A stretch of 64,000 bases of DNA from a bacterium (GTDB taxonomy: Bacteria > Armatimonadota > Chthonomonadetes > Chthonomonadales > Chthonomonadaceae). Each line of letters begins with the position of its first letter. The first letter of the stretch is position 1. Positions 1 to 64,000 of the stretch are shown piece after piece. Under the pieces are notes generated by a model, which was not told where the DNA came from, searched no databases, and worked only from the letters and a program-made list of their open reading frames with translations. The stretch spans positions 1-64,000 of the forward strand of contig JAJZFJ010000070.1 in the NCBI GenBank assembly GCA_021805395.1, in the 5' to 3' direction. Position numbers and translations under genes: made by a program.

Positions 1-1872
1 CTGCATCCAGCCATTGTTTGCAAATGTGCCATACCACATTGTGGGATCTGGCCGTAACATGATCTCAATGTTCTTGCCGACGGTGTTTATTTGTGCCGGG
101 ATTTTAAGGGCACTTAATGCACTTTGAGCAACGGATACCTGTATGGGTTTTGCAGCAGTGTTAGGAATAACACCATCATGCAGAACACGCTTGAAATCGA
201 AGTCGAAAGGCTCCTGCCGTTCGGGAATCCCATTTTTTGCCCAGTAATCACGTACAATATGATAGTCTGTCCGAGGGTTAAGATTTGCCGAAGAAGGAAT
301 GCCATCATAAGGGAAATCGAAGAGAGCGGATAGCATTTCATTCACATTTTTTGTGTGATATAGCGGCTCTATAAGAGGCTGAATAATGGATGCAGTTCCA
401 TCGTATGCCCGGATATCGCTCCAGGACTCCAGAAAATGCGATTCTGGCAGATGCCACTCGCAATTTGCCGATGTCTCGTCCTCATACATTCCAAAGTGAA
501 CGTTTGTCGTCACCTTTCTCATTGCTTCCGTAAACTGGGAACCTGAATGCGCATCAAAACATGGATTGCCACCGAGAATAAGCAGCATATCAACAGTTCC
601 TGCATTCATGTCAGACACTAATTGTGAAAGCGCTACAGTTCCCTGACCATTGACGGGAGGACCGAAATGTTCAGTATGGATGACTGCACTGCCATTAGAT
701 CCCAGATGGTCATTGATAGCCTGTGCCAGCACGAAAACGGAAGGATCCTGATATGCTCCCGGGATAACCAGAGACTGCGCAGGAGAAGTAAGCAGATCGG
801 CTACGATTGCAGAAACCAGAGTAGCTGCCGCTGGGCTGATATTGGGAGGAGTTCCCACTCCAGGAACGTTGAGACCCGCAGCAATTGCCAGCGCTATGCC
901 CGGTATCTCACTGGCTTTCACACGGAGTAGATGGTCTGCGACTGCTCCGGTTGTAGTGGGAGCACTCTCGATTGCGTAAAGACGGTTCATCTGTGCAGGC
1001 TGTATGCCCGCTCTCACCCGTCGGCCGTCCATAAAATCGTGAGCATAACGAACGCTGCCTGGCATGTCACTCAAGAAATCGGCGTCCAGGGAGACGATCT
1101 TTTTTGCCTTGGTTAGATCGTAGTAGGTATGCACCGGCTTCCCATATGCTAACTCGGACGTTTTTTCAGGCGAGGTAGACATGGGATCGTAGACCGCCCA
1201 TTGCGCATTTGGGAAAATCTTGAGGATTTTGCTCATCATGTCAAGAAATGAGGGAGACATCGAAGTCTGCGAGAGGAATCTTAAGCCTGTTCCCCCATCC
1301 TTCACCATCTGCTGGATGATTGGTCTTGCATATTCAAAAAAATCATCCCATGTGGCAATCATAGCGTTTTGGAGCACAGACTGTGCCCGGTCAGGATCGT
1401 ACATCGTTAGTACAGATGCCTGAGTGATTGGATCGAGTGCACCTAAACTTGCAGGATGAGCAGGGTTGCCGTCTATTTTTGTTGGACGCCCCTGGTGACT
1501 TGTAACCATGGTTCCTATCCCAAAGCCCTGCACTGTGGGAGCACTTGAGGCATAGAAAAGAGGGATTTCAGGAATTGCAATCTCAGGCTGGACAACATAG
1601 GGGACGGATTTTTTTTGTGGTAAATACCGGCATCCACTCACTCCGGCTAGGGCAAGGGAAGCTGCCCCCAGTGTGAGAAACTGCTTCCTGTCCATATTAA
1701 GCAGGCTGGATCGTGTTATCTGCGGCACCTCATCATGAAGTATCTCAATGAATTCAGGTGTTTCAGCTAGCTCCTGGAATGTCCGCCAGTATCGAGGACC
1801 CTTAGCATCAGCTAATTTTGCCCGGATTGCAGCCATATCCAGCTTCTTATTTGTCGGTTTATCGTTTGACAT
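1..1872 (-). CDS. actB: Alternative complex III subunit ActB (molybdopterin-oxidoreductase-like/Fe-S), 3' part cut by window edge
   Basis: I translated this minus-strand frame from ATG at 1872; it stays open to base 1, so about 624 codons are seen and the C-terminal ferredoxin-like part is missing. The start reads MSNDKPTNKKLDMAAIRAKL, followed by a YWRTFQELAETPEF segment typical of ActB. A TAT-like leader with lipobox follows (MDRKQFLTLGAASLALAGV then SGC); the twin arginine is RK, as in the TAT-variant class. Further in are LLILGGNPCFDA, a CEWHLPESHFLESW stretch and DGTASIIQPLIEPL, all matching the molybdopterin-like domain, which in ActB is thought to carry no Mo cofactor. Known role: part of the cytochrome-bc1-independent menaquinol:electron-acceptor oxidoreductase on the periplasmic side. 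It lies 22 bp downstream of actA. The rest of the operon (ActC onward) would be to the left. Confidence 0.9.
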   Translation of the reverse strand, partial: MSNDKPTNKKLDMAAIRAKLADAKGPRYWRTFQELAETPEFIEILHDEVPQITRSSLLNMDRKQFLTLGAASLALAGVSGCRYLPQKKSVPYVVQPEIAIPEIPLFYASSAPTVQGFGIGTMVTSHQGRPTKIDGNPAHPASLGALDPITQASVLTMYDPDRAQSVLQNAMIATWDDFFEYARPIIQQMVKDGGTGLRFLSQTSMSPSFLDMMSKILKIFPNAQWAVYDPMSTSPEKTSELAYGKPVHTYYDLTKAKKIVSLDADFLSDMPGSVRYAHDFMDGRRVRAGIQPAQMNRLYAIESAPTTTGAVADHLLRVKASEIPGIALAIAAGLNVPGVGTPPNISPAAATLVSAIVADLLTSPAQSLVIPGAYQDPSVFVLAQAINDHLGSNGSAVIHTEHFGPPVNGQGTVALSQLVSDMNAGTVDMLLILGGNPCFDAHSGSQFTEAMRKVTTNVHFGMYEDETSANCEWHLPESHFLESWSDIRAYDGTASIIQPLIEPLYHTKNVNEMLSALFDFPYDGIPSSANLNPRTDYHIVRDYWAKNGIPERQEPFDFDFKRVLHDGVIPNTAAKPIQVSVAQSALSALKIPAQINTVGKNIEIMLRPDPTMWYGTFANNGWMQ

Positions 1873-1894
1873 AGTTTTCTGGAATTTAGCCTCT

Positions 1895-2659
1895 CTAGTG
1901 GTGACACACGGAGCAGTTGGTTAACAGTGCACTCTGAATGTGCAAATCTCTCTTGAGCTGCTCACCGATCACCAGATCGCGTCCTTGGTTTTCGTAATAT
2001 TTGCCTTCTAGCAGTGCAGATTCCCGAGACGTGAGACCAGGGCTAATCTGTTGGCCCTGCCCGTTTGTTATTTCCAGATGATTTCCGTATCGCTCAATAT
2101 CACGGTACAGCTTCCATACATCATGCCGTGGTGAGATGAATTTCTCAGGCTGTCTATGGCAGTTGAGACAGAACGACATCCAGAATGCTTTCCCTTTGTA
2201 GGTAATCATCATGCTTTGAATAGGACCATGACAGTCATTACAACTAATTCCTGCTGCAATGTGGACATTGTGAGCAAAATAAACATATCTTGGTAACCAG
2301 TTTAAACGGTTCCAGACAATCGGTTTATTGTCCCTCCAGCTTTGTCGTACGGGAGCAATTAGGGGGCTGTCTGTCCAAATTTGGGAATGGCACGACATAC
2401 ACACCTGGGTAGAAGGTAAACCTGGATTGCCCGATTTTTCAACATAAGTGTGACAATATCTGCAATCTATTCCAAGCTCTACAACATGGTGCTCATGGCT
2501 GAAAGGCACTGGTTGGGTTATGGGTATCCCTACATTCGTGTTGTATGGGGAACGGGTGATTGCACTAGCAATTGCCAGGGCGGAGATCGGAAGAACAACG
2601 AGTGCAAGCATCACTACACGAGCGTAGACGTTGCTCTTCCGGCTGAATATTTGAGCCAT
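1895..2659 (-). CDS. actA: Alternative complex III pentaheme cytochrome c ActA
   Basis: 254-aa protein with an N-terminal membrane anchor/signal segment (residues about 14-34) and five CXXCH heme c motifs: CRYCH, CMSCH, CNDCH, CLNCH and a C-terminal CSVCHH. Extra histidines such as the HEHH stretch near residue 55 can serve as distal ligands. The count and spacing fit ActA, the pentaheme subunit that passes electrons from the quinol site toward the monoheme cytochrome or terminal oxidase. Start ATG is supported by GGGAG seven bases upstream. It is the first gene of the minus-strand act operon in view, with actB 22 bp after it. A NrfH/NapC-type cytochrome is less likely because of the actB neighbour. 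Confidence 0.92.
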   Translation of the reverse strand: MAQIFSRKSNVYARVVMLALVVLPISALAIASAITRSPYNTNVGIPITQPVPFSHEHHVVELGIDCRYCHTYVEKSGNPGLPSTQVCMSCHSQIWTDSPLIAPVRQSWRDNKPIVWNRLNWLPRYVYFAHNVHIAAGISCNDCHGPIQSMMITYKGKAFWMSFCLNCHRQPEKFISPRHDVWKLYRDIERYGNHLEITNGQGQQISPGLTSRESALLEGKYYENQGRDLVIGEQLKRDLHIQSALLTNCSVCHH

Positions 2660-3159
2660 CTACAAACTCCCAGGCAACAGTATGCCTGCTGTATAACAGT
2701 TCAAAATTGTGTGTGTTAGGTACATTGTGTCTTTTTTCACGAACAAACCTATTCGAAAATTCCGAGCTTGTCCTGATGTTGTGAATGTTATAAAGTCCGA
2801 AGACATAACCATGTCTTGTTGTGTGGACAGGTTAGGATCAGTAGATGATCAACCTAATGACATAAGTATAGCACAACGGCGGAACTTTATGCCAAGCCCA
2901 CTTCTCTCCATGCTGAGGTTGCACCGTACGATATTATACGATTGCTCGTCACCAGTATAATTATGGGCTTATATGGTGATATCCTTCCAGATATTGCAAA
3001 AAAACATTGAATTTCTGTGCAGCCAAATAAATTTAGGCATTTGTCTGCTTATTCATTCAGAACACAGTTAGCAGATAAATCCAGTGAAGTAAGCTTTTCA
3101 AATGGTTAATCTAATGGCTGGCTGTGTCGATTACATTTCTGCGGGATCATCTTTTCAGC
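2660..3159. other. Intergenic, upstream of the act operon and of tRNA-Met
   Basis: About 500 bp between the divergent actA start and the tRNA promoter. It should hold the act operon promoter, but I could not assign -35/-10 boxes with confidence. Short open frames here lack a ribosome site or any recognisable motif. Confidence 0.5.
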
Positions 3160-3189
3160 TTGATGAATCTATCAGAGAACGGGTATAAT
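3160..3189 (+). promoter_or_regulatory. Sigma-70-type promoter of tRNA-Met
   Basis: TTGATG at 3160-3165 and a perfect TATAAT at 3184-3189 are 18 bp apart, and the -10 box ends 12 bases before the mature 5' end of the tRNA. Both position and boxes fit a housekeeping promoter. Confidence 0.7.
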
Positions 3190-3201
3190 ATCTACTCACT
3201 T

Positions 3202-3275
3202 GGCGGAGTAGCTCAGTTGGTTAGAGCATGCGGTTCATACCCGCAGTGTCGGGGGTTCAAGTCCCTTCTCCGCTA
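3202..3275 (+). tRNA. tRNA-Met (anticodon CAT)
   Basis: Folds by hand into a full cloverleaf. The acceptor GGCGGAG pairs with CTCCGCT (first pair G-T, so G-U in RNA). The D arm is GCTCAGTTGGTTAGAGC, the anticodon stem TGCGG/CCGCA has loop TTCATAC, and the T loop is TTCAAGT on a 5-bp stem. Anticodon CAT lies at 3236-3238. The paired first position argues for elongator Met, although a tRNA-Ile2 with lysidine cannot be excluded without a model comparison. CCA is not encoded: TTT follows the discriminator A. A TATAAT promoter lies just upstream. Confidence 0.95.
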
Positions 3276-3867
3276 TTTCCAAATTTCATGTCAGTTTGAA
3301 ATCACCAAAACATGCATACCCCAATCGGTGAATCCAGTTCGTATACAATCCCCATTTCCCACTAAAAGCCGAAACAACTATTGCATCAACACCTTATTCT
3401 GACGCTTTCAAATAGAAGGGCTGGAGTGTTTGATTAGTAATCCGCTTGGTGCAGCAGCTACAGCTGTATCTAATTCGCTATAAGTGCGTTAGAATATTCA
3501 AGTTAATACAGCATTCGCGGCACAATCTAGACTGGTTTCAAGCTTGATGCTTTATATTTAAAGTGATTCTGGTATGAAATCGAAAGTTTGCTGCCTGTAC
3601 AGGTATGCTTATACTATTAAAATTGCAGGAATCCGAAACCTAAGATTTTACAAGCAGTAGAGATATTAAGAACCCAGATCCTAACGCATTGTAAGCTGCT
3701 TAGTTACCATATCTCTTACAAAAGATGGTAGTGCTGGTGATGAAATTCACCTGACCTCTCAATGTATACTGCTGTATGTTTAATCTATAATAAGGTTAGA
3801 ATCTACGTAGTAACGTTAATTTTATACAGTATCGCAGCGGCATACGTAACATCAAAAAGGAAAGCTT
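3276..3867. other. Intergenic, no gene seen
   Basis: About 590 bp of AT-rich sequence between the tRNA and the next gene. No start codon with a ribosome site, no tRNA and no strong hairpin were found, apart from the AAAGGAAAG SD of the gene at 3868. Confidence 0.5.
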
Positions 3868-5004
3868 ATGTGGAAGAAAATCATTCCCTACGGAAAAAAT
3901 CCCGATGAACTGCGAGTTGAAGAACTTATTCAGGTAGTTCAATCTGAGATCACAGCCAGAAATCGGCGAGCACGATACCAGATTTCAGGATCTATGATTC
4001 TCTTTTTCTGGGGTGGCACGTTAATCAGTAACTACGAAGGGATGGGCTGGATTCCACTTTTGGGCTCCCTGTATCTTGGGTTTACCATTCCTATAAATTG
4101 GTCGCGCCCCTCGGCAATATTATCTGGTGCCTTGGGTGAAATATCTGAGGGTTCTGGTCCGGATGCCATACATTATTTAATAAGCCAGATAAACTGCTCA
4201 CCGCCAGAGGCACGACATGCAGTTAAAAGTGCTCTGTCCCGTCTGCTTCCCATCATGTTGGCTCAAAAGACTTTCCAGTTCTCCATTGCCGCCGAAGACC
4301 AGCTTTGCATATACCTGAATGAGAAAGATGCGCTTGAACATCCCAACCTACTAAGCTTTATCATCCAAAATCTGTCTAACGAACGAGCTCCCAGACATCT
4401 CGCCTTCATAAGCTCCCTGTTCCTTAAGGAAAGAGATGTACCCATAGCAAATTCACTCAAAAATGCTGCTTACATAATTTACACCAAGCACACAAGTCAA
4501 ATTGTCACAACAATAAACAGCTATGAAAAACTCGCGAAAATTTTGGGTGATCTGGCAATTTCACAGACCTGGGACGATTATATCTGGGCAAGAGAAGAGT
4601 TTATAAAATGTTACGACAAGATCCCGTTAGAACTGTACTCATATATAGATCCGGTTATTAAACTGGAGCTTTATCGTAAAATTGGTTCCAGATATTTTAC
4701 TGACAGGAATAATAGCTCATACAACCTGAATGTGCTGGGTGATACATTGGATGGTTATGTACTTAGATTATTATCCCGTCTTGAGGATATTGATGCACTT
4801 CCTGAACTGAAGCGCCATGCGAAAACCGAAGTGCTTCAAGGCACATTGCAGATTGCGCTTCATAACACCATCATTAAACTCGAAACGGCAAAAGCTAAGG
4901 CACTCAATGTTAAAAACCTTCTGCATACCACAGATTCCGTACCTCCTTATGGCAGTAGCTCCGATTATGCCGCAGAACCAGATGCCTCCATCTTTTTAAC
5001 ATAG
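3868..5004 (+). CDS. Membrane-anchored alpha-helical protein of unknown function
   Basis: 378 aa, not recognised. Residues about 37-75 are hydrophobic and would form two adjacent membrane segments (ISGSMILFFWGG and IPLLGSLYLGFTI). The N-terminal 35 residues are charged. The rest (about 90-360) is a soluble helical region with spaced Leu/Ala patterns reminiscent of HEAT/armadillo-type helices, without a clear catalytic motif. The ATG has a good SD (AAGGAAAG, 5 bases upstream). It stands alone: nearly 600 bp of non-coding DNA before it and 310 bp after it. A scaffold or adaptor at the cytoplasmic membrane face is possible, but this is inference from architecture only. Confidence 0.75.
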   Translation: MWKKIIPYGKNPDELRVEELIQVVQSEITARNRRARYQISGSMILFFWGGTLISNYEGMGWIPLLGSLYLGFTIPINWSRPSAILSGALGEISEGSGPDAIHYLISQINCSPPEARHAVKSALSRLLPIMLAQKTFQFSIAAEDQLCIYLNEKDALEHPNLLSFIIQNLSNERAPRHLAFISSLFLKERDVPIANSLKNAAYIIYTKHTSQIVTTINSYEKLAKILGDLAISQTWDDYIWAREEFIKCYDKIPLELYSYIDPVIKLELYRKIGSRYFTDRNNSSYNLNVLGDTLDGYVLRLLSRLEDIDALPELKRHAKTEVLQGTLQIALHNTIIKLETAKAKALNVKNLLHTTDSVPPYGSSSDYAAEPDASIFLT

Positions 5005-5244
5005 GAAACTGTTCATGAAGATAATTCTAAATAAATGTCATTTCTCTGACTGATTATGTATTGATCTCTTAATATATTGCACTTACACTTAGCGTTCCAC
5101 ACATTAATCATATTCTTAACATGCTGCAAATAGCGTATATATAATATATCGCAGTGAATTCTTTGCAGTAGTATTATGTGTTCAGGCTGGGCTGATTAAA
5201 GAGTTGTACAACCACTTAGAGTGACAGGTGTGCTGTTCCTCTAG
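5005..5244. other. Intergenic, no gene seen
   Basis: AT-rich gap before the hairpin and Fe-S carrier gene. No terminator with a T tract was found for the upstream gene. Confidence 0.45.
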
Positions 5245-5282
5245 ACGAGTGGAAACTGTTGCATCAAGGCAATTTCACTCGT
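5245..5282 (+). promoter_or_regulatory. Long hairpin just upstream of the Fe-S carrier gene
   Basis: ACGAGTG (5245-5251) pairs perfectly with CACTCGT (5276-5282). Inside, AAA/TTT and TTGC/GCAA can extend the stem to a small loop. There is no following T run, so it is not an ordinary terminator. It ends 32 bases before the proposed TTG start and could be a leader-RNA structure or an operator. The function is unknown. Confidence 0.45.
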
Positions 5283-5314
5283 AATACTATATTATAAATT
5301 GATTGGAGTTACCA

Positions 5315-5671
5315 TTGAGTTCAATTGAAACAGAAATTGTACCCGTTCATGTCACATCACAGGCAGCTGCCCGAGTAAGGGAGCTGATCGCAAAACAGGG
5401 CAAACCGAATCTTCATCTCCGCGTTGGAGTAAAAGGAGGAGGCTGTTCTGGCCTCTCTTACATGATGACCCTTGAGGAAGAGATTAAGCCTACGGATATC
5501 TGCTACACTCAGGAGGATATTAAAGTAGTGGTTGATCCAAAAAGTGCTAAATTCCTCTCGGGAGTTGTGCTGGACTACACACTGGGAAATCTGCTCGAGG
5601 GGGGATGGAAGTGGACAAACCCAAACGCGCAGCGAAGTTGTGGATGCGGAACCTCTTTTACTCCTAAATAG
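5315..5671 (+). CDS. erpA: A-type iron-sulfur cluster carrier (HesB/IscA/ErpA family)
   Basis: 118 aa with the family signature: VTSQAAARVRELI near the N-terminus, GVKGGGCSGLSYMM, and the C-terminal CGCGTSF. The three cysteines (one in GGGCSG, two in CGCG) bind the Fe-S cluster for delivery to apoproteins in the cytoplasm. I chose TTG at 5315 over the TTG at 5303 because GGAG at 5305-5308 sits six bases before it and would be inside the longer reading. There are no other Fe-S assembly genes nearby. ErpA versus IscA or SufA cannot be separated by motif alone, so the symbol is tentative. A 38-nt hairpin precedes it. Confidence 0.9.
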   Translation: MSSIETEIVPVHVTSQAAARVRELIAKQGKPNLHLRVGVKGGGCSGLSYMMTLEEEIKPTDICYTQEDIKVVVDPKSAKFLSGVVLDYTLGNLLEGGWKWTNPNAQRSCGCGTSFTPK

Positions 5672-5862
5672 AGCACGAATATTGTTATTCACAGGGTATA
5701 ACATCATTATTATATGATGTTAAGGAGTATATGTCCTTCTTCCCGGGCTGTAGTTAGATACTAACCATCTAATTATCTGCCGGTGAGGTAATCACACCTC
5801 ATCAGATCCGTATCACTTTACTCAAGTGATTCTTCAATCCAATTCTACAACAGGAGAAAGAA

Positions 5863-8800
5863 TTGCCCATCCCTAAGCTATCAGCACTAATTGGCATTGT
5901 GTGCCTCACCTCACCTATACTTTCACACGCTAAATCGGAACACCCCGCGTTTCTTTTCTATCCAGATATTCACAAAGATGAAGTTGTGTTCACTTCTGAA
6001 GGAGACTTGTGGTTAGGCTCACTCAAAAGCAAAACTGCCGTGAGAATCACCTCTTCGCCAGGTGTAGAAGATCACGCACACTTCTCACCCGATGGGAAAC
6101 AGATCTGTTTTTCTGCCAGCTACAATGGCGCACCAGGCATTTTTGTTATGAACACTTCGGGAGGTGCTCCCCGCCGTGTTGTAAACGATGACTTCGGTGC
6201 TGTTGCGATGGGATGGACACCCGATGGAAAAAACATCCTGTTTGCCTCCTCACGATCTGAAGGGGAGTTCCATTCTAAACTATATTCCGTTCCTGCAGCT
6301 GGCGGCCTTCCAAAGCTTTTGCCCATTCCAGATTTTACCCTTGGTGCAATGGCACCAGATGGAATTCATGTTGCATATGTGCCATTTCGTCTTGCTCAAC
6401 ACTGGTACCACTATCGAGGTGGCGTAGCGGATCATATCTGGCTAACCAATCTTAAAACAAATCACTTCAAAGAGCTGTCACATTTTGTTGGCGTCACCAC
6501 ATCACCCACCTGGTGCGACGGCAAACTATACTGCGTTTCTGAGCAGAATGGTGTTGGCAATCTGTATTCCATGAATACAAGCACCGGAGTAATGACCCAG
6601 ATAACTCACTATGTGCACTATGCAGTTTCACACGCTTCGTCTGATGGAACCAGCATTATTTTCCAGCATGGCACACAACTTGGGTTATACGTTCCTTCTA
6701 CACATACAATCAAAAATCTCACATTCTCGGTCTACTCCGATCACATTCACGCCAGACCTCATCTAGTGCCACTACAGCAATGGATGAATAGTGCAGCTAT
6801 TGGACCAACAGGAAAACGGCTGGTTATAGAGGCTAGAGGGCAGCTGGCATCCATTCCAGCAAAGTATGGTGTAATGCGAATGCTAGCCCCCATGGAAGCA
6901 ACCAGATCTCAGCATCCGGTATGGTCTCCTGATGGTAAACAGGTTGCTTTTGTCTCCGACAGAAGCGGAGATGAGGAGGTGTGGATTTGCAATAGTGATG
7001 GAACGGGTACTCCCAAGAAACTCACATCAGGGCATAAAGGTCCGATAAACCGGCTTATATGGTCACCTGATGGCAAGATGATCGCTTTTGGAGATCATGA
7101 GATGAGAATCTATCTTGTGGATGTTGCCACAGGAAAGATGACACTTGTTGACCAATCACCTGAACTGGCTGTTTACAACGATACCCAGAACTCATACAGG
7201 TTTAGCCCGGATAGCAAGTGGTTAACTTATGCAGCCAGGGATGAGGGTCAGACGAGATCAATTTACCTTTACAATATCGCTTCGGCTCAAAAAACTATCG
7301 TGTCTGATCCTTCATATTCATGTGGAGATCCCACATTCAGTTCGGATGGGAAATTTCTTCTTTTTGTAGCGGAACGAAACATTGATGCAGGCACCATATC
7401 TGGATATCCTTTGCCGGCTGAACAGAATGTTGGCAAGCCAACCATGATAGCACTTGCCTCCTCTACAGTATCGCCATTCATTGCAAAAGACGAAGAAGAA
7501 GGAGTGACAGCCGCTCCTACTAAACCAGCCCCTCCAGCTGCAAAACCCAATTCAGCAGCAACGGTTATTGATCTGGACGGTATCTCAGACAGACTGATTG
7601 ATCTGCCTTTGCCAGGCGGGAATTATAACAAACTGAGAATGCTGGATGGCAAGGTTCTGGCACTCCGAAGTGATGCAGGTGGTACACTTATCTCACTGGA
7701 TGTTAAAACCTCTCAGACAACTCCTTTGTCCTCAGGAATATCCAATTTCAGAATATCATCCAGTGGACAGCAGCTGTTAATTTATCGTGGTAACAGTTTA
7801 CAGATTGTGCCAGCTGCAACAGGGCCTTTTGCTGCATCTGAGGGTGCAGTTCCTATGGCAGGTCTCCACATCATGGTGAACCCAAAAGCGGAGTGGAAAC
7901 AGATATTCAATGAAAGCTGGCGCATACTACGAGACTACTTCTACGATCCTGCAATGCACGGTCTTAATTGGGATGCGGTTTACAAAAAGTACGATGCGCA
8001 ACTGCCAGGAGTTGAAGACCGAAGTGAGCTTAACTACATACTAGGCAACATGATGGCAGAGCTTAATGTTGGTCACGCATTTGTAGGTGGTGGAGATTAC
8101 GGAGTTACCAACCCACCTCTCATCCTCGGTTACCTCGGTGCACATCTGGCAGAAGTGCCCAACACTCCAGCGTTTAAAATTGTATCCATACTTCCAGGTA
8201 ATGGCTTCAATCTCACGAATCGCTCACCGTTACTGGCTCCTGGTTTGAATGTGAAGGTGGGTGATTACATCCTTGCTGTAAATGGTCAGCCAGTCAGTCC
8301 AGATAACGATATCGAAAATATGTTAATTGGAACCGCGGGTCAAACCATTTCTCTAACTGTCAATTCCCGACCAGACATGGCTGGCAGCAGAGTTATTTAC
8401 ATTAAACCTCTAAACAGCGCCCAACAGAGCAACCTTCTCTATCATGCCTGGGTTGCCAAACAGAGAGCGTATGTTCTGGCACACGGTGGACCGAACATTC
8501 TGTATTTACACCTATCCGATATGGAACAGACTGGAATGGCGCAGTTTTACAGACGCTATTTTGCTGGCAACAGGGATCATGACGGGATGATCTTTGACGT
8601 GCGATACAATGTTGGAGGATCCATAGACAGCCTCATCCTGCCTCTCATATCCTTCCATCTGCAGACCTACTTCAAAGCAAGGCATGGGCATTCAGACAGC
8701 AGAAATGACCTGGGCTTCAATGGCTACATGACGGATCTGTGCAATCAGTACAGCTTCTCAGACGCAGAGGTGTTCAGCGATGCATTTCAAAGGCTTCATC

Positions 8801-9129
8801 TTGGACCCGTGATCGGCGAGAGGAGCTGGGGTGGTTCTGTGGGACCAGGTGGTGGATACAGACTTCTGGATGGTGGTACCATCTATCCACCTAATTATGG
8901 TTTGTGGGCATATACCAAAGGTAAGTCTGAGTGGGCAGTGGAGGGCACAGGGGTCTATCCTAATATCCCGATCAAATACGATCCTGCAGCGGAATTGAAA
9001 GGTGATTCACCGGTTCTCGATAAAGCGATTGAGGTTCTGAAAGCTGAGATGGCTGCTCATCCTGTGCCTCATCCATCACATCCAGTGTTCCCCAATAAAG
9101 CATATCCTCCATTAAAATTGAAATCTTAG
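5863..9129 (+). CDS. Secreted tricorn-type protease (S41) with beta-propeller, PDZ and C-terminal peptidase domains
   Basis: 1088 aa. Residues 1-23 are a signal peptide ending SHAKS, so unlike archaeal tricorn this copy is exported. Repeats such as HFSPDGKQICFSASYNG and WSPDGKQVAFVSDRSGDEEV mark TolB/WD-like propeller blades over roughly residues 30-560, followed by a Pro/Ala linker near 545-560. The C1 domain, a PDZ region (VGDYILAVNGQPV) and the C2 core follow. By alignment to the family, the catalytic His is residue 738 (VGHAFV), the nucleophile Ser 966 (FSDAEVF) and the Glu 1027 (VEGTGV). The Ser that usually precedes the His is Gly here. The start is TTG with AGGAGAAAG upstream. A strong terminator follows. 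Likely role: degradation of oligopeptides outside the cytoplasmic membrane. Confidence 0.9.
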   Translation: MPIPKLSALIGIVCLTSPILSHAKSEHPAFLFYPDIHKDEVVFTSEGDLWLGSLKSKTAVRITSSPGVEDHAHFSPDGKQICFSASYNGAPGIFVMNTSGGAPRRVVNDDFGAVAMGWTPDGKNILFASSRSEGEFHSKLYSVPAAGGLPKLLPIPDFTLGAMAPDGIHVAYVPFRLAQHWYHYRGGVADHIWLTNLKTNHFKELSHFVGVTTSPTWCDGKLYCVSEQNGVGNLYSMNTSTGVMTQITHYVHYAVSHASSDGTSIIFQHGTQLGLYVPSTHTIKNLTFSVYSDHIHARPHLVPLQQWMNSAAIGPTGKRLVIEARGQLASIPAKYGVMRMLAPMEATRSQHPVWSPDGKQVAFVSDRSGDEEVWICNSDGTGTPKKLTSGHKGPINRLIWSPDGKMIAFGDHEMRIYLVDVATGKMTLVDQSPELAVYNDTQNSYRFSPDSKWLTYAARDEGQTRSIYLYNIASAQKTIVSDPSYSCGDPTFSSDGKFLLFVAERNIDAGTISGYPLPAEQNVGKPTMIALASSTVSPFIAKDEEEGVTAAPTKPAPPAAKPNSAATVIDLDGISDRLIDLPLPGGNYNKLRMLDGKVLALRSDAGGTLISLDVKTSQTTPLSSGISNFRISSSGQQLLIYRGNSLQIVPAATGPFAASEGAVPMAGLHIMVNPKAEWKQIFNESWRILRDYFYDPAMHGLNWDAVYKKYDAQLPGVEDRSELNYILGNMMAELNVGHAFVGGGDYGVTNPPLILGYLGAHLAEVPNTPAFKIVSILPGNGFNLTNRSPLLAPGLNVKVGDYILAVNGQPVSPDNDIENMLIGTAGQTISLTVNSRPDMAGSRVIYIKPLNSAQQSNLLYHAWVAKQRAYVLAHGGPNILYLHLSDMEQTGMAQFYRRYFAGNRDHDGMIFDVRYNVGGSIDSLILPLISFHLQTYFKARHGHSDSRNDLGFNGYMTDLCNQYSFSDAEVFSDAFQRLHLGPVIGERSWGGSVGPGGGYRLLDGGTIYPPNYGLWAYTKGKSEWAVEGTGVYPNIPIKYDPAAELKGDSPVLDKAIEVLKAEMAAHPVPHPSHPVFPNKAYPPLKLKS

Positions 9130-9157
9130 ACAAGCCTGTCACGACTCAGATTATAAG

Positions 9158-9200
9158 CACCCTGTTTACCCTATCCAATGGGTGAACAGGGTGTATTTTT
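9158..9200 (+). terminator. Rho-independent terminator of the tricorn gene
   Basis: A 14-bp stem (9158-9171 with 9180-9193, a single G-T pair) with an 8-base loop, followed by TATTTTT. It lies between convergent genes. The T tract fits plus-strand transcription. Confidence 0.9.
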
Positions 9201-9224
9201 GAGACTAAGGAACAGAATAATGCT

Positions 9225-10211
9225 TCAGTCAGGTAGAAACTGATCCAGTGTACTGTGACCATGCTGATTAATCGTGGTCCTGTGTCGCCTGTCTACCGAC
9301 CTGAGCATTGATATGCTGCCCGCATCATCGGTTTTAACCGAACGCAGTAGCGAGTAGTAGTCCTGGGATGGATTGGATAGCCTGTTGAGCAGCCGTTTCG
9401 CATCCAATCTCACCTCTGATTTTTTATCCAGTGCAACCTTTCTTAATGAAGGGCATGCTGAGGGATCACCAAGGATATCCAGCCCATATATAGCCGTGAT
9501 GTTCACAGATGGAGATGGATGCTGAAGCAGATCCGTGAACATCTCCAACGCATGCGATCCTACCTTGAACTGCACCATATTCTCTGCAGCCGATGCCCGG
9601 ACCTGTGAGATATGTTCTATCCTGCACGGATTCCCATTCCAAAGCACTAATCTCACCAGACTTAAATTTTCACCACCTACTGTTCTAACCAGCAGTGAGC
9701 GCACCATAAGATCGGCAGGCAGTGGTTCTCCCAAAAAGTTGAGTATGGAAATCGATTGACGGTATCTAATCAAGGAGCGGTAGGACTCCGGCCGCTGCTC
9801 CAGAACAGTGAGGGCCATTCCACACTGTCTCACATAGTGCCTGACTCCATCCGTAGACACCAGCAGATCCTTCAAAAGGTTTGCATGTTCACTCTCTCTG
9901 AGTCTGGGAGTTTTAACAAGAGAGTGAAGAATACCTGATGCGTCTGGATCCTGGATTTTTACTAGAAGATTTGCAGCCCTTAAAGCGGTGGCACAGTGGG
10001 AGTTAGGAAGAATCTGGGCAGCATCACGCAGCAGTGGCGAAGCGATCTCCTTTGCACTCTCCAGCTGCTGCTCAGCCTCTTGCCGCACTCTGTGCCTGTC
10101 GCTGCCAAGCATGCGTATGGCGCGCCTGAGGTACCGGGGAGGACGATTATCCACCTCACAACCACAGAGCAGCATAAACCTATCCACTGCATCTTCCCAA
10201 ATCTCTCTCAA
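9225..10211 (-). CDS. HEAT-repeat-like protein of unknown function
   Basis: 328 aa, no signal peptide. The sequence is a chain of amphipathic helix pairs, for example RAIRMLGSDRHRVRQEAEQQ, ALRAANLLVKIQDPDASGIL and a C-terminal DILGDPSACPSLRKVALDKK followed by SEVRLDAKRLL. These are typical of HEAT or PBS-lyase-type repeats that form a curved binding surface. No catalytic motif is visible. The start is taken as TTG at 10211 with GGGAG six bases upstream. It is divergent from topA (about 250 bp apart) and convergent with the tricorn gene. Family assignment is reasonable, but the partner and role are unknown. Confidence 0.75.
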   Translation of the reverse strand: MREIWEDAVDRFMLLCGCEVDNRPPRYLRRAIRMLGSDRHRVRQEAEQQLESAKEIASPLLRDAAQILPNSHCATALRAANLLVKIQDPDASGILHSLVKTPRLRESEHANLLKDLLVSTDGVRHYVRQCGMALTVLEQRPESYRSLIRYRQSISILNFLGEPLPADLMVRSLLVRTVGGENLSLVRLVLWNGNPCRIEHISQVRASAAENMVQFKVGSHALEMFTDLLQHPSPSVNITAIYGLDILGDPSACPSLRKVALDKKSEVRLDAKRLLNRLSNPSQDYYSLLRSVKTDDAGSISMLRSVDRRHRTTINQHGHSTLDQFLPD

Positions 10212-10460
10212 AACTCTCTCCCAATCATATTCATAATGAAATTATAACGTTTTAAACTGGTAATTAGTGGCATGACGCTCTTATAATTCGTATCACACAT
10301 TATAAGTGCACGATTCTCACCTGATCTGCATTTAAGGCTCGACCGATTGTAGACGCATACTGCCCTGTTCTCTATTTCTTGACAAACCAGAGCGACAGAA
10401 GGGTAACATACCTCCGGCAACCGCCCTAGTATTTTCAGACATGTGAAGGAAATACCCGTA

Positions 10461-12737
10461 ATGGGAAAATCACTAATTATTGTTGAATCACCCGCTAAAA
10501 CGAAAACTCTCAAAAACTTTTTAGACGGAGAGTATCTGATTGAAGCGAGTATGGGACATGTGCGTGACCTTCCAGAGAGAAAACTTGGGGTGGATGTTGA
10601 ACACGACTTTGAACCCACCTACCAGGCTCTATCTGACAGAAAAGATGTCCTCAAAAAACTGCAGGATGCAGCTAAAAAGGCGGATACTGTGTATCTGGCT
10701 TCCGACCCCGACCGTGAAGGCGAGGCGATTGCATGGCATCTTGCACAGGCTCTAAACCTTAAAAATCCGCTACGAATTCAGTTTAACGAGATCACCAAGC
10801 AGGCTGTACAGGATGCTCTAGGTAGACCTCGTGAAGTTGATATGGACAGGGTGAATGCACAACAGGCGCGCAGGGTTTTGGACAGGCTCATTGGATACAA
10901 GCTCTCGCCTGTACTGTCCGCGAAAATCCAGAAGGGTCTTTCAGCCGGACGCGTTCAATCTGTTGCACTTCGACTAATCTGCGAACGAGAGAGAGAAGTC
11001 CTCGCCTTCATTCCTGAAGAGTACTGGTCTCTCACAGCATCCCTAACTCATCAGCCTCCTGCAAAGCAGGTGCCATTCACAGCTAAGCTTCACTCTCGCG
11101 GCGGTGCGAGGCTTGAACCAAAAACTATTGATGATATCCAGGGCATCCTGCGGGATCTTGGGCTGGACGCTGAAAACACCGAGCAGCTGCCACTTAATGG
11201 ACGTGAACTTCCGCCAACTTCATACGCATCCTACACCATTCAGAAGGTTACAAAACGGGAACAAAAGCGAAATCCTTCTGCCCCCTTCATCACATCAACA
11301 CTACAGCAGGAAGCTGCTCGCAAGCTTGGCTTCTCAAACAGACGCACAATGTCTGTGGCTCAACAGCTGTATGAAGGGATTGAACTGGCTTCCGAGGGCA
11401 GCGTTGGCCTCATTACCTATATGCGTACAGATTCCGTCCGTGTTGCCAACGAAGCACAGCAGGAAGCTCGCACCTATATAGAGGAAAAGTTTGGGAAGCC
11501 ATACTTGCAGGCAAAGCCCCAGCAGTTTAAATCCAAAGGTGCTGCTCAGGATGCTCACGAAGCTATCCGACCAACAAGTGCTTTTCGTGATCCAGATACC
11601 GTTGCGAGTTTCCTGGATAGAGATCAGAACCGGCTATACAGACTAATCTGGCAGAGATTCATTGCCAGTCAGATGAATCCGGCTTTGCTGGACGTTACCA
11701 CAGCCGAGATAGCAGCAGCCTCGCCCGCTACTGGCACCAGCCCTTACATTTTCCGTGCTGCAGGCAGTGTGATGCGGTTCGATGGCTTTCTGAGAGTGTA
11801 CCGTGAAGGAAAGGATGAGGAGACCGAAGATGACGATGAGCAGCCCCCTCTTCCTCCTCTGATTGAGGGTGAGACACTTGATCTGCGCCACATGCTGCCC
11901 AAACAGCACTACACAGATCCGCCTCCAAGGTATACAGAAGCGACCATTGTGAAAGCACTGGAGGAACGCGGTATCGGCCGGCCTTCCACCTATGCCAGTA
12001 TCATATCGGTACTGAGAGACCGCAAGTACGTGGAACTTAGAGAGAAAAAGTTCTTCCCTACGGACCTGGGTTTTGTTGTATGTGATCAACTGGTGAAGCA
12101 CTTCCCCGATGTTATGAACATACAGTTCACAGCGGAGATGGAAACGAAGCTGGATTCTGTGGAAGAAGGTACCCAGGAGTGGGTAGGTTTAATTCGCGAT
12201 TTCTATACTCCGTTCGAACAGGCTATAGAGGCAGCTCGCACAGGTATGGAGTCCTTAAAACCCGCTCCTGTTGAGACAGAGTATCACTGCCCTGTTACTG
12301 ATAAGGTGATGCTGCTCCGCACAGGACGTTTTGGACAATTTATTAGCTGCAGTGGATACCCCGAATGCAAAAAGATACTTAAGCTTGATGCTTCCGGTGC
12401 ACCTGTGGAAGGGATCAATTTCTCGTGTGGACTGGAGCCGAAAGAGGAGGTTGCAACCACAGAACGACAACCCTCTATTCTTCCAGATGGAACTTCCTTC
12501 GTCTGCCCTGAAGGCAATGGGGTGATGATTCAGCGAACCGGCAGGTTCGGTACCTTTTTAGGATGCAGTGCATATCCCAAATGCAGAACAACTTTGAAAC
12601 TGGATCAGAATGCCGCTCTCATCGATGGGCAGGAGTTCAAGTGCACTCTCGGACAGTCTGCTTCCAAAGCAAAAGCAAAAACCAGCACAACAACTCGAAA
12701 AACTGCAGCCAAACGAAAAACTACGGATACCGCCTAA
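10461..12737 (+). CDS. topA: DNA topoisomerase I (type IA)
   Basis: 758 aa; relaxes negatively supercoiled DNA through a 5'-phosphotyrosine. Toprim domain at the N-terminus (SLIIVESPAKTKTLKNF; acidic DPDREGEA near residue 85) and catalytic Tyr at about 320 in GLITYMRTDS. Two C-terminal zinc-finger-like units are unusual: the usual CPxC has lost its second Cys (CPVT and CPEG), and each unit instead reads C-x19-C-x5-C-x19-C. A Lys/Thr/Ala-rich basic tail ends the protein. ATG at 10461 is preferred over GTG 10443 because the protein should begin MGKSLIIVESPAK and AAGGA lies 10 bases before it. The next gene starts 10 bp downstream, so they are probably co-transcribed. Confidence 0.97.
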   Translation: MGKSLIIVESPAKTKTLKNFLDGEYLIEASMGHVRDLPERKLGVDVEHDFEPTYQALSDRKDVLKKLQDAAKKADTVYLASDPDREGEAIAWHLAQALNLKNPLRIQFNEITKQAVQDALGRPREVDMDRVNAQQARRVLDRLIGYKLSPVLSAKIQKGLSAGRVQSVALRLICEREREVLAFIPEEYWSLTASLTHQPPAKQVPFTAKLHSRGGARLEPKTIDDIQGILRDLGLDAENTEQLPLNGRELPPTSYASYTIQKVTKREQKRNPSAPFITSTLQQEAARKLGFSNRRTMSVAQQLYEGIELASEGSVGLITYMRTDSVRVANEAQQEARTYIEEKFGKPYLQAKPQQFKSKGAAQDAHEAIRPTSAFRDPDTVASFLDRDQNRLYRLIWQRFIASQMNPALLDVTTAEIAAASPATGTSPYIFRAAGSVMRFDGFLRVYREGKDEETEDDDEQPPLPPLIEGETLDLRHMLPKQHYTDPPPRYTEATIVKALEERGIGRPSTYASIISVLRDRKYVELREKKFFPTDLGFVVCDQLVKHFPDVMNIQFTAEMETKLDSVEEGTQEWVGLIRDFYTPFEQAIEAARTGMESLKPAPVETEYHCPVTDKVMLLRTGRFGQFISCSGYPECKKILKLDASGAPVEGINFSCGLEPKEEVATTERQPSILPDGTSFVCPEGNGVMIQRTGRFGTFLGCSAYPKCRTTLKLDQNAALIDGQEFKCTLGQSASKAKAKTSTTTRKTAAKRKTTDTA

Positions 12738-12747
12738 GGAGCATTTC

Positions 12748-13788
12748 ATGACACGGATTGTATCGTTATCAGCCAAACCCTACGAGATTCCACTTAAGAG
12801 AACATTTGCTACTTCTCAGGGATCTACCGATACTGCACGTGGCGTATCCATTCTTCTCAAACTGGAGGGTGGTCAGGAAGTCCATGGTGAGTCTGTACCT
12901 GTAGCCTACGTCACTCATGAGTCCGTAGAAACAGTCATCGCAACAGTCGAACACCTTGCCCCCAATTTAATTGGCAAGGATGTGATGTCCTATGCACATT
13001 TGATGCATGAGATAAACTCGTTTGCTCATGATGCTCCCAGCGCTAGACTCGGTTTGGAGATGGCAATCTTGAAGGCATGGTCTTTCTACACTGGAGTCAG
13101 TCTCTGGAAGCTGTTTGGTGGCGCTCTTCATAGCCTGCAAAGTGATATCACAATTCCTCTGGTGGAAAACGCCACTCTTCTGGCAAAGGATGCTATTGCT
13201 GCCAATATCCATACGCTTAAAGTGAAGGTGGGAAGCCCTAACTACATGGATGATATTGAGAGAGTGAAGGCAATTGCAATGGCAGCACCTTCTGCAAAAC
13301 TGCGTATAGATGCCAACCAGGCATACACTGCAATTGAAGCACTCAAATTTGTGGATAGTCTCACCAGGCTGAATATCATACCTGAACTATTGGAGCAGCC
13401 TACTCCAGCATCCGATCCTGCAGCTCTGGCTGAGGTAGCCAAATACAGTTCAGTACCTGTCTTTGCAGATGAGAGTTGCTGCACCCCGTATCAGGCACTT
13501 AAACTGGCAGAAACTCCTGTGCAGGGCTTCAATTTAAAACTGAACAAGAGTGGAATTAGAGGGGTTTTAGATATCATCGCTATTGGGCGGTCAGCTTCGA
13601 AAATCCTCATGATCGGCTGCATGCTGGAAACGCGCATGAGCGTAGCAATATCGGTTGCCCTAGCCTGCGGAACCGGAGCGTTTCGCTATATCGATCTGGA
13701 TAGTCATCTTCTTCTCAATGAAACAGGCGAAAATCCATACTTCACTCAGGATGGAGCCTGCATAACTCTTGGAGAAGGAATGATCTAA
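12748..13788 (+). CDS. Enolase-superfamily dipeptide epimerase (L-Ala-D/L-Glu epimerase type)
   Basis: 346 aa, muconate-lactonizing subgroup. The N-terminal capping domain contains PLKRTFATSQGS. Catalytic features in order: the KxK motif in TLKVKVGSP (about residues 158-160), metal ligands Asp in RIDANQAY, Glu in LLEQPTP and Asp in VFADES, and the opposite Lys in FNLKLNKSG. This set matches AE-epimerases that recycle murein peptides by interconverting L-Ala-D-Glu and L-Ala-L-Glu. Substrate range varies widely in the family, so the dipeptide is inferred. ATG 12748 has TAAGGAG upstream; an in-frame extension to 12610 would overlap topA and is rejected. Likely co-transcribed with topA. Confidence 0.85.
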   Translation: MTRIVSLSAKPYEIPLKRTFATSQGSTDTARGVSILLKLEGGQEVHGESVPVAYVTHESVETVIATVEHLAPNLIGKDVMSYAHLMHEINSFAHDAPSARLGLEMAILKAWSFYTGVSLWKLFGGALHSLQSDITIPLVENATLLAKDAIAANIHTLKVKVGSPNYMDDIERVKAIAMAAPSAKLRIDANQAYTAIEALKFVDSLTRLNIIPELLEQPTPASDPAALAEVAKYSSVPVFADESCCTPYQALKLAETPVQGFNLKLNKSGIRGVLDIIAIGRSASKILMIGCMLETRMSVAISVALACGTGAFRYIDLDSHLLLNETGENPYFTQDGACITLGEGMI

Positions 13789-14069
13789 CAGTTCAAGTTC
13801 ATCGCAGAGTATGTGGATAATCGGGCTAAGGCGGCTGTACTTGAACAGTCCATACAATAAATGGCAGACTCTTAACCTGCGAGAAACACTCTGCGTTGCC
13901 GGGTAGACTTTAATTTTCGTATATAAAATTACTGATAATCATCTTCAGAAGTTAGTAATAATATTATGTGAGATACAGATCTCACCAACAAAACGGCATT
14001 CTACTTAAACACATTGCAAAGTTGTTTTAATTCACACCGGATTGTGTAGAAGCCTTAGGAGATGATTAT

Positions 14070-15161
14070 TTGACTGCAAATATAACAGCGCGAGAACGAC
14101 AGGAAAACTGGGAAATAGAATCCCTGGCATCCTGGGCATCTAAAGCGGCTCTATCACGGGGAAGAAAAAGACCTGAAGAGCCCGATAACATCCGTACAGC
14201 ATATCAGCGAGACAGGGACAGAATCATACACAGTAAGGCATTCCGAAGGCTAAAACACAAGACCCAGGTATTTATTGATCCAGAAGAAGACCATTTTCGG
14301 ACCCGCTTGACACACACCCTTGAAGTGGCACAAATCTCCAGAACGATTGCCAGAGCATTGAGGCTTAATGAAGACCTGACAGAGGCAATTGCACTTGCTC
14401 ACGACCTCGGGCATCCCCCCTTCGGTCATGCCGGCGAAGAGGCTCTGAACATGGCGTACAAGGAGTTTGTACCCGAAGCTTCCTTCGTTCATTATGAACA
14501 AAGTCTGAGAGTCGTTGATTACCTTGAACATCTCACAGATGATGAAAAAGATACACAGCCAGGTTTAAATTTAACCTGGGAAGTCCTCGATGGAATAGCA
14601 TATCACAGCAAAGGAAGCGCAGACCTTAATGAGAATGAAGTGGTTGCATCCACATACGAAGGCCAGGTAATGCGGTTAGCTGACAGGGTGGCGTATATCA
14701 ATCATGATATTGACGACGCAGTAAGAGCAGGAATTATAACTTACTCCGATCTGCCTAAGAAGGAGATTGCAAAACTGGGCAGGTCTCATTCACAACGGAT
14801 CGGTTTCATGGTCTCAGATATTGTAGCTGCAAGCGAAGGTCGCGCCGAGATAGTGATGTCAGATGAAGGTCAGGAAGCTCTCGATAATTTGAAAGACTTC
14901 ATGTTCGAGCGGGTTTACTGGAATGCTGCCCGTGGAAATGAGGATCTGAGAAAATCTCAGCATGTCATTCTGTCACTATTTAGACTATATATGGAACAGC
15001 CAGATTTAATGGCTATTGGGGTATCGACAGATAGCAGCATGGAAGAACGAGCACAGTCGGTATGTGATTTCGTTGCTGGAATGACTGATAGATATGCCAT
15101 CTCCAAATTTGAGAAGCATTTTGTTCCACAAGGAATGCGGGGTGGTCAGCAGTGGTTATAA
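14070..15161 (+). CDS. dgt: Deoxyguanosinetriphosphate triphosphohydrolase-like dNTPase (HD domain)
   Basis: 363 aa. HD-domain metal site: His in RLTHTLEVAQI and the His-Asp pair in IALAHDLGHPPFGHAGEEAL, with a later VMRLADRVAYINHDIDDA supplying the last Asp. AFRRLKHKTQVF near residue 60 is characteristic of the Dgt family. It cleaves dNTPs to deoxynucleoside and triphosphate, which limits nucleotide pools. Length fits the shorter, hexameric type rather than E. coli Dgt. The start is TTG at 14070 with AGGAG at 14057-14061, 8 bases away. The 281-bp gap before it is AT-rich and probably holds its promoter. Confidence 0.92.
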   Translation: MTANITARERQENWEIESLASWASKAALSRGRKRPEEPDNIRTAYQRDRDRIIHSKAFRRLKHKTQVFIDPEEDHFRTRLTHTLEVAQISRTIARALRLNEDLTEAIALAHDLGHPPFGHAGEEALNMAYKEFVPEASFVHYEQSLRVVDYLEHLTDDEKDTQPGLNLTWEVLDGIAYHSKGSADLNENEVVASTYEGQVMRLADRVAYINHDIDDAVRAGIITYSDLPKKEIAKLGRSHSQRIGFMVSDIVAASEGRAEIVMSDEGQEALDNLKDFMFERVYWNAARGNEDLRKSQHVILSLFRLYMEQPDLMAIGVSTDSSMEERAQSVCDFVAGMTDRYAISKFEKHFVPQGMRGGQQWL

Positions 15162-15219
15162 GTTCTATCGGCCTATATGCCATTGTGACTTTTCATGCCT
15201 TCTGTGAGTTAAACCACTG

Positions 15220-15726
15220 ATGCAAGCACACCTGTTTCCTGTTGTGAACATGCTCAATAGTGTGGCCACATTTCTGCCGCTTGATGAAGGCATTCCGGAA
15301 AATGTTGAAATAAAATCTGCACTGCTGTTTGCCTTCGAAGATAATAAATTTGTTGTAGCGGATATTGAGGGAAGAGGATGGTGTATACCGGGTGGACATC
15401 TGGAAAAACAAGAGACAGCAGAAATTGCAGTAAGACGTGAAGCATATGAGGAGGCCGGGATTGTGGTTGGAGACCTGTCCATTCTGGGTTCATACCTTTT
15501 CAAGCCTGAAAACGGACCTTCCTATCTGGTTCCCGCATACATTGCAGAAGTACTGAGCCGCGAGACTCCACCATCTGGCTTTGAATCTCGCGGCGTTGAC
15601 CTGTTTGATCTCTCTGAACTGCCTGAGCGCTATTTCCACTGGGATGAACTCATGAAAGCGGTGTTTCAGTTCGCCTTCATGACACATCTCAATGGTAAAA
15701 CCTCACTATCTTCGTCCACACCATAA
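15220..15726 (+). CDS. Nudix hydrolase
   Basis: 168 aa with a perfect Nudix box (GX5EX7REUXEEXGU). It starts at the second Gly of IPGGHLEK near residue 66, runs through RREAYEEAGI, and lies in the usual beta-strand context (KFVVADIEGRGWCIPGG). It hydrolyses a nucleoside diphosphate linked to some moiety; the substrate cannot be told. No convincing SD is seen before ATG 15220, so the first 20 residues are uncertain. It ends 21 bp inside the 3' end of the opposite-strand ThuA-like gene. Confidence 0.85.
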   Translation: MQAHLFPVVNMLNSVATFLPLDEGIPENVEIKSALLFAFEDNKFVVADIEGRGWCIPGGHLEKQETAEIAVRREAYEEAGIVVGDLSILGSYLFKPENGPSYLVPAYIAEVLSRETPPSGFESRGVDLFDLSELPERYFHWDELMKAVFQFAFMTHLNGKTSLSSSTP

Positions 15727-16458
15727 AACCGCGTTCAGAAGGATCTTCTGTACCATGGGATGTGAATAGGTTGGAAAAGTTTCATGACCTGGACGGAAAT
15801 AGAACACCCGTCCCAGTCCCTCCCCTTCATGTTCTCCATTGCCCCCACCGCTAGTGAACCCAGGCTTCTTGCCATCTCCAACAGACCAGCACATACCCGA
15901 TGGGAAATACTCTGAGCCTACTGGAAAGTACGACTGAAACACCACGCATTGAGGAGGAGGAACATCAAAGGGTGCGCCGTACATCTCTTCCCTATCTAGC
16001 ACAAACGGCTCAACACCCTGAGCAATCGGATGCTTTGGAGCAGCTACCGTGATCTCCTCGGTATCTGGAGGATTCCCCTCGCGCCATCCACCTTTGAGAT
16101 GGCCAGGACAAGATAGCACAGCCTGAAAGGTTTTTGCATAGTGTGCAGAATGGAGTGGCAAAAATCCCATACCTCTGTGATGCACATGATGATACACACG
16201 CATCATAGTCTCATCACTCACCTCACGATGCCTCGCATGCCCCCACCAGATGAGAACATCTGTCTCGGATAGTGCAGCTTCCGAGCACCCCTGTTCGGGA
16301 TCATCCAGATTTGAACGAAATGCAAAGACAGAACCTTTACTCATCTCATTCAAATTCGATGCTATGCAGCCGTTAATACTGTGGGGGTACACCTCTTTTG
16401 GTGCGTGTGCAGGGTTTTCATCCCATACCATTACTCGTAATGGATTTGAATCAGTCAT
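15706..16458 (-). CDS. ThuA-like (trehalose utilization family) protein
   Basis: 250 aa, glutamine-amidotransferase-like fold. Recognisable stretches are VMVWDENPAHAPKEVYPHSI, ALSETDVLIWWGHARHREVS, GMGFLPLHSAHYAKTF and, at the end, GRVFYFRPGHETFPTYSHPM, all characteristic of ThuA-domain proteins, which lack the amidotransferase Cys. The family is linked to sugar metabolism in rhizobia; biochemical role is unsettled. I start it at the second ATG (16458) because GAGG lies eight bases before it. Converges with the Nudix gene, with a 21-bp overlap. Confidence 0.85.
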   Translation of the reverse strand: MTDSNPLRVMVWDENPAHAPKEVYPHSINGCIASNLNEMSKGSVFAFRSNLDDPEQGCSEAALSETDVLIWWGHARHREVSDETMMRVYHHVHHRGMGFLPLHSAHYAKTFQAVLSCPGHLKGGWREGNPPDTEEITVAAPKHPIAQGVEPFVLDREEMYGAPFDVPPPQCVVFQSYFPVGSEYFPSGMCWSVGDGKKPGFTSGGGNGEHEGEGLGRVFYFRPGHETFPTYSHPMVQKILLNAVLWCGRR

Positions 16459-16594
16459 GCTGTCTGCCTCTTTCCACATATTCGTTTTCTATCCGATACA
16501 ACTATGTGACTCGGATACAAAACTAGTTTACCTCTATATACGCAATTGATTCGACATGTTCTTAAGCTGATATAAATAACAGGGTAACAGCAAA

Positions 16595-16626
16595 ACAGGG
16601 AAGGTTCTCTGAAGAACCTTCCCTGT
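16595..16626 (-). terminator. Rho-independent terminator for the small secreted protein gene
   Basis: Perfect 14-bp stem (16595-16608 with 16613-16626) with a 4-base loop. On the minus strand it is followed by TTTT. It lies about 50 bp past the stop of the 16676-16990 gene. Confidence 0.88.
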
Positions 16627-16675
16627 ATCTCAATGAAAGACCTAATCCGATGTATCGCGTGCCATTAGCGTTAAT

Positions 16676-16990
16676 CTACTTGTGGTCTGCCTTGAGTGCC
16701 AGTTTTAGCTGATAAATTGCCTGCTCAATGTCTTTAACAGCCATTACCCTGTGACCCTGGAAATCGTGATCCACTTTTGTAGTCAGCATATGATCCAAAC
16801 GATTAAGAACTTTGATGCTTCGTACAATCTTCTGATGTGGCTCAAGCATCTTCTCGTGTCTTTCTCTACCGGCTGGTGCAGCCACTCCTGGTACCTGGGC
16901 AGCGGATGGTGTGGTTGAACCAAAACCCATCACAACGGCTAAACCTGCAAGTGAAGTAAACGCAGCAATGCGTTTAATGTTAATGTTCAT
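16676..16990 (-). CDS. Small secreted protein of unknown function
   Basis: 104 aa with a clear signal peptide (MNINIKRIAAFTSLAGLAVV, then a Ser/Thr/Pro stretch, likely cut after SAAQ). The mature part is about 70 residues, helical and His/Lys-rich (HEKMLEPHQKIVRSIKVLN, LTTKVDHDFQGHRVMAVKDI), with five histidines. Start supported by GAGGAG upstream, and a strong terminator follows. Helical periplasmic proteins of this size can be metal-binding or cell-envelope stress factors, but I recognise no family. Its leader holds a GAATAG-TATAT-CTATTC inverted repeat at 17013-17029. Confidence 0.8.
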   Translation of the reverse strand: MNINIKRIAAFTSLAGLAVVMGFGSTTPSAAQVPGVAAPAGRERHEKMLEPHQKIVRSIKVLNRLDHMLTTKVDHDFQGHRVMAVKDIEQAIYQLKLALKADHK

Positions 16991-17099
16991 TTCTAGTCTC
17001 CTCTGTGTGTCTGAATAGTATATCTATTCATATCTGTTGTAGTCTATTACTATTTGTTGTATGTTATCGCAAGCTTATCGCGATTACAGAGTCACAGAC

Positions 17100-17140
17100 G
17101 AGACACTCCCAATAAAGTTCATTATAATCGTGAACTTTAT
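17100..17140 (+). promoter_or_regulatory. Promoter with overlapping perfect palindrome (probable repressor operator)
   Basis: A -35-like GAGACA (17100-17105) and TATAAT (17123-17128) are 17 bp apart. The -10 lies inside the spacer of a perfect inverted repeat: ATAAAGTTCA (17112-17121), nine bases, TGAACTTTAT (17131-17140). A dimeric regulator bound here would block RNA polymerase. It precedes the asparagine-synthetase-like/radical SAM pair by about 100 bp. No regulator gene is adjacent. Confidence 0.65.
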
Positions 17141-17236
17141 ATTTATTGCTGTTTATACAGTATGTTATTCAGCTAGCAGGAAAACAAGCTCTGTCTCTCG
17201 AACCGTATGAGATATAGAGAATTAGGAGATACGACA

Positions 17237-18631
17237 ATGCTTCAAGGTATAGAGAGACTGGTTGATCTTGCAGGAGTATCCGCTTCAGGCACAGGAAATA
17301 CCAAACCCACAGAGTTACACAGCGCAATTCAAAATGCAGACATACAGTATCTGCAGATCACCAAAGGTCATTTTGCAGGCGTAGCACGTCAGGGTCATAC
17401 TGTGAGATTGGCACGTACAATTGGAATTCCATTGCGCTACTTTGTCGCAAAAATGTTCCATGGACCGTTTTTAATTGCAGCAGACCGTATCGACACTCTC
17501 TTTCAGTGGTGTTGCGAGCAGAAGATTGGGTGGCAGTTTGATCCTGCATACACCAGAATGGTTCCAGCACACTACCTACTTGAAATAGATCAGATAGGAT
17601 GTCCTGATCCCGCTCCAAGACACTTTAGGTTCTTTAATAATCCTGTTGAGACAGCAGATGCAAACATACAAAGTTGTGGCACCACATATATTTCAGCAGC
17701 AATGCATTCATTACAGCAATGGATTACTGAAGTGCCAGAGGGTGAACAGATCGGAATTGCATTCTCCGGAGGCATTGACAGCACCTCAGTCTGGCTGCTA
17801 GCACGGTATGTTATGTCTGCAGAAGGTAGAAACCCGGATAATATCAGAGCTTTTACTCTGGATCTGGGCGGTGGAAAAGATGCTGCCCAGGCAGAGGTGA
17901 TTGCAAAAGAGCTGGGACTGGAGCATACCTGGGAGCGAATTACTGCTTCTCCAGACAGTGTGAATATGCATGAGGCAATTGAGGTGATTGAAGACTATCA
18001 TCCTCTTGATGTACAGTGTTCCGCGGTCGCGCTCACGTTGCTCAAGGGAATTCGTGAGCGGTATCCAAACCTGAAATATCTGCTGGATGGAGATGGCGGT
18101 GATGAAAACCTGAAAGACTACCCTCTGGAAGATTCCGACCTCACTCTATCCAGTGTATTGAGAAATCCTCTTTTATACCAGGAAGGCTGGGGCGTGGATG
18201 CAATAAAGCACAGCCTCACATATTCCGGTGGGTTATCCAGAAGCTATGTGCGAACATACGCGCCAGCAAGGAAATACGGGTTTACCGCCTTCTCTCCATA
18301 TACAACAAGAGAATGCATAGCTGCAGCTACAGACATACCATACACTACCATCTGCAATGGAAGCATTGAAAGGCTCTATACCTTAAAAGGGGATATTGTG
18401 AAGGAGGGTACTAAACATGTTCTCGGCATTGAGATACCCACTCCTCCAAAACGACGATTTCAGGATGGCGCTGGAGGTGAGGTATATAAAACCTGGCGCA
18501 TCTCAAAATCCTGGTGCAGACAAGTGTATCTCTCACAATGGGAAGAGCGACTGAAAACTGCATGGGACACCGATGCAGAGAAGGTTTCAGGGAACGATCT
18601 TAACATTCCTCTACCAACATATTCACTCTAA
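17237..18631 (+). CDS. Asparagine-synthetase-like ATP-dependent amide-forming enzyme without glutaminase cysteine
   Basis: 464 aa. The C-terminal half is an AsnB-type ATP pyrophosphatase domain: PP-loop IAFSGGIDSTSVW (near residue 180), a second motif LDGDGGDENLKDYP in place of GEGADE, FSPYTTRECIAAA, and a late RRFQDGAGG. The N-terminal 150 residues resemble the class II glutaminase fold (GHFAGVARQGHTVRLART), but the protein begins MLQG, not MCG, so the nucleophilic Cys is absent. It should therefore adenylate a carboxylate and use ammonia or a substrate amine, as beta-lactam synthetases and similar enzymes do. ATG 17237 has AGGAG eight bases before; an upstream in-frame ATG (17207) lacks one. 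The stop directly abuts the radical SAM start. Substrate unknown. Confidence 0.85.
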   Translation: MLQGIERLVDLAGVSASGTGNTKPTELHSAIQNADIQYLQITKGHFAGVARQGHTVRLARTIGIPLRYFVAKMFHGPFLIAADRIDTLFQWCCEQKIGWQFDPAYTRMVPAHYLLEIDQIGCPDPAPRHFRFFNNPVETADANIQSCGTTYISAAMHSLQQWITEVPEGEQIGIAFSGGIDSTSVWLLARYVMSAEGRNPDNIRAFTLDLGGGKDAAQAEVIAKELGLEHTWERITASPDSVNMHEAIEVIEDYHPLDVQCSAVALTLLKGIRERYPNLKYLLDGDGGDENLKDYPLEDSDLTLSSVLRNPLLYQEGWGVDAIKHSLTYSGGLSRSYVRTYAPARKYGFTAFSPYTTRECIAAATDIPYTTICNGSIERLYTLKGDIVKEGTKHVLGIEIPTPPKRRFQDGAGGEVYKTWRISKSWCRQVYLSQWEERLKTAWDTDAEKVSGNDLNIPLPTYSL

Positions 18632-19576
18632 TTGGATCCTTCCGCATTAAACCAGCGAGATCTTGACAGGTGGATTCTGCAAAGCCGCCCAGTGAAAGCA
18701 GAAATAGACGCATACTCATGTGTTGCACAAATGCATGAGTATGAGCCACTGGGGAATGGGACAGACGTCTCATGCAATACCCTCTTTCTGGCGAATAGAG
18801 AATGCAGTTTCAGATGCATAATGTGTGATTTGTGGAAGCAAACTCTCAACAGAAACACTCCTGAGGGCGCTATACCCATCCAAATTAATTCCGCACTGGA
18901 GATGCTTCCCGAAGCAGATTGGATAAAGCTATATAATGCAGGCAGCTTCTTCGATTCCAGATCAGTTCCAGTAACCGATTACAACTCAATTGGAGAACTG
19001 ACGGCTTCCTATCGCAAAATAGTTGTAGAGAGCCATCCATACTACATTGCAGAGAGCTGCAAGCATTTCAGTGAACTCATATCAGGCAGGCTCGAAGTAG
19101 CAATTGGTTTAGAGTCCGCAATACCTGAGATTTTAAATAAACTTAACAAACGGTTCACAGTAGAGGATTTCAGAAAGGCAGCAGAAAGATTACATAATTG
19201 GGATATCGATATGCGAGTGTTCATCATGATACAGCCTCCATTCGAAAGCCCGGAGCAAAGCCTCAATAATCTGCTTTTCAGCCTGAAGGCAGCATTTGAT
19301 GCTGGTGCCAGAATCTGTTCAATGATACCAACACGCCTTGGAAATGGTGCCATGGAAATGCTGCATGGCCTGGGTTATGTATCGCCTCCAAACCTTAAAT
19401 TGATTGAAGAAGCTCTTAAATCTGCATTAGAACTTAAAAGAGGACTTGTAATTGTGGACACCTGGGATCTGGAATCAACAGGAAGCTGTGTATGCAGTCC
19501 ATTGCGAATAGAAAATATCATTCGTATGAATCGCTCCCAGCAACCATTACCTTTAACTCAGTGTACAGAATGCTGA
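18632..19576 (+). CDS. Radical SAM protein, Elp3/RaSEA-like
   Basis: 314 aa. The CX3CX2C cluster motif is in NRECSFRCIMCDLW (about residues 59-66). KLYNAGSFFDSRSVP, IVVESHPYYI and VAIGLESAIPEILNKLNKRF follow, a pattern I associate with the Elp3-related group that includes the archaeosine enzyme RaSEA; this subfamily call is from memory of motifs. The C-terminus has extra cysteines (TGSCVCSPLR and a final QCTEC) that could hold a second cluster or zinc. The start is a TTG immediately after the TAA of the upstream gene with no SD, so translation is probably coupled. The pairing with an amide-forming enzyme suggests a shared product. Confidence 0.82.
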   Translation: MDPSALNQRDLDRWILQSRPVKAEIDAYSCVAQMHEYEPLGNGTDVSCNTLFLANRECSFRCIMCDLWKQTLNRNTPEGAIPIQINSALEMLPEADWIKLYNAGSFFDSRSVPVTDYNSIGELTASYRKIVVESHPYYIAESCKHFSELISGRLEVAIGLESAIPEILNKLNKRFTVEDFRKAAERLHNWDIDMRVFIMIQPPFESPEQSLNNLLFSLKAAFDAGARICSMIPTRLGNGAMEMLHGLGYVSPPNLKLIEEALKSALELKRGLVIVDTWDLESTGSCVCSPLRIENIIRMNRSQQPLPLTQCTEC

Positions 19577-19698
19577 TTTTCTAAATTTCATGTAGACCCT
19601 CTCAACAAGGATAAGATGTATCTCTTCTGTAAATAACGCGTCTAAGATGTAATAACTGCCTGCAGGAATTGCAGAAATATCTGGTGAAATAATTATCT

Positions 19699-20613
19699 AT
19701 GGAAACAAAATCAGTATCTACCCAAACAGCCGCAGACCCACAAACTTTGGCGCGAATAAGCAAGCTGGAGTTAAGAGCGCGTACTGTTATGGAGGGTCTG
19801 ATATCGGGTATGCACAGAAGCCCACACAGAGGAAGTAGTGTGGAATTTGCCCAACACAGAGATTATGTGCCTGGCGACGAGATTAGACACATAGACTGGA
19901 AAGTATATGCAAGATCCGATCGTTTCCATATCAAGCAGTTTGAGGAAGAGACAAATCTAAAAGCAATCCTACTTCTGGATATCAGTACCAGCATGGAATA
20001 CAAAGGCCAGACTTCGGCACTCTCGAAAAGAGAGTATGCTTCAGTATCTGCCGCTGCCATTGCCTCACTCTTACTGCGACAAAGAGATAGTGTAGGGCTT
20101 GCGCTCTTTTCTCAAAATATTCAGAGATATATTCCTCCTTCATCAGCACCATCACACCTGCGTATTCTGCTGGATGCCATGGGTATGGAAAGTTCTGGCA
20201 CAAAATCTGGCATCGGTGAGACCCTCCACGATATCGCAGAGCGAATGAAACGCAGAGGGATTGCACTGCTTTTTAGCGACCTGTTTACTGATATCGATCA
20301 GCTCCTTAGGGGAATGAGGCATTTAAAACACAAGAGACATGAGGTCATTCTGTTTCACGTTCTGGATGCCGACGAAATCACATTTCCTTTCAAGAATGCC
20401 ACACGATTTGAGGGTCTTGAAGACGAGGAGGCTCTTACTATTGAGCCAAACGCAATCCGAAAACAGTATCTGGAAGCATTCTCCGAATTTGTTAAACAGG
20501 TAGAAAAAGGCTGTAGGGAGATGGGTGCAGACTATGTGCAGCTGAGAACCGATTTGCCTGTGGATACCACGTTATCGAAGTATCTGGCTTCAAGAAGTGC
20601 TCAGGGTAAATAG
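19699..20613 (+). CDS. DUF58 protein (von Willebrand-like)
   Basis: 304 aa with DUF58 features: GLISGMHRSPHRGSSVEFAQ, then HRDYVPGDEIRHIDWKVYAR, and a MIDAS-like DISTSMEY (DxSxS) near residue 95. These proteins usually sit with a MoxR AAA ATPase and BatA/BatB-type vWA proteins and act in metal- or cofactor-linked protein maturation or envelope stress. No MoxR gene is in view. Six bases separate it from the next gene, so the two form an operon. It is 122 bp after the radical SAM gene with no clear terminator between. Confidence 0.88.
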   Translation: METKSVSTQTAADPQTLARISKLELRARTVMEGLISGMHRSPHRGSSVEFAQHRDYVPGDEIRHIDWKVYARSDRFHIKQFEEETNLKAILLLDISTSMEYKGQTSALSKREYASVSAAAIASLLLRQRDSVGLALFSQNIQRYIPPSSAPSHLRILLDAMGMESSGTKSGIGETLHDIAERMKRRGIALLFSDLFTDIDQLLRGMRHLKHKRHEVILFHVLDADEITFPFKNATRFEGLEDEEALTIEPNAIRKQYLEAFSEFVKQVEKGCREMGADYVQLRTDLPVDTTLSKYLASRSAQGK

Positions 20614-20619
20614 TAATAC

Positions 20620-22785
20620 ATGTCATTTCTAAACCCCCTCTTTCTGGGAGCTTTGGCACTAGCTCTCATTCCTCTTCTTATACATCTGCTTAGAAGACGA
20701 AAACTACCCGTTGTGAAATGGGCTGCAATGGAGTTTCTGCTCCAGTCTCAAAGGAAACAGAGGCGAAGGATACAGATTGAGGAGTGGCTGCTTCTATTTA
20801 TTCGCATGCTAATCATTTCGTGTATAGTTCTTGCCCTTTCACGTCCATTACTTAAATCGATCGTGGTTCATATCCCGGGCCAAAATGGGCGGGTGTATGC
20901 CGTAATCGTGCTAGATAACTCCCTCAGTATGTCGCAGCGACTGCCAGGCAGCAAAAGCGCTTGGGACCGGGCGAAAGCGGATACACATCAGCTGCTGACA
21001 CGTCTGCTGCAACAGGGCGATTCGGTATCTATTCTGTTGATGAATGGAAGCACAGTCAACCTGGTGGAAGGCCCAAGCTTTGACTTGAATGCTGCCAGCA
21101 GGAAAGTTGCCAACACAAATCTGTCAGATGGTTCCACAGACTACCTTACTGCCGCTCGTATGGTGCTGAACAGATTGCAGAAAGTAAATGCTCCGTACCC
21201 GGAGGTTTTCTGGATATCAGATGATCAGCGTGTGGGATGGCCACAGGATAAAAACCTGCGTGCCTCAAACGGCATATGGAAACGCATCTCTAAGATAGCG
21301 CCTATCACATGGGTATCTGCGGGGCTGCAGCCAGCAGACAGGAACAATATCGCTGTGCATCTGCAATCTCCGGACAGAGAACTGGTAACACCAGACCTGC
21401 CGGCACACATTCAGGCAACGGTTAGCAACTTCAGCCCCAGGGCTGCCAATATCGTGGCTGAAATGTCTATCGACGGCGGTACACCTGCACAGCCGCAGCA
21501 GATCCATCTCGACCCATACAGCTCTTCAAACCTGCTCTTTACTCCCTACTTCCCAACACCTGGAGAACATACCGGAGCCATCTCTGTATCCTCAGGCGCA
21601 CTGATAGATGTCTTAGCCAAAGATAACACAGCGGATTTCGTAATAAAATCGGAGGATCATATCCCTGTCTTAGTGGATGACCTCTCTGCCGCAGGTACCT
21701 CCAATGCTTCATTCTGGCTTGCCGCTGCCCTACAGCCAGATAGTCATATTCACATATTTTCACCTCACTTTTTGGCAGGAACTCAATACAACTCAACACC
21801 GCTTAGCAGATATGCCACAGTGATTCTCACTGGAGTAAACAGTATCTCGCCTTCAGAGGCAGCGGCGCTTGCAACATATACTCGTATGGGAGGGGGAGTT
21901 CTTATATTTCCGGGCGCGCACCCAAATCTGCCTGAACTGAACTCTGTGCTCAATGCTAACGACATTCTTCCCGCCAGACTTTCCAATATCCAGCAGCTTT
22001 CATCCGATTCGGCAGTGACTCTAGACTCTGGCAGCATTACCTCCAGTTCACCACTGGCACTTTTCAAAGACACCTCACAGGTCGATATTGGAAGCTCACA
22101 CTTCTCACACTACATCAGGATGGTTCCTTCAACTGATTCCAGCCCATCGGGACAGACCATCACTCTGGTTAAATTTAGCTCGGGATATCCCGCTCTGGTT
22201 GAGACTAGAGTAGGATTAGGCAAAGTGATGTTCTTTGCATCGACAGCAGACACATCATGGAACGATCTTCCAAAACATGCTGCCACATGGCTTCCGCTGC
22301 TCTATCAGATTCTGGCTGACCTCTCATCAGGTGCTGATTCCCATCGAAATCTTCAAATTGGAGACCCAATTCAGCTCTCACTTCCGCTAGCGGCATCGGG
22401 TAGGAAGATTTCGGTTACGCTTCCAAATAATCAGGTTATCACGAGTAATTCGGTGCTGGGTCCAAATGGGGTCTCGTTTCAGTTTAACGACACATTGCAA
22501 GCAGGTATCTATCATGTACATATCCCCGGAGGAGCCAGCGAGACCTTCTGTGTCAACCTTCCGTTGCAGGAATCAGATCTAAAGCCCTTCACAGATATTA
22601 GAACGAAACTGATAACTGCAGGAGTCACACCGTCCAAACTAACAACTGTTTCTACCGAAAAAGAGCTGGCACAGGCCGTCAAGCACGAAAGATATGGTCA
22701 GGAGTTATGGCGGACACTCATTCTCATAGCTATCTTACTTCTCTTTATTGAAAGCCCCCTTGCCCGATACATAGGACGAAGATAA
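20620..22785 (+). CDS. BatA-like membrane vWA protein
   Basis: 721 aa. N-terminal BatA signature (MSFLNPLFLGALALALIPLL, then HLLRRRKLPVVKWAAMEFL), a second membrane segment near residues 60-77, a vWA domain with MIDAS VLDNSLSMSQR, a large periplasmic region including a glutamine-amidotransferase-like stretch (GGGVLIFPGAHP), and a C-terminal membrane helix (LWRTLILIAILLLFIESPLA). Domain order matches the long DUF4159-like/BatA proteins paired with DUF58. Likely an envelope-associated partner of the upstream protein. Start ATG lies 6 bp after the upstream stop. Confidence 0.87.
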   Translation: MSFLNPLFLGALALALIPLLIHLLRRRKLPVVKWAAMEFLLQSQRKQRRRIQIEEWLLLFIRMLIISCIVLALSRPLLKSIVVHIPGQNGRVYAVIVLDNSLSMSQRLPGSKSAWDRAKADTHQLLTRLLQQGDSVSILLMNGSTVNLVEGPSFDLNAASRKVANTNLSDGSTDYLTAARMVLNRLQKVNAPYPEVFWISDDQRVGWPQDKNLRASNGIWKRISKIAPITWVSAGLQPADRNNIAVHLQSPDRELVTPDLPAHIQATVSNFSPRAANIVAEMSIDGGTPAQPQQIHLDPYSSSNLLFTPYFPTPGEHTGAISVSSGALIDVLAKDNTADFVIKSEDHIPVLVDDLSAAGTSNASFWLAAALQPDSHIHIFSPHFLAGTQYNSTPLSRYATVILTGVNSISPSEAAALATYTRMGGGVLIFPGAHPNLPELNSVLNANDILPARLSNIQQLSSDSAVTLDSGSITSSSPLALFKDTSQVDIGSSHFSHYIRMVPSTDSSPSGQTITLVKFSSGYPALVETRVGLGKVMFFASTADTSWNDLPKHAATWLPLLYQILADLSSGADSHRNLQIGDPIQLSLPLAASGRKISVTLPNNQVITSNSVLGPNGVSFQFNDTLQAGIYHVHIPGGASETFCVNLPLQESDLKPFTDIRTKLITAGVTPSKLTTVSTEKELAQAVKHERYGQELWRTLILIAILLLFIESPLARYIGRR

Positions 22786-22830
22786 CATATCCGTTATTCT
22801 TACTAACTGCAAAGCAGACCAGTAGTATCA

Positions 22831-22880
22831 AAAAAAACAACCTGAATCCAACCAGATACTATCTGTGTTGTTCAGGTTGT
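22831..22880 (-). terminator. Terminator of the flagellar filament operon
   Basis: The outer stem ACAACCTGAA/TTCAGGTTGT (22837-22846 with 22871-22880) is extended inward by CAGAT/ATCTG. On the minus strand it ends in a run of T (complement of A at 22831-22837). It also separates the convergent BatA-like gene. Confidence 0.85.
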
Positions 22881-22902
22881 ATAGCTGTATTTCACAAATG
22901 CG

Positions 22903-23271
22903 CTACAATACGCGGTTTATGCGCCTTGCCACACTGTTACGCAGGGTAATCTCATCAGTTTTGATAACCTGCAGTCTATTTCTACGCAGTTTTTTTAATC
23001 TCAAAGCTATACCCTCCATTTCTCCTGTGAGGATTTCAGTGTTTTTTTCAAGTCTGGCGCGGATGTGTGCTGCTACCAGCTTCGCTTGGGCATTTTCCTC
23101 TTCCCGCTGTTCATTCAAAAACTTCTGAATGGGTACTAATAGCTGACTGGAAATGACTGCAACTCTCTCCAGATCGTGAGCTTTCACTGCCGCATCCAAA
23201 CTGTCTGTCAGTGCTGAGAGTGCCTCAACAGTTGCAAGAGATTTGCTGCTTGACTCACTAATGTTTTGCAT
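22903..23271 (-). CDS. FlgN/FliT-like flagellar export chaperone (putative)
   Basis: 122 aa, almost wholly helical and coiled-coil prone, for example KSLATVEALSALTDSLDAAV and QFLNEQREEENAQAKL-type heptads, ending in a basic region (LKKLRRNRLQVIKT). No conserved catalytic residue. Position directly after fliS, which it overlaps, and its size and helical make-up fit the FlgN or FliT chaperone group, but the sequence alone does not prove it. I start at the third-codon downstream ATG (23271) because AGGA then lies eight bases upstream; the longer reading begins at 23280. Confidence 0.6.
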   Translation of the reverse strand: MQNISESSSKSLATVEALSALTDSLDAAVKAHDLERVAVISSQLLVPIQKFLNEQREEENAQAKLVAAHIRARLEKNTEILTGEMEGIALRLKKLRRNRLQVIKTDEITLRNSVARRINRVL

Positions 23272-23782
23272 CTGAGCCATCCTGAATTAGCTTGGATTTC
23301 AGTTCATCATTCGATAGGGTACCCATGCGGGCACTTTTATCTACCTCCGCCCATCCCTCACGAAGCTTTATCAGGTGCCCCTGTACTTCCCGCACTATTT
23401 CAGGTTTGTCATTCAGATTGGCAAATACTAACTGCTCGTACAGATAAAAGTACAGATGTTGGAGATTCACAGCGATGTCCCCACCCTTTTCAAGGTTCAG
23501 GGATGTGATAAGATGCGACAGAATCTGTTGAGCTCTTTGTAGTGCTGTGTTCTGCCCCTGATAATCCTTCTGTTCCATGGCGTCCAGTGCCATGGAACAG
23601 AACCTGTTCGCCCCATCATACAGCATTAGAATCAACTGAGTTGGTGAGGCTGTTTCAACCTGCGACTTAAGATACTGGGCGTGCCTGGCACCAGCACGAT
23701 TACGTGCTGGTGTAGTTCCTGGCTTAATAACTGCACTCCCTGGAAGAAACCTGTCATCAGAACTCATTGAGTTGTTTCCCAC
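23258..23782 (-). CDS. fliS: Flagellar secretion chaperone FliS
   Basis: 174 aa. The FliS core is plain: YLKSQVETASPTQLILMLYD, GANRFCSMALDAMEQKDY, LSHLITSLNLEKGGDIAVNL and HLYFYLYEQLVFAN. FliS binds the C-terminal part of flagellin in the cytoplasm and prevents early polymerization before export. It is longer than usual, with about 30 extra residues at the N-terminus (through NRAGARHAQ) and a C-terminal extension past EGWAEV. It lies 33 bp after fliD and overlaps the next gene, so it is part of one operon with fliC and fliD or at least with fliD. Confidence 0.92.
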   Translation of the reverse strand: MGNNSMSSDDRFLPGSAVIKPGTTPARNRAGARHAQYLKSQVETASPTQLILMLYDGANRFCSMALDAMEQKDYQGQNTALQRAQQILSHLITSLNLEKGGDIAVNLQHLYFYLYEQLVFANLNDKPEIVREVQGHLIKLREGWAEVDKSARMGTLSNDELKSKLIQDGSDAKH

Positions 23783-23815
23783 TTCTAATTTAAATTTCTG
23801 AACAATTAATTCGTA

Positions 23816-26377
23816 CTAACCACCGGATGAGCCAGAACCAGATCCGCTTGATGATTGAGTGCCGGTTGATGAAGATGACGAACTGGACGAAGAGGAAGTA
23901 CCAACGCTCAAGCCTATCGAAGCAAGTGCTCCACTTGCTGATTTTAGTGTAGATACTGTGGACTCCATGCTGGCGAACTCTAACTGTAACATGGTTTGTT
24001 GAGCAGATACGTTAGCCTGGATCTCATTGATATTCGTCTGGTCATTGTTATACTGAGTCTGCAGATAAGAGAGAGCCTGAGTAATTGCACCGCTGGTAGG
24101 ATCTGTTTGTGTTTGAATAAATCCTCCAATCTGGTCGGCAACGCCACTTGTATAGGATATGCTTCCATACGAGCCTGTAGTGGTACCTGAGACCCTTATA
24201 TCGAGTCCAACAGCCTGTCCAACGCCTGAACCATTTGTTCCTGTCTGACTGCCTACCAGGAACTGGCCTGTACCAGTTGCTGTCTCACCATTGATGGTGC
24301 CCTGAACATCAAGCCCTGTAGCGGTTGTAACGGCTGATCCTATTCCCGAGGTATTTGCTGCCCCTGGAGAGGAGGAAACAACCTGAAACTCGGCAGGGCT
24401 ACCGTACTGTTTAGAGATGAGCTGAAGGAAGCCAGCAGCGTTAAGAGAAGCAGACACCTGGGATCCCACCGTGGGGTTGGAGTTGATCAAGTCCACTACC
24501 TGCTGGGCGGTGCTTCCTGCAGGCAAAGATACCGTGGAACCGGTGAGAGTGCTGCTGGATCCACCAACCACAGCCTGTGTACCAAACAGAGGACCTCCAA
24601 ATGTGAGCGTTTCAGCAGCTGCCAGTGGTTGAGTCTGAGCAGTGGATGCTGTAAATGTCGCCTGAGTTGCTGGCTGGGTGATATTGATTGCATACCCGCC
24701 AGAAGGTGAAGGCTGAGTCTGGTTAGTTCCTGACACAAACTGAACGTTAGCATCTGTAGGATTTCCGTACTGCTGGAATATCTGTGCCACTCCCTTCAGA
24801 TTCGAAGACAGGGCTGACGCTAGAGTAGTGGAGTTCAGATTCAGATGTCCATTACCACTCGGATCAATCGTGATTCCAATTGATGCGAGGGAGTTCATAT
24901 TCGATGGCAACCCGGCCACTGGCGCAGTTACTGCACCTGTAATTGTGTTCAGAATGTTTTCGGTAGTGCTGTCTCCAAATAGAGGACCTGTTCCACCAGT
25001 TGATGAGTTGTAGGATGAAACGGCATTAATCTGATCAACAGTGTTATTGAACTGCGTTACAAATGCCTGGATGTTGGTTGTTATCGTGGTTGTATCTGGA
25101 GCAATTGTAAAGTTGGCAGAAGCAGGAGCTCCCGTTCCGGTGGTAGTACTATCCTGAAGAAGGTTGATTGTAACTCCAGAAATTGCAGAGGATATTGAGT
25201 TTGTAGCACTGGTCGCCTGTATTCCATCCAGCGTGTAGCTGGCATTTTGGGCTGCGGTAAGTACTTGTCCGGTACCTGGTGCACTCTGATAAATTCCCAG
25301 TGCAGAAAGCACATTGTTGCTATCAACAAACCCGGTGGCACCTGCTATCTGGAGCTGCTGTTCGCTTGTTCCTGTAATAGGATTGGTCACCGTCTGAACT
25401 GTAGCGGCATTTGATCCAAATGCACTATTGATTGAACTTGCAATGTCGGATAGAGACTGCGTGGCAAGATCAATGCTCACACTCCTGGTTGCTCCACCAC
25501 TCATGGTAATCTGCACAGTTCCGGAAGGAGGAGTACTTATACCCTGCAGATTGCCAACTGGAGTGACAGCATCTGTGAAAAGATCAGAGCCTGCGCCTCC
25601 ACCTGTTCCAGGGAGTACATGTGAAATAGACGAGGCACCTCCGGTGAAACCTAGCTGGCTCATAAGGTTCCCACTACCCACATCAGAAACACTAATCTTT
25701 CCCTGAAGACCGCTGTTATTGCTGCCTAATGTTAGATAGTATTGACCAGAGGTAGGTGAGATAATGGATGCATTCACACCTGCATTTGCGGCATTGATAT
25801 TCGATGCAAGGCTCTGAAGGCTGTCTCCCTGCTGAACAGTGATAGCCTGGCCATTTATAAGAATTTGTCCACTGAAATTTAATGGAGAGGTTTGGCTTGT
25901 CTGTGGAGCAGATCCTAAAACTTCTGATTTAGCCAATGAGCTAACTGTTACACTATGCGTACCTAGCTGAGCACCAGTTTGAGCCGTAACCGTTACTGCA
26001 CTCTGATTACTTGATGTAGCCGTAACCAGGTCAAATGACTGAAGGTTATCTAGCGGTATGGTTGCAGCCTGTAGTCCCACCAGCTGAGTCTGAATGCTGT
26101 TGTAGGAGCTCTCCTGCTGGGAAATTTTCTGTTGATCTGCTGTAAACACCTGTTCAGGCAAAGCGTCCACAGCGAGCATCTGCTGAATAATCGCGCTGGT
26201 GTTGATACCAGATGCCAGTCCAGAAAACGTGACGGAGCTGTTGGATTGATTGTTAACAACACCATATAAGCCATTTTGACCATTAAGTGAGCTGGTAGTT
26301 GTTGATGAACCAGATCCTGAAGAGGATCCAGTACCGGATCCTGAAGAGTTCGAACCACCGCCTACAGTGCTTACCAT
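23816..26377 (-). CDS. fliD: Flagellar filament cap protein FliD (hook-associated protein 2), with Ser/Gly tails at both ends
   Basis: 853 aa, longer than most FliD. The FliD N-terminal motif (TFSGLASGINTSAIIQQMLA) begins only near residue 50, after a Ser/Gly/Thr-rich leader. Residues 80-150 carry the coiled QQISQQESSYNSI segment. Flagellin-IN-type stretches occur more than once (INGQAITVQQGDSLQSLASN; PAGSTAQQVVDLINS). The FliD C-terminal region holds SLASIGITIDPSGNGHLNL and the final coiled coil (NINEIQANVSAQQTMLQLEF). It then ends in about 28 Ser/Gly/Thr residues. FliD caps the filament tip and guides flagellin folding. SD AAGGAG lies six bases before ATG. Confidence 0.93.
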   Translation of the reverse strand: MVSTVGGGSNSSGSGTGSSSGSGSSTTTSSLNGQNGLYGVVNNQSNSSVTFSGLASGINTSAIIQQMLAVDALPEQVFTADQQKISQQESSYNSIQTQLVGLQAATIPLDNLQSFDLVTATSSNQSAVTVTAQTGAQLGTHSVTVSSLAKSEVLGSAPQTSQTSPLNFSGQILINGQAITVQQGDSLQSLASNINAANAGVNASIISPTSGQYYLTLGSNNSGLQGKISVSDVGSGNLMSQLGFTGGASSISHVLPGTGGGAGSDLFTDAVTPVGNLQGISTPPSGTVQITMSGGATRSVSIDLATQSLSDIASSINSAFGSNAATVQTVTNPITGTSEQQLQIAGATGFVDSNNVLSALGIYQSAPGTGQVLTAAQNASYTLDGIQATSATNSISSAISGVTINLLQDSTTTGTGAPASANFTIAPDTTTITTNIQAFVTQFNNTVDQINAVSSYNSSTGGTGPLFGDSTTENILNTITGAVTAPVAGLPSNMNSLASIGITIDPSGNGHLNLNSTTLASALSSNLKGVAQIFQQYGNPTDANVQFVSGTNQTQPSPSGGYAINITQPATQATFTASTAQTQPLAAAETLTFGGPLFGTQAVVGGSSSTLTGSTVSLPAGSTAQQVVDLINSNPTVGSQVSASLNAAGFLQLISKQYGSPAEFQVVSSSPGAANTSGIGSAVTTATGLDVQGTINGETATGTGQFLVGSQTGTNGSGVGQAVGLDIRVSGTTTGSYGSISYTSGVADQIGGFIQTQTDPTSGAITQALSYLQTQYNNDQTNINEIQANVSAQQTMLQLEFASMESTVSTLKSASGALASIGLSVGTSSSSSSSSSSTGTQSSSGSGSGSSGG

Positions 26378-26450
26378 ATCATACTCCTTCGGGCCAGGTT
26401 ATCTAAATGAAACCTGATCCATCTCAATTCTTCATTCATTACAAGTTGCG

Positions 26451-26488
26451 AATGAAACTGAATAAATAGAAATTTATCCAGTTTCATT
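26451..26488 (-). promoter_or_regulatory. Hairpin between fliC and fliD
   Basis: AATGAAACTG (26451-26460) pairs with CAGTTTCATT (26479-26488), extended by ATAAAT/ATTTAT. No T tract follows on the minus strand, so it may act as a 3'-end stabilizer or partial terminator that lowers fliD relative to flagellin. This role is inferred. Confidence 0.55.
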
Positions 26489-26500
26489 CTTGAGGGTTAC

Positions 26501-27994
26501 TTATGGGATCAGCTTAAGGACAAGCTGAGGTTCGGTGTTCGCCTGTGCCAACACGCCAGTTGCAGCCTGCTCAATAATCTGATTTTTCGTCATGTCAACC
26601 ACTGATGCGGCCACATTCGTATCCTGGATCTGGCTCTGAGCCGCGGACAGATTCTCCGCACCAACACCAAGGTACTGAATGGTTGGGTTCAGTGTATCTG
26701 ACTCAAATGCTCCGAGTTGGGCACGCAGTGTGGATACCTGCTGAATAGCCGCATCGGTTATGTTCATTGCGTTTGCAGCACCCTGGGCAGTGGTAACGTC
26801 TATCGTAGCCACACTTTGCCCGGCAATCACTGTGGTGCCAAGATTAGCAGCACTTACATTACCGAGACTTGCATAAACCACCTGTCCAGCATTTGCTCCA
26901 ATCTGAAACTGAAGGTTGCCAGATGTGATGCTTGCCATAGGAACAGGAAAGGCTGTATTGGCATCGGTCAGGGCAGCTTCGGTTAACAGGATGGAGTTGC
27001 CATTAGCATCTGTAAGCTGTAATCCAGAATCGGTTGAGCTTACGCCGCCGGTGAACAGCGCTGTGGTTAGCTGTGCTGTACCATTCACTAGGGCATACGC
27101 TGTAACAGATGCCAGTGCATTGGTTCCTACAGCCGAGGTACCTGCTGTGCCTGCAATGAGTGCATTGCTTTCGTTCTCAACAACCTTAAAGTTTGCACCA
27201 TAGTTCTGTTGGGTAAGCACAATGGTTCCACTGCCGTTAGCTGAGCTGAACTGAGCCGAAACACCAGTACTTGTTGAAAGGTTGTTAATGTCATTCAAAA
27301 CAGTCTGAACTGTATCAGAACCAGTGATGTTGAATGACTGGCCATTAATGACGATTGTGCCGCCGTTGCCAATGGTAGTACCACTTGCTGTGGACATGCT
27401 GGAGTTCACAGTTGCATATGTAACAGTACCTATCACATTCGCTCTGGTTGCAACCTGTGTCACTTTCAGTGAAAGTGTCCCACTTTGGGTTGCAAGATTG
27501 TTGAACTCGCCACCAATGCTGATACCTGCAAGGTCTTTAGTATCCGTGATTGCTGCAGAGATACCAGATGTACCGTTCAGAAGGTTTTTGCCATCGAACT
27601 GTGTATTCTGTGCTATCTGCTGTATGCTTCCTACTGCAGAGGTGATCTGTGTCTGGTCAGCCTGAACAGCAACCTGGTCATTAACACCAGTGTTGGCGGC
27701 ATGCACTGCGAGTTGTCTTATAGTCTGCAGAAGGTTGCTTACTTCAGACAATGCTCCATCTGCAGTCTTAATCAGATTGTTAGCATCCTGACTATTCGCA
27801 ACTGCCTGATTTAGACCGTTGATCTGAGACTGCAGGCTTTGTGAAATGATGAGACCAGCGGGGTTATCTGCCGCTGAATTTATCCTTAGCCCACTGGAGA
27901 GCTGCTGGATGTCTGTTGCAACGTTGTTACTTACGTTGGTCAGGTTCATCAAGGCATTCATAGCCGTGATGTTTGTGTTGATGTACATTCCCAT
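26501..27994 (-). CDS. fliC: Flagellin
   Basis: 497 aa. N-terminal D0/D1 is textbook: YINTNITAMNALMNLTNVSN, then IQQLSSGLRINSAADNPAGL and ISQSLQSQINGLNQAVANSQ. The C-terminal D0/D1 includes VSTLRAQLGAFESDTLNPTI and IQDTNVAASVVDMTKNQIIE. The middle 250 residues are low in charge, rich in Thr/Ser/Ala/Val, and contain a flagellin-IN motif (GGTIVINGQSFNITG). The final residues LVLKLIP are the FliS-binding end. A strong GGAGGAG and a 140-nt leader precede it, behind a sigma-28-like promoter. It is the only flagellin in the window. Confidence 0.97.
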   Translation of the reverse strand: MGMYINTNITAMNALMNLTNVSNNVATDIQQLSSGLRINSAADNPAGLIISQSLQSQINGLNQAVANSQDANNLIKTADGALSEVSNLLQTIRQLAVHAANTGVNDQVAVQADQTQITSAVGSIQQIAQNTQFDGKNLLNGTSGISAAITDTKDLAGISIGGEFNNLATQSGTLSLKVTQVATRANVIGTVTYATVNSSMSTASGTTIGNGGTIVINGQSFNITGSDTVQTVLNDINNLSTSTGVSAQFSSANGSGTIVLTQQNYGANFKVVENESNALIAGTAGTSAVGTNALASVTAYALVNGTAQLTTALFTGGVSSTDSGLQLTDANGNSILLTEAALTDANTAFPVPMASITSGNLQFQIGANAGQVVYASLGNVSAANLGTTVIAGQSVATIDVTTAQGAANAMNITDAAIQQVSTLRAQLGAFESDTLNPTIQYLGVGAENLSAAQSQIQDTNVAASVVDMTKNQIIEQAATGVLAQANTEPQLVLKLIP

Positions 27995-28136
27995 TACTGG
28001 TTCTTCTCCTCCATGATATGCCCCTGAACTATTGATAGTCCGGATATAGGCTTCCTGCCTAATAGGGCTCTCCTGTATGGGTCTACAGGATTAGTAGATG
28101 ATGTCAGTGAAATTTAACTCCACCATACCAGACATA
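27995..28136 (-). promoter_or_regulatory. Flagellin mRNA 5' leader
   Basis: The region from the sigma-28-like promoter to the fliC start (about 135 nt). It contains a small hairpin at 28072-28089 (CCTGTA/TACAGG) and ends with GGAGGAG before ATG. Long structured leaders are common on highly expressed flagellin messages. Confidence 0.55.
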
Positions 28137-28164
28137 TTCTCGGCGTAAAAACTGGTAATTTTTA
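28137..28164 (-). promoter_or_regulatory. Sigma-28 (FliA) type promoter of fliC
   Basis: Read on the minus strand: TAAA (28164-28161), 16 bases, then GCCGAGAA (28144-28137). The sigma-28 consensus is TAAA-N15-GCCGATAA, so the -10 differs in one base and the spacing is one longer. The fliA gene lies in the same window. Confidence 0.78.
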
Positions 28165-28336
28165 GTGGTATTTATTGGGATTATGTGGAATGGACTATGC
28201 ACGAAACCATAAAACAGGCTACAATAGATTTAACTATGATGAGATGAGGTCATAGGGTATGGAGATGAAACTTTTCTACCCTGTTGAACAGTCTTATTCT
28301 CACATACCTGAACTTATTCATAAGGGATGTTAATTG

Positions 28337-28621
28337 ATGTCTTTTCGAAAATTGATTGTGATTTGTGGTCTAGCAGTAATGACACTGGGCCTTGCAGGAT
28401 GTGATGCATTCCAGGTGCCACATACAACACCTGGACCAGACAGTGAACTCATCACTCAGGATGAAGGCCCTGGTATAGCAGTTAGTTCGGAAGGCAGCGG
28501 CGTAGGAAGAAATAACAGCGGGGGACCTGATATCAAACATAGTGGATCCAGCACTGAAATTCTTGGAACCGGGTATCAAGGTGCAGTAACCAGTCCAGGT
28601 CCAGGACGGGAAGGGCGATGA
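28337..28621 (+). CDS. Small lipoprotein of unknown function
   Basis: 94 aa with a lipoprotein signal (MSFRKLIVICGLAVMTLGLA, then GC at the lipobox LAGC). The mature 70 residues are Gly/Ser/Pro-rich and of low complexity (HTTPGPDSELITQDEGPGIA; EGSGVGRNNSGGPDIKHSGS), without a fold I recognise. An in-frame TTG one codon earlier is also possible. The stop overlaps the start of the next gene by ATGA, so the two are translationally coupled and probably act together at the envelope. Confidence 0.8.
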   Translation: MSFRKLIVICGLAVMTLGLAGCDAFQVPHTTPGPDSELITQDEGPGIAVSSEGSGVGRNNSGGPDIKHSGSSTEILGTGYQGAVTSPGPGREGR

Positions 28622-29253
28622 CAGCCCCAGATCACGATGTGAACACCGAGCCGCGCCGCATAGAGGTAGAGAGTGCGAACATAATTCTCCGTAACGTGCG
28701 ACTGAGATCTGATGTTCTCATTGACGAGATTGAACTGGATGGAAAATCAGTAAATGTTACAGCTCCCGATTCTGATAATTCGAAACCGAAAATATCCACT
28801 GGGGAAATCTGTTTTCGTGCGATGATATCAGAGGTGAATCTTTCCTCTCTGCTGCTCACAAATCTTCCAGATAACATACCTCTAAAAGATGTGTCATTTC
28901 AGCTGCTTACTGGTAAGGTACGTATAAATGGTCAGATTTCAAAAGGTTTTGTGCACTTTCCAGCTTCGGTGGATGCAGTACTTGAAATTGAAAATGGTAT
29001 CAGAATCAAGGTGGATGTTAAAGTGTCAGTACTGGGCTTTTCGCTGGTTTCAGTAATCTCAGAATTCATTGAGGGGAAAATCAACGCTCACATTCCTCTG
29101 GACCTGTCTAAGCTGCCAATTCCTGTACGTTTAGATGAAATCCGCTGCGAACCGGGTCGATTAACAGTTTTGGGAAGGATGCAGATTAAACTGCCTGTGG
29201 TGCAGGCCAGCCTTGAAGCACCGTTTAGCGTTCCAGGTTCAATTGAAGCCTAA
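28618..29253 (+). CDS. LmeA-like (DUF2993) lipid-binding-type protein
   Basis: 211 aa. Pattern of DUF2993/LmeA proteins: RIEVESANIILRNVRLRSDV, LSSLLLTNLPDNIPLKDVSF and ISEFIEGKINAHIPLDLSKL followed by PIPVRLDEIRCEPGRLTVLG. These resemble half of a TULIP-type lipid-binding tube. Mycobacterial LmeA acts in lipoglycan synthesis; the role here is unknown. It has no signal peptide of its own, which is notable because it follows a lipoprotein gene with an ATGA overlap. Its 3' end overlaps aroA on the other strand by 4 bp. Confidence 0.72.
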   Translation: MTAPDHDVNTEPRRIEVESANIILRNVRLRSDVLIDEIELDGKSVNVTAPDSDNSKPKISTGEICFRAMISEVNLSSLLLTNLPDNIPLKDVSFQLLTGKVRINGQISKGFVHFPASVDAVLEIENGIRIKVDVKVSVLGFSLVSVISEFIEGKINAHIPLDLSKLPIPVRLDEIRCEPGRLTVLGRMQIKLPVVQASLEAPFSVPGSIEA

Positions 29254-30545
29254 CTTCTAAGCGATTCCAGCAACTGCCAGTAGTTTGGCACGGTTTTAGC
29301 CACACAGTCTGGATTTAGGATAGTTATCCCTTCCACCTTAAGACCAATCAGCGCAAGGCTCATCGCCATTCTGTGATCTTTATAGGTTTGCAGACTGGCT
29401 GGCTGGATCTGGTCACATGGCCAAATCCTGAATCCGTCGTCATACTCATCAACCTTTACACCCAATCGAGACAGCTCAGTGCATATTGCTGAAATACGGT
29501 CACATTCCTGAAGCCGGGCATGTGCAATCCCTGTCACTGTGGTTGGCTCACTGGCGAAAGGCGCTATGGCTGCCAGCGTGAGGGACGTATCTGAGATCGC
29601 GCTCATATCCCACTTGCCGCCTTTCAGCTGACCCGATTTGGGACCTGTTACCTTTATCCCATTGTCTGTAAACTCCACCACACAGCCCATCTCTTTCAGC
29701 ACTCTCGTAGCAAAGAGCACGTCGCCCTGAAGCGAATCTTCCCGCAACCCTTTCACTACTACACTGCCCCCAGTGAGAGCAGCCGCAGCAAAAAAGTAGG
29801 AAGCAGCTGAAGCATCTGGCTCTATTTGGTAGTTGGACTGTGACGAGTAGTGCTGCCCGGCGCGTACATGAAAGGCAGATCTCGACTGCTCAACCGTAAC
29901 CCCCCACTGTCGCATCATCTCTGTTGTAATCGCTACGTATAGAGGACGAAATGGTCCAATAACCTCCACTGTTACATCATTCTCAGCGTATGGTGCAATC
30001 ATGAGCAGTGCAGTTAAAAACTGGCTGCTAGCCTCAGCATTAATTCGGCATACACCGCCAACTACCTTACCACCCCCTCTCACTCTTAGTGGAGGGCAAC
30101 CATTCCCCAGCACTGACTCGGCATCAACACCAAGCTGGTTCAAGCCAGAGAGGAGATCTGCCTGCGGACGCATTCTCATTCGCTCGGTGCCATCCAGTTT
30201 GAATTCACCTCGACCTAATCCACACAGTGCCGATAAGAACCTGATAGAAGTGCCAGAGTTCGCAAGATTGAGCTGAGCTGAATGCTCAGGGATATGTCCG
30301 CCCAGCCCACCAATTATGATGGTACTCCCATCGTCCGAACTCTCTATCTGAATGCCTAGAGCCTGCAACGCAGTCTGCATTACCTCAGTGTCTTCAGATT
30401 TCAGTGCACCATACAGGGTTGTCTGGCCATCAGCGAGAGCAGCCATAATGAGAGCTCTGTTTGTGATGGATTTTGACCCAGATAATGTCACAGTTAAATC
30501 AGGGGGATTTTCAAGAGGCTTTATCGTTATGGATTCCGGATACAT
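29250..30545 (-). CDS. aroA: 3-phosphoshikimate 1-carboxyvinyltransferase (EPSP synthase)
   Basis: 431 aa, sixth step of the shikimate pathway: transfers enolpyruvate from PEP to shikimate-3-phosphate. Seen: LSGSKSITNRALIMAALADG at the N-terminus (Lys and Ser for substrate), LANSGTSIRFLSALCGLGRG, EASSQFLTALLM, the catalytic Asp in DMSAISDTSLTLAAI, and YKDHRMAMSLALIGLKVEG. ATG 30545 has GGGG about nine bases upstream; a GTG at 30560, sharing a base with the pepP stop, is a longer alternative. It is the last gene of a minus-strand run with the aminopeptidase and PhyH genes. Confidence 0.96.
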   Translation of the reverse strand: MYPESITIKPLENPPDLTVTLSGSKSITNRALIMAALADGQTTLYGALKSEDTEVMQTALQALGIQIESSDDGSTIIIGGLGGHIPEHSAQLNLANSGTSIRFLSALCGLGRGEFKLDGTERMRMRPQADLLSGLNQLGVDAESVLGNGCPPLRVRGGGKVVGGVCRINAEASSQFLTALLMIAPYAENDVTVEVIGPFRPLYVAITTEMMRQWGVTVEQSRSAFHVRAGQHYSSQSNYQIEPDASAASYFFAAAALTGGSVVVKGLREDSLQGDVLFATRVLKEMGCVVEFTDNGIKVTGPKSGQLKGGKWDMSAISDTSLTLAAIAPFASEPTTVTGIAHARLQECDRISAICTELSRLGVKVDEYDDGFRIWPCDQIQPASLQTYKDHRMAMSLALIGLKVEGITILNPDCVAKTVPNYWQLLESLRS

Positions 30546-30559
30546 GGTTGCATACCCCA

Positions 30560-31864
30560 CTAGACTGGTTCTCCCAACGACTGCAGTCCCTGTTCAGTTA
30601 CCACGTAGTCGTTTTCGAGGCGCACGCCTATTGCTTCACCTGGCAGATACAGCCCCGGCTCTATGGTAACTACTGCACCTGGTTTCAAAGGAGCCTTCCA
30701 ATCTACTGACTTATGGATATCGTGCACGTCCAGTCCTAAATGATGACAGATTCCATGTGGCAAAAATGCGTCCATATTTTGCTCATTCCCATCTGCACCT
30801 TTTGCTCTTAGCGGCGATGCGTTGTAGAATTTTTTGCACGTTTCAGCAACAGACAGAATTGTATCCACTCCAAGCTGGAAACTGTCTACCACATGATGAT
30901 GTGCAGCCCTCACCAGATCGTAAATCTGCTGGTGTCTTTCAGACCATGAGCCGCCGACAGGATAGGTACGAGTAATATCTCCACAGTAGTGTCCAACGTA
31001 TGCGCCAATGTCCACTACCACGCTGTCTCCACCCTGCATTATCTGGGAGTTGCTCTCGTAATGCAGCACGGTAGATCGAATTCCTGAGCCAACAATCGGG
31101 GCGAACGATGGCGATGCATTGAGTGAGTGGAATGCATGCTGTATCGCAGCTTCAACCTCATACTCTCCCCTGCCCGCTCCTGATTTGATTACAGCCTCGG
31201 CAGCCCTCTGTGCATGCATGGTTACCCGCACAGCCTGCCTCATTCTATCGATCTCCGCTTGCGATTTAATCGATCTCAAAACTGCCAGTGCTGGGGCAAT
31301 ATCTGTACACGTTACCACTGGAGCGATGCTTTGAACTCTTTGCATCAGCTCATATTCCTCAGAGATAGCGCAATGTTCTCCATAAGGAGCCATCAGTCCC
31401 ACAATGGCACACTGCTTCAGCCAGCCTGTCAGCACAGACCACAGACTCGATACCGGCATTGTCTTTTCAATGCCGGTAATGCCTTCGGTCACTTCTCCTG
31501 GTCCTAACTTTTCACCAGTCCATGCCTCTTCTGCAGGATTACGGTCAGGAAGGAACAGAATCTCACTTGTGGAGGATTTAAGTTCGCGTGCACCTGTATT
31601 TGCTGCAATTCCATCTGGCAAAAGTACCAGAGTGCACCCTGGTGTATCCAATCCGGTGAAGTAGAAGAATGAGCTGTTCTGACGGAAAGGGAGCGGAAAA
31701 CTGGCTCCCCTTTCTTCATTGCCGCGCACAATAATGATCATGTTAGGATGCAGTGCGTGGAGTGCCTGCCTCCTCTTGAGGAACTCCTCTTTGGTGAATC
31801 CATCCAGAGGCAGTCCTGCGGGGTGCACATTCCCGAGATCATGATTTGTGTTGGAAAAAACCAT
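30560..31864 (-). CDS. pepP: Xaa-Pro aminopeptidase (M24B)
   Basis: 434 aa. An N-terminal creatinase-like domain (IVRGNEERGASFPLPFRQNS) is followed by the pita-bread metallopeptidase fold. Two-metal ligands: Asp in VVDIGAYVGHYCGDITRTYP, His in LPHGICHHLGLDVHD, Glu in VTIEPGLYLPGE and in RLENDYVVTE. Removes N-terminal residues before proline, usually with Mn(II), in the cytoplasm. The start ATG overlaps the stop of the upstream gene by one base (TAATG), and the stop adjoins the aroA start region, so expression is linked. Confidence 0.93.
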   Translation of the reverse strand: MVFSNTNHDLGNVHPAGLPLDGFTKEEFLKRRQALHALHPNMIIIVRGNEERGASFPLPFRQNSSFFYFTGLDTPGCTLVLLPDGIAANTGARELKSSTSEILFLPDRNPAEEAWTGEKLGPGEVTEGITGIEKTMPVSSLWSVLTGWLKQCAIVGLMAPYGEHCAISEEYELMQRVQSIAPVVTCTDIAPALAVLRSIKSQAEIDRMRQAVRVTMHAQRAAEAVIKSGAGRGEYEVEAAIQHAFHSLNASPSFAPIVGSGIRSTVLHYESNSQIMQGGDSVVVDIGAYVGHYCGDITRTYPVGGSWSERHQQIYDLVRAAHHHVVDSFQLGVDTILSVAETCKKFYNASPLRAKGADGNEQNMDAFLPHGICHHLGLDVHDIHKSVDWKAPLKPGAVVTIEPGLYLPGEAIGVRLENDYVVTEQGLQSLGEPV

Positions 31865-32631
31865 TACTTTGGCATCTCCACACCAGCTGTTGGGTTTATT
31901 CCACGCAGCATCATTCCCTGTCCTCTGGAGATATGAGTGTCCACAGTAGGTGGATCCTCAGGATCGCGCATCTGTATAAGGAGCGTAGTACGAGCTTCAT
32001 TACTTACGTTTATCCCTGAACCATGGACCGTTAGATAACTAAAGAACAGGGCATCTCCTGCTTCGGCTTCGCATGGGATAGCACTCTCAACAGGATACTC
32101 ACTAAATGGCAGATGCCAGCCACCCTGATCCATATGCTGAAGAGGTCCACTTTTATGGCTTCCAGGAACCACACGTACACAGCCTTTTTCTATGGGTGCA
32201 TCATCAAAATGCAGAATCGCTGCGATCATGGAATGCTTCTCGTGCGGAAAATAGGGATGATCCTGATGCATTGGAAACGGACTTCCCTTTTCTGGTGGTT
32301 TAATAAACATCTTGTTGTGATGCAGCTGCACATTCTGGGAGCCTATGATATCTGCCGCTATGGATGTTAAAGCATCATCCACCAACAACGAAGAGAACAA
32401 CGAGTCGTAGTACTGCACATCATGACAGTGAAGCAGGCTGGTCTTCTGTGCACCTGCCACGCCTTCTCTGGCACTGCCCCATGTTGCGTCAACACTTTCC
32501 CTTTTGCTTAGCCTCTCTATAAGAGCATGTCCATGAGCTCTATACTGTTGGGCTCTTTCAGATGAAAACAGCCCTTTTATAAGGATATAACCGTTATCTT
32601 TGTAAAACTGTAGTTGATCCGCTGTTAGCAT
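31864..32631 (-). CDS. Phytanoyl-CoA dioxygenase family protein (PhyH)
   Basis: 255 aa. Fe(II)/2-oxoglutarate oxygenase of the PhyH family: N-terminal ADQLQFYKDNGYILIKGLFS, the HxD pair in FPMHQDHPYFPH, the distal His in FFSYLTVHGSGINVS and the following Arg in NEARTTLLIQM for 2-oxoglutarate. The substrate is unknown; this family oxidises many small molecules in bacteria. The ATG at 32631 is chosen because GGGAG lies six bases before it. First gene of the PhyH-pepP-aroA run. Confidence 0.88.
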   Translation of the reverse strand: MLTADQLQFYKDNGYILIKGLFSSERAQQYRAHGHALIERLSKRESVDATWGSAREGVAGAQKTSLLHCHDVQYYDSLFSSLLVDDALTSIAADIIGSQNVQLHHNKMFIKPPEKGSPFPMHQDHPYFPHEKHSMIAAILHFDDAPIEKGCVRVVPGSHKSGPLQHMDQGGWHLPFSEYPVESAIPCEAEAGDALFFSYLTVHGSGINVSNEARTTLLIQMRDPEDPPTVDTHISRGQGMMLRGINPTAGVEMPK

Positions 32632-33062
32632 AATCGTCTCCCTCATGCTATGAGTTTCAATTCAAACTCTATTTCTTCACCCTCAGACACAGTTCCTTCA
32701 TAGCATCAACATTCCATTATGAATATTCAGAACCCCAGCACAAGAATTTCTACGATCTCCCATCAAGGCATCTATACTATGCCGGATACAGGTGAGTCTG
32801 CACGTATTTCTGTAAACATCTGCTTGTCGAAATACTATTTATTGAGACAGTTTCGGTGGGACTTTGTTATAAGTATGTCATAAGAGAGTTGGATGCGGGA
32901 ATAGCGAGATTGCAGTATGGATATTTAAATGATTGCCTGGTTGCCGGGTGGTGATGACCCTGTTTACCCCCGCTCGATGATGGATACACACACGAGAAAA
33001 GAAATAATTTTATTTTTAGATAATGAACAGCCACATTATTAACAGTTTACATCACCAATCGT
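32632..33062. other. Intergenic, no gene seen
   Basis: About 430 bp between the PhyH gene start and the 3' end of the next minus-strand gene. It should hold the PhyH-pepP-aroA promoter. I found no convincing -35/-10 pair, no strong terminator and no RNA. Confidence 0.45.
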
Positions 33063-35009
33063 TTAATGAGAAGCTGTGCTATTCGAAAAAGCAGTACTAC
33101 GAGAAATTGTGAGTGTTGGAAAGTAGCCGGGCAAACATCCATTTGCAGTTACATCCATGCCTGGGTTTGGCAATTGCCCGAAATAAAAGAATTGAGCATT
33201 GAGAAGCTTTACTTCCAAATGAACCTGTCTTGCCAGTCCAGGGTTCTGGCTTAAAAAGTATATCTGAGGCTGGGTATAGATTGCATTTTCTGCCTGCACA
33301 GTGTTTAGTGAAAATGTTGATAGATTCCGGTGAATAAGCAGGGTCTGCAGGTTTGGAGTTAAAGAAGAAAAAAACTTGATAAAATGGTTATCAAGCCGCA
33401 GAAGAATAGAAGTCTGTTCAAACGGTCGAAGGACATATGCAGGATGCATCGGGTCGAATATCGCCTTCTTATCTTCCCGCACAAAATATCTCAGGCCATA
33501 CCTCTGCTGAAAAGGCGACAGCCACACATTAGCCTGCTGAAGTATTTGTAACTGGGTTCGCATAGCACTTCGTAGTTTACTCATATCACTAACCATCGAT
33601 TGATAACTTTCCTGGTCTCGTGGCAGCATCTCTATCCATTTTGTGAGAATAGAGTCTGGAACTTCCAACCTGTCTAGCTGATACCATCTGTTAGCTCTCA
33701 ACAATGTGATCCCGCTGCTGTCTTTTTTCCAGCTACAATCGTTCGATGCTTCAATTCTGTCCAGTTCTTCAGTTATGGGAACAGCTAACTTCCGATGCTG
33801 CTCCTCAAGGGTCATAGGCTTTTCTTTGCAGCTGTAATAGTCAGAGAGATACTCCATTCCTGTGTACTTCTCTATCCAGTTCAAAAGATCAGAGCGCCTG
33901 ATTGGGTCACTATTTGCAGCCATTAAACCTCTCTGGAGGGAGATTGGCGTGCCTGCTTCCCATTTAGCTATACTCAATGGTTTATCCGTGTTATGGACCT
34001 TTTCTGGCGGGTTGGACTTCCAAACTGTGCTTTCCTGATATTGAGCAAGACTACTGTACAGATAACTGGTTTGTTTAGGATGATCTATCATAAACTTAAG
34101 GAGAGGTTTCTGGTTCATCCATGTTGCCATAAAGGCTAAAGAATTAATTTTTCCTTCTGAAAACGAGTCATCTGGTGATTGAAATCTGCTGATAATCTTC
34201 CCGGATGGATCTACAATATTACAGAAGAGATAGTTTGAAATCTGAAAACTTACAGGTGGGTTCATGGACTGAAGTGTAGCGAGGGAATAGCTGGTGCTGC
34301 CAGTTCCCTGTGACTGTTCGATTATCTTAATTAGCAGCTTCTGGGAATAGTCTGATAGTGAGTTGAAAGGAACTAACATGTCCGGGGCATCCCCAATAAT
34401 TACCTGCGACTGAGTAGTCTTGAGGGGTTCCTGACTATCCATTATCTGCTTCTGTAAATCTGGAGATAGGCTGTTAAAAAACGCCCGTTCAGGTTCATTT
34501 TGTCTATTTTGCAATGCAGCCTGCTCAACAGATATTTCTACATTCGGTCTAACAGGCTTATATGGTGACATCAAAAGATGCTTTAAAAGCAGCTGCCGCT
34601 CCTTTACCGTTCTATGAACCGCTTCATCGTATAGAGACCACCATTGTTGTTCTTTATGGATTGCAGCATCAGTCATACTGAAATAGTATGTCCCGGGCTT
34701 TATGCCTGCTGCCCATTCACCGGGGATGAGTTCAGCAACAGCATCCATAATCTGGTAGAGAGGACGATTTACCAGATGCATCTGGAGTTTTTGATGCTTC
34801 ACTTCTCCCTCACAGAAAAGCTGGACATTTGTATTACTTAGCTTGCTTAAAAAGGATCTCAGAGAAATGGGGTCTGCATTAATGGAAACTTCTCTCTGAA
34901 GCGCACTAAACTTGGATAGATTCAACTCCGGATTCGCTGAAGCCAGTAAGATGGTTTGACTGCATAGCATAGCTATACTTAATAGCGTAAACCAGAATGC
35001 TTTGTTCAT
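33063..35009 (-). CDS. Large secreted protein of unknown function with STN-like N-terminus
   Basis: 648 aa. Signal peptide MNKAFWFTLLSIAMLCSQTI then LLASANPE. Residues about 30-110 (FSALQREVSINADPISLRSF, LNTNVQLFCEGEV-like, NRPLYQIMDAVAELIPGEWA) resemble the STN domain found at the start of secretins and TonB-linked proteins. The rest is polar and helical with many Gln, Ser and Leu and no enzyme motif. It ends without a membrane anchor. ATG 35009 has GGGAG ten bases before it; an in-frame start at 35027 is less well placed. It lies 60 bp downstream of a small secreted protein gene, and both probably form an operon with the tandem-repeat leader. Confidence 0.72.
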   Translation of the reverse strand: MNKAFWFTLLSIAMLCSQTILLASANPELNLSKFSALQREVSINADPISLRSFLSKLSNTNVQLFCEGEVKHQKLQMHLVNRPLYQIMDAVAELIPGEWAAGIKPGTYYFSMTDAAIHKEQQWWSLYDEAVHRTVKERQLLLKHLLMSPYKPVRPNVEISVEQAALQNRQNEPERAFFNSLSPDLQKQIMDSQEPLKTTQSQVIIGDAPDMLVPFNSLSDYSQKLLIKIIEQSQGTGSTSYSLATLQSMNPPVSFQISNYLFCNIVDPSGKIISRFQSPDDSFSEGKINSLAFMATWMNQKPLLKFMIDHPKQTSYLYSSLAQYQESTVWKSNPPEKVHNTDKPLSIAKWEAGTPISLQRGLMAANSDPIRRSDLLNWIEKYTGMEYLSDYYSCKEKPMTLEEQHRKLAVPITEELDRIEASNDCSWKKDSSGITLLRANRWYQLDRLEVPDSILTKWIEMLPRDQESYQSMVSDMSKLRSAMRTQLQILQQANVWLSPFQQRYGLRYFVREDKKAIFDPMHPAYVLRPFEQTSILLRLDNHFIKFFSSLTPNLQTLLIHRNLSTFSLNTVQAENAIYTQPQIYFLSQNPGLARQVHLEVKLLNAQFFYFGQLPNPGMDVTANGCLPGYFPTLTISRSTAFSNSTASH

Positions 35010-35069
35010 GTTAGCGATGCTCCCCATTTCTCAAAGAATTACGAACTGATCAAACTTGACTGTGAGTAA

Positions 35070-35435
35070 TCAATCTAATACTACGCTTGCACTTCCAGCC
35101 AACTGACCATTTTGATATTGTGGATTGGTGAAATGAGCAACCAGCGTGCCTGAATATTGACCGGGAAGATCACCCTGAACTCCAAATCCTGCATCAAGAT
35201 TATTTTGAAACTGGAAATCTATTAACGTTATGTTATAACCAGGAGCGTTTATATAAATATCCCACCCGGTAGCTTCTGATTGTGGTGAGCTAAGAGTAAG
35301 AATACCCCAGAAAGTAACCTCATTATAAGGCAACGCTGTGTAATATGGAGCATACGAACCAACTTGGAGAGTTTCAGCTTTGCTGATAGTGGGACACAAA
35401 ACAATGAGGAAAAGCGAAAAAAGGATACGTTTCAT
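35070..35435 (-). CDS. Small secreted beta-rich protein of unknown function
   Basis: 121 aa with a signal peptide (MKRILFSLFLIVLCPTISKA). The mature part is rich in Tyr, Asn, Gln and Gly (GSYAPYYTALPYNEVTFWGI; YSGTLVAHFTNPQYQNGQLA), likely all-beta and acid-poor. No family recognised; the absence of Cys fits an exported extracellular protein. GGGAG eight bases before ATG is the SD and is itself the first copy of a tandem 18-bp repeat that runs upstream. Precedes the large secreted protein by about 60 bp. Confidence 0.75.
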   Translation of the reverse strand: MKRILFSLFLIVLCPTISKAETLQVGSYAPYYTALPYNEVTFWGILTLSSPQSEATGWDIYINAPGYNITLIDFQFQNNLDAGFGVQGDLPGQYSGTLVAHFTNPQYQNGQLAGSASVVLD

Positions 35436-35442
35436 ATTCAGA

Positions 35443-35507
35443 TCTCCCAGGATGTTTTATTCTCCCAGGATGTTTTATTCTCCCAGGATGTTTTATTCTC
35501 CCAGGAT
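35443..35507 (-). repeat. Tandem 18-bp repeat (3.6 copies) containing the Shine-Dalgarno sequence
   Basis: Unit on the plus strand TCTCCCAGGATGTTTTAT, three identical copies at 35443-35460, 35461-35478 and 35479-35496, plus 11 bases to 35507. On the minus strand each copy contains CCTGGGAGA. The copy nearest the gene supplies the ribosome site of the 35070-35435 gene. Confidence 0.95.
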
Positions 35508-35981
35508 ATGCCTATTTTACCTTTATTCGCATCTATATGTCAAGTATATGTTTATATCTTCAACGTATTTGCTAATAATAAACACCTCAATCGATATAAT
35601 AGCTATTCTGAGATGCTAGAATTAAGTTCGTATGAGTTTTTAGATAGTTCTAGGTGGTGTATAATTAACTAATATGTAATAATATATAATTGGATAGTAT
35701 GCGACAGTACTGTGTTCCCTGACAACTAAGTACTCTCTATGCCACTCAGCTCACACTCTATAGAATAGAACGAATAATTTGAATTTATTTGGCCTTGGAT
35801 AACAAACAAGCATCGTAATATTTTACAATGTACACCGGCAAATACTGTGCAACTTTGTCGTTCTCTGCTTCTCTCATAAAAAGACTCCGGGATCTATAAA
35901 ATGATGTCTGTAATCAGTCTTGAATAACATTTACCCCGCATCGAAAACGATCTACAACATCTTATTCACACCGTTTATAAC
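35508..35981. other. AT-rich intergenic, no gene seen
   Basis: Very AT-rich, with stretches such as TAATATGTAATAATATATAA near 35665. No ORF with a ribosome site. It should contain the promoter for the repeat-led operon. Confidence 0.5.
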
Positions 35982-36016
35982 AAAAAAGATGCTCTAACCA
36001 CCTGGCTAGAGCATCT
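35982..36016 (-). terminator. Terminator of the fatty acid hydroxylase gene
   Basis: Stem AGATGCTCTA/TAGAGCATCT (35987-35996 with 36007-36016) with a 10-base loop. On the minus strand TTTTTT follows. It sits just past the stop of the 36040 gene. Confidence 0.9.
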
Positions 36017-36039
36017 TGAAAGGCACAACCTACCCTATG

Positions 36040-36798
36040 TTATTCTCTGTCTTTAGAGGCTGAAACCAGCTCTTTCTGTAGTCTGGCATCCTTACGAAAT
36101 CTTCGTTTGGAGTTGTTCTTAACACGATAGGTTGAGAACTCCTCTATAAGACCCTGGGTTTTTTGCATCTGTCGCAGTTTGCGGGCGTTTCTTCTCTGCT
36201 CCTGCCTTGAAGTTGGGCTGGCTAGAGTTGGAGTTGTGAGCTTGCCTGCTGCCAAAGCAGCCTCTCGTGCCGCTTTCTGTTTCGCCAGGCTTTCTTCGGT
36301 GATGAGTGTACCGAATACCAGATCGGCAAGCGGGAAAAGCACGCAAAAGTTTTTCTGGAAATATCTGTGATGCAGTTCGTGATGTTTTGCTAAATATTTG
36401 AACCATCGAAATTTTTCGATTCGATGACCGCGTGGAACATGCATGTGCCAGTGGCAATACTCATACACCACGAAATAGCCCGAGATAGCTATTAACCCAC
36501 CCCAAAATGTATGGGGAATTAAATAGTTAATCAGGAACAGAATGGGAAGGTGAACTAGAACGATTGCAGGTAAGGCATAAGGTTTAAGAAGGATGTGCTG
36601 AGGATGCCCTGTCTCTTCGAACACATAGCTCTCACCAACTTTGTAGATCTGATGATGTACAAGAGTATGACCCCTGAAAGCTTCTCTTGGAACTCTCGGC
36701 TTATGCATCCATTCTTTATGCCAATACCATTCAAAAAGGCTTCCGTACAGTACCCAGGCCATCCCGGATAGTACTTGTGGGACAATTTCCATATTCAA
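36040..36798 (-). CDS. Fatty acid hydroxylase superfamily membrane protein
   Basis: 252 aa. Histidine clusters of the di-iron hydroxylase/desaturase family: WHKEWMH, RGHTLVHHQIY, CHWHMHVPRGHR and AKHHELHHRYF. Between them run at least three membrane segments (LPAIVLVHLPILFLINYLI; FWGGLIAISGYFVVYEY). Such enzymes hydroxylate fatty acyl, sterol or carotenoid chains at the cytoplasmic membrane. The last 70 residues are a Lys/Arg/Gln-rich soluble tail (RRNARKLRQMQKTQGLIEEF) not part of the core. The start is TTG at 36798 with AGGAG nine bases before; the first ATG is two codons later. Substrate unknown. Confidence 0.85.
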   Translation of the reverse strand: MNMEIVPQVLSGMAWVLYGSLFEWYWHKEWMHKPRVPREAFRGHTLVHHQIYKVGESYVFEETGHPQHILLKPYALPAIVLVHLPILFLINYLIPHTFWGGLIAISGYFVVYEYCHWHMHVPRGHRIEKFRWFKYLAKHHELHHRYFQKNFCVLFPLADLVFGTLITEESLAKQKAAREAALAAGKLTTPTLASPTSRQEQRRNARKLRQMQKTQGLIEEFSTYRVKNNSKRRFRKDARLQKELVSASKDRE

Positions 36799-36915
36799 AT
36801 TAAGTCTCTCCTAAAACCATGTCATACGCTTTATGACCAGAGATATCTGTGAGCATAAGTCATGATAATAGTCATCTGATGACTTTCGACTCACAACATA
36901 TATATTCATTGTACC

Positions 36916-37608
36916 TCACACAGTATGGTCTTCACGCATTGCAGCACTCGTAGACATTCTTTTCAGGTCGCCAGTCTCTATGAAACAGACCCTTTCAGCG
37001 ATATTTACTACGTGGTCGCTAATTCGCTCAAGGTACTTGGCAGCGAATAGTGTATTCAGTGCAAGCAGAGCTCGGGGCTTATGTTCAGATAGACTTTGGG
37101 TGAGATGTGCTCTCATGTTATGATAGAGAGCATCCACGGCATCGTCGGCACGAATCACACTGTCAACAAGATCCAGATCATGCAAGATGAAGGACTGGAG
37201 GGCGTCGTGAAGCATCGTTCTACTGAGTATTGTCAGCCTGGGAAGATCCACAAGTGGCTGGTATACCTCATGAGCGCGTACCAATCGCCTGCCAATTTTC
37301 GCGATATCAACAGCATAATCGCCAATACGCTCAATGTCCGTAATGATTTTAAGTGCTGAACCAATCACACGCAAATCTCTAGCCACTGGCTGCTGTGTTG
37401 CAATCAGTCGTAAACATAGAGCTTCGATATCAAGATCCATCTGGTCCACACTATCGTCTGTATGTATCACTTCCTGTACCAGCGATAAATCCCCGGTCAT
37501 GAGAGCTTCCACAGAGAGGCCAACCATGTTATCTGCACATGTTGCCATCTCTAACATCTTCTCCTGCAGACTTCCAAGTTCGATATCGAAATGAGAACGT
37601 GTGATCAT
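36916..37608 (-). CDS. phoU: Phosphate transport/signalling regulator PhoU
   Basis: 230 aa. Two PhoU repeats: HFDIELGSLQEKMLEMATCA, LALMTGDLSLVQEV-like, and IGSALKIITDIERIGDYAVD (the E-x3-D metal-binding helix); then TLFAAKYLERISDHVVNIAE in the second half. PhoU represses Pho signalling and links the Pst transporter to its sensor kinase. No pst or phoBR genes are in the window. ATG 37608 has GGAAGG ten bases upstream; a TTG at 37626 overlaps that SD. Confidence 0.94.
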   Translation of the reverse strand: MITRSHFDIELGSLQEKMLEMATCADNMVGLSVEALMTGDLSLVQEVIHTDDSVDQMDLDIEALCLRLIATQQPVARDLRVIGSALKIITDIERIGDYAVDIAKIGRRLVRAHEVYQPLVDLPRLTILSRTMLHDALQSFILHDLDLVDSVIRADDAVDALYHNMRAHLTQSLSEHKPRALLALNTLFAAKYLERISDHVVNIAERVCFIETGDLKRMSTSAAMREDHTV

Positions 37609-37798
37609 CTCTATTTTTCCTTCCAATACCTTTTATATCAATTTCAGTTACTACTGATATACGTATTGGCTAAGAGTGTGAGACTCTTCACAATAGATAT
37701 CATTAGATTATTATCCTTTGTACGCTTAATATCCTTCCAACTGATATCTGGTATATAGAATAATGTACAGACTATTGAATTCCTGGAGGAGTATTCCT

Positions 37799-38143
37799 AT
37801 GCCCGTGTATGAGTACCGCTGCTCAGAATGCAAAAAAATTTTCAGGAAGCTGGTGCGCCCAACAGAACTCGATAAGATACCGGTATGCACTCTTTGTGGA
37901 GCTGAAAATGCCAGGCGTGTTATGAGCCGATTTGTAAGGATGAGAGGCGAAGAGGAGGCATTAGACGATTTAGCCAGCAAGATGGATGGCGTGAATGAAA
38001 ATGACCCCAGAGTGATGAGGGATGTGGTACGTGAATTAGGGGATGAAATGGGCGAGGATTTCACGGAAGAGGAGATGGCTGAACTAATGAGTCCGGAGGA
38101 CCCCAGCGGCCCTCCGGTTTACGATCTGGATAGTACCGAATAG
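37799..38143 (+). CDS. FmdB-type zinc ribbon protein with acidic tail
   Basis: 114 aa. PVYEYRCSECKKIFRKLV and VCTLCGAENARRVMSRF form the N-terminal CxxC...CxxC zinc ribbon of the FmdB family (first Cys pair at residues 8 and 11). The rest is strongly acidic (GDEMGEDFTEEEMAELMSPE). Family members are small putative regulators; no function is proven. ATG 37799 is right after GGAGGAG. Converges on cysH, with 4 bp between stops. Confidence 0.88.
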   Translation: MPVYEYRCSECKKIFRKLVRPTELDKIPVCTLCGAENARRVMSRFVRMRGEEEALDDLASKMDGVNENDPRVMRDVVRELGDEMGEDFTEEEMAELMSPEDPSGPPVYDLDSTE

Positions 38144-38147
38144 CGGC

Positions 38148-38909
38148 TTAATCTCTTCGGTGCAGACCACACTCAGTTTTATTGTGCCCTGCCCATCGAC
38201 CTGCACGCTCGTGCTCGCCTTCAGCAACAGGCCGGGTGCATGGAAAGCATCCTATAGACATGAAGCCCAGCTTGTGTAGAGGATTGAATGGAACATCATT
38301 CGCCTCAATATAAGCCCACACCTCATCTCTTGTCCATTGAGCTAGTGGGCTGATCTTGACAAGCCCGAATTTGCCATCCCACTCCACCATTCCATGTGCA
38401 GCACGTGCATTGGTCTGATCTCTGCGAATTGCGCTTAACCATGCAGCATGTCCTTCAAGTGTCTCCTTCAATGGGACAACTTTGCGGATGTGGCAGCATT
38501 CGTCTGGATTGGTGCCATAGATGGGTCCGCCAAACCTGTTCTCCATCTCGGAGACAGTTTCCTTTGCCCGCACCAGCTCGACATTGAGCCCATACCGATC
38601 TTTAATGCGGTCTACCATTTGAAGGGTTTCATCAAACTGATAGCCGGTATCGAGATTGAATATTCTTACTTCCTGGGCAATTGGACCAAGTTTGGACAGC
38701 ATATCCAGGAGCACGCATCCCTCTGCACCAAATGCCGTAGCCATAGCGAGGGAAGAACCGTAGGTGCGCACAGCCCATTCCAACACCTCCTCTGGCCGGG
38801 CCTCCTCTAATTCCCAGCTGATAGCTTGCAATGTCGAAGGTGCAGGATGAGCGAACTGCTTCACTACACGGTTAATATAGTTGACTTTGTTGATTTGTTG
38901 ACTAAACAT
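38148..38909 (-). CDS. cysH: Assimilatory APS reductase (CysH, Fe-S type)
   Basis: 253 aa. PP-loop-like nucleotide domain (SLAMATAFGAEGCVLLDML; IFNLDTGYQFDETLQMVDRI) and catalytic Cys in the C-terminal ECGLH. It also has the CC pair in NPDECCHIRKVVP and CFPC about 80 residues later; this CC-x80-CxxC pattern ligates a [4Fe-4S] cluster and marks reductases that use APS directly, not the PAPS-specific enterobacterial type. Makes sulfite and AMP for cysteine synthesis. No clear SD before ATG 38909, so the first residues are uncertain. Divergent from cysC; the 92-bp gap may hold both promoters. Confidence 0.94.
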   Translation of the reverse strand: MFSQQINKVNYINRVVKQFAHPAPSTLQAISWELEEARPEEVLEWAVRTYGSSLAMATAFGAEGCVLLDMLSKLGPIAQEVRIFNLDTGYQFDETLQMVDRIKDRYGLNVELVRAKETVSEMENRFGGPIYGTNPDECCHIRKVVPLKETLEGHAAWLSAIRRDQTNARAAHGMVEWDGKFGLVKISPLAQWTRDEVWAYIEANDVPFNPLHKLGFMSIGCFPCTRPVAEGEHERAGRWAGHNKTECGLHRRD

Positions 38910-39001
38910 ATCTGTTTATAGCATAATCATTCCGCGTTGTCAAGCTATTAGTAGAAAAAAAGCCAAAACAGTGCAATAATAATTTGCAGGAGGGTATTTA
39001 T

Positions 39002-39550
39002 ATGCCGAATCATAAGGGTTTCGTGCTTTGGTTCACGGGTTTATCAGGATCGGGAAAATCGACGATCTCCAACAGACTGGTATCAGAGTTCAAAGCGAGA
39101 GGATATAACGTAGAACTTCTGGATGGCGATGAGGTTCGAACGCATCTTTCAAAAGGACTGGGTTTTAGTAAAGAGGATAGAGACACCAACATCCGACGAA
39201 TCGGATGGGTTGCCAAGGTATTAGCAAGAAATGGTGTGATTGCGATTACTGCTGCAATCTCTCCTTACGCCGATATTCGAAATGAAATCAGGGCTGATGT
39301 GGAAAGCGAGGGACGAGCAGCTTTTGTGGAAGTTTATGCCTATGCTCCTCTTGATGCACTTGTTGAGCGTGATGTAAAAGGACTGTACAAAAAAGCTTTG
39401 GCAGGGGAAATTGCCAACTTCACAGGCGTCTCTGATCCTTATGAGGCACCTGAAAATCCCGATTTCACCGCTTTCACATCTGAAGAGAGCGTAGACAAGT
39501 CTGTTGAACGGCTTATCAACCATCTTGCTGAGAAGGGACTTATCTCCTGA
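39002..39550 (+). CDS. cysC: Adenylylsulfate (APS) kinase
   Basis: 182 aa. Walker [10 protein letters not shown], then [20 protein letters not shown] and [16 protein letters not shown], all diagnostic for APS kinase. Phosphorylates APS at the 3' position to give PAPS. No ATP sulfurylase is in the window. ATG 39002 is preceded by GGAGGG; a TTG 18 bases earlier is in frame but lies before this SD. Because the neighbouring reductase looks APS-specific, PAPS from this kinase may serve sulfotransferases. Confidence 0.95.
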
Positions 39551-39589
39551 GCTTCGCGGAAAGTCATCTGCACACTGAATAAGAACGTA

Positions 39590-39623
39590 ATTGGAGGGTC
39601 ATTTTTAAAAAGTACCCTCCAAT
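39590..39623 (+). terminator. Probable terminator after cysC
   Basis: ATTGGAGGGT (39590-39599) pairs perfectly with ACCCTCCAAT (39614-39623), with an AT-rich internal part. Only a weak T-rich stretch follows, so efficiency is unsure. Confidence 0.6.
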
Positions 39624-39760
39624 ATGTATTTCTACTCCGTAAATACAAACCACATGTGGAACGCTGCTTAAAAACTCCGTACCATACTCCAAAACAGCTG
39701 TCTTGCAAAAATACATCCGCCCCGTTCTGGAAGTGAGATGTGGCTAGAGGATCTTATAAA

Positions 39761-40642
39761 ATGAATACACACAATATGAATGAGGGAACAGCGGGTATCG
39801 ATCTGCACAGCCATACAACCGCCAGTGACGGAGAGCTTGAGCCCGCTCAACTGGTGGAACTGGCAGCTAAAACCGGGCTGTCGGCACTTGCAGTAACCGA
39901 TCACGATACAACTGGAGGTCTTGCCGATGCAATTGAGGCAGCAAAATCTGTTCAGTTACAGATAGTGCCAGGGATCGAGATAAGTGCGAAGATATCTCAT
40001 GGGCAGTGTCATCTCCTAGGATACTTTATAGATCCGCATGGAGCACGCTTAAACGCCCGGCTGAATGAGCTTCAGGAAGCACGCAGACAGCGAAATGTGA
40101 AGCTGTTACAAAAACTTAATGACCTTGGAATAAAAATTACCTTTGAGGACGTTAAATATTTTGCGGGCAGAGATCTGGTAGCACGACCTCACTTTGCCAA
40201 GGCTCTGGTAAAACTTGGAGTTGTTACCACTGCACAAGAGGCTTTCGACAAGTATCTGGCCGAGGGAGCCTCTGCTGCTGTACCAAAAGAGGTAATCACA
40301 CAGCAGGAAGCAATAGACCTCATACACGAAGCGGGAGGCGTTGCCATACTGGCACATCCCAACAACTTAAAACTACCTCCTGTTGAAACTGAAGAGGCTA
40401 TATTACGTATGAGAAATATGGGATTAGATGGAATTGAAGCCTACTACAGTCTCCACACAGAAGAAGACAGAGAACGGTACCTGGATATGGCAAAGAAGTT
40501 AGATATGGTGGTATCTGGTGGATCTGACTTTCATGGAGAATCTGTTAAACCAGGCATTAGATTAGGTGGTGTGATCGATGGCTCTCCAGTCCCTTCCTCA
40601 GTACTGGATGCTATCTATCTACTTAAGGATAAACTAAAATGA
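39761..40642 (+). CDS. PHP-domain phosphoesterase (TrpH/RNase AM-like)
   Basis: 293 aa. PHP metal-binding motifs: GIDLHSHTTASDGELEPAQL, LAVTDHDTTGGL, IVPGIEISAK with LLGYFID, and the C-terminal VVSGGSDFHGESVKPGIRLG. The length and motif order match YciV/TrpH proteins, which remove phosphate from 3',5'-nucleotides such as pAp and trim RNA 5' ends. ATG 39761 follows GAGG by ten bases. Its stop overlaps the next start by ATGA. Position after cysC hints at a role in clearing pAp from PAPS use, but that is inference. Confidence 0.88.
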   Translation: MNTHNMNEGTAGIDLHSHTTASDGELEPAQLVELAAKTGLSALAVTDHDTTGGLADAIEAAKSVQLQIVPGIEISAKISHGQCHLLGYFIDPHGARLNARLNELQEARRQRNVKLLQKLNDLGIKITFEDVKYFAGRDLVARPHFAKALVKLGVVTTAQEAFDKYLAEGASAAVPKEVITQQEAIDLIHEAGGVAILAHPNNLKLPPVETEEAILRMRNMGLDGIEAYYSLHTEEDRERYLDMAKKLDMVVSGGSDFHGESVKPGIRLGGVIDGSPVPSSVLDAIYLLKDKLK

Positions 40643-41319
40643 ACTACTATTCACGAAATACTATTGGAAATGCGGTATCGTACGCATCGCAAAATGTAAG
40701 ATCAACCTACATTAGACAAGTTTATGGTATTTTCTTCTCTTCACTGATTTTTACAGTCTTAGCAGGTATTTTCGCAGTACCGTTTGCAGGCATTATTGCA
40801 AAAAGCTACATGCTGCTTTTTTTTGTTGAGATAGCATTTGCATTTGCTCTTGCGTTTACACGACGAACTACGGGATTAAACCTGATGATGCTGTACGCAT
40901 TTGCTGCACTCCAGGGCATAATTCTATGTCCATTCCTGCTGATGGCTAGCGCTGCGGCTCCTGGCATTCCATTAATGGCTGCCGTATTAACACTGTCAAT
41001 ATTTGGTGGATTGTCACTCTATACACTAGTATCCGGAAAAGATTTCTCTTATCTGGGTGGATTTCTCTCTGCCTCGCTAATTGGACTGATTATTGGTGGT
41101 ATAGTAATGATGTTCCTCCATATTCCCATGATGACATTACTGTATTCTTTTGTTGGCATACTGATCTTCTCGGGATATGTGCTGTACGACACCTCAAATA
41201 TTCTTAACAGACATCTTGCAAGCGAACCAATTGCTGGTGCAATTGCACTCTATCTTGATCTTTTAAACCTGTTCTATTTAGTACTGGATCTTCTAATGTC
41301 TATGAACAGACGGAATTAA
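40639..41319 (+). CDS. Bax inhibitor-1 (BI-1/YccA) family membrane protein
   Basis: 226 aa with about seven membrane segments, for example IFFSSLIFTVLAGIFAVPFA, MLLFFVEIAFAFALAF and VMMFLHIPMMTLLYSFVGIL. The C-terminal VLYDTSNILNRHLASEPIAG followed by AIALYLDLLNLFYLVLDLL is the BI-1 signature. Bacterial members include pH-sensitive calcium leak channels and the protease-associated YccA. The ATGA overlap with the PHP gene implies coupled translation, but no shared function is evident. Confidence 0.92.
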   Translation: MNYYSRNTIGNAVSYASQNVRSTYIRQVYGIFFSSLIFTVLAGIFAVPFAGIIAKSYMLLFFVEIAFAFALAFTRRTTGLNLMMLYAFAALQGIILCPFLLMASAAAPGIPLMAAVLTLSIFGGLSLYTLVSGKDFSYLGGFLSASLIGLIIGGIVMMFLHIPMMTLLYSFVGILIFSGYVLYDTSNILNRHLASEPIAGAIALYLDLLNLFYLVLDLLMSMNRRN

Positions 41320-41330
41320 CCTCATAAACC

Positions 41331-41368
41331 AATCCAGCACACTTCCGCCGTAATGAGTGTGCTGGATT
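41331..41368 (+). terminator. Perfect 13-bp hairpin between BI-1 and prepilin genes
   Basis: AATCCAGCACACT (41331-41343) and AGTGTGCTGGATT (41356-41368) are perfect complements. TTTT follows eight bases later. Probably terminates the PHP-BI-1 transcript, with the SD of the prepilin gene just after. Confidence 0.65.
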
Positions 41369-41391
41369 ACTGCTGTTTTACAGGAGTTGTT

Positions 41392-42042
41392 ATGGCAAAG
41401 TATAAAGCGTTCACCCTTGTAGAGCTTCTTGTTGTGATAGCGATAATAGCAATTTTAGCCGCGCTTCTTTTCCCAGCTTTTTTTGCTGCCAGAGGCAAGG
41501 CATTACAGATATCCTGTACATCCAATCTTCATCAGGCGGGACTGGCATTTATGATGTATTCACAGGATTATGATGAGTTGTACCCTTATGCTGTTGATCC
41601 AGCGGATAAATATACACCACAAATATGGAATCAATTCCCCGCTTTCGAATCACAAATTCCCACAATGCCACTTATCCAGAACGCCCTAATGCCATATTGC
41701 AAATCCAAAGAGATTTTCCATTGTCCTGCCGATGATGGATTTAATATAGAGGAATTCACGGGTCTATATATCGATCCGAACGCCAACCCTCCAAATGCAA
41801 ATCCCAGCAGCTTTCAAAAATTCGGAACAAGTTATTACTACCGTACCGAAATTGCATTCAAGCATGCAGGCGATGCAACATTTCAAAATCCATCTCAGCT
41901 CAACGTTCTGTTCGATGGCTCGGGCAGATGGCATGGAAGCACATTTCCGCAGGTATTGAGATATAACACCCTTTTTGCAGATGGCCACGTCAAAAATCTT
42001 ACTTACGACCAGTTAAACAACTATTGGGACATGCCTCTATAG
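41392..42042 (+). CDS. Type IV pilin-like protein (prepilin N-terminal methylation motif, DYDE/H-X9-DG family)
   Basis: 216 aa. Class III-type N-terminus [20 protein letters not shown] then [20 protein letters not shown]. Prepilin peptidase would cut A^F, so the residue before the cut is Ala where Gly is usual. [20 protein letters not shown] then [12 protein letters not shown], and the late [19 protein letters not shown], match the large pilin-like family expanded in Planctomycetes and Armatimonadota; in such proteins the LFADGH motif sits at the end. SD CAGGAG precedes ATG 41392; the longer reading overlaps the hairpin. A PilB-like ATPase is elsewhere in the window. Confidence 0.9.
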
Positions 42043-42043
42043 C

Positions 42044-42421
42044 ATGGCCAAAAGAACTTTCCGGTTTATAGAGGTAAAAACGCAGAGAACAGTCTTACAA
42101 AGTGTGGAAGAGTGCAGCACCATTAGAGCGAGGGCTATTGGACTTTTGGGACGCGTTAACATGAAACAGGGTGAAGCAGTGTGGATTCACCCCTGTTCTG
42201 GAATTCATACTCTGGGAATGCGATTTGCCATTGATGTGCTATTCCTGGATAGATCTGGCAAACTGATCAAAATCGCAAACAGTATCCCACCCTGGAGAAT
42301 ACCTCTACCCTGCATTAATGCTAAATCGGTGGTGGAGATGAAAGCGGGTGAGGCGGATCGATTACGACTATCTCAGGGTGAGCAGTATAAATTTGAAGAG
42401 ATCGTATCATCTAAACCTTAG
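42044..42421 (+). CDS. DUF192 protein
   Basis: 125 aa. RARAIGLLGRVNMKQGEAVW, HPCSGIHTLGMRFAIDVLFL and GKLIKIANSIPPWRIPLP are the core of DUF192, a small beta-rich family without known activity. It starts two bases after the prepilin stop, so translation is coupled. It lacks a signal peptide, unlike many DUF192 proteins. Converges with lexA 40 bp further on. Confidence 0.85.
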   Translation: MAKRTFRFIEVKTQRTVLQSVEECSTIRARAIGLLGRVNMKQGEAVWIHPCSGIHTLGMRFAIDVLFLDRSGKLIKIANSIPPWRIPLPCINAKSVVEMKAGEADRLRLSQGEQYKFEEIVSSKP

Positions 42422-42461
42422 ATAAATACGACCTCCTAACACTCAGTGCATTGGTGATTAA

Positions 42462-43082
42462 CTAAAAATTACGAACCAAGCCTATTACTTTCCCCATTAT
42501 TTTACTGTCTTCACGTCTAATCTCTATTGGTTCATAAGCTGCGTTCGCTGGTAGCAGTCGGCATCCATTTTGAGTGAACTCTATGGTTTTAACTGTTGCT
42601 TCGTCACCCAGAAGCACTGCAACAATATCACCGTTAACGGCGGTACTCTGTTGTCTTAGAATCACATAATCGCCGTCCAAAATATGCTTCTCTATCATGG
42701 AATCACCTTTTACCTGAAGAGCAAAGGCATTTTTGGTACTGCCGATCATCTCTCTGGGAACTGGAATATGCGCTTCAATATTCTGCTCTGCAGTAATGGG
42801 GATACCTGCTGCAATGGTTCCAACTAGAGGCACGAAACTTGCTTTGCGTTCAGGAGCGGAGCTTCCAGTTTTCCCCATGACGGTAATGGACCGAGACGTT
42901 GACAATCTTTTGATCATCCCTTTTCGTTCAAGAGCATCAAGATGCACTGTTACACCTCTCAAACTTGAAATCTCAAAAGTGTTTCCAATTTCACGAATAG
43001 AGGGTGGAAATCCTTTTTCATCCACATAATCGACGATGAAATTTAAAATGGCTTCTTGCTTGGCGGTCAGTCCTCGTGTCAT
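42462..43082 (-). CDS. lexA: LexA repressor (SOS regulator)
   Basis: 206 aa. Winged helix N-terminus: LTAKQEAILNFIVDYVDEKG, FPPSIREIGNTFEISSLRGV and LDALERKGMIKR. Self-cleavage site Ala-Gly in LVGTIAAGIPITAEQN, catalytic Ser in VKGDSMIEKHILDGDYVILR and Lys in GDEATVKTIEF. After RecA stimulation it cleaves itself and derepresses DNA-repair genes. The operator half-sites of this lineage are unknown to me, and no obvious SOS-type palindrome was found upstream. Confidence 0.95.
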   Translation of the reverse strand: MTRGLTAKQEAILNFIVDYVDEKGFPPSIREIGNTFEISSLRGVTVHLDALERKGMIKRLSTSRSITVMGKTGSSAPERKASFVPLVGTIAAGIPITAEQNIEAHIPVPREMIGSTKNAFALQVKGDSMIEKHILDGDYVILRQQSTAVNGDIVAVLLGDEATVKTIEFTQNGCRLLPANAAYEPIEIRREDSKIMGKVIGLVRNF

Positions 43083-43464
43083 GTCGCAGGCTCCTAGGAT
43101 ATAAAGATTTACTCACTATTGTCTACTATACATGGATATTATACTCCAAAAAACATGCAATATAGGATATTTTTGGCGGCTATATCACTATTTTATACAA
43201 ATATACACCAAAACTACTCTTTTACCTGCAATATATCAGTTGAAGCTGAGATTATGTTTAAATATTCCAACTTAAATATGGCGAGCATCAACTGATAACT
43301 AAACACATGTACGGTACGGGGTATATTATTTCCAAATAATGTACTTCAATCTTTGAGGTTACTAGGGGATAAATTCAGGGCTATTTTCAGTCGTATAAAT
43401 GTACTGGAATTCAAATTCTCCCGTAACCCCAACAGTGGAATAACACAGGATCTAAAACAAAATT
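43083..43464. other. Divergent control region between lexA and the DUF1802 gene
   Basis: About 380 AT-rich bp. On the minus strand a TATAAT occurs in GGAGTATAATATCC (43138-43151), which may be the lexA -10 and is partly palindromic (GGA...TCC). No -35 at standard distance and no classical SOS box is visible. No gene seen. Confidence 0.4.
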
Positions 43465-44073
43465 ATGCCAAATACTAATAACCCTGAACAACTTAACGTA
43501 ACCTTGAAAGAGTGGTCTATCGTATGTGATGCACTGGTGCAAGGCGCACAGATTATACTATTTAGAAAAGGTGGAATAAGAGAAGTTGAGGGGAGATTTA
43601 AAACAGAAGCAGACAAGTTCCTATTATTTCCAACCTTTGAACACCAAAAACAGAGTCATCTTAAAGATATATGGGGTTATCTGGTGAACAACACGCCACC
43701 AAAAGACTCCGTCTCAATTCCTGGTTGGTGTGAAGTAGATTCATGTTATCTTATCAAGAGTGAAGCAGAGATTGAAGCTATTGAAGATCAACACATATTC
43801 AATGAACTCTATCTAACACAACGGTTTGAATTCAACCCGTATGACCCTCTCACAATGTTGATACTGCGAGTCCACCGGTTCAATAATCCTATAACAGTTC
43901 CACTACTCCCTGAATATATGGGATGCAGGTCGTGGATTAAAATAAATGATGAAATCAGTTTGGCCAACTCTTCACCAGTTTTAAGAGATGACGAATTTGA
44001 AGCAATGAAGCAGAAGATTACCGATTGCATACCTAAAGCTTTAAAATATGTCCCACCCTCAAAACAGGATTGA
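43465..44073 (+). CDS. DUF1802 protein
   Basis: 202 aa. VTLKEWSIVCDALVQGAQII then LFRKGGIREVEGRFKTEADK and FLLFPTFEHQKQSHL form the N-terminal signature of DUF1802, a cyanobacterial and wider family without known function. The rest (DPLTMLILRVHRFNNPITVP) also fits. Weak SD. Its last 41 bp overlap the 3' end of the minus-strand gene at 44033. Confidence 0.82.
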   Translation: MPNTNNPEQLNVTLKEWSIVCDALVQGAQIILFRKGGIREVEGRFKTEADKFLLFPTFEHQKQSHLKDIWGYLVNNTPPKDSVSIPGWCEVDSCYLIKSEAEIEAIEDQHIFNELYLTQRFEFNPYDPLTMLILRVHRFNNPITVPLLPEYMGCRSWIKINDEISLANSSPVLRDDEFEAMKQKITDCIPKALKYVPPSKQD

Positions 44074-45112
44074 ACCAAACCACATCATGTGAAATTGAAT
44101 TTCTTACAGGTATGTGAAGACGTACCACATCGGTTGATCTTCCTGCACCGTTAATTTCCGCCTCCCACACTTCATATCCGTTCACATGTATGATTGTCTT
44201 ATCGTCAAAGGCTTTCATCGGTCGAATGAATGTATGAGGGATAGTCATTGGAATTCCGTATGGATCATAGATTTTGGCAGTTGAAGAGGGTATCCCACCT
44301 GCTGGAGTATCGTATTGAGTATCCATAATAGATGGGGAAAGGTTTTTGGCCCAGGGCACGCCCCCGTGAACTTTGATGTTGAATGATATCTCTCTCTGCC
44401 CTTCCAGATACGATCCGTAAGTGGGATTGCTAAGCTGTACATCTGCTACAGAAAGAGTAATGCCATCTCTGTTAATCGTAACAGCATCTGAAACAGTAGC
44501 CGCGGCAGGCAATATGCGTTGCGGAGGAGTGAGGTCTACAGTAAATCGCATCGGTTTCGAAACGGGGTTATGTCTGTATGTGGTGACTGGCACCCAATGC
44601 AGGATACAGGTCATGCTGCTTGCTGAGTGATCATAACCGGGTAGAAACACTCCTATTACCCCAGGATGAAGATCCAGAAAGCCCTGATAACACTGACCGA
44701 AATTGTCTACGAATGCGGTCTCACCCACTCTATGACAGATCAGTTTTGGGTGACCAGGCAGCAGGCTCTTGTCTTTAAGCCATATCTGCAAGCTGCCTCT
44801 GGTTCCCTGATATAAACTTTTGATAGGTGGTGTGGAACTTGACAGATGCAATCCCACTTTATCGAACATATTCTGAATGGGTGAATTTTGAATGAGCTTA
44901 GGAGATTTGCCATAGGAGACACCAACGAGCCATGCAGTGACAATAGCAGGATCACTTTGTTGTTGAGTGTATTCCCTCTGTTCATGAAACACAACTATCA
45001 CTAATAATCCCAACAGTATGGGAATGCTGAGAATTGCACTCCATCTCCACAGGCGAGTCCTCAAAACAGTTTCGTTTATGGATTCTATAGTCTTATCGTT
45101 TTCAGTCTCCAT
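44033..45112 (-). CDS. Membrane-anchored protein of unknown function
   Basis: 359 aa. A short charged N-terminus then one membrane helix (WRWSAILSIPILLGLLVIVV, residues about 23-43), with the rest outside, apparently beta-rich (GREISFNIKVHGGVPWAKNL-like and VVRLHIPVRNSISHDVVWFN). No catalytic motif and no family recognised. It follows trpS by 60 bp on the same strand and may be transcribed with lysA-S2P-trpS. The 3' overlap with the DUF1802 gene is 41 bp. It may be an envelope protein with no link to translation. Confidence 0.7.
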   Translation of the reverse strand: METENDKTIESINETVLRTRLWRWSAILSIPILLGLLVIVVFHEQREYTQQQSDPAIVTAWLVGVSYGKSPKLIQNSPIQNMFDKVGLHLSSSTPPIKSLYQGTRGSLQIWLKDKSLLPGHPKLICHRVGETAFVDNFGQCYQGFLDLHPGVIGVFLPGYDHSASSMTCILHWVPVTTYRHNPVSKPMRFTVDLTPPQRILPAAATVSDAVTINRDGITLSVADVQLSNPTYGSYLEGQREISFNIKVHGGVPWAKNLSPSIMDTQYDTPAGGIPSSTAKIYDPYGIPMTIPHTFIRPMKAFDDKTIIHVNGYEVWEAEINGAGRSTDVVRLHIPVRNSISHDVVWFNPVLRVGHILKL

Positions 45113-45172
45113 ATTACTTCTCCACTATATCCATATCAATGTTCCATTACAAAGTATGTTCACTGATTTTGT

Positions 45173-46195
45173 TTAGCCGATGTGCATAACTTCACGAACA
45201 ATTTTCATTGTTTCCCCAGCTGCTTCACGCGCACGATCTGCACCTTTTTCTAAAATTCTGTCCAATTCAACGGGATCGCTCAGTAGTTCGACCCGGCGTT
45301 TTCTCATCGGTTCAAGCATCTCATTCATGATTTCAGTTAACTCTTTTTTGTTTTGCATACATCCGCGCTCTCCAAGTCGGTCCTCTTCCCACGAGGTGGT
45401 ATATCCATCAGGATCACATAGGCGTCTCAATAGGCATACAGTGCAGTTCTCTGGTTCACCTGGGTCTGTTTTCCTGATTTTTGCAGGTGTTGTAAATGAG
45501 TTCTTAATCTTTTCTGCCACCGTTTCCGGGCTGTCGCTAATGTAGATAGCATTGCCATAAGATTTACTCATTTTACGTCCATCTATTCCAGGGACAACAC
45601 CTGTATCTTCTCCAATAAGTGCCTGAGGCTCGGGGAATACGTTTCCATAATGGCGATTGAACCTTCGTGCAATCTCTCGGCTGATTTCAAGGTGAGGAGC
45701 CTGATCTTTTCCGACCGGTACAGCATTTGCACGGTAGATTAAAATGTCGGCAGACTGCAGTACGGGATATCCCAACAGACCATAAGAGAGGGATTCATCT
45801 CCATCACCTTTCTCCAGCAGAAACTCTCTTTTTTCTTTAAAGGTAGGAACCCGTTCCAACCAGCCAATTGGAGTTATCATAGAGAGCAGAAGGTGAAGTT
45901 CGGCATGCTCTTTAACTTTACTTTGCAGAAAAATTGAGCACTTGTCTGGATCCAGGCCGGCAGCAATATAGTCTGCAGCTACCTGTCGCGACGCATTTGC
46001 AAGCTGTTCAGTATCGTTATAGAGTGTGGTAAGTGAATGCCAGTCTGCAATGAAACAGAACATCTCATACTCATCCTGCAACTTAATCCATTTGCTTAGA
46101 GCTCCTGCAAGATTCCCCAAATGAAGTGCACCAGTACCTGTTGGCTGCATTCCGCTTAGAAGCCGTTTTCGTTTAGGCTGTACAAGATCGTTCAT
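45173..46195 (-). CDS. trpS: Tryptophanyl-tRNA synthetase
   Basis: 340 aa, class I. The HIGH-equivalent is PTGTGALHLGNLAGALS and the KMSKS loop is IDGRKMSKSYGNAIY; EYEMFCFIADWHSLTTLY and ILIYRANAVPVGKDQAPHLE are TrpRS-specific. Charges tRNA-Trp in the cytoplasm. The cysteines in PENCTVCLLRRLCD (after about residue 245) may bind a metal or cluster, as reported in some TrpRS. No good SD before ATG 46195. Part of a minus-strand run lysA - S2P - trpS. Confidence 0.96.
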   Translation of the reverse strand: MNDLVQPKRKRLLSGMQPTGTGALHLGNLAGALSKWIKLQDEYEMFCFIADWHSLTTLYNDTEQLANASRQVAADYIAAGLDPDKCSIFLQSKVKEHAELHLLLSMITPIGWLERVPTFKEKREFLLEKGDGDESLSYGLLGYPVLQSADILIYRANAVPVGKDQAPHLEISREIARRFNRHYGNVFPEPQALIGEDTGVVPGIDGRKMSKSYGNAIYISDSPETVAEKIKNSFTTPAKIRKTDPGEPENCTVCLLRRLCDPDGYTTSWEEDRLGERGCMQNKKELTEIMNEMLEPMRKRRVELLSDPVELDRILEKGADRAREAAGETMKIVREVMHIG

Positions 46196-46243
46196 TTTGA
46201 TATTATTGACTCACTTTCCAGAGTTTTCAGGATAGAATCCATA

Positions 46244-46897
46244 CTAGAATGACATTCCAGTAATCAATTTTGATGCAGTGGAGATGGAACTCCCCAAAGC
46301 TGGCCCAAGAAACCTGCTCCCAGTCAGCAGCAGCAATACAAGTAGATATGGACTTGCAGGAAACATGATTTTCTCATATTTGCCAGCAAGGGTATATGGT
46401 AATATTCCACTCAATAGTTTCGAGCCATCTAGTGGAAAGACTGGCAGCAAGTTGATAAAGAAAAGAAGCAGATTAAGCTGCAGAAACATGAAACAGAACT
46501 CACCTATGACGGTTGGATATCCTCCACTTCGCAGAAAAAAATAGACGTTCAATGGAAGATAGAATCTTATAAACAGTCCGAAACATATCGCCAGCAGCAC
46601 ATTCATACCGGGACCTGCAGCGATCACTGCCAACATTCCCAGCCTGCTATTTCTTAACTTAGATGGATCCACCTGTACTGGTTTTCCCCAGCCAAAACCA
46701 TATCCCAGCATGGTCGATACCACTATACAGGCTGTCCCCAGCAGATCCAGATGCTTTGTTGGCAAAATGGTTAGACGTCCAGCATCTCTAGGACCGTTAT
46801 CGCCAAGAACGTCGGCAACAACCGCATGGCCAAACTCGTGAAATGAGATGCTCATTACAAGGACTATAAGTGAGATGATGACTTCATGCGTATCCAA
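46244..46897 (-). CDS. Site-2 protease family membrane metalloprotease (M50)
   Basis: 217 aa. Zinc motif HEFGH in VMSISFHEFGHAVVADVLGD near residue 22, and the second metal motif in FFINLLPVFPLDGSKLLSGI. Several membrane segments surround them (IVVSTMLGYGFGWG; VIAAGPGMNVLLAICFGLFI). Such proteases cut within the membrane, often on regulatory anchors. The start is taken as TTG at 46897, as an ATG would come only in the zinc-motif helix. Between lysA and trpS, as seen in other bacterial genomes. Confidence 0.88.
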   Translation of the reverse strand: MDTHEVIISLIVLVMSISFHEFGHAVVADVLGDNGPRDAGRLTILPTKHLDLLGTACIVVSTMLGYGFGWGKPVQVDPSKLRNSRLGMLAVIAAGPGMNVLLAICFGLFIRFYLPLNVYFFLRSGGYPTVIGEFCFMFLQLNLLLFFINLLPVFPLDGSKLLSGILPYTLAGKYEKIMFPASPYLLVLLLLTGSRFLGPALGSSISTASKLITGMSF

Positions 46898-46938
46898 AGT
46901 TACAGATGCCTTTACTCACCATCTCATGTCATATATCC

Positions 46939-48258
46939 TTATCTCAGACGTGCTGGAATAACCTCACCGCTAATTAAATCTTCCAGGGTCTGCCTTTTCA
47001 CGATCACATCAGATGTACCATTGTTTACAAGTACTACAGCTGGCCGAAGAAATCGGTTATAGTTGCTTGCCATCACGAAATTATAAGCTCCAGTGGTTTG
47101 TACAGCCAGCAAATCACCTGGTATCGGCAGAGGGAGCTGCGTTTCCTGAATAAGAATATCTGTCTCACAGTGCTTACCTGCAACTGCAATCTTTCTATCT
47201 TCAGCTGCATCCATTCGGTTTGCCAAAATGCAGCTGTATACTGCTTCATAGAGTTGTGGGCGAGGATTATCCGAAAGTCCACCATCCACTGACGCATAAG
47301 TTCTGGTGGAACCATGTTCATCTGTAGGTACAGTCTTAACAGCTCCTATTGTATAGAGAGTTGTTCCTGCCTCACCCACGATGGATCTGCCCGGTTCCAG
47401 ATGAAGTTCAGGTCGCATATCCTCATCATTGAATGCTGAATTGAGAGCAGACACAATGGTCTCTGCAAAAGTATCGTAGGAAGGTGGATTATGACCAGCA
47501 ACATAACGGACACCCAGCCCACCTCCGATGTTTAATATATCGACGTGAGCATTCGTCTCTGAATGAATAGATTGCAGCAGCTGGACCATAATCTGTACTG
47601 CCTGATAGTGTGTGTCACTCTCCAGCAGCTGTGAACCCACATGGCAATGGATTCCCTGAAAAATCATTTGCGGATTTTGGAGTACAGTCTTGACAGCCTG
47701 TAATGCGGATCCATCCTTTATGTTAAAACCAAATTTTGTGTCCGCCTGCCCTGTTCGAATCAGTCTGTGTGTTTGAGGATCAACTCCTGGTGTAGCCCTT
47801 ACCAGAACGCCAATTTTTTTTTCGCTAGATTTCAAAATTGCACCAAGCTGTTCAATTTCATAGAAATTATCCAGAATGATATGCCCTATTTCGGTATCAA
47901 CCGCCATTTGCAACTCCATATCACTCTTGTTGTTACCATGGAGTGCTAATTTGGCAGGTGGAAACCCCGCTTGAAGTGCAACATACAGTTCACCCGCAGA
48001 GGCAACGTCCATACAGAAGTCTTCCTCTAATACAATGCGTGCAATTGCCAGTGAAAGAAAAGCTTTGGAAGCAAAGTAAAATTTAACTCGTTTATACCTG
48101 CTGGCAAACGCCTGATGGTAGCCTCGCATAGCCAATCTAATAGCCTGCTCATCCATCACATACAGTGGTGTGCCGTACTCTTTTGCCAACTCCACAGTAT
48201 CACATCCACCAATCTCCAGATGTCCAAGCGAATTTTTAACCTGTGTTCCAAAAAGCAT
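46939..48258 (-). CDS. lysA: Diaminopimelate decarboxylase
   Basis: 439 aa, PLP-dependent, last step of lysine synthesis (meso-DAP to L-lysine). Lys of the Schiff base in VKFYFASKAFLSLAIARIVL, HGNNKSDMELQMAVD, GIHCHVGSQLLESDTHYQAV, phosphate-binding GGGLGVRY, LEPGRSIVGEAG, and the active-site Cys in GKHCETDILIQ. ATG 48258 has GGAG ten bases before. It is the first gene of the lysA - S2P - trpS run, preceded by a 229-nt leader behind a good promoter. Confidence 0.96.
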   Translation of the reverse strand: MLFGTQVKNSLGHLEIGGCDTVELAKEYGTPLYVMDEQAIRLAMRGYHQAFASRYKRVKFYFASKAFLSLAIARIVLEEDFCMDVASAGELYVALQAGFPPAKLALHGNNKSDMELQMAVDTEIGHIILDNFYEIEQLGAILKSSEKKIGVLVRATPGVDPQTHRLIRTGQADTKFGFNIKDGSALQAVKTVLQNPQMIFQGIHCHVGSQLLESDTHYQAVQIMVQLLQSIHSETNAHVDILNIGGGLGVRYVAGHNPPSYDTFAETIVSALNSAFNDEDMRPELHLEPGRSIVGEAGTTLYTIGAVKTVPTDEHGSTRTYASVDGGLSDNPRPQLYEAVYSCILANRMDAAEDRKIAVAGKHCETDILIQETQLPLPIPGDLLAVQTTGAYNFVMASNYNRFLRPAVVLVNNGTSDVIVKRQTLEDLISGEVIPARLR

Positions 48259-48703
48259 TCTTGAAGTTCTCCGCCGATGATTCAGATGTTTAATCTATCC
48301 AATTATTGATGAGAGGATAAAACAGGATTATTGCAGATGCTCCGGGTTTCATCCTTCTTTTACTTACGATGAAATGAGTATTTCCAAACACTCTTACACA
48401 GCCTGATGCGCCATAGCAAGCAGTGCTTAGAACATAGATGGCATACTTTAGTCCACCTACGAGGTGCCATATGAATACTAAACAGCAAGGTCAAGTGTAC
48501 CTATGGAGTTTAAGTCTGTCAAGAACACAGGTGAACAGCTTTCAGTTGTAAAGTGAATACATAACATCAAATTTGCTGCTTAACTCACAGCCAGGATCCA
48601 GTTACGAATGCCGAGTTAACACACCAGTCAGCTGCATTTGAACAACGTTAAACAAAGTGGGTAATACTTAAATGATTGGAAGAGGATATCTACATGTTAG
48701 GTG
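48259..48703 (-). promoter_or_regulatory. lysA promoter and long 5' leader
   Basis: Between lysA and the 3' end of the mazG-type gene, 445 bp. A promoter at 48494-48522 gives a leader of about 229 nt that includes hairpin-forming stretches, for example CACCT/AGGTG at 48454-48466 inside ATGGCA/TGCCAT. It does not match the lysine (L-box) riboswitch pattern by eye. No gene seen. Confidence 0.5.
48494..48522 (-). promoter_or_regulatory. Sigma-70-type promoter of the lysA operon
   Basis: On the minus strand TTGACA (48522-48517), 17 bp, then TACACT (48499-48494). The -35 is consensus and the -10 matches in four of six bases, with ideal spacing. Confidence 0.7.
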
Positions 48704-50245
48704 CTATTGATATGATTCGTTCTTTCTTACACGTTTTGCGTTTTCCCACATTGTATTGAGTTCAGCGGCATTGTAGCTTTGCAGCTCACGGTTCTGCTGT
48801 CTGGCTGCCTCTTCCATATACTGAAAGCGTGACCGGAATCTGACGAGCATTGAACGGAGCGCATTCTCTGCATCGAGATGAAACCACCTTGCCACCTGTA
48901 CTAGTGTAAATATAAGATCTCCCAACTCTGCTTCGATCTTATTTACGTCTGGGGATTCAGTGAATATCTCGTCTTTTAACTCCGCGATTTCTTCGTCTAT
49001 TTTAGCCATAACGCCCTGGATGTCCGGCCATTCGAAGCCCACCTTCACAGCACGCTTGCTTATTTCAGCAGCCTCCATTAATGCTGGCAGAGAGCCTGGA
49101 ATTCCATGCAGCAGTGAGGAAGGCGTTTTCGTGTCTTTATCCGCTCGTTCCTGCCGTTTTATTTCATCCCAGTTCTTAAGCACATCATCTGTGCCAGACA
49201 CCTGCACATTTCCGAATACATGAGGATGCCTTCGCAGGAGTTTCGATACAATTCCATTTGTAACATCATCAATGGTGAATGCTCCGTCTTCCATAGCCAG
49301 TTGGGAATGAAATACTACCTGAAGCAGCAGGTCACCCAGCTCCTCACACAGGTGATCGGCATCATTCTCTTCTATTGCATCCAGAACCTCGTAGGTCTCC
49401 TCAATGAGCGACTTGCGTAAAGTACGGTGGTCCTGTTCCCTATCCCACGGACACCCATCATCTGCTCTCAGCCTTGCCATTAACCCAACCAGAGTCTCAA
49501 AACTTCGTGGCCTTAAGTTAGGCGGCAGCGGTGGTATGTACACAGAGGTAAGGTGATCCAGCTTCATTCTGTCCAATTTGAACAGCGGTATCCACTGAAC
49601 TGTTTCCCTGTCTTTCACGCCTGCTGCGATGACAACTGCAATCTGCCACTCATCTGGATACTCTCTCATGAGAGACAACTTCGCCTGTGAAGCAGCAGCC
49701 ACATTGTATACCTGGAATAGAATGAGCCCTCTGGTGGTATCTATCCGTGCAGATGTTGGGAGTCCATCTGCGTCTAGCATATCGTAAGGTGAGAGTGTGA
49801 GGGCATCCCGCACATCGTATCCATCCGATTGAGGTACCTTTGCAGCAATTAGCACAGCTTCCACAAATCCTGCAGAGGGAATTACTTCAAGCTCTATCCC
49901 GCTGGTATCAGCTAATTCAAGAAGAATGCGTACTGTCTCTTCTCCAACATACGGATTACCAGGTACAGCATAGAATACCGATCGAGTTTGAGCTAGAGTG
50001 ATAAGTTTTGAGGCGATTGTGGTGTAGAGGCTTTGAAAATCGCTTGCCGATTCATAAAGAGAATCATAACTTTCGAACTGAATTCCCTCATTTATCAATG
50101 CATCGACACACGGATGCTGACTTGTGCGAAGTACAAGCACCCCTGATCCATTCGCAGCAGCCTCAGAACCTTCCCGCAGAGCCTGAAAAGCTCTACGGGA
50201 AAGGTCGTCCACTCCACCAGGTCCCAACCCGATAACAGTTATCAT
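48704..50245 (-). CDS. yabN: Tetrapyrrole-methylase/MazG fusion pyrophosphohydrolase (YabN type)
   Basis: 513 aa with two domains. Residues 1-220 are a SAM-dependent tetrapyrrole-methylase-like domain (MITVIGLGPGGVDDLSRRAF; FYAVPGNPYVGEETVRILLE). Residues about 250-500 are a MazG NTP pyrophosphohydrolase (LRADDGCPWDREQDHRTLRK; the EExxE/EELGD metal sites in EETYEVLDAIE and CEELGDLLLQVVFH). Same order as Bacillus YabN. MazG proteins sanitise nucleotide pools by cutting NTPs to NMPs. The start overlaps the stop of the upstream lipoprotein gene (ATGA), a pairing also seen in Firmicutes. Confidence 0.93.
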   Translation of the reverse strand: MITVIGLGPGGVDDLSRRAFQALREGSEAAANGSGVLVLRTSQHPCVDALINEGIQFESYDSLYESASDFQSLYTTIASKLITLAQTRSVFYAVPGNPYVGEETVRILLELADTSGIELEVIPSAGFVEAVLIAAKVPQSDGYDVRDALTLSPYDMLDADGLPTSARIDTTRGLILFQVYNVAAASQAKLSLMREYPDEWQIAVVIAAGVKDRETVQWIPLFKLDRMKLDHLTSVYIPPLPPNLRPRSFETLVGLMARLRADDGCPWDREQDHRTLRKSLIEETYEVLDAIEENDADHLCEELGDLLLQVVFHSQLAMEDGAFTIDDVTNGIVSKLLRRHPHVFGNVQVSGTDDVLKNWDEIKRQERADKDTKTPSSLLHGIPGSLPALMEAAEISKRAVKVGFEWPDIQGVMAKIDEEIAELKDEIFTESPDVNKIEAELGDLIFTLVQVARWFHLDAENALRSMLVRFRSRFQYMEEAARQQNRELQSYNAAELNTMWENAKRVRKNESYQ

Positions 50246-51369
50246 GGACTAACAGGGGCTGCAGGAGCACCCGGAGTAGCTGGAGCTCCCGGAGTAGCGG
50301 GAGCACCTGGGGTTACAGGGACTGCAGGGGCACCAGGTGTACCGCCCGTTGAAGGTGCTACCGATGTGATAGATGCCGATGCCAGCAGATATATAGGTAC
50401 AATTTGTGCATACCTTGGGTTATAGATTCGAATCTTTTGTGACTTGATATAGTCGTTTAACAGTGCCAAAAAGTGCTGGGTATATGCTGGAAACCTGGAG
50501 GCGATAAGTTGCAGTTTGATGAGAGGACTCACCTGTTGAAGTGTGAGGGTTTCTGCAGGGATCTCTCGTGTGAGCTGGGCGACAACATACTGCACCCCTT
50601 TTCCGTTTGGTACAGCGATAGGTGCAGAAACAAACTGTCCCTGCTGGAGTTTGCTCACGACATCGTATACGGGTTTGACCTGTTGTAACTGAGTATCTGG
50701 AAGTATATGTTCCTGTCCATCCAGAGGACCTGGCTGGAGTGCAACATGATTATTCATTGCAGCTGTCAGGAAATCGCCACTCGCCTTCACCTGGTTCAGA
50801 AACTGCACAGCAGTAGTCTGATTCTGTATAAGTGCCATCTTAACACCGTAGTAGATGGGCAACTTATATTCCGACAGATTCTTTTGGTAGTAGCTCTGAA
50901 TATCTGCGTCGCTGATATCCGCTTCATTGCTTCCAATGCTAGCCTGTTCGAGTGTAGATTTAATCTCTCGCTTCATGTCGGCTTCAGACAGTAAGCCGTG
51001 CTGAATTGCCTCGCTCAATCCAGGATTTCTTTTGTTTTCAATCTCATACAGAGCATCTATTTCGGCTTTTGTGGGCACACATTTGTGCTCAGCTGCCAGC
51101 TGATCGGTTGCTGCATCTCTCAGCATTTCAATCATTCCAGCTGCCCCTGCATCTGGAGGTGGAGAAGATTGCCCGGAAATGGTTTGATCCTGCTGAAATG
51201 TTTGCGGTGTAACTTTTTCTACATAGGATAAATAATCTGCAGTTGAAAACTCCTGATTACCCATTTTCGCCGCAGGTAACTTGTTATGGCATCCACTTAG
51301 GGCTAGTAATGAAGCCGTCACAACAAAAAAACCGAGCTTATTGGCCCGGAATAGATCTGAATGATTCAA
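50242..51369 (-). CDS. SurA/PrsA-like chaperone lipoprotein with proline-rich tail
   Basis: 375 aa. Lipoprotein signal (LGFFVVTASLLALSGC). SurA_N-like helical domain from about residues 30-160 (MKREIKSTLEQASIGSNEAD), then a parvulin-like segment (LQQGQFVSAPIAVPNGKGVQ then YVVAQL) that lacks several conserved parvulin positions, so isomerase activity is doubtful. The C-terminal 45 residues are Pro/Gly/Ala/Val repeats (TPGAPATPGAPAAPVSP). Extracytoplasmic folding factor by family. The start is TTG at 51369 with AAGGAGAT nine bases before. Overlaps the mazG gene by ATGA. Confidence 0.82.
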   Translation of the reverse strand: MNHSDLFRANKLGFFVVTASLLALSGCHNKLPAAKMGNQEFSTADYLSYVEKVTPQTFQQDQTISGQSSPPPDAGAAGMIEMLRDAATDQLAAEHKCVPTKAEIDALYEIENKRNPGLSEAIQHGLLSEADMKREIKSTLEQASIGSNEADISDADIQSYYQKNLSEYKLPIYYGVKMALIQNQTTAVQFLNQVKASGDFLTAAMNNHVALQPGPLDGQEHILPDTQLQQVKPVYDVVSKLQQGQFVSAPIAVPNGKGVQYVVAQLTREIPAETLTLQQVSPLIKLQLIASRFPAYTQHFLALLNDYIKSQKIRIYNPRYAQIVPIYLLASASITSVAPSTGGTPGAPAVPVTPGAPATPGAPATPGAPAAPVSP

Positions 51370-51414
51370 AGCGATCGTATCTCCTTTAAGATGAGACTTG
51401 AGTACTTTCTCTCC

Positions 51415-51885
51415 TCATTGCGACGGCCTGAGAGCAAGTACCATTTCAGCCTCTCCTTGGGATATTCCTGCTGCTCTAGCTATCTCAGCAGCCGACAATC
51501 CCTGGTCTGAGAGTATATATACCTGATTCCACCTCTCCTCGGTTGCAACAGGCTGAAACTTCACTTTCGCAAGAGGAGCCACACTCTCCACCTGAGGCGA
51601 TTCCACAGCGGCGAATGCTGTCTCCTTACTGGAAGCAGCTGCCTCAAGTCTTTCTATTAGTCGGTAGGCTCTGTCACATTCTGCCTGTAGTTGACGGCTG
51701 GCTGAATCGGAGATAGTCTTCATCTCATCAAGCATCTGTTTAATTCTGCTCTGAAGAGATTTCAACTCACTTAGAACGGGTGTTTCCGCAGCCCGTGCAT
51801 TTAGATCTGACTTTGCCTGAAGAAATAGCAGTCTTCCAACAACTAAAAGTAGAATCTGAACAGTGAGAACAATTGCCTGCCACAT
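51415..51885 (-). CDS. SwrB-like membrane-anchored coiled-coil protein
   Basis: 156 aa. N-terminal membrane helix (MWQAIVLTVQILLLVVGRLL), a coiled coil of about residues 30-85 (LKSLQSRIKQMLDEMKTISD; ECDRAYRLIERLEAAA), a linker, and a C-terminal helix-turn-helix-like stretch (YILSDQGLSAAEIARAAGIS). This is the layout of Bacillus SwrB/YlxL, which lies directly downstream of the motility sigma factor, as here, and promotes flagellar assembly. Identity is by architecture and context; sequence similarity is weak. Confidence 0.62.
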   Translation of the reverse strand: MWQAIVLTVQILLLVVGRLLFLQAKSDLNARAAETPVLSELKSLQSRIKQMLDEMKTISDSASRQLQAECDRAYRLIERLEAAASSKETAFAAVESPQVESVAPLAKVKFQPVATEERWNQVYILSDQGLSAAEIARAAGISQGEAEMVLALRPSQ

Positions 51886-51933
51886 GGTATCAATCCTCTC
51901 TAAATACGGTTTATTTCAGGGAAATGGCACAAA

Positions 51934-52203
51934 TTATGCTGTGAGATCCAGCAATGGCTTCTGAACCTGGTGGGGCTTCAAATCCAATAGATTCATGGCA
52001 ACTTCTGCCATGGCAATCTCCTCTGCTTCCGGGCTAAGTTCAACCGTATCCTGAGGAACCTGATCCTGATCTGCTTTCTCTTTTTGTTCCTGGTCGGATT
52101 GATCCTGTTTCCCACGGTGATCAGGGTGCGTCCGTTCCACACCCCCAACATGATCTATTGCATGGATTGGGGAGATTGAAATATACTCGCTGGAGTTACC
52201 CAT
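51934..52203 (-). CDS. Small acidic protein in the fliA cluster
   Basis: 89 aa, not recognised. The middle is rich in Gln/Asp/Lys (KQDQSDQEQKEKADQDQVPQ) and the end holds DTVELSPEAEEIAMAEVAM. The VELS-x-EA pattern is seen in FlgM-type anti-sigma factors and other flagellar proteins, but the conserved C-terminal FlgM helix motif is not visible. Position immediately after fliA (36 bp) suggests a motility role. Start codon ATG 52203, with AGGAGGTG ten bases before it. Confidence 0.65.
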   Translation of the reverse strand: MGNSSEYISISPIHAIDHVGGVERTHPDHRGKQDQSDQEQKEKADQDQVPQDTVELSPEAEEIAMAEVAMNLLDLKPHQVQKPLLDLTA

Positions 52204-52238
52204 ATCCCTTCACCTCCTGATAGCCAAACATGAGCGCC

Positions 52239-53009
52239 TTAGCGAAACAGCTCCGCATCACGCTGCAGATAACCCTGTAATCGTAGAACTGCCTGGGTAT
52301 GTAACTGGTAAACGCGGGATTCTGAAATTGTTAAAGTTTTGCCGATCTCTTTAAAAGTGAGACCCTCGTAGTAGTAGAGTGAAACAACCAGTCTTTCTCT
52401 TTCAGGCAGACGTTCTATGGATCGGGTTAGCATCCTTTTTCGTTCATTAAGCTCAGCATCCACATTAGGCTGATTACTCTCATCACATAGCACATCAACC
52501 AGCTGGAGCTTTTCACCACCCTCACCTCCAACCAGCACATCTTCAAGAGATAGCAGGGAGGTTCTTCCAGTTTCAATCAGTAATTTATTGAATTCTTCAC
52601 TGGTAATTCCCATCTCTTCTGCCATCTCATCTTCAGTAGCAGGCCTTCCCAGCTTACGTTCCATCGACTGAAAGGTTCTGTTAAGATTTCTAACTCTCTC
52701 GCGAATGGAACGTGGTACCCAGTCATCCTCACGGAGCATCTCTAATATTGCACCCCTTATGAGAGCAATGGCATATGTCTCGAATTTCACCTGACGGGTT
52801 GTATCAAACTGTTCCACAGCCTTTATAAGTCCAACTATACCTGCACTAACAAGATCTTCCCTTTCCAGACTGGGAGGAAGATTAGAAATTACTCTGCCTG
52901 CAGTTATCTTAACAAGATACGCATAATGTGCTATTAACCACCCTCGTGCGTTGGCATCCTGATAGTTTTTGAACCTTATCCATTGCATGGAGATTTCGTT
53001 AGTTACCAT
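52239..53009 (-). CDS. fliA: RNA polymerase sigma factor for flagellar operons (FliA/WhiG/SigD family)
   Basis: 256 aa, sigma-70 family. Region 2 (LEREDLVSAGIVGLIKAVEQ; FETYAIALIRGAILEMLRED; DDWVPRSIRERVRNLNRTFQ), region 3 (LGRPATEDEMAEEMGITSEE) and region 4 with helix-turn-helix (SLYYYEGLTFKEIGKTLTIS then ESRVYQLHTQAVLRL). DWVPRSIR is diagnostic for the FliA group. It should read the TAAA-N16-GCCGAGAA type promoters found before fliC and perhaps flhG. Middle of the flhG - fliA - SwrB-like run. Confidence 0.95.
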   Translation of the reverse strand: MVTNEISMQWIRFKNYQDANARGWLIAHYAYLVKITAGRVISNLPPSLEREDLVSAGIVGLIKAVEQFDTTRQVKFETYAIALIRGAILEMLREDDWVPRSIRERVRNLNRTFQSMERKLGRPATEDEMAEEMGITSEEFNKLLIETGRTSLLSLEDVLVGGEGGEKLQLVDVLCDESNQPNVDAELNERKRMLTRSIERLPERERLVVSLYYYEGLTFKEIGKTLTISESRVYQLHTQAVLRLQGYLQRDAELFR

Positions 53010-53122
53010 GATCTACTGCTCTCTTTCATGGGAAAAGTATGCTGAATGAAGTGACTATGCACCGATCCCAGATGTATGTATGTATTTATGAATATGAATT
53101 GTAACCTGCTAGAAAGTATCTG

Positions 53123-53428
53123 TTATCCATCTTTTGCACCGTTATCTCCCAGAAGGTCTGCCACAGAGGCACCTGGTACAATCATCTCTAGTCTTCTATG
53201 TTCATCTTCATTATCAGAATCCATTGATGAACTTCCCTCAGTATCAAGACCGGATTCTAAAATTGCAAACCGCAGCACTAAACCAAATCCGGCAAAGACC
53301 AGAAACGCAGCCCCCGCTTTTGCCATGCATGCACCTGCAGGTGTTCCGCTTAGCAATGAGAGGAACGACACCAGCATTGCTGCCAGCGCTCCTAGTACGG
53401 TGGGTAGTTGTATTACAAGTGACTTCAA
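53123..53428 (-). CDS. Small membrane protein between flhG and fliA
   Basis: 101 aa. Two membrane segments (TVLGALAAMLVSFLSLLSGT and AGAAFLVFAGFGLVLRFAIL) then a Ser/Asp/Glu-rich cytoplasmic tail ending VPGASVADLLGDNGAKDG. Not recognised. The start is taken as TTG at 53428 with GAGGA nine bases upstream. It lies 36 bp after flhG and about 115 bp before fliA, so it is probably part of the motility operon. Confidence 0.65.
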   Translation of the reverse strand: MKSLVIQLPTVLGALAAMLVSFLSLLSGTPAGACMAKAGAAFLVFAGFGLVLRFAILESGLDTEGSSSMDSDNEDEHRRLEMIVPGASVADLLGDNGAKDG

Positions 53429-53463
53429 GCTTCTATTTCCTCAGTAAGTTTTCAGAGACTTAG

Positions 53464-54447
53464 CTACCCACGACCTCCACGTTCAACGCGTCGAGTAAAG
53501 AAACCATGCATACGAGAAAGTAGATCCGATAGACCGGCTCCCTGGGCTGGAAGCTCTTCTGGAGCAATAAGAGTATCCGCTATACTTCGAATTGCCTGGG
53601 CTGCTAAACATCGAGGATCAGAAAGTACAAAGGGTTGTTGAGCACGCACAGCTTTTGGAACAGCTACATCATATGGGATCTGTCCCAGATATTCTATCTT
53701 TTTCTGAAGAAATCTATCTGCGATATTCTTCAGTCGATTTGCTACTGCATCTCCTTCAGATTGTGAACGGGACATATTCACAACCAGTCTGAATATAGCG
53801 TCAGGATTTTGTCTGACCACCGTTTTAATTGTAGCATAAGCATCTGTTAATGCTGTAGGCTCTGGTGTTGTTACCACTAAAACTTCCTGTGCTGCACTTA
53901 AGAAAGATAGTACGCTATCCGACACCCCCGCACCTGTGTCCAGCAATAAGATGTCAGTAGACCTGTCCAGATTCTGCAGCGCCGATATCAAAATATCTCT
54001 CCGAGAACTGTCCAGATTAGCCATATCTGCTATTCCCGAAGCACCTCCCAAAATACGTATCCCTAATGGCCCTGTATACAGTGCTTCCTCCAGAGTTCGC
54101 TCGCCTCTCAGGACATGTTCCAGTGTGAAATGAGGAGTAATTCCCAATATAACATGCAAATTTGCCAAACCCAGATCAGCATCCACCACTGTCACGCGTC
54201 GTTTGCGATACGCAAGGGTGAGAGCAAGATTAGTGGAAAAATTTGTTTTACCAACGCCGCCCTTGCCACTGGTCACCGCAATCACTCTTACAGCTTGTGT
54301 GATCTTAGAAGATATCTTGTCGTAGCTCTTTTCAACCACAGCATATTGTGATGAGACATTTTCATCTTCAATATATGGAGATGGCGCGTTTACAGTAATT
54401 CTTGATTGGTCGGCCAGTGTACGAAGGCCCTGAGCCTGATCAGGCAT
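53464..54447 (-). CDS. flhG: Flagellar number/placement ATPase FlhG (MinD/ParA family)
   Basis: 327 aa. Deviant Walker A in VIAVTSGKGGVGKTNFSTNL, VTVVDADLGLANLHVILGIT, and a switch region DILLLDTGAGVSDSVLSFLS. In MinD-type proteins the first Lys of GKGGVGKT is the signature Lys. FlhG (YlxH) controls flagellar number with FlhF; flhF is not in the window. ATG 54447 follows GGAG by nine bases; an ATG at 54456 directly abuts that SD. A sigma-28-like site lies upstream. Confidence 0.9.
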   Translation of the reverse strand: MPDQAQGLRTLADQSRITVNAPSPYIEDENVSSQYAVVEKSYDKISSKITQAVRVIAVTSGKGGVGKTNFSTNLALTLAYRKRRVTVVDADLGLANLHVILGITPHFTLEHVLRGERTLEEALYTGPLGIRILGGASGIADMANLDSSRRDILISALQNLDRSTDILLLDTGAGVSDSVLSFLSAAQEVLVVTTPEPTALTDAYATIKTVVRQNPDAIFRLVVNMSRSQSEGDAVANRLKNIADRFLQKKIEYLGQIPYDVAVPKAVRAQQPFVLSDPRCLAAQAIRSIADTLIAPEELPAQGAGLSDLLSRMHGFFTRRVERGGRG

Positions 54448-54567
54448 GGATATCATCTCCTCATCCCGATCTAGGTAAATCGTAAGACATTTACTTTGCG
54501 GGAGGAAATTCTAGCGATGACCACCTTCTAGCTAATAGAACAAGCATGAAAGAGGCTTATATCTGGA

Positions 54568-54595
54568 TTATCGGTAGAAAGGTTATTGAGGTTCA
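54568..54595 (-). promoter_or_regulatory. Possible sigma-28-type promoter of the flhG-fliA operon
   Basis: On the minus strand TGAA (54595-54592), 16 bases, then ACCGATAA (54575-54568). The -10 matches the sigma-28 consensus in seven of eight bases and the spacing equals that of the fliC promoter. The -35 is weak and lies in the end of the upstream gene. Confidence 0.5.
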
Positions 54596-56739
54596 GGGTG
54601 AATTTTTGATATCCTGATTTTTTTGTGAGGAACCGAAATATTGATGTAGACTGTTCCTAAATCTTTTCGTGGTGCCTGATAGTTGACAACAAATGGAGTC
54701 GGTGAATTGGAAACAGACAGCCCCGGATCGAATGGACTTTTCAGTTGCAGGGTGGATGGAAGGGCTAACATCAGCCTGTACTGCCCCTCTGTGAGATCTG
54801 AAACTGTAAACCTTCCCTCAGAGTCGGTGGTTGCAGAAGCTGACAACCATCTAAAGGCATAGGGTGAGGGGCAGAACTGTCCGAAGAGAGGGCTGAATGC
54901 CCGAGGCGAGTATATCTCCCCTATGGAGTTCTGCAGAAGTAATGAGACATATGGTGTTAGCCCATTCATTCGCCACGGCATTATTCCTATCCTCATACCG
55001 GATGCAGGTTTTCCGTTAATGACTATGCGCCCCGTGACTTCACCCTGATTGAACATGGGCTTTTCATTCTTCATTTTCTGCATGAATGATGGAGGCATAT
55101 CCGCCTTCCTGTACCATTTTAATGATTGAGAAGCCTCGCCCATCCTTCTATACATATCCCCTATTAATCTGCAGGCGAACCTGTTTTTATGTGTAAACCA
55201 GTTCGGGTTGCCGTAGTCATTCAGCAACTCCCTGTTCTGTGGTGTGGCGGCACATGTGAAAGGTATAGTCTGAGTAGCCAGATCACACTGAGAGGGATGA
55301 GGGCCGTACTTCATATCCAGTAGAAGAAGATGAAGAGCCTTGGTTGTGTTAAACCGTAATGTGTAGCAATCGAACATATGTTTGAGAGCCATCCATGAGA
55401 GAGAGGATACATATCTTCTGGCTTTGAGAAAAGCAAGGGTGCGCTGCATTGCAACTCGGTTCGCGCTCAGGCCATCCAGAGTGTAACCATGTTTAAGAAC
55501 TGATACAGTGGGTTTATGACCTCTAAACACCAGCACATTAGTGTCTGGATATTGCGAAGATGTGCCAAATGGAACGTGAACAAGTTTAGAAAATGCTGCT
55601 GCTGCCATGGGTCCATCGGGGACGCCGGACGTCGGCTTGAGTGGGCTGTAAGGGTCTGCCACTGTCTCCATTATTGATGGCTCCAGATCATATCTCTTAA
55701 CCAATCTGGTCACAGAGAACCATTGAAGAGAGATACACCCGACTACAATAACGGTTACCTCAAGCACCGAAAGCAGTTTGAAGCTGAAATTGGAAATAGA
55801 AGCTTTCGACAGGTTAGGGATCAAAAAACAGAGAAGAATACCTGCAGATATCCATGCGCAAAATGAGCACAGGATATAAAGATGTTCAATTGGAAGAAAC
55901 AGACTAATGTTAAAAGTGCCCAGTGTTTGAAGATGCATCAGAAGTGTCTGAATATGTGTGGGTTCAACAATCACTGTTGACAGATAGACTGCCGCTCCCC
56001 ACAGAAGTCCTTTGCCACATGTGGGAATTAGGGATTTGCCACGAAAAACAGCAGGACCATGCAGAAACGTGTCTCCAATACCTCCAGAAGCGGCTGAAAA
56101 CCAGATTACCAGGCCAATAAGCATATACCTTATCATCCAGATCATTCCTGGACGCGGCAAGTAGAGTGCAGCATAGTTGTATTTGGGAAGGGGTGTTAAC
56201 TGCCATATAGCGAATACCAGCGCACCACTGAATAGAATAAGCAAAGATGTTCGCAATGGCTGGTCTGTCTCGAATGCACCATCGAAAAGTCCTTTGGTGC
56301 CAGGATTTTTTAATCGGATAGGAAGGTAATCAGGATTAAACAGGTGCGCTATCCACATCCATAACAGCGAGTAAAGTAGTATTTCTGGCACGAGAATGAC
56401 TGGCAGCTTGAGTCCATTCAGGGCAATTAGCCTACCAATTTCGCTCAGGCTCCATGCAAGAAGATGAGGTGTGGGAGTTCTGTCTTCCACACCCTGAAAA
56501 ACAATGCCCTGAGCTGGCTGGATGATATGGACTATACAGTCTGAAGCGATGGTATGCCAGGCATTGAGAAAGCCGACAAGACCAAAAAGGATACAGGTAA
56601 TGAAAATATGCTGCGTGTGAAGTGTTCGGTTTTTCTCAGGCTTTTCCTGATTTGGAGCAGGACAGATTTCTTCTGAATTGTTAGGCTCATCTGGAAGAGA
56701 TAACACGTCCGGATTATTAGAGTCCATGTCGTTCTGCAT
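54583..56739 (-). CDS. Large multi-membrane protein with C-terminal carboxypeptidase-regulatory-like domain
   Basis: 718 aa, not recognised as an enzyme. Residues about 45-350 hold eight or so membrane helices (HIFITCILFGLVGFLNAW; LLILFSGALVFAIWQLTPL; LLSVLEVTVIVVGCISLQWF). The next 220 residues are soluble and helical (RTLAFLKARRYVSSLSWMAL; LIGDMYRRMGEASQSLKWYR resembles a TPR pair). The C-terminus (RIVINGKPASGMRIGIMPWR; SEGRFTVSDLTEGQYRLMLA) is a carboxypeptidase-regulatory-like beta sandwich. Overlaps the RDD gene upstream by 23 bp. Its role may be in the envelope or in transport; undetermined. Confidence 0.75.
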   Translation of the reverse strand: MQNDMDSNNPDVLSLPDEPNNSEEICPAPNQEKPEKNRTLHTQHIFITCILFGLVGFLNAWHTIASDCIVHIIQPAQGIVFQGVEDRTPTPHLLAWSLSEIGRLIALNGLKLPVILVPEILLYSLLWMWIAHLFNPDYLPIRLKNPGTKGLFDGAFETDQPLRTSLLILFSGALVFAIWQLTPLPKYNYAALYLPRPGMIWMIRYMLIGLVIWFSAASGGIGDTFLHGPAVFRGKSLIPTCGKGLLWGAAVYLSTVIVEPTHIQTLLMHLQTLGTFNISLFLPIEHLYILCSFCAWISAGILLCFLIPNLSKASISNFSFKLLSVLEVTVIVVGCISLQWFSVTRLVKRYDLEPSIMETVADPYSPLKPTSGVPDGPMAAAAFSKLVHVPFGTSSQYPDTNVLVFRGHKPTVSVLKHGYTLDGLSANRVAMQRTLAFLKARRYVSSLSWMALKHMFDCYTLRFNTTKALHLLLLDMKYGPHPSQCDLATQTIPFTCAATPQNRELLNDYGNPNWFTHKNRFACRLIGDMYRRMGEASQSLKWYRKADMPPSFMQKMKNEKPMFNQGEVTGRIVINGKPASGMRIGIMPWRMNGLTPYVSLLLQNSIGEIYSPRAFSPLFGQFCPSPYAFRWLSASATTDSEGRFTVSDLTEGQYRLMLALPSTLQLKSPFDPGLSVSNSPTPFVVNYQAPRKDLGTVYINISVPHKKIRISKIHPEPQ

Positions 56740-57517
56740 ACTTTAGCTCAATTGCCTCCAGTATATCGGCAAATTGAAGTTGATAATAGACAGTGGCATC
56801 TGTAATTTCTAACCTTTCTAACAGGGGTCTGGCCATATATTCCGCAGTAGCTGCCTGCACCGCAGTATGCATCTCTGGTCGCCGAAGTGTGAACAGTTTT
56901 ATCGTTCGATACTCTTCTGGAGTTATTCTTTCGATGTTTTGCATGAGAGGGACATACTTTCTAACCTGATCTGTGAGAGCCAGATTCGGATTATCAATCA
57001 GCTCTCTACCTTCTGCTTCCAAAACAACAACTGTGGATGCTGCATAATCACCTATACGCTGAAATCTGGGACTTAAAAGCACACTCACAAGAGCAGGTGT
57101 GCCCATAAGGAAAATAACTGGTGAAATGGGAATGAGGCCGAGATCTACGATTCTTAATAAATTTCGAATTAAACTTGCCTGAAATGTGATTGGGACACCA
57201 TCTGTTCTCATTACACGAAGTTTCAAAAGCCGCTTGCCCGGTGAGCGTCCACCCCATATCATCTCAAAAAACACAAAGTATCCAAATTCAACAATAAAAA
57301 CGGCAATTAAACCTACTGCACTAAGGATACTGCCAAGAGCAGGCATAGACTTGTGAAAACCCATCAAAACGAGCATTGTAATACCATACAGGGTTAAGAT
57401 GGTTGCAATCATTATGAGAAAATCAAAAATAAAGGCTACCAGACGTGGGGCGAACCCCGCAGTCTGGTAGACAACTTCAACATTCTCTGGTGTAGTTAGT
57501 TTAAACTGTCGGTTCAT
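56717..57517 (-). CDS. RDD family membrane protein
   Basis: 266 aa. RDD signature region: APRLVAFIFDFLIMIATILT near the start, then GRSPGKRLLKLRVMRTDGVP with membrane helices on each side (MLVLMGFHKSMPALGSILSA; GLIAVFIVEFGYFVFFEMIW). RDD proteins are small membrane proteins of unclear role; some are Na+/H+ antiporters. The first 4 bases overlap the zwf stop (ATGA), and it overlaps the next gene by 23 bp, so all three genes are coupled. Confidence 0.87.
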   Translation of the reverse strand: MNRQFKLTTPENVEVVYQTAGFAPRLVAFIFDFLIMIATILTLYGITMLVLMGFHKSMPALGSILSAVGLIAVFIVEFGYFVFFEMIWGGRSPGKRLLKLRVMRTDGVPITFQASLIRNLLRIVDLGLIPISPVIFLMGTPALVSVLLSPRFQRIGDYAASTVVVLEAEGRELIDNPNLALTDQVRKYVPLMQNIERITPEEYRTIKLFTLRRPEMHTAVQAATAEYMARPLLERLEITDATVYYQLQFADILEAIELKYAERHGL

Positions 57518-59211
57518 GTTTTATCTGATTGCTGCTCCATTTTTGCCTTGTCATGACTTAATCGCCTCGCCCCCACCGGTTCGCCTCCATGGTCTACACG
57601 TACTGTTGTTTGCGGTGCTCCTGAAGTCATGTTGGTCACCATCTGATTTCTCCAGGCACGACCGTCTCTAGTGAGCAGGGCATCCGCTGCTGCAGGGCCC
57701 CATGTCCCAGCGGAGTAGTTAGGAAATGGTTGATAGGACTTGGTTGCAGTCCATATCTCCAGTAGAGGCTCTAGAAGTGCCCAGGCCACTTCAACCTGGT
57801 CTGCCCTGTTGAAGAGTGTTGCGTCACCTATCATTGCATCAAGCAGCAGGGTCTCATAAGCCGTTGCCGGCTGTACCTGGAACGCATCGGAATAGCTGAA
57901 ATCCATCTGAACCTGTCTCAGCCTCATCTCAGGTCCAGGAACTTTGGCACCAAACCGGAGAGTGATTCCCTCTGCTGGTGCCAGTCTCATTATTATTACG
58001 TTGGGATCCACCTGATCTCCAGCACCCAGTGAGAAGAAAAGGTGCGGGACTCGTTTAAACTGGATAACAATCTCGGTTACTTTGGCAGGCATTCGCTTAC
58101 CCGACCGGATGTAGAAAGGTACATCTGCCCACCGCCAGTTATCGACATAGAGCTTAAGTGCGGCATACGTTTCTGTATTCGAGTTAGGGTTAACGTTCTC
58201 TTCATGCCTGTAGCCGGGTACATTTGCTCCGTCCACTATTCCTGGCCCATACTGTCCTCTTACAGCCATATCAGACAGGTTTTCGGGATTGATTGGCACT
58301 ATTGCCCGGAGCACATCTGCTTTACGGTCTCTAACACTGGAGCCCGCATACCGCACGGGAGGTTCCATGCAGATGATTGCCAGAAGCTGCAGTAGATGGT
58401 TCTGGAACATGTCTCTCAGGCAGCCTGCATTGTCGTAATAGCCACCCCTATGTTCAACTCCCAGCGTCTCAGCTGCCGTAATCTGCACATGATCGATGTA
58501 GCGCCTGTTCCAGATTGGCTCTATGATGGAGTTTGAGAACCGGAATGCCATGATGTTTTGCACATTCTCTTTACCAAGATAGTGATCTATTCGATAGATT
58601 TGCTCCTCATTTACAACTTCATGTATGGAGGCATTCAGTTCCTGTGCAGAACCCAGATCATGACCAAATGGCTTTTCAATGATGATACGGGTCCAGCCTT
58701 CCCCAGTAGCTTTTTTACTGGTGAGTCCGTTCTGTCCAAGACATTTAACAATGTCTGAATAGAAGGATGGTGAGGTGGCCAAATAGAACAGCCTGTTAGG
58801 GGGAGCTTGAGCAGCCTCCTCCACAACTTTCAGGCGTGCAAGTAGATTCTGGTAACCTTCAGGTGCCAGGAAATCAGCCGTTACATAGTGCAGTCCCTTT
58901 GCAAAAGCATCCCAGATTCGCTTGTCAAACGGTTTAGCTTCTTTAGAGCTTTTAACACCTTCCTCCATGGATACTCGGAATGTATCATCATCCATAGGAG
59001 TTACAGCAAAACCAAACACCTGAAAACCATCTGGCAAGAGTCCATCGTAAGCCAGATTGTAGAGTGCTGGGATTAACTTCCGTTTTGTCAGATCGCCAGA
59101 TGCTCCAAAGATAATGAAGGAGCAAAACTCCTCTGGTCTGTGAAAAAGGGAACTAACAGAGGTTAAATGTGTTGGATCCTCTACGGAACTTATAGAGGCG
59201 GAGGTGTTCAT
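57514..59211 (-). CDS. zwf: Glucose-6-phosphate 1-dehydrogenase
   Basis: 565 aa. NAD(P)-binding Rossmann start (FIIFGASGDLTKRKLIPALY) and the active-site signature RIDHYLGKENVQNIMAFRF. VPFYIRSGKRMPAKVTEIVI also fits. Oxidises glucose-6-phosphate to 6-phosphogluconolactone and makes NADPH. It is longer than the usual 490 residues, with an N-terminal extension of about 30 and a C-terminal extension of about 40 (after AWRNQMV). ATG 59211 follows AGGAAAGAG; the upstream in-frame start at 59247 lacks an SD. No gnd or pgl gene is in view. Confidence 0.95.
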   Translation of the reverse strand: MNTSASISSVEDPTHLTSVSSLFHRPEEFCSFIIFGASGDLTKRKLIPALYNLAYDGLLPDGFQVFGFAVTPMDDDTFRVSMEEGVKSSKEAKPFDKRIWDAFAKGLHYVTADFLAPEGYQNLLARLKVVEEAAQAPPNRLFYLATSPSFYSDIVKCLGQNGLTSKKATGEGWTRIIIEKPFGHDLGSAQELNASIHEVVNEEQIYRIDHYLGKENVQNIMAFRFSNSIIEPIWNRRYIDHVQITAAETLGVEHRGGYYDNAGCLRDMFQNHLLQLLAIICMEPPVRYAGSSVRDRKADVLRAIVPINPENLSDMAVRGQYGPGIVDGANVPGYRHEENVNPNSNTETYAALKLYVDNWRWADVPFYIRSGKRMPAKVTEIVIQFKRVPHLFFSLGAGDQVDPNVIIMRLAPAEGITLRFGAKVPGPEMRLRQVQMDFSYSDAFQVQPATAYETLLLDAMIGDATLFNRADQVEVAWALLEPLLEIWTATKSYQPFPNYSAGTWGPAAADALLTRDGRAWRNQMVTNMTSGAPQTTVRVDHGGEPVGARRLSHDKAKMEQQSDKT

Positions 59212-59296
59212 ATGGTTCTCTTTCCTGTTCTTGTATTCTAATACCATCTACCTTTGAGGGTTATCTAATAGTCACCATTTGACCAGATTTACCCGA

Positions 59297-60361
59297 TTAA
59301 TTGGGGAAGGTAATTACAACTTTGCCAGATTGGCCACCATCTGCAACCTGATAGGCTTCAGATGCTTTCTCCAATGTGTATCGGTGAGTCACAATTATAT
59401 CTGGATGTATATTCCAGCGGGAAACATTTTCTGTGAGCTCAGCCATGTGCGCTAAACTAGTTACCCAGGAACCAAAAAGAGTTATTTGAGGGTGAATAAG
59501 AAGCGGTGAAACATCGAACTGTACTTTTCCACCTTCTCCCACAAAGGCACAACGTCCCCAATGGCGTGTACCCTGGATTGCGAGCAGCCGGGCTGATGCA
59601 ACGCCAGAACAGTCCACACTAACCTCACAGCCATGCCCGGATGTAAGCCCATGAATAGCACTCAGCGTGTCATCGGTAACAGGTAAGGCATGTGTGGTCA
59701 GTCCAAGTCGATTGGCCAGGTCACGTCTCTCATCGCTAATGTCCACGCCTATAATCTCCTGTACTCCCAACTGCCTTGCTAGCATGGCAGCAGCGAGTCC
59801 CACGGGTCCCAATCCTGTGATGAGCATCCTGTCTTTACCGCTTGTGTGCATCCTGGTGATGGCTTCCCATGCTGTGCCGAACCCGCAGGCTATCAGCGCG
59901 CCATCTTCAAATGTTAAGTTGTCTGGCAAAGTTATGAGTGTGTTCTCTTCAGCCAGCATAAATGGAGCATGACCGCCATTACGCTGCCACCCATAAGCGG
60001 CTCTATACTGGCTTTGGCACGAGATCATGTAACCAGCTTTGCAATCATCACAGATTCCACATCCACTGATATGGTAGACAATTACACGGTCTCCCACCTT
60101 GAACTGCTTGCATCCCGGACCAACCTGCACAACTTCACCACAAGGCTCATGCCCCGCAACAACTCCCTGGTATGCCTCTGCACCCACACCAAGGTGCTCA
60201 CGATAGATTGCTCGAATATCGCTTCCACAGATCGAACTTGCACGAATTTTGATCAGAACCTGTCCAAATCCCGGCTCAGGTACCGGCAGTTCCCGATAGT
60301 CTACCGTACTATTACCTGGAAGAATAAGCCCTCGCATAGATGAGGGAATTGTTGTGCTCAT
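59297..60361 (-). CDS. Zinc-dependent medium-chain alcohol/polyol dehydrogenase
   Basis: 354 aa. Catalytic zinc: Cys in [13 protein letters not shown] and His-Glu in [15 protein letters not shown]; structural zinc lobe with four Cys in [18 protein letters not shown](P) fold: [20 protein letters not shown]. Fits threonine/iditol/sorbitol-type dehydrogenases; the substrate cannot be told. SD AAGGAG nine bases before ATG. It follows zwf's direction and precedes it on the transcript by 85 bp; the aldo/keto reductase gene lies upstream, making a carbonyl/polyol redox group. Confidence 0.9.
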
Positions 60362-60393
60362 TAAACAGAACTCCTTAAAAATAGTCTAATCTG

Positions 60394-61431
60394 TTATGCT
60401 GGGGTTATCACACCGTTTACATCCCACAAATCTTCCCAATTCTGATCTGGCTTCCAGAGAAAAACCTGTCCCTTTATCAGTCGGCATCCCCTATCGATAG
60501 AAGCAATTCTATCCATATCAGCATCCGATAGTGGTGGTGTAAGGAGGGATTGGAGACTGGCGAGATACTGGTGACGCTTCACAGAGAATGGAATTGGAAG
60601 CTGTCCTCGCTGTACAGCCCACTTCACACACACAACGGCTGGGTGTATATTCAACTTTTTAGCGATATCAACAATCACCGAGTCTTCAATATCAACACTA
60701 TCATCCGCAGTTCTATCTCTCACGGGACGGTTGGGAGATCCAATGGGACTGTAAGCAATGGGGATCATCTGCTGAGACTTCACAAATTTGAACAGCTCTG
60801 GCTGCTGGAAATGAGGATGCAGTTCCATCTCATTGCAGCAGGGTTTTATTTTAGCATCATTGAGAAGTGCGGACAATTTAGGAATTGTCATGTTTGATGT
60901 GCCAATATGTCGTACCAACCCCAGCTCTACCAGTTTCTCCATTTGACGCCATGTTTTCATGTAGTTCTGATGAATGTAGGGCTGCGCGTGTTCGTCCCGA
61001 GAAGTGACATCAACTCCTGCTGCATGGTGGTTTGGAAACGGCCAGTGGATTAAGTAAAGATCCAGGTAGTCTAGCCCTAAATCAGATAGGGATTTCTTGC
61101 AGGCTGGAATCACGCTCTCTTCTGCATGAGAGTCATTCCAAAGCTTGGAGGTAATCCATAACGACTCCCGCTTCACACCCTCCTTCATAACCTGGGCGAG
61201 AGATCTGCCAATAACATCTTCATTCCTGTAAATGGCAGCACAGTCTATATGCCTGAATCCAATGTGTATGGCATCTTTTACTGCATCTCCTATTTGCTGG
61301 GCCGAAAAGTTATCTGATCCGAAAGTGCCCAGACCAATCCCAGGGATCTTTGCTCCGTCATACAATGTAAAATATGGAACCAAAGAGGGATCAATATAGG
61401 GCGGTTCAGATTGGTTTGTTAAGTCTGACAT
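60394..61431 (-). CDS. Aldo/keto reductase
   Basis: 345 aa, NADPH-dependent (beta/alpha)8 barrel. Catalytic tetrad: Asp and Tyr in HIDCAAIYRNEDVIG, Lys in LWITSKLWNDSHAEE and His in DLYLIHWPFPN. The N-terminal GTFGSDNFSAQQIGDAVKDA and the loop WAVQRGQLPIPFSVKRHQ fit the family. Reduces aldehydes or sugars; substrate unknown. SD AGGA nine bases before ATG. Same strand as the dehydrogenase 32 bp downstream. Confidence 0.93.
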   Translation of the reverse strand: MSDLTNQSEPPYIDPSLVPYFTLYDGAKIPGIGLGTFGSDNFSAQQIGDAVKDAIHIGFRHIDCAAIYRNEDVIGRSLAQVMKEGVKRESLWITSKLWNDSHAEESVIPACKKSLSDLGLDYLDLYLIHWPFPNHHAAGVDVTSRDEHAQPYIHQNYMKTWRQMEKLVELGLVRHIGTSNMTIPKLSALLNDAKIKPCCNEMELHPHFQQPELFKFVKSQQMIPIAYSPIGSPNRPVRDRTADDSVDIEDSVIVDIAKKLNIHPAVVCVKWAVQRGQLPIPFSVKRHQYLASLQSLLTPPLSDADMDRIASIDRGCRLIKGQVFLWKPDQNWEDLWDVNGVITPA

Positions 61432-61942
61432 CGTTTGTTATCCTAAGGTATTTGCTTCAAGTCTGGCAGTCTGCAATGGTGATTCCATGCATTCCGTTAT
61501 CAATGCTAATTATGGCACAACCTAAGCTTGAGTTAGTGGTGAAGGAATAAATAATGGCAGTTATCTTTTAATATCAATCTATTGGTGGCATTCAGTCTAG
61601 ATAATATGTCAAGTCGTAATTTTATAACCGCGTGGGATTAGTTATTGTGTAGTATTCGAATTCAGAACTGTATTCATAGTTAAACTTCTTCGAATTTACC
61701 TAATTATAATTACAGCTAAATGGTATGAGGTATGTCTGATTGATCTATCCAACAGGCAGCAGGGAATTAAGAGGATTTGATGAACATATCAGCATGGCAG
61801 GCTGTAAATCAGTCTTGACTGTCGGCTGGCTACCCACTACTTTCATACACGGCTGATTTGGCACTGCTGTAACAAAATCCAGGATGGAGAACCTTTTTGG
61901 TTTTTCGAAATACTATTGGTTGATATGCCGCTGAATATGTTG
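61432..61942. other. Intergenic, no gene seen
   Basis: About 510 bp between the aldo/keto reductase start and the small Sm-like gene. It should contain the promoter of the reductase group. No ORF with an SD, no tRNA, and no strong terminator was found. Confidence 0.45.
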
Positions 61943-62218
61943 TTACTCTTTTGAGATATCAGCGGGTCGGAGAAGAGTTTTAGCTTCTCTAGTTTGCGGA
62001 ATGGTCTCTAAAAGCTTAATTAGTCTGATTGCCGCAGTAGGTATGAGCAGACGCTCTCCACCCTCTTTTAAAAGTTCCACCCAAAACGGACTGATATATA
62101 CCAGTGTGCCATTATCTGTGTATGCGCTTGGGTAGTGAACTATTACTTTTGAGCCTATATATCGTGTAATATATTCGCTCTTTACTTCTGCTTCTCCGTC
62201 CTGATGTAATGTTTCCAT
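61943..62218 (-). CDS. Small Sm-like/SH3-like fold protein of unknown function
   Basis: 91 aa. The middle (YITRYIGSKVIVHYPSAYTD, NGTLVYISPFWVELLKEGGE, RLLIPTAAIRLIKLL) has the length and pattern of an LSm-type beta barrel: a beta strand, a turn with Gly, a 'fw-v-l' strand and a final 'iP-aAI' strand. Hfq-like RNA binding is possible but unproven. Flanks are polar. No recognisable family. Weak SD before ATG 62218. It stands alone, 377 bp from the PilB-like gene. Confidence 0.6.
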   Translation of the reverse strand: METLHQDGEAEVKSEYITRYIGSKVIVHYPSAYTDNGTLVYISPFWVELLKEGGERLLIPTAAIRLIKLLETIPQTREAKTLLRPADISKE

Positions 62219-62595
62219 CTCTAATCTTGCCTTTTCCCTGGTTTCATAAATTAAGAACTATTCCTGATAAGACCCAGCATGATCTACTATAATCCTGAAT
62301 TATTTCATAACGCATTCAGGAGATAAGTATATCACGGAGATTGAGAAATGGATGTATTACAGTGGGAATTTTGTATATAAAGTGTCTAAAACAGCGTTTC
62401 CTTTTCACTGATTGCACGGAATTACATAGCGCTTGAAGTTAATGTGCCGGAGAAGTCTTGAATCGAGAGGCTATCCAACCAGAGGAATCCATTTAACAAG
62501 CCGGAAGGGAAAATACCGGTTTCAGATGAAGACAGATCTGTGGCTGAAATACAAAATACATGCCTACAGATCTATCTTTCAATATCACTCAGAAG
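62219..62595. other. Intergenic, no gene seen
   Basis: It contains short complementary segments (CCGG at about 62501 and 62516; ACAGATCTGT near 62532) but no fold I can name. A 75-codon frame here has no ribosome site and no motif. Confidence 0.4.
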
Positions 62596-64000
62596 TTATG
62601 CCACCCTCAACTGTGGAAGTTCGGGTACCACAGGCAATTCATCTTCCTCGAAGGGTGTGAAGGTATCCAGATAGATAAGCCTCTGAACTTCCTGAATAGT
62701 GGTCTGCCCTGCTATAGCTCTCTTGCAGGCATCTGCCTGAATGCTTCTGTAGCCAAATTTAGAAGCAATCTCTTTCAGAGTGCTCACAGATTCTCTGGAA
62801 GCGATAGCACTCTGCATCTCGGTGGAGATAGGCATTACTTCATGTACTCCCTGCCTGCCTCTAAAACCCAGATTGAAACACCGTTCGCAGCCAGTAGGGC
62901 GCCACAAAGTATCTGATCCTTTACCGCATATCGATTTCAGGAGAGCATTCTCCTCTCTTGTTGCCTCAACCTGCTTTTTGCAGTGTGGACAAAGAACCCT
63001 CAGCAGCCTCTGAGCGGTAACCCCTATGAGTGCGGTGCTTAGTAGATATGGCTCCATACCAACATCGAGCAGCCTTGGAATGGCACTTGCTGCATCATTG
63101 CAGTGAAGTGTAGAGAGAACGAGGTGACCGGTGAGTGCGGCTCTGATGGCAGTCTGTGCAGTTTCCTGGTCGCGAATCTCTCCAACCAGCACAATGTCTG
63201 GATCCTGTCTCAAAATTGCCCTTAACTGGGCAGCGAACGTGAGGCCGGCTTTGTCGTTCACCTGACACTGGTTGATACCTGCTATTTCATACTCCACCGG
63301 GTCTTCACACGTCATGATGTTCGTGGTCTGACTCTTAAGAGCATTGATGGAAGCATACAAAGTTGTGGTTTTACCACTACCCGTTGGTCCAGTGACGAGG
63401 ATGATGCCATGTGGTTTTCGAATCATATCGCTGAAAAGCCGCATATTAGACGGAGCGAATCCCAGCTGGTCAAGTGTCCTTAACGTGGCGGTTTTATCGA
63501 GAATTCTAAGAACTATTCTCTGTCCATGGTGTGATGGAAGAACAGATACTCTCATATCTATTTCTCTACCATCCACAACCACGCTCAGGCGTCCATCCTG
63601 TGGCACCCGGTATTCAACAATATCCAGTTCCGCCATAATCTTCATACGGGCAATGAGACCATTCTGAAGCAGACCTGGTATTGTATGGACTACCCTAAGA
63701 TCTCCATCTACCCTGAAGCGAACCTCAACACTGTTCTTCCTGGGTTCAATATGTATGTCACTTGCATGTATTCTAACCGCATCCAGCAGAATCTGGTTCA
63801 CGATATTAACGACTGGCCCCGCTTCTGCCTCTCTTCTAAGATTCTCCTGTCTGGAACTCTGCTCAGCTTCACCCTGCATGTTACCAATTGCATCAGTAAC
63901 AAGTCTTTGCAGAGCTACACTGTTGTTTCCCCGCATCTGTTCCAAAACCTGCCTGATACGGTCTTCTGTTGCTAACACAGGCTCAACCCTCATTCTGGTG
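62596..64000 (-). CDS. pilB: Type IV pilus/type II secretion assembly ATPase (PilB/GspE), N-terminus cut by window edge
   Basis: About 468 codons visible; the frame is open to base 64000 and lacks the usual N-terminal domain, so the start is outside. Seen in order: AVRIHASDIHIEPRKNSVEV, Walker A VTGPTGSGKTTTLYASINAL, Asp box MTCEDPVEYEIAGINQCQVN, Walker B ILRQDPDIVLVGEIRDQETA, His box GHLVLSTLHCNDAASAIPRL, and the Cys4 zinc site with CPHC and CERC. Powers pilus extension or pseudopilus assembly at the inner membrane. It may drive assembly of the pilin-like protein at 41392. PilB versus GspE is not separable here. Confidence 0.92.
   Translation of the reverse strand, partial: TRMRVEPVLATEDRIRQVLEQMRGNNSVALQRLVTDAIGNMQGEAEQSSRQENLRREAEAGPVVNIVNQILLDAVRIHASDIHIEPRKNSVEVRFRVDGDLRVVHTIPGLLQNGLIARMKIMAELDIVEYRVPQDGRLSVVVDGREIDMRVSVLPSHHGQRIVLRILDKTATLRTLDQLGFAPSNMRLFSDMIRKPHGIILVTGPTGSGKTTTLYASINALKSQTTNIMTCEDPVEYEIAGINQCQVNDKAGLTFAAQLRAILRQDPDIVLVGEIRDQETAQTAIRAALTGHLVLSTLHCNDAASAIPRLLDVGMEPYLLSTALIGVTAQRLLRVLCPHCKKQVEATREENALLKSICGKGSDTLWRPTGCERCFNLGFRGRQGVHEVMPISTEMQSAIASRESVSTLKEIASKFGYRSIQADACKRAIAGQTTIQEVQRLIYLDTFTPFEEDELPVVPELPQLRVA

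Follow-up and report, generated by a model that had tools for sequence, protein, structure and literature searches.

The window, the whole 64 000-nucleotide stretch of DNA that was analysed, lies on contig C133 of a 4.16 Mb draft genome (G000). It carries two genes in the arrangement that a sequence-only reading had described, one for an AsnB-like amide synthetase that lacks the N-terminal Cys and one, starting with TTG, for a radical SAM (rSAM) enzyme (Table 1). An in-frame ATG is also found at 17207, upstream of the AsnB-like start that we chose, ATG 17237; the latter is the best start because homologues begin at the same place (MLxG; MLQG here) and because AGGAG lies at 17224. The AsnB-like stop codon (TAA, 18629-18631) is followed at the very next base by the rSAM start (TTG, 18632), so the abutment noted earlier is exact. 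Divergent to the pair, 5' of an inverted repeat, is a 104-aa open reading frame (16676-16990) with a signal-peptide-like start and no Pfam match.

Table 1. Coordinates of genes and sequence elements at the locus (positions are those of the window)
Feature	Position	Strand	Evidence
AsnB-like amide synthetase (464 aa) lacking the N-terminal Cys	17237..18631	+	PF00733 match, alignment, motifs, Foldseek
Radical SAM enzyme (314 aa), a distant homologue of RaSEA	18632..19576	+	TIGR01210, CX3CX2C, fold
Ribosome-binding site AGGAG	17224..17228	+	sequence
Perfect inverted repeat 10-9-10, ATAAAGTTCA-N9-TGAACTTTAT; candidate operator, this genome only	17112..17140	.	shuffling, genome scan
Sigma-70-like promoter GAGACA -17- TATAAT	17100..17128	+	10/12 consensus match

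The two genes had been placed under a palindromic operator, and that proposal survives only in part. The palindrome is perfect, with an arm length that was matched in 0/200 shuffles of the 200-bp upstream region, and the TATAAT (17123-17128) does fall within its spacer, downstream of a weak -35 (GAGACA at 17100). As a promoter of the two-gene locus this pair of hexamers is suggestive only, because as many promoter-like matches are expected by chance: 6 were found in the region against 6.1 in shuffles. The exact palindrome occurs once in G000, near-sites (≤3 mismatches) number 24 compared with 30 for the reversed control, and a search 5' of the homologues found no similar palindrome. We therefore rejected the operator as the member of a regulon; nor is the palindrome conserved.

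The AsnB-like protein belongs to the asparagine synthetase superfamily: it matches Pfam PF00733 above the cut-off (E 5e-15; 56.5 bits, cut-off 21), and has both the SGGxDS motif and the Glu-Tyr dyad. The match covers the second half only, and in the N-terminal half Pfam sees no glutaminase; in a 20-row alignment the N-terminal third is rich in invariant residues. The PP-loop reported earlier is present (SGGIDST here, SGGxDS in homologues), and DGDGGDEN-x3-Y and KRRFQ.G are kept in 28/28 homologues. The spacing of the Glu-Tyr pair (E290/Y295) equals that of Glu363/Tyr368 in PesC, an AsnB-like enzyme in which the dyad is required for catalysis (PMC13060819). The reported absence of an N-terminal catalytic Cys proved general: among the 26 homologues whose N-terminus is intact, none has Cys at position 2, and all begin with MLxG except G034 (MDHY). 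Against TIGR01536, the glutamine-dependent asparagine synthetase family, the protein scores 47 bits, below the cut-off of 267. A structure model (mean pLDDT 81, with residues 294-333 poor) gave full-length Foldseek matches to asparagine synthetase and beta-lactam synthetase. Because the adenylation motifs are intact (SGGxDS, E290/Y295, KRRFQDG) and position 2 is not Cys, the prediction that this enzyme forms amides in an ATP-dependent, glutamine-independent manner is well supported. By analogy with beta-lactam synthetases, its expected reaction is adenylation of a carboxylate followed by amide formation with ammonia or an amine.

The second protein has the CX3CX2C motif (here CSFRCIMC) and partial TIM barrel of the radical SAM superfamily, the motif being kept in 27/27 homologues. 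The extra C-terminal cysteines are less constant; the CxC...CxxC motif is found here and in most homologues but is absent from two complete copies (G016, G042). The best named family is RaSEA (TIGR01210), which it matches with 104 bits; the cut-off of 212 bits was passed by the rSAMs of 0/61 relatives. The structure model has a pLDDT of 94, and its nearest folds in Foldseek are MgmA, Elp3, MiaB and lipoyl synthase. In the tree, the window rSAM sits on a very long branch (1.96), whereas its AsnB-like partner does not. A gene closer to RaSEA than the window rSAM (173 bits) was seen on the linear plasmids pFRL5 of Streptomyces sp. F8 (L073:14809-15924) and pFRL3 (L074:11809-12924), where it heads a biosynthetic-looking cluster with a P450, SHMT, GT9, a carbamoyltransferase and RfaE2.

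Conserved pairing of the two genes in related genomes had been set beforehand as a test of the proposal, and it was found. We surveyed 291 genomes of the same phylum as the window (probably Armatimonadota). In a set of 61 genomes, 21 carried the rSAM and 22 the AsnB-like gene; the extra genome (G012) is a draft in which the AsnB-like gene lies on a 3.9-kb contig. Clustering of the open reading frames around the AsnB/rSAM pairs added a third gene, located directly 3' of the rSAM gene in about half, whose product is a PF04820 flavoenzyme. Across all 291 genomes, the AsnB-like gene occurs in 31, the rSAM in 30 (leaving out a weak 1e-22 match in G275) and the flavoenzyme in 29. All three genes are present in 27 genomes, two in 4 (G050, G066, G068, G071), one in 1 (G012) and none in 259, counts that shared ancestry inflates and that are not phylogenetically independent; the absences are cases in fragmented drafts. 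In 25 of 29 genomes the AsnB-like and rSAM genes share a contig and strand and lie at most ~800 bp apart. The flavoenzyme gene is directly 3' of the rSAM gene in 16, and the order AsnB-rSAM-halogenase is seen in 14, for example in G027 (C20:2660-6613). The proposal that an amide-forming, glutaminase-dead AsnB-family enzyme shares a pathway with an rSAM of the RaSEA/Elp3 superfamily is supported, but the idea of a self-sufficient two-gene cassette fails, since a third enzyme co-occurs.

The genes are dispersed in G015, G042, G000 and G002, yet all three are kept; retention in the unlinked genomes G015 and G042 favours function, rather than linkage, as the reason. That two unrelated genes are neighbours by coincidence could be argued from G003, G015 and G042, where the AsnB-like and rSAM genes are not adjacent, but the near-perfect co-occurrence across the 291 genomes, unlinked cases included, already contradicts this and leaves it a negligible probability. 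The AsnB-like and rSAM trees have several groupings in common, and the carriers span seven families, with a patchy distribution inside each; beyond the phylum, the search comprised one pattern scan of genome contigs. The clade of long rSAM branches is largely the clade in which the flavoenzyme gene has moved off. We rejected spread by plasmid or phage, as the AsnB-like gene matched no plasmid and no viral-contig match was seen, and likewise a role in anti-phage defence, for which PADLOC gave no match. A Polynucleobacter match was discarded, being of 35 residues only and outside the listed open reading frames.

Among solved structures, those nearest to the flavoenzyme profile are PltM (1e-68) and the tetracycline 7-halogenase CtcP (4e-66). 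The FAD motif GxGxxG is invariant, as is a Lys in G(L/N)K(R/W)GF that aligns with Lys87 of PltM, mutation of which abolishes activity (PMC6424973). Because the WxWxIP of PltM reads WxWxLR, halogenation is not assured. The copy in G000 lies on another contig (C108:16616-18166), with its start truncated by the contig end, and its best NCBIfam match, at 81 bits and far under the cut-off, is to the peptide-modifying monooxygenase QhpG. In G000, G001, G002, G008, G011 and G014 the flavoenzyme gene is beside or near gpsA, apart from the rSAM gene (L059:7613-8614, L062, L063, L064, L065, L066). Although gpsA and PhyH recur nearby, both are widespread families and were not counted as module parts. The flavoenzyme of G078, a genome in a single contig, is interrupted around residue 299 by a frameshift (L075:6517-8084), and G076 has a second, partial copy comprising the rSAM tail and a full flavoenzyme (C76:10033-11945).

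The sequence-only reading had offered a shared amidated product, possibly a modified nucleoside or a small metabolite. In the archaeosine pathway, ArcS moves lysine onto preQ0 in tRNA and RaSEA converts the adduct to archaeosine (PMC11298593). The similarity of the rSAM to RaSEA speaks for a tRNA or nucleoside modification of the archaeosine or queuosine kind. However, the ArcS domain (DUF5591) was found in 0 module genomes among the 61 searched, while 3/3 euryarchaeal controls were positive; three genomes that carry the module, G042 (98% complete), G050 and G036, give no full match to QueC, which is present in G000 and in most genomes without the module; the rSAM score is under the RaSEA cut-off; and a halogenase-type partner is a poor fit. 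We therefore rejected this link: an archaeosine role is unlikely, a nucleoside akin to archaeosine or preQ0 is not supported, and the broader nucleoside reading is highly improbable. Of the two products suggested, the small metabolite is the better guess. One bacterium of the same phylum, G051, has an ArcS-type DUF5591 above the cut-off (52 bits; C333:2772-3209) within an 1820-aa open frame.

As the AsnB-like ligase has no glutaminase, the nitrogen must come from another source, which could be an amino acid. The AsnB-like enzyme would couple a carboxylate to an amino acid such as lysine, after which C-N bond cleavage by the RaSEA-like enzyme would leave the nitrogen on the product as an amide or amidine. 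The loss of the glutaminase, RaSEA as the closest named rSAM family and the precedent of ArcS and RaSEA all point this way, but the rSAM scores only about half the RaSEA cut-off and free ammonia would serve too; we consider the scheme doubtful. The chemistry itself, C-N cleavage on an amino-acid adduct, may take place on another substrate; a full route of this logic on a small molecule, in which ligation and cleavage would be followed by decoration by the halogenase, appears slightly less probable than the donor scheme. Modification of a peptide or protein, in RiPP-like fashion or during cofactor maturation, we regard as just as doubtful as the amino-acid donor. Here the AsnB-like enzyme would amidate the C-terminus, cyclise the chain or form a nitrile, and the peptide would also be the substrate of the rSAM and of a flavoenzyme resembling QhpG. 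AsnB-like enzymes do cyclise lasso peptides and turn peptide termini into amides or nitriles (PMC13060819), and QhpG is the best named match of the G000 flavoenzyme. Conversely, the proteins of known structure closest in sequence to the flavoenzyme have small aromatic substrates, and clustering of open reading frames of at least 80 aa, which shorter precursors could escape, showed no recurrent small frame or protease beside the module.

The reading that we prefer, at a probability of roughly 0.6, is an uncharacterised three-enzyme pathway of AsnB-like enzyme, rSAM and flavoenzyme, patchy across one phylum, whose product would be a small amide metabolite. From the gene content, motifs, co-occurrence and operon order we infer the reactions, their order, the substrate and the product as follows. 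The AsnB-like enzyme would adenylate a carboxylate with ATP and form the amide via ammonia or the amine of a second substrate, or intramolecularly, in parallel with the beta-lactam and carbapenam synthetases; glutamine would not be usable. The RaSEA-type rSAM would then remodel the same intermediate using a 5'-deoxyadenosyl radical, possibly with C-N cleavage. Finally, the PltM/CtcP-type flavoenzyme may halogenate or oxygenate an electron-rich, probably aromatic moiety. A further pathway gene (carrier protein, transporter or flavin reductase) was not identified. In the literature searched we found no paper on the combination of AsnB-like, rSAM and halogenase-like enzymes. A co-inherited trio from superfamilies of hard chemistry (glutamine-free amide ligation, radical chemistry and flavin halogenation) suggests that a little-studied phylum makes a metabolite not yet described. 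The module is a clean, small target for expression, and would reveal a bacterial role for a RaSEA relative and an AsnB-type replacement of the glutaminase.

Each enzyme has a known counterpart from which it departs. With the beta-lactam and carbapenam synthetases of the clavulanate and carbapenem pathways, the AsnB-like protein shares an AsnB fold without glutaminase function and the ATP-dependent adenylation of a carboxylate; the folds match at E ~1e-12 to 1e-9, but there is no sequence-level match in a profile search of PDB sequences, and the partners differ, here an rSAM and a halogenase-type flavoenzyme. Asparagine synthetase B has in common PF00733, the PP-loop, the spacing of the Glu-Tyr dyad and an RxxFxDG-like C-terminal motif; the AsnB-like protein departs from it in lacking Cys2, in an N-terminal half where Pfam sees no glutaminase and in its TIGR01536 score. 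The rSAM shares CX3CX2C with RaSEA, but stands at half the curated cut-off, without an ArcS partner or a tie to QueC. The third gene product resembles the halogenases PltM and CtcP in its FAD motif and the invariant position of the catalytic Lys, and differs in WxWxLR and in its C-terminal region. The ammosamide gene cluster also combines an AsnB-like amidase (Amm20) with a flavin halogenase (Amm3); it has a PEARL, a precursor peptide and many more genes, and the parts of its description available to us mention no RaSEA-like rSAM (PMC12715798).
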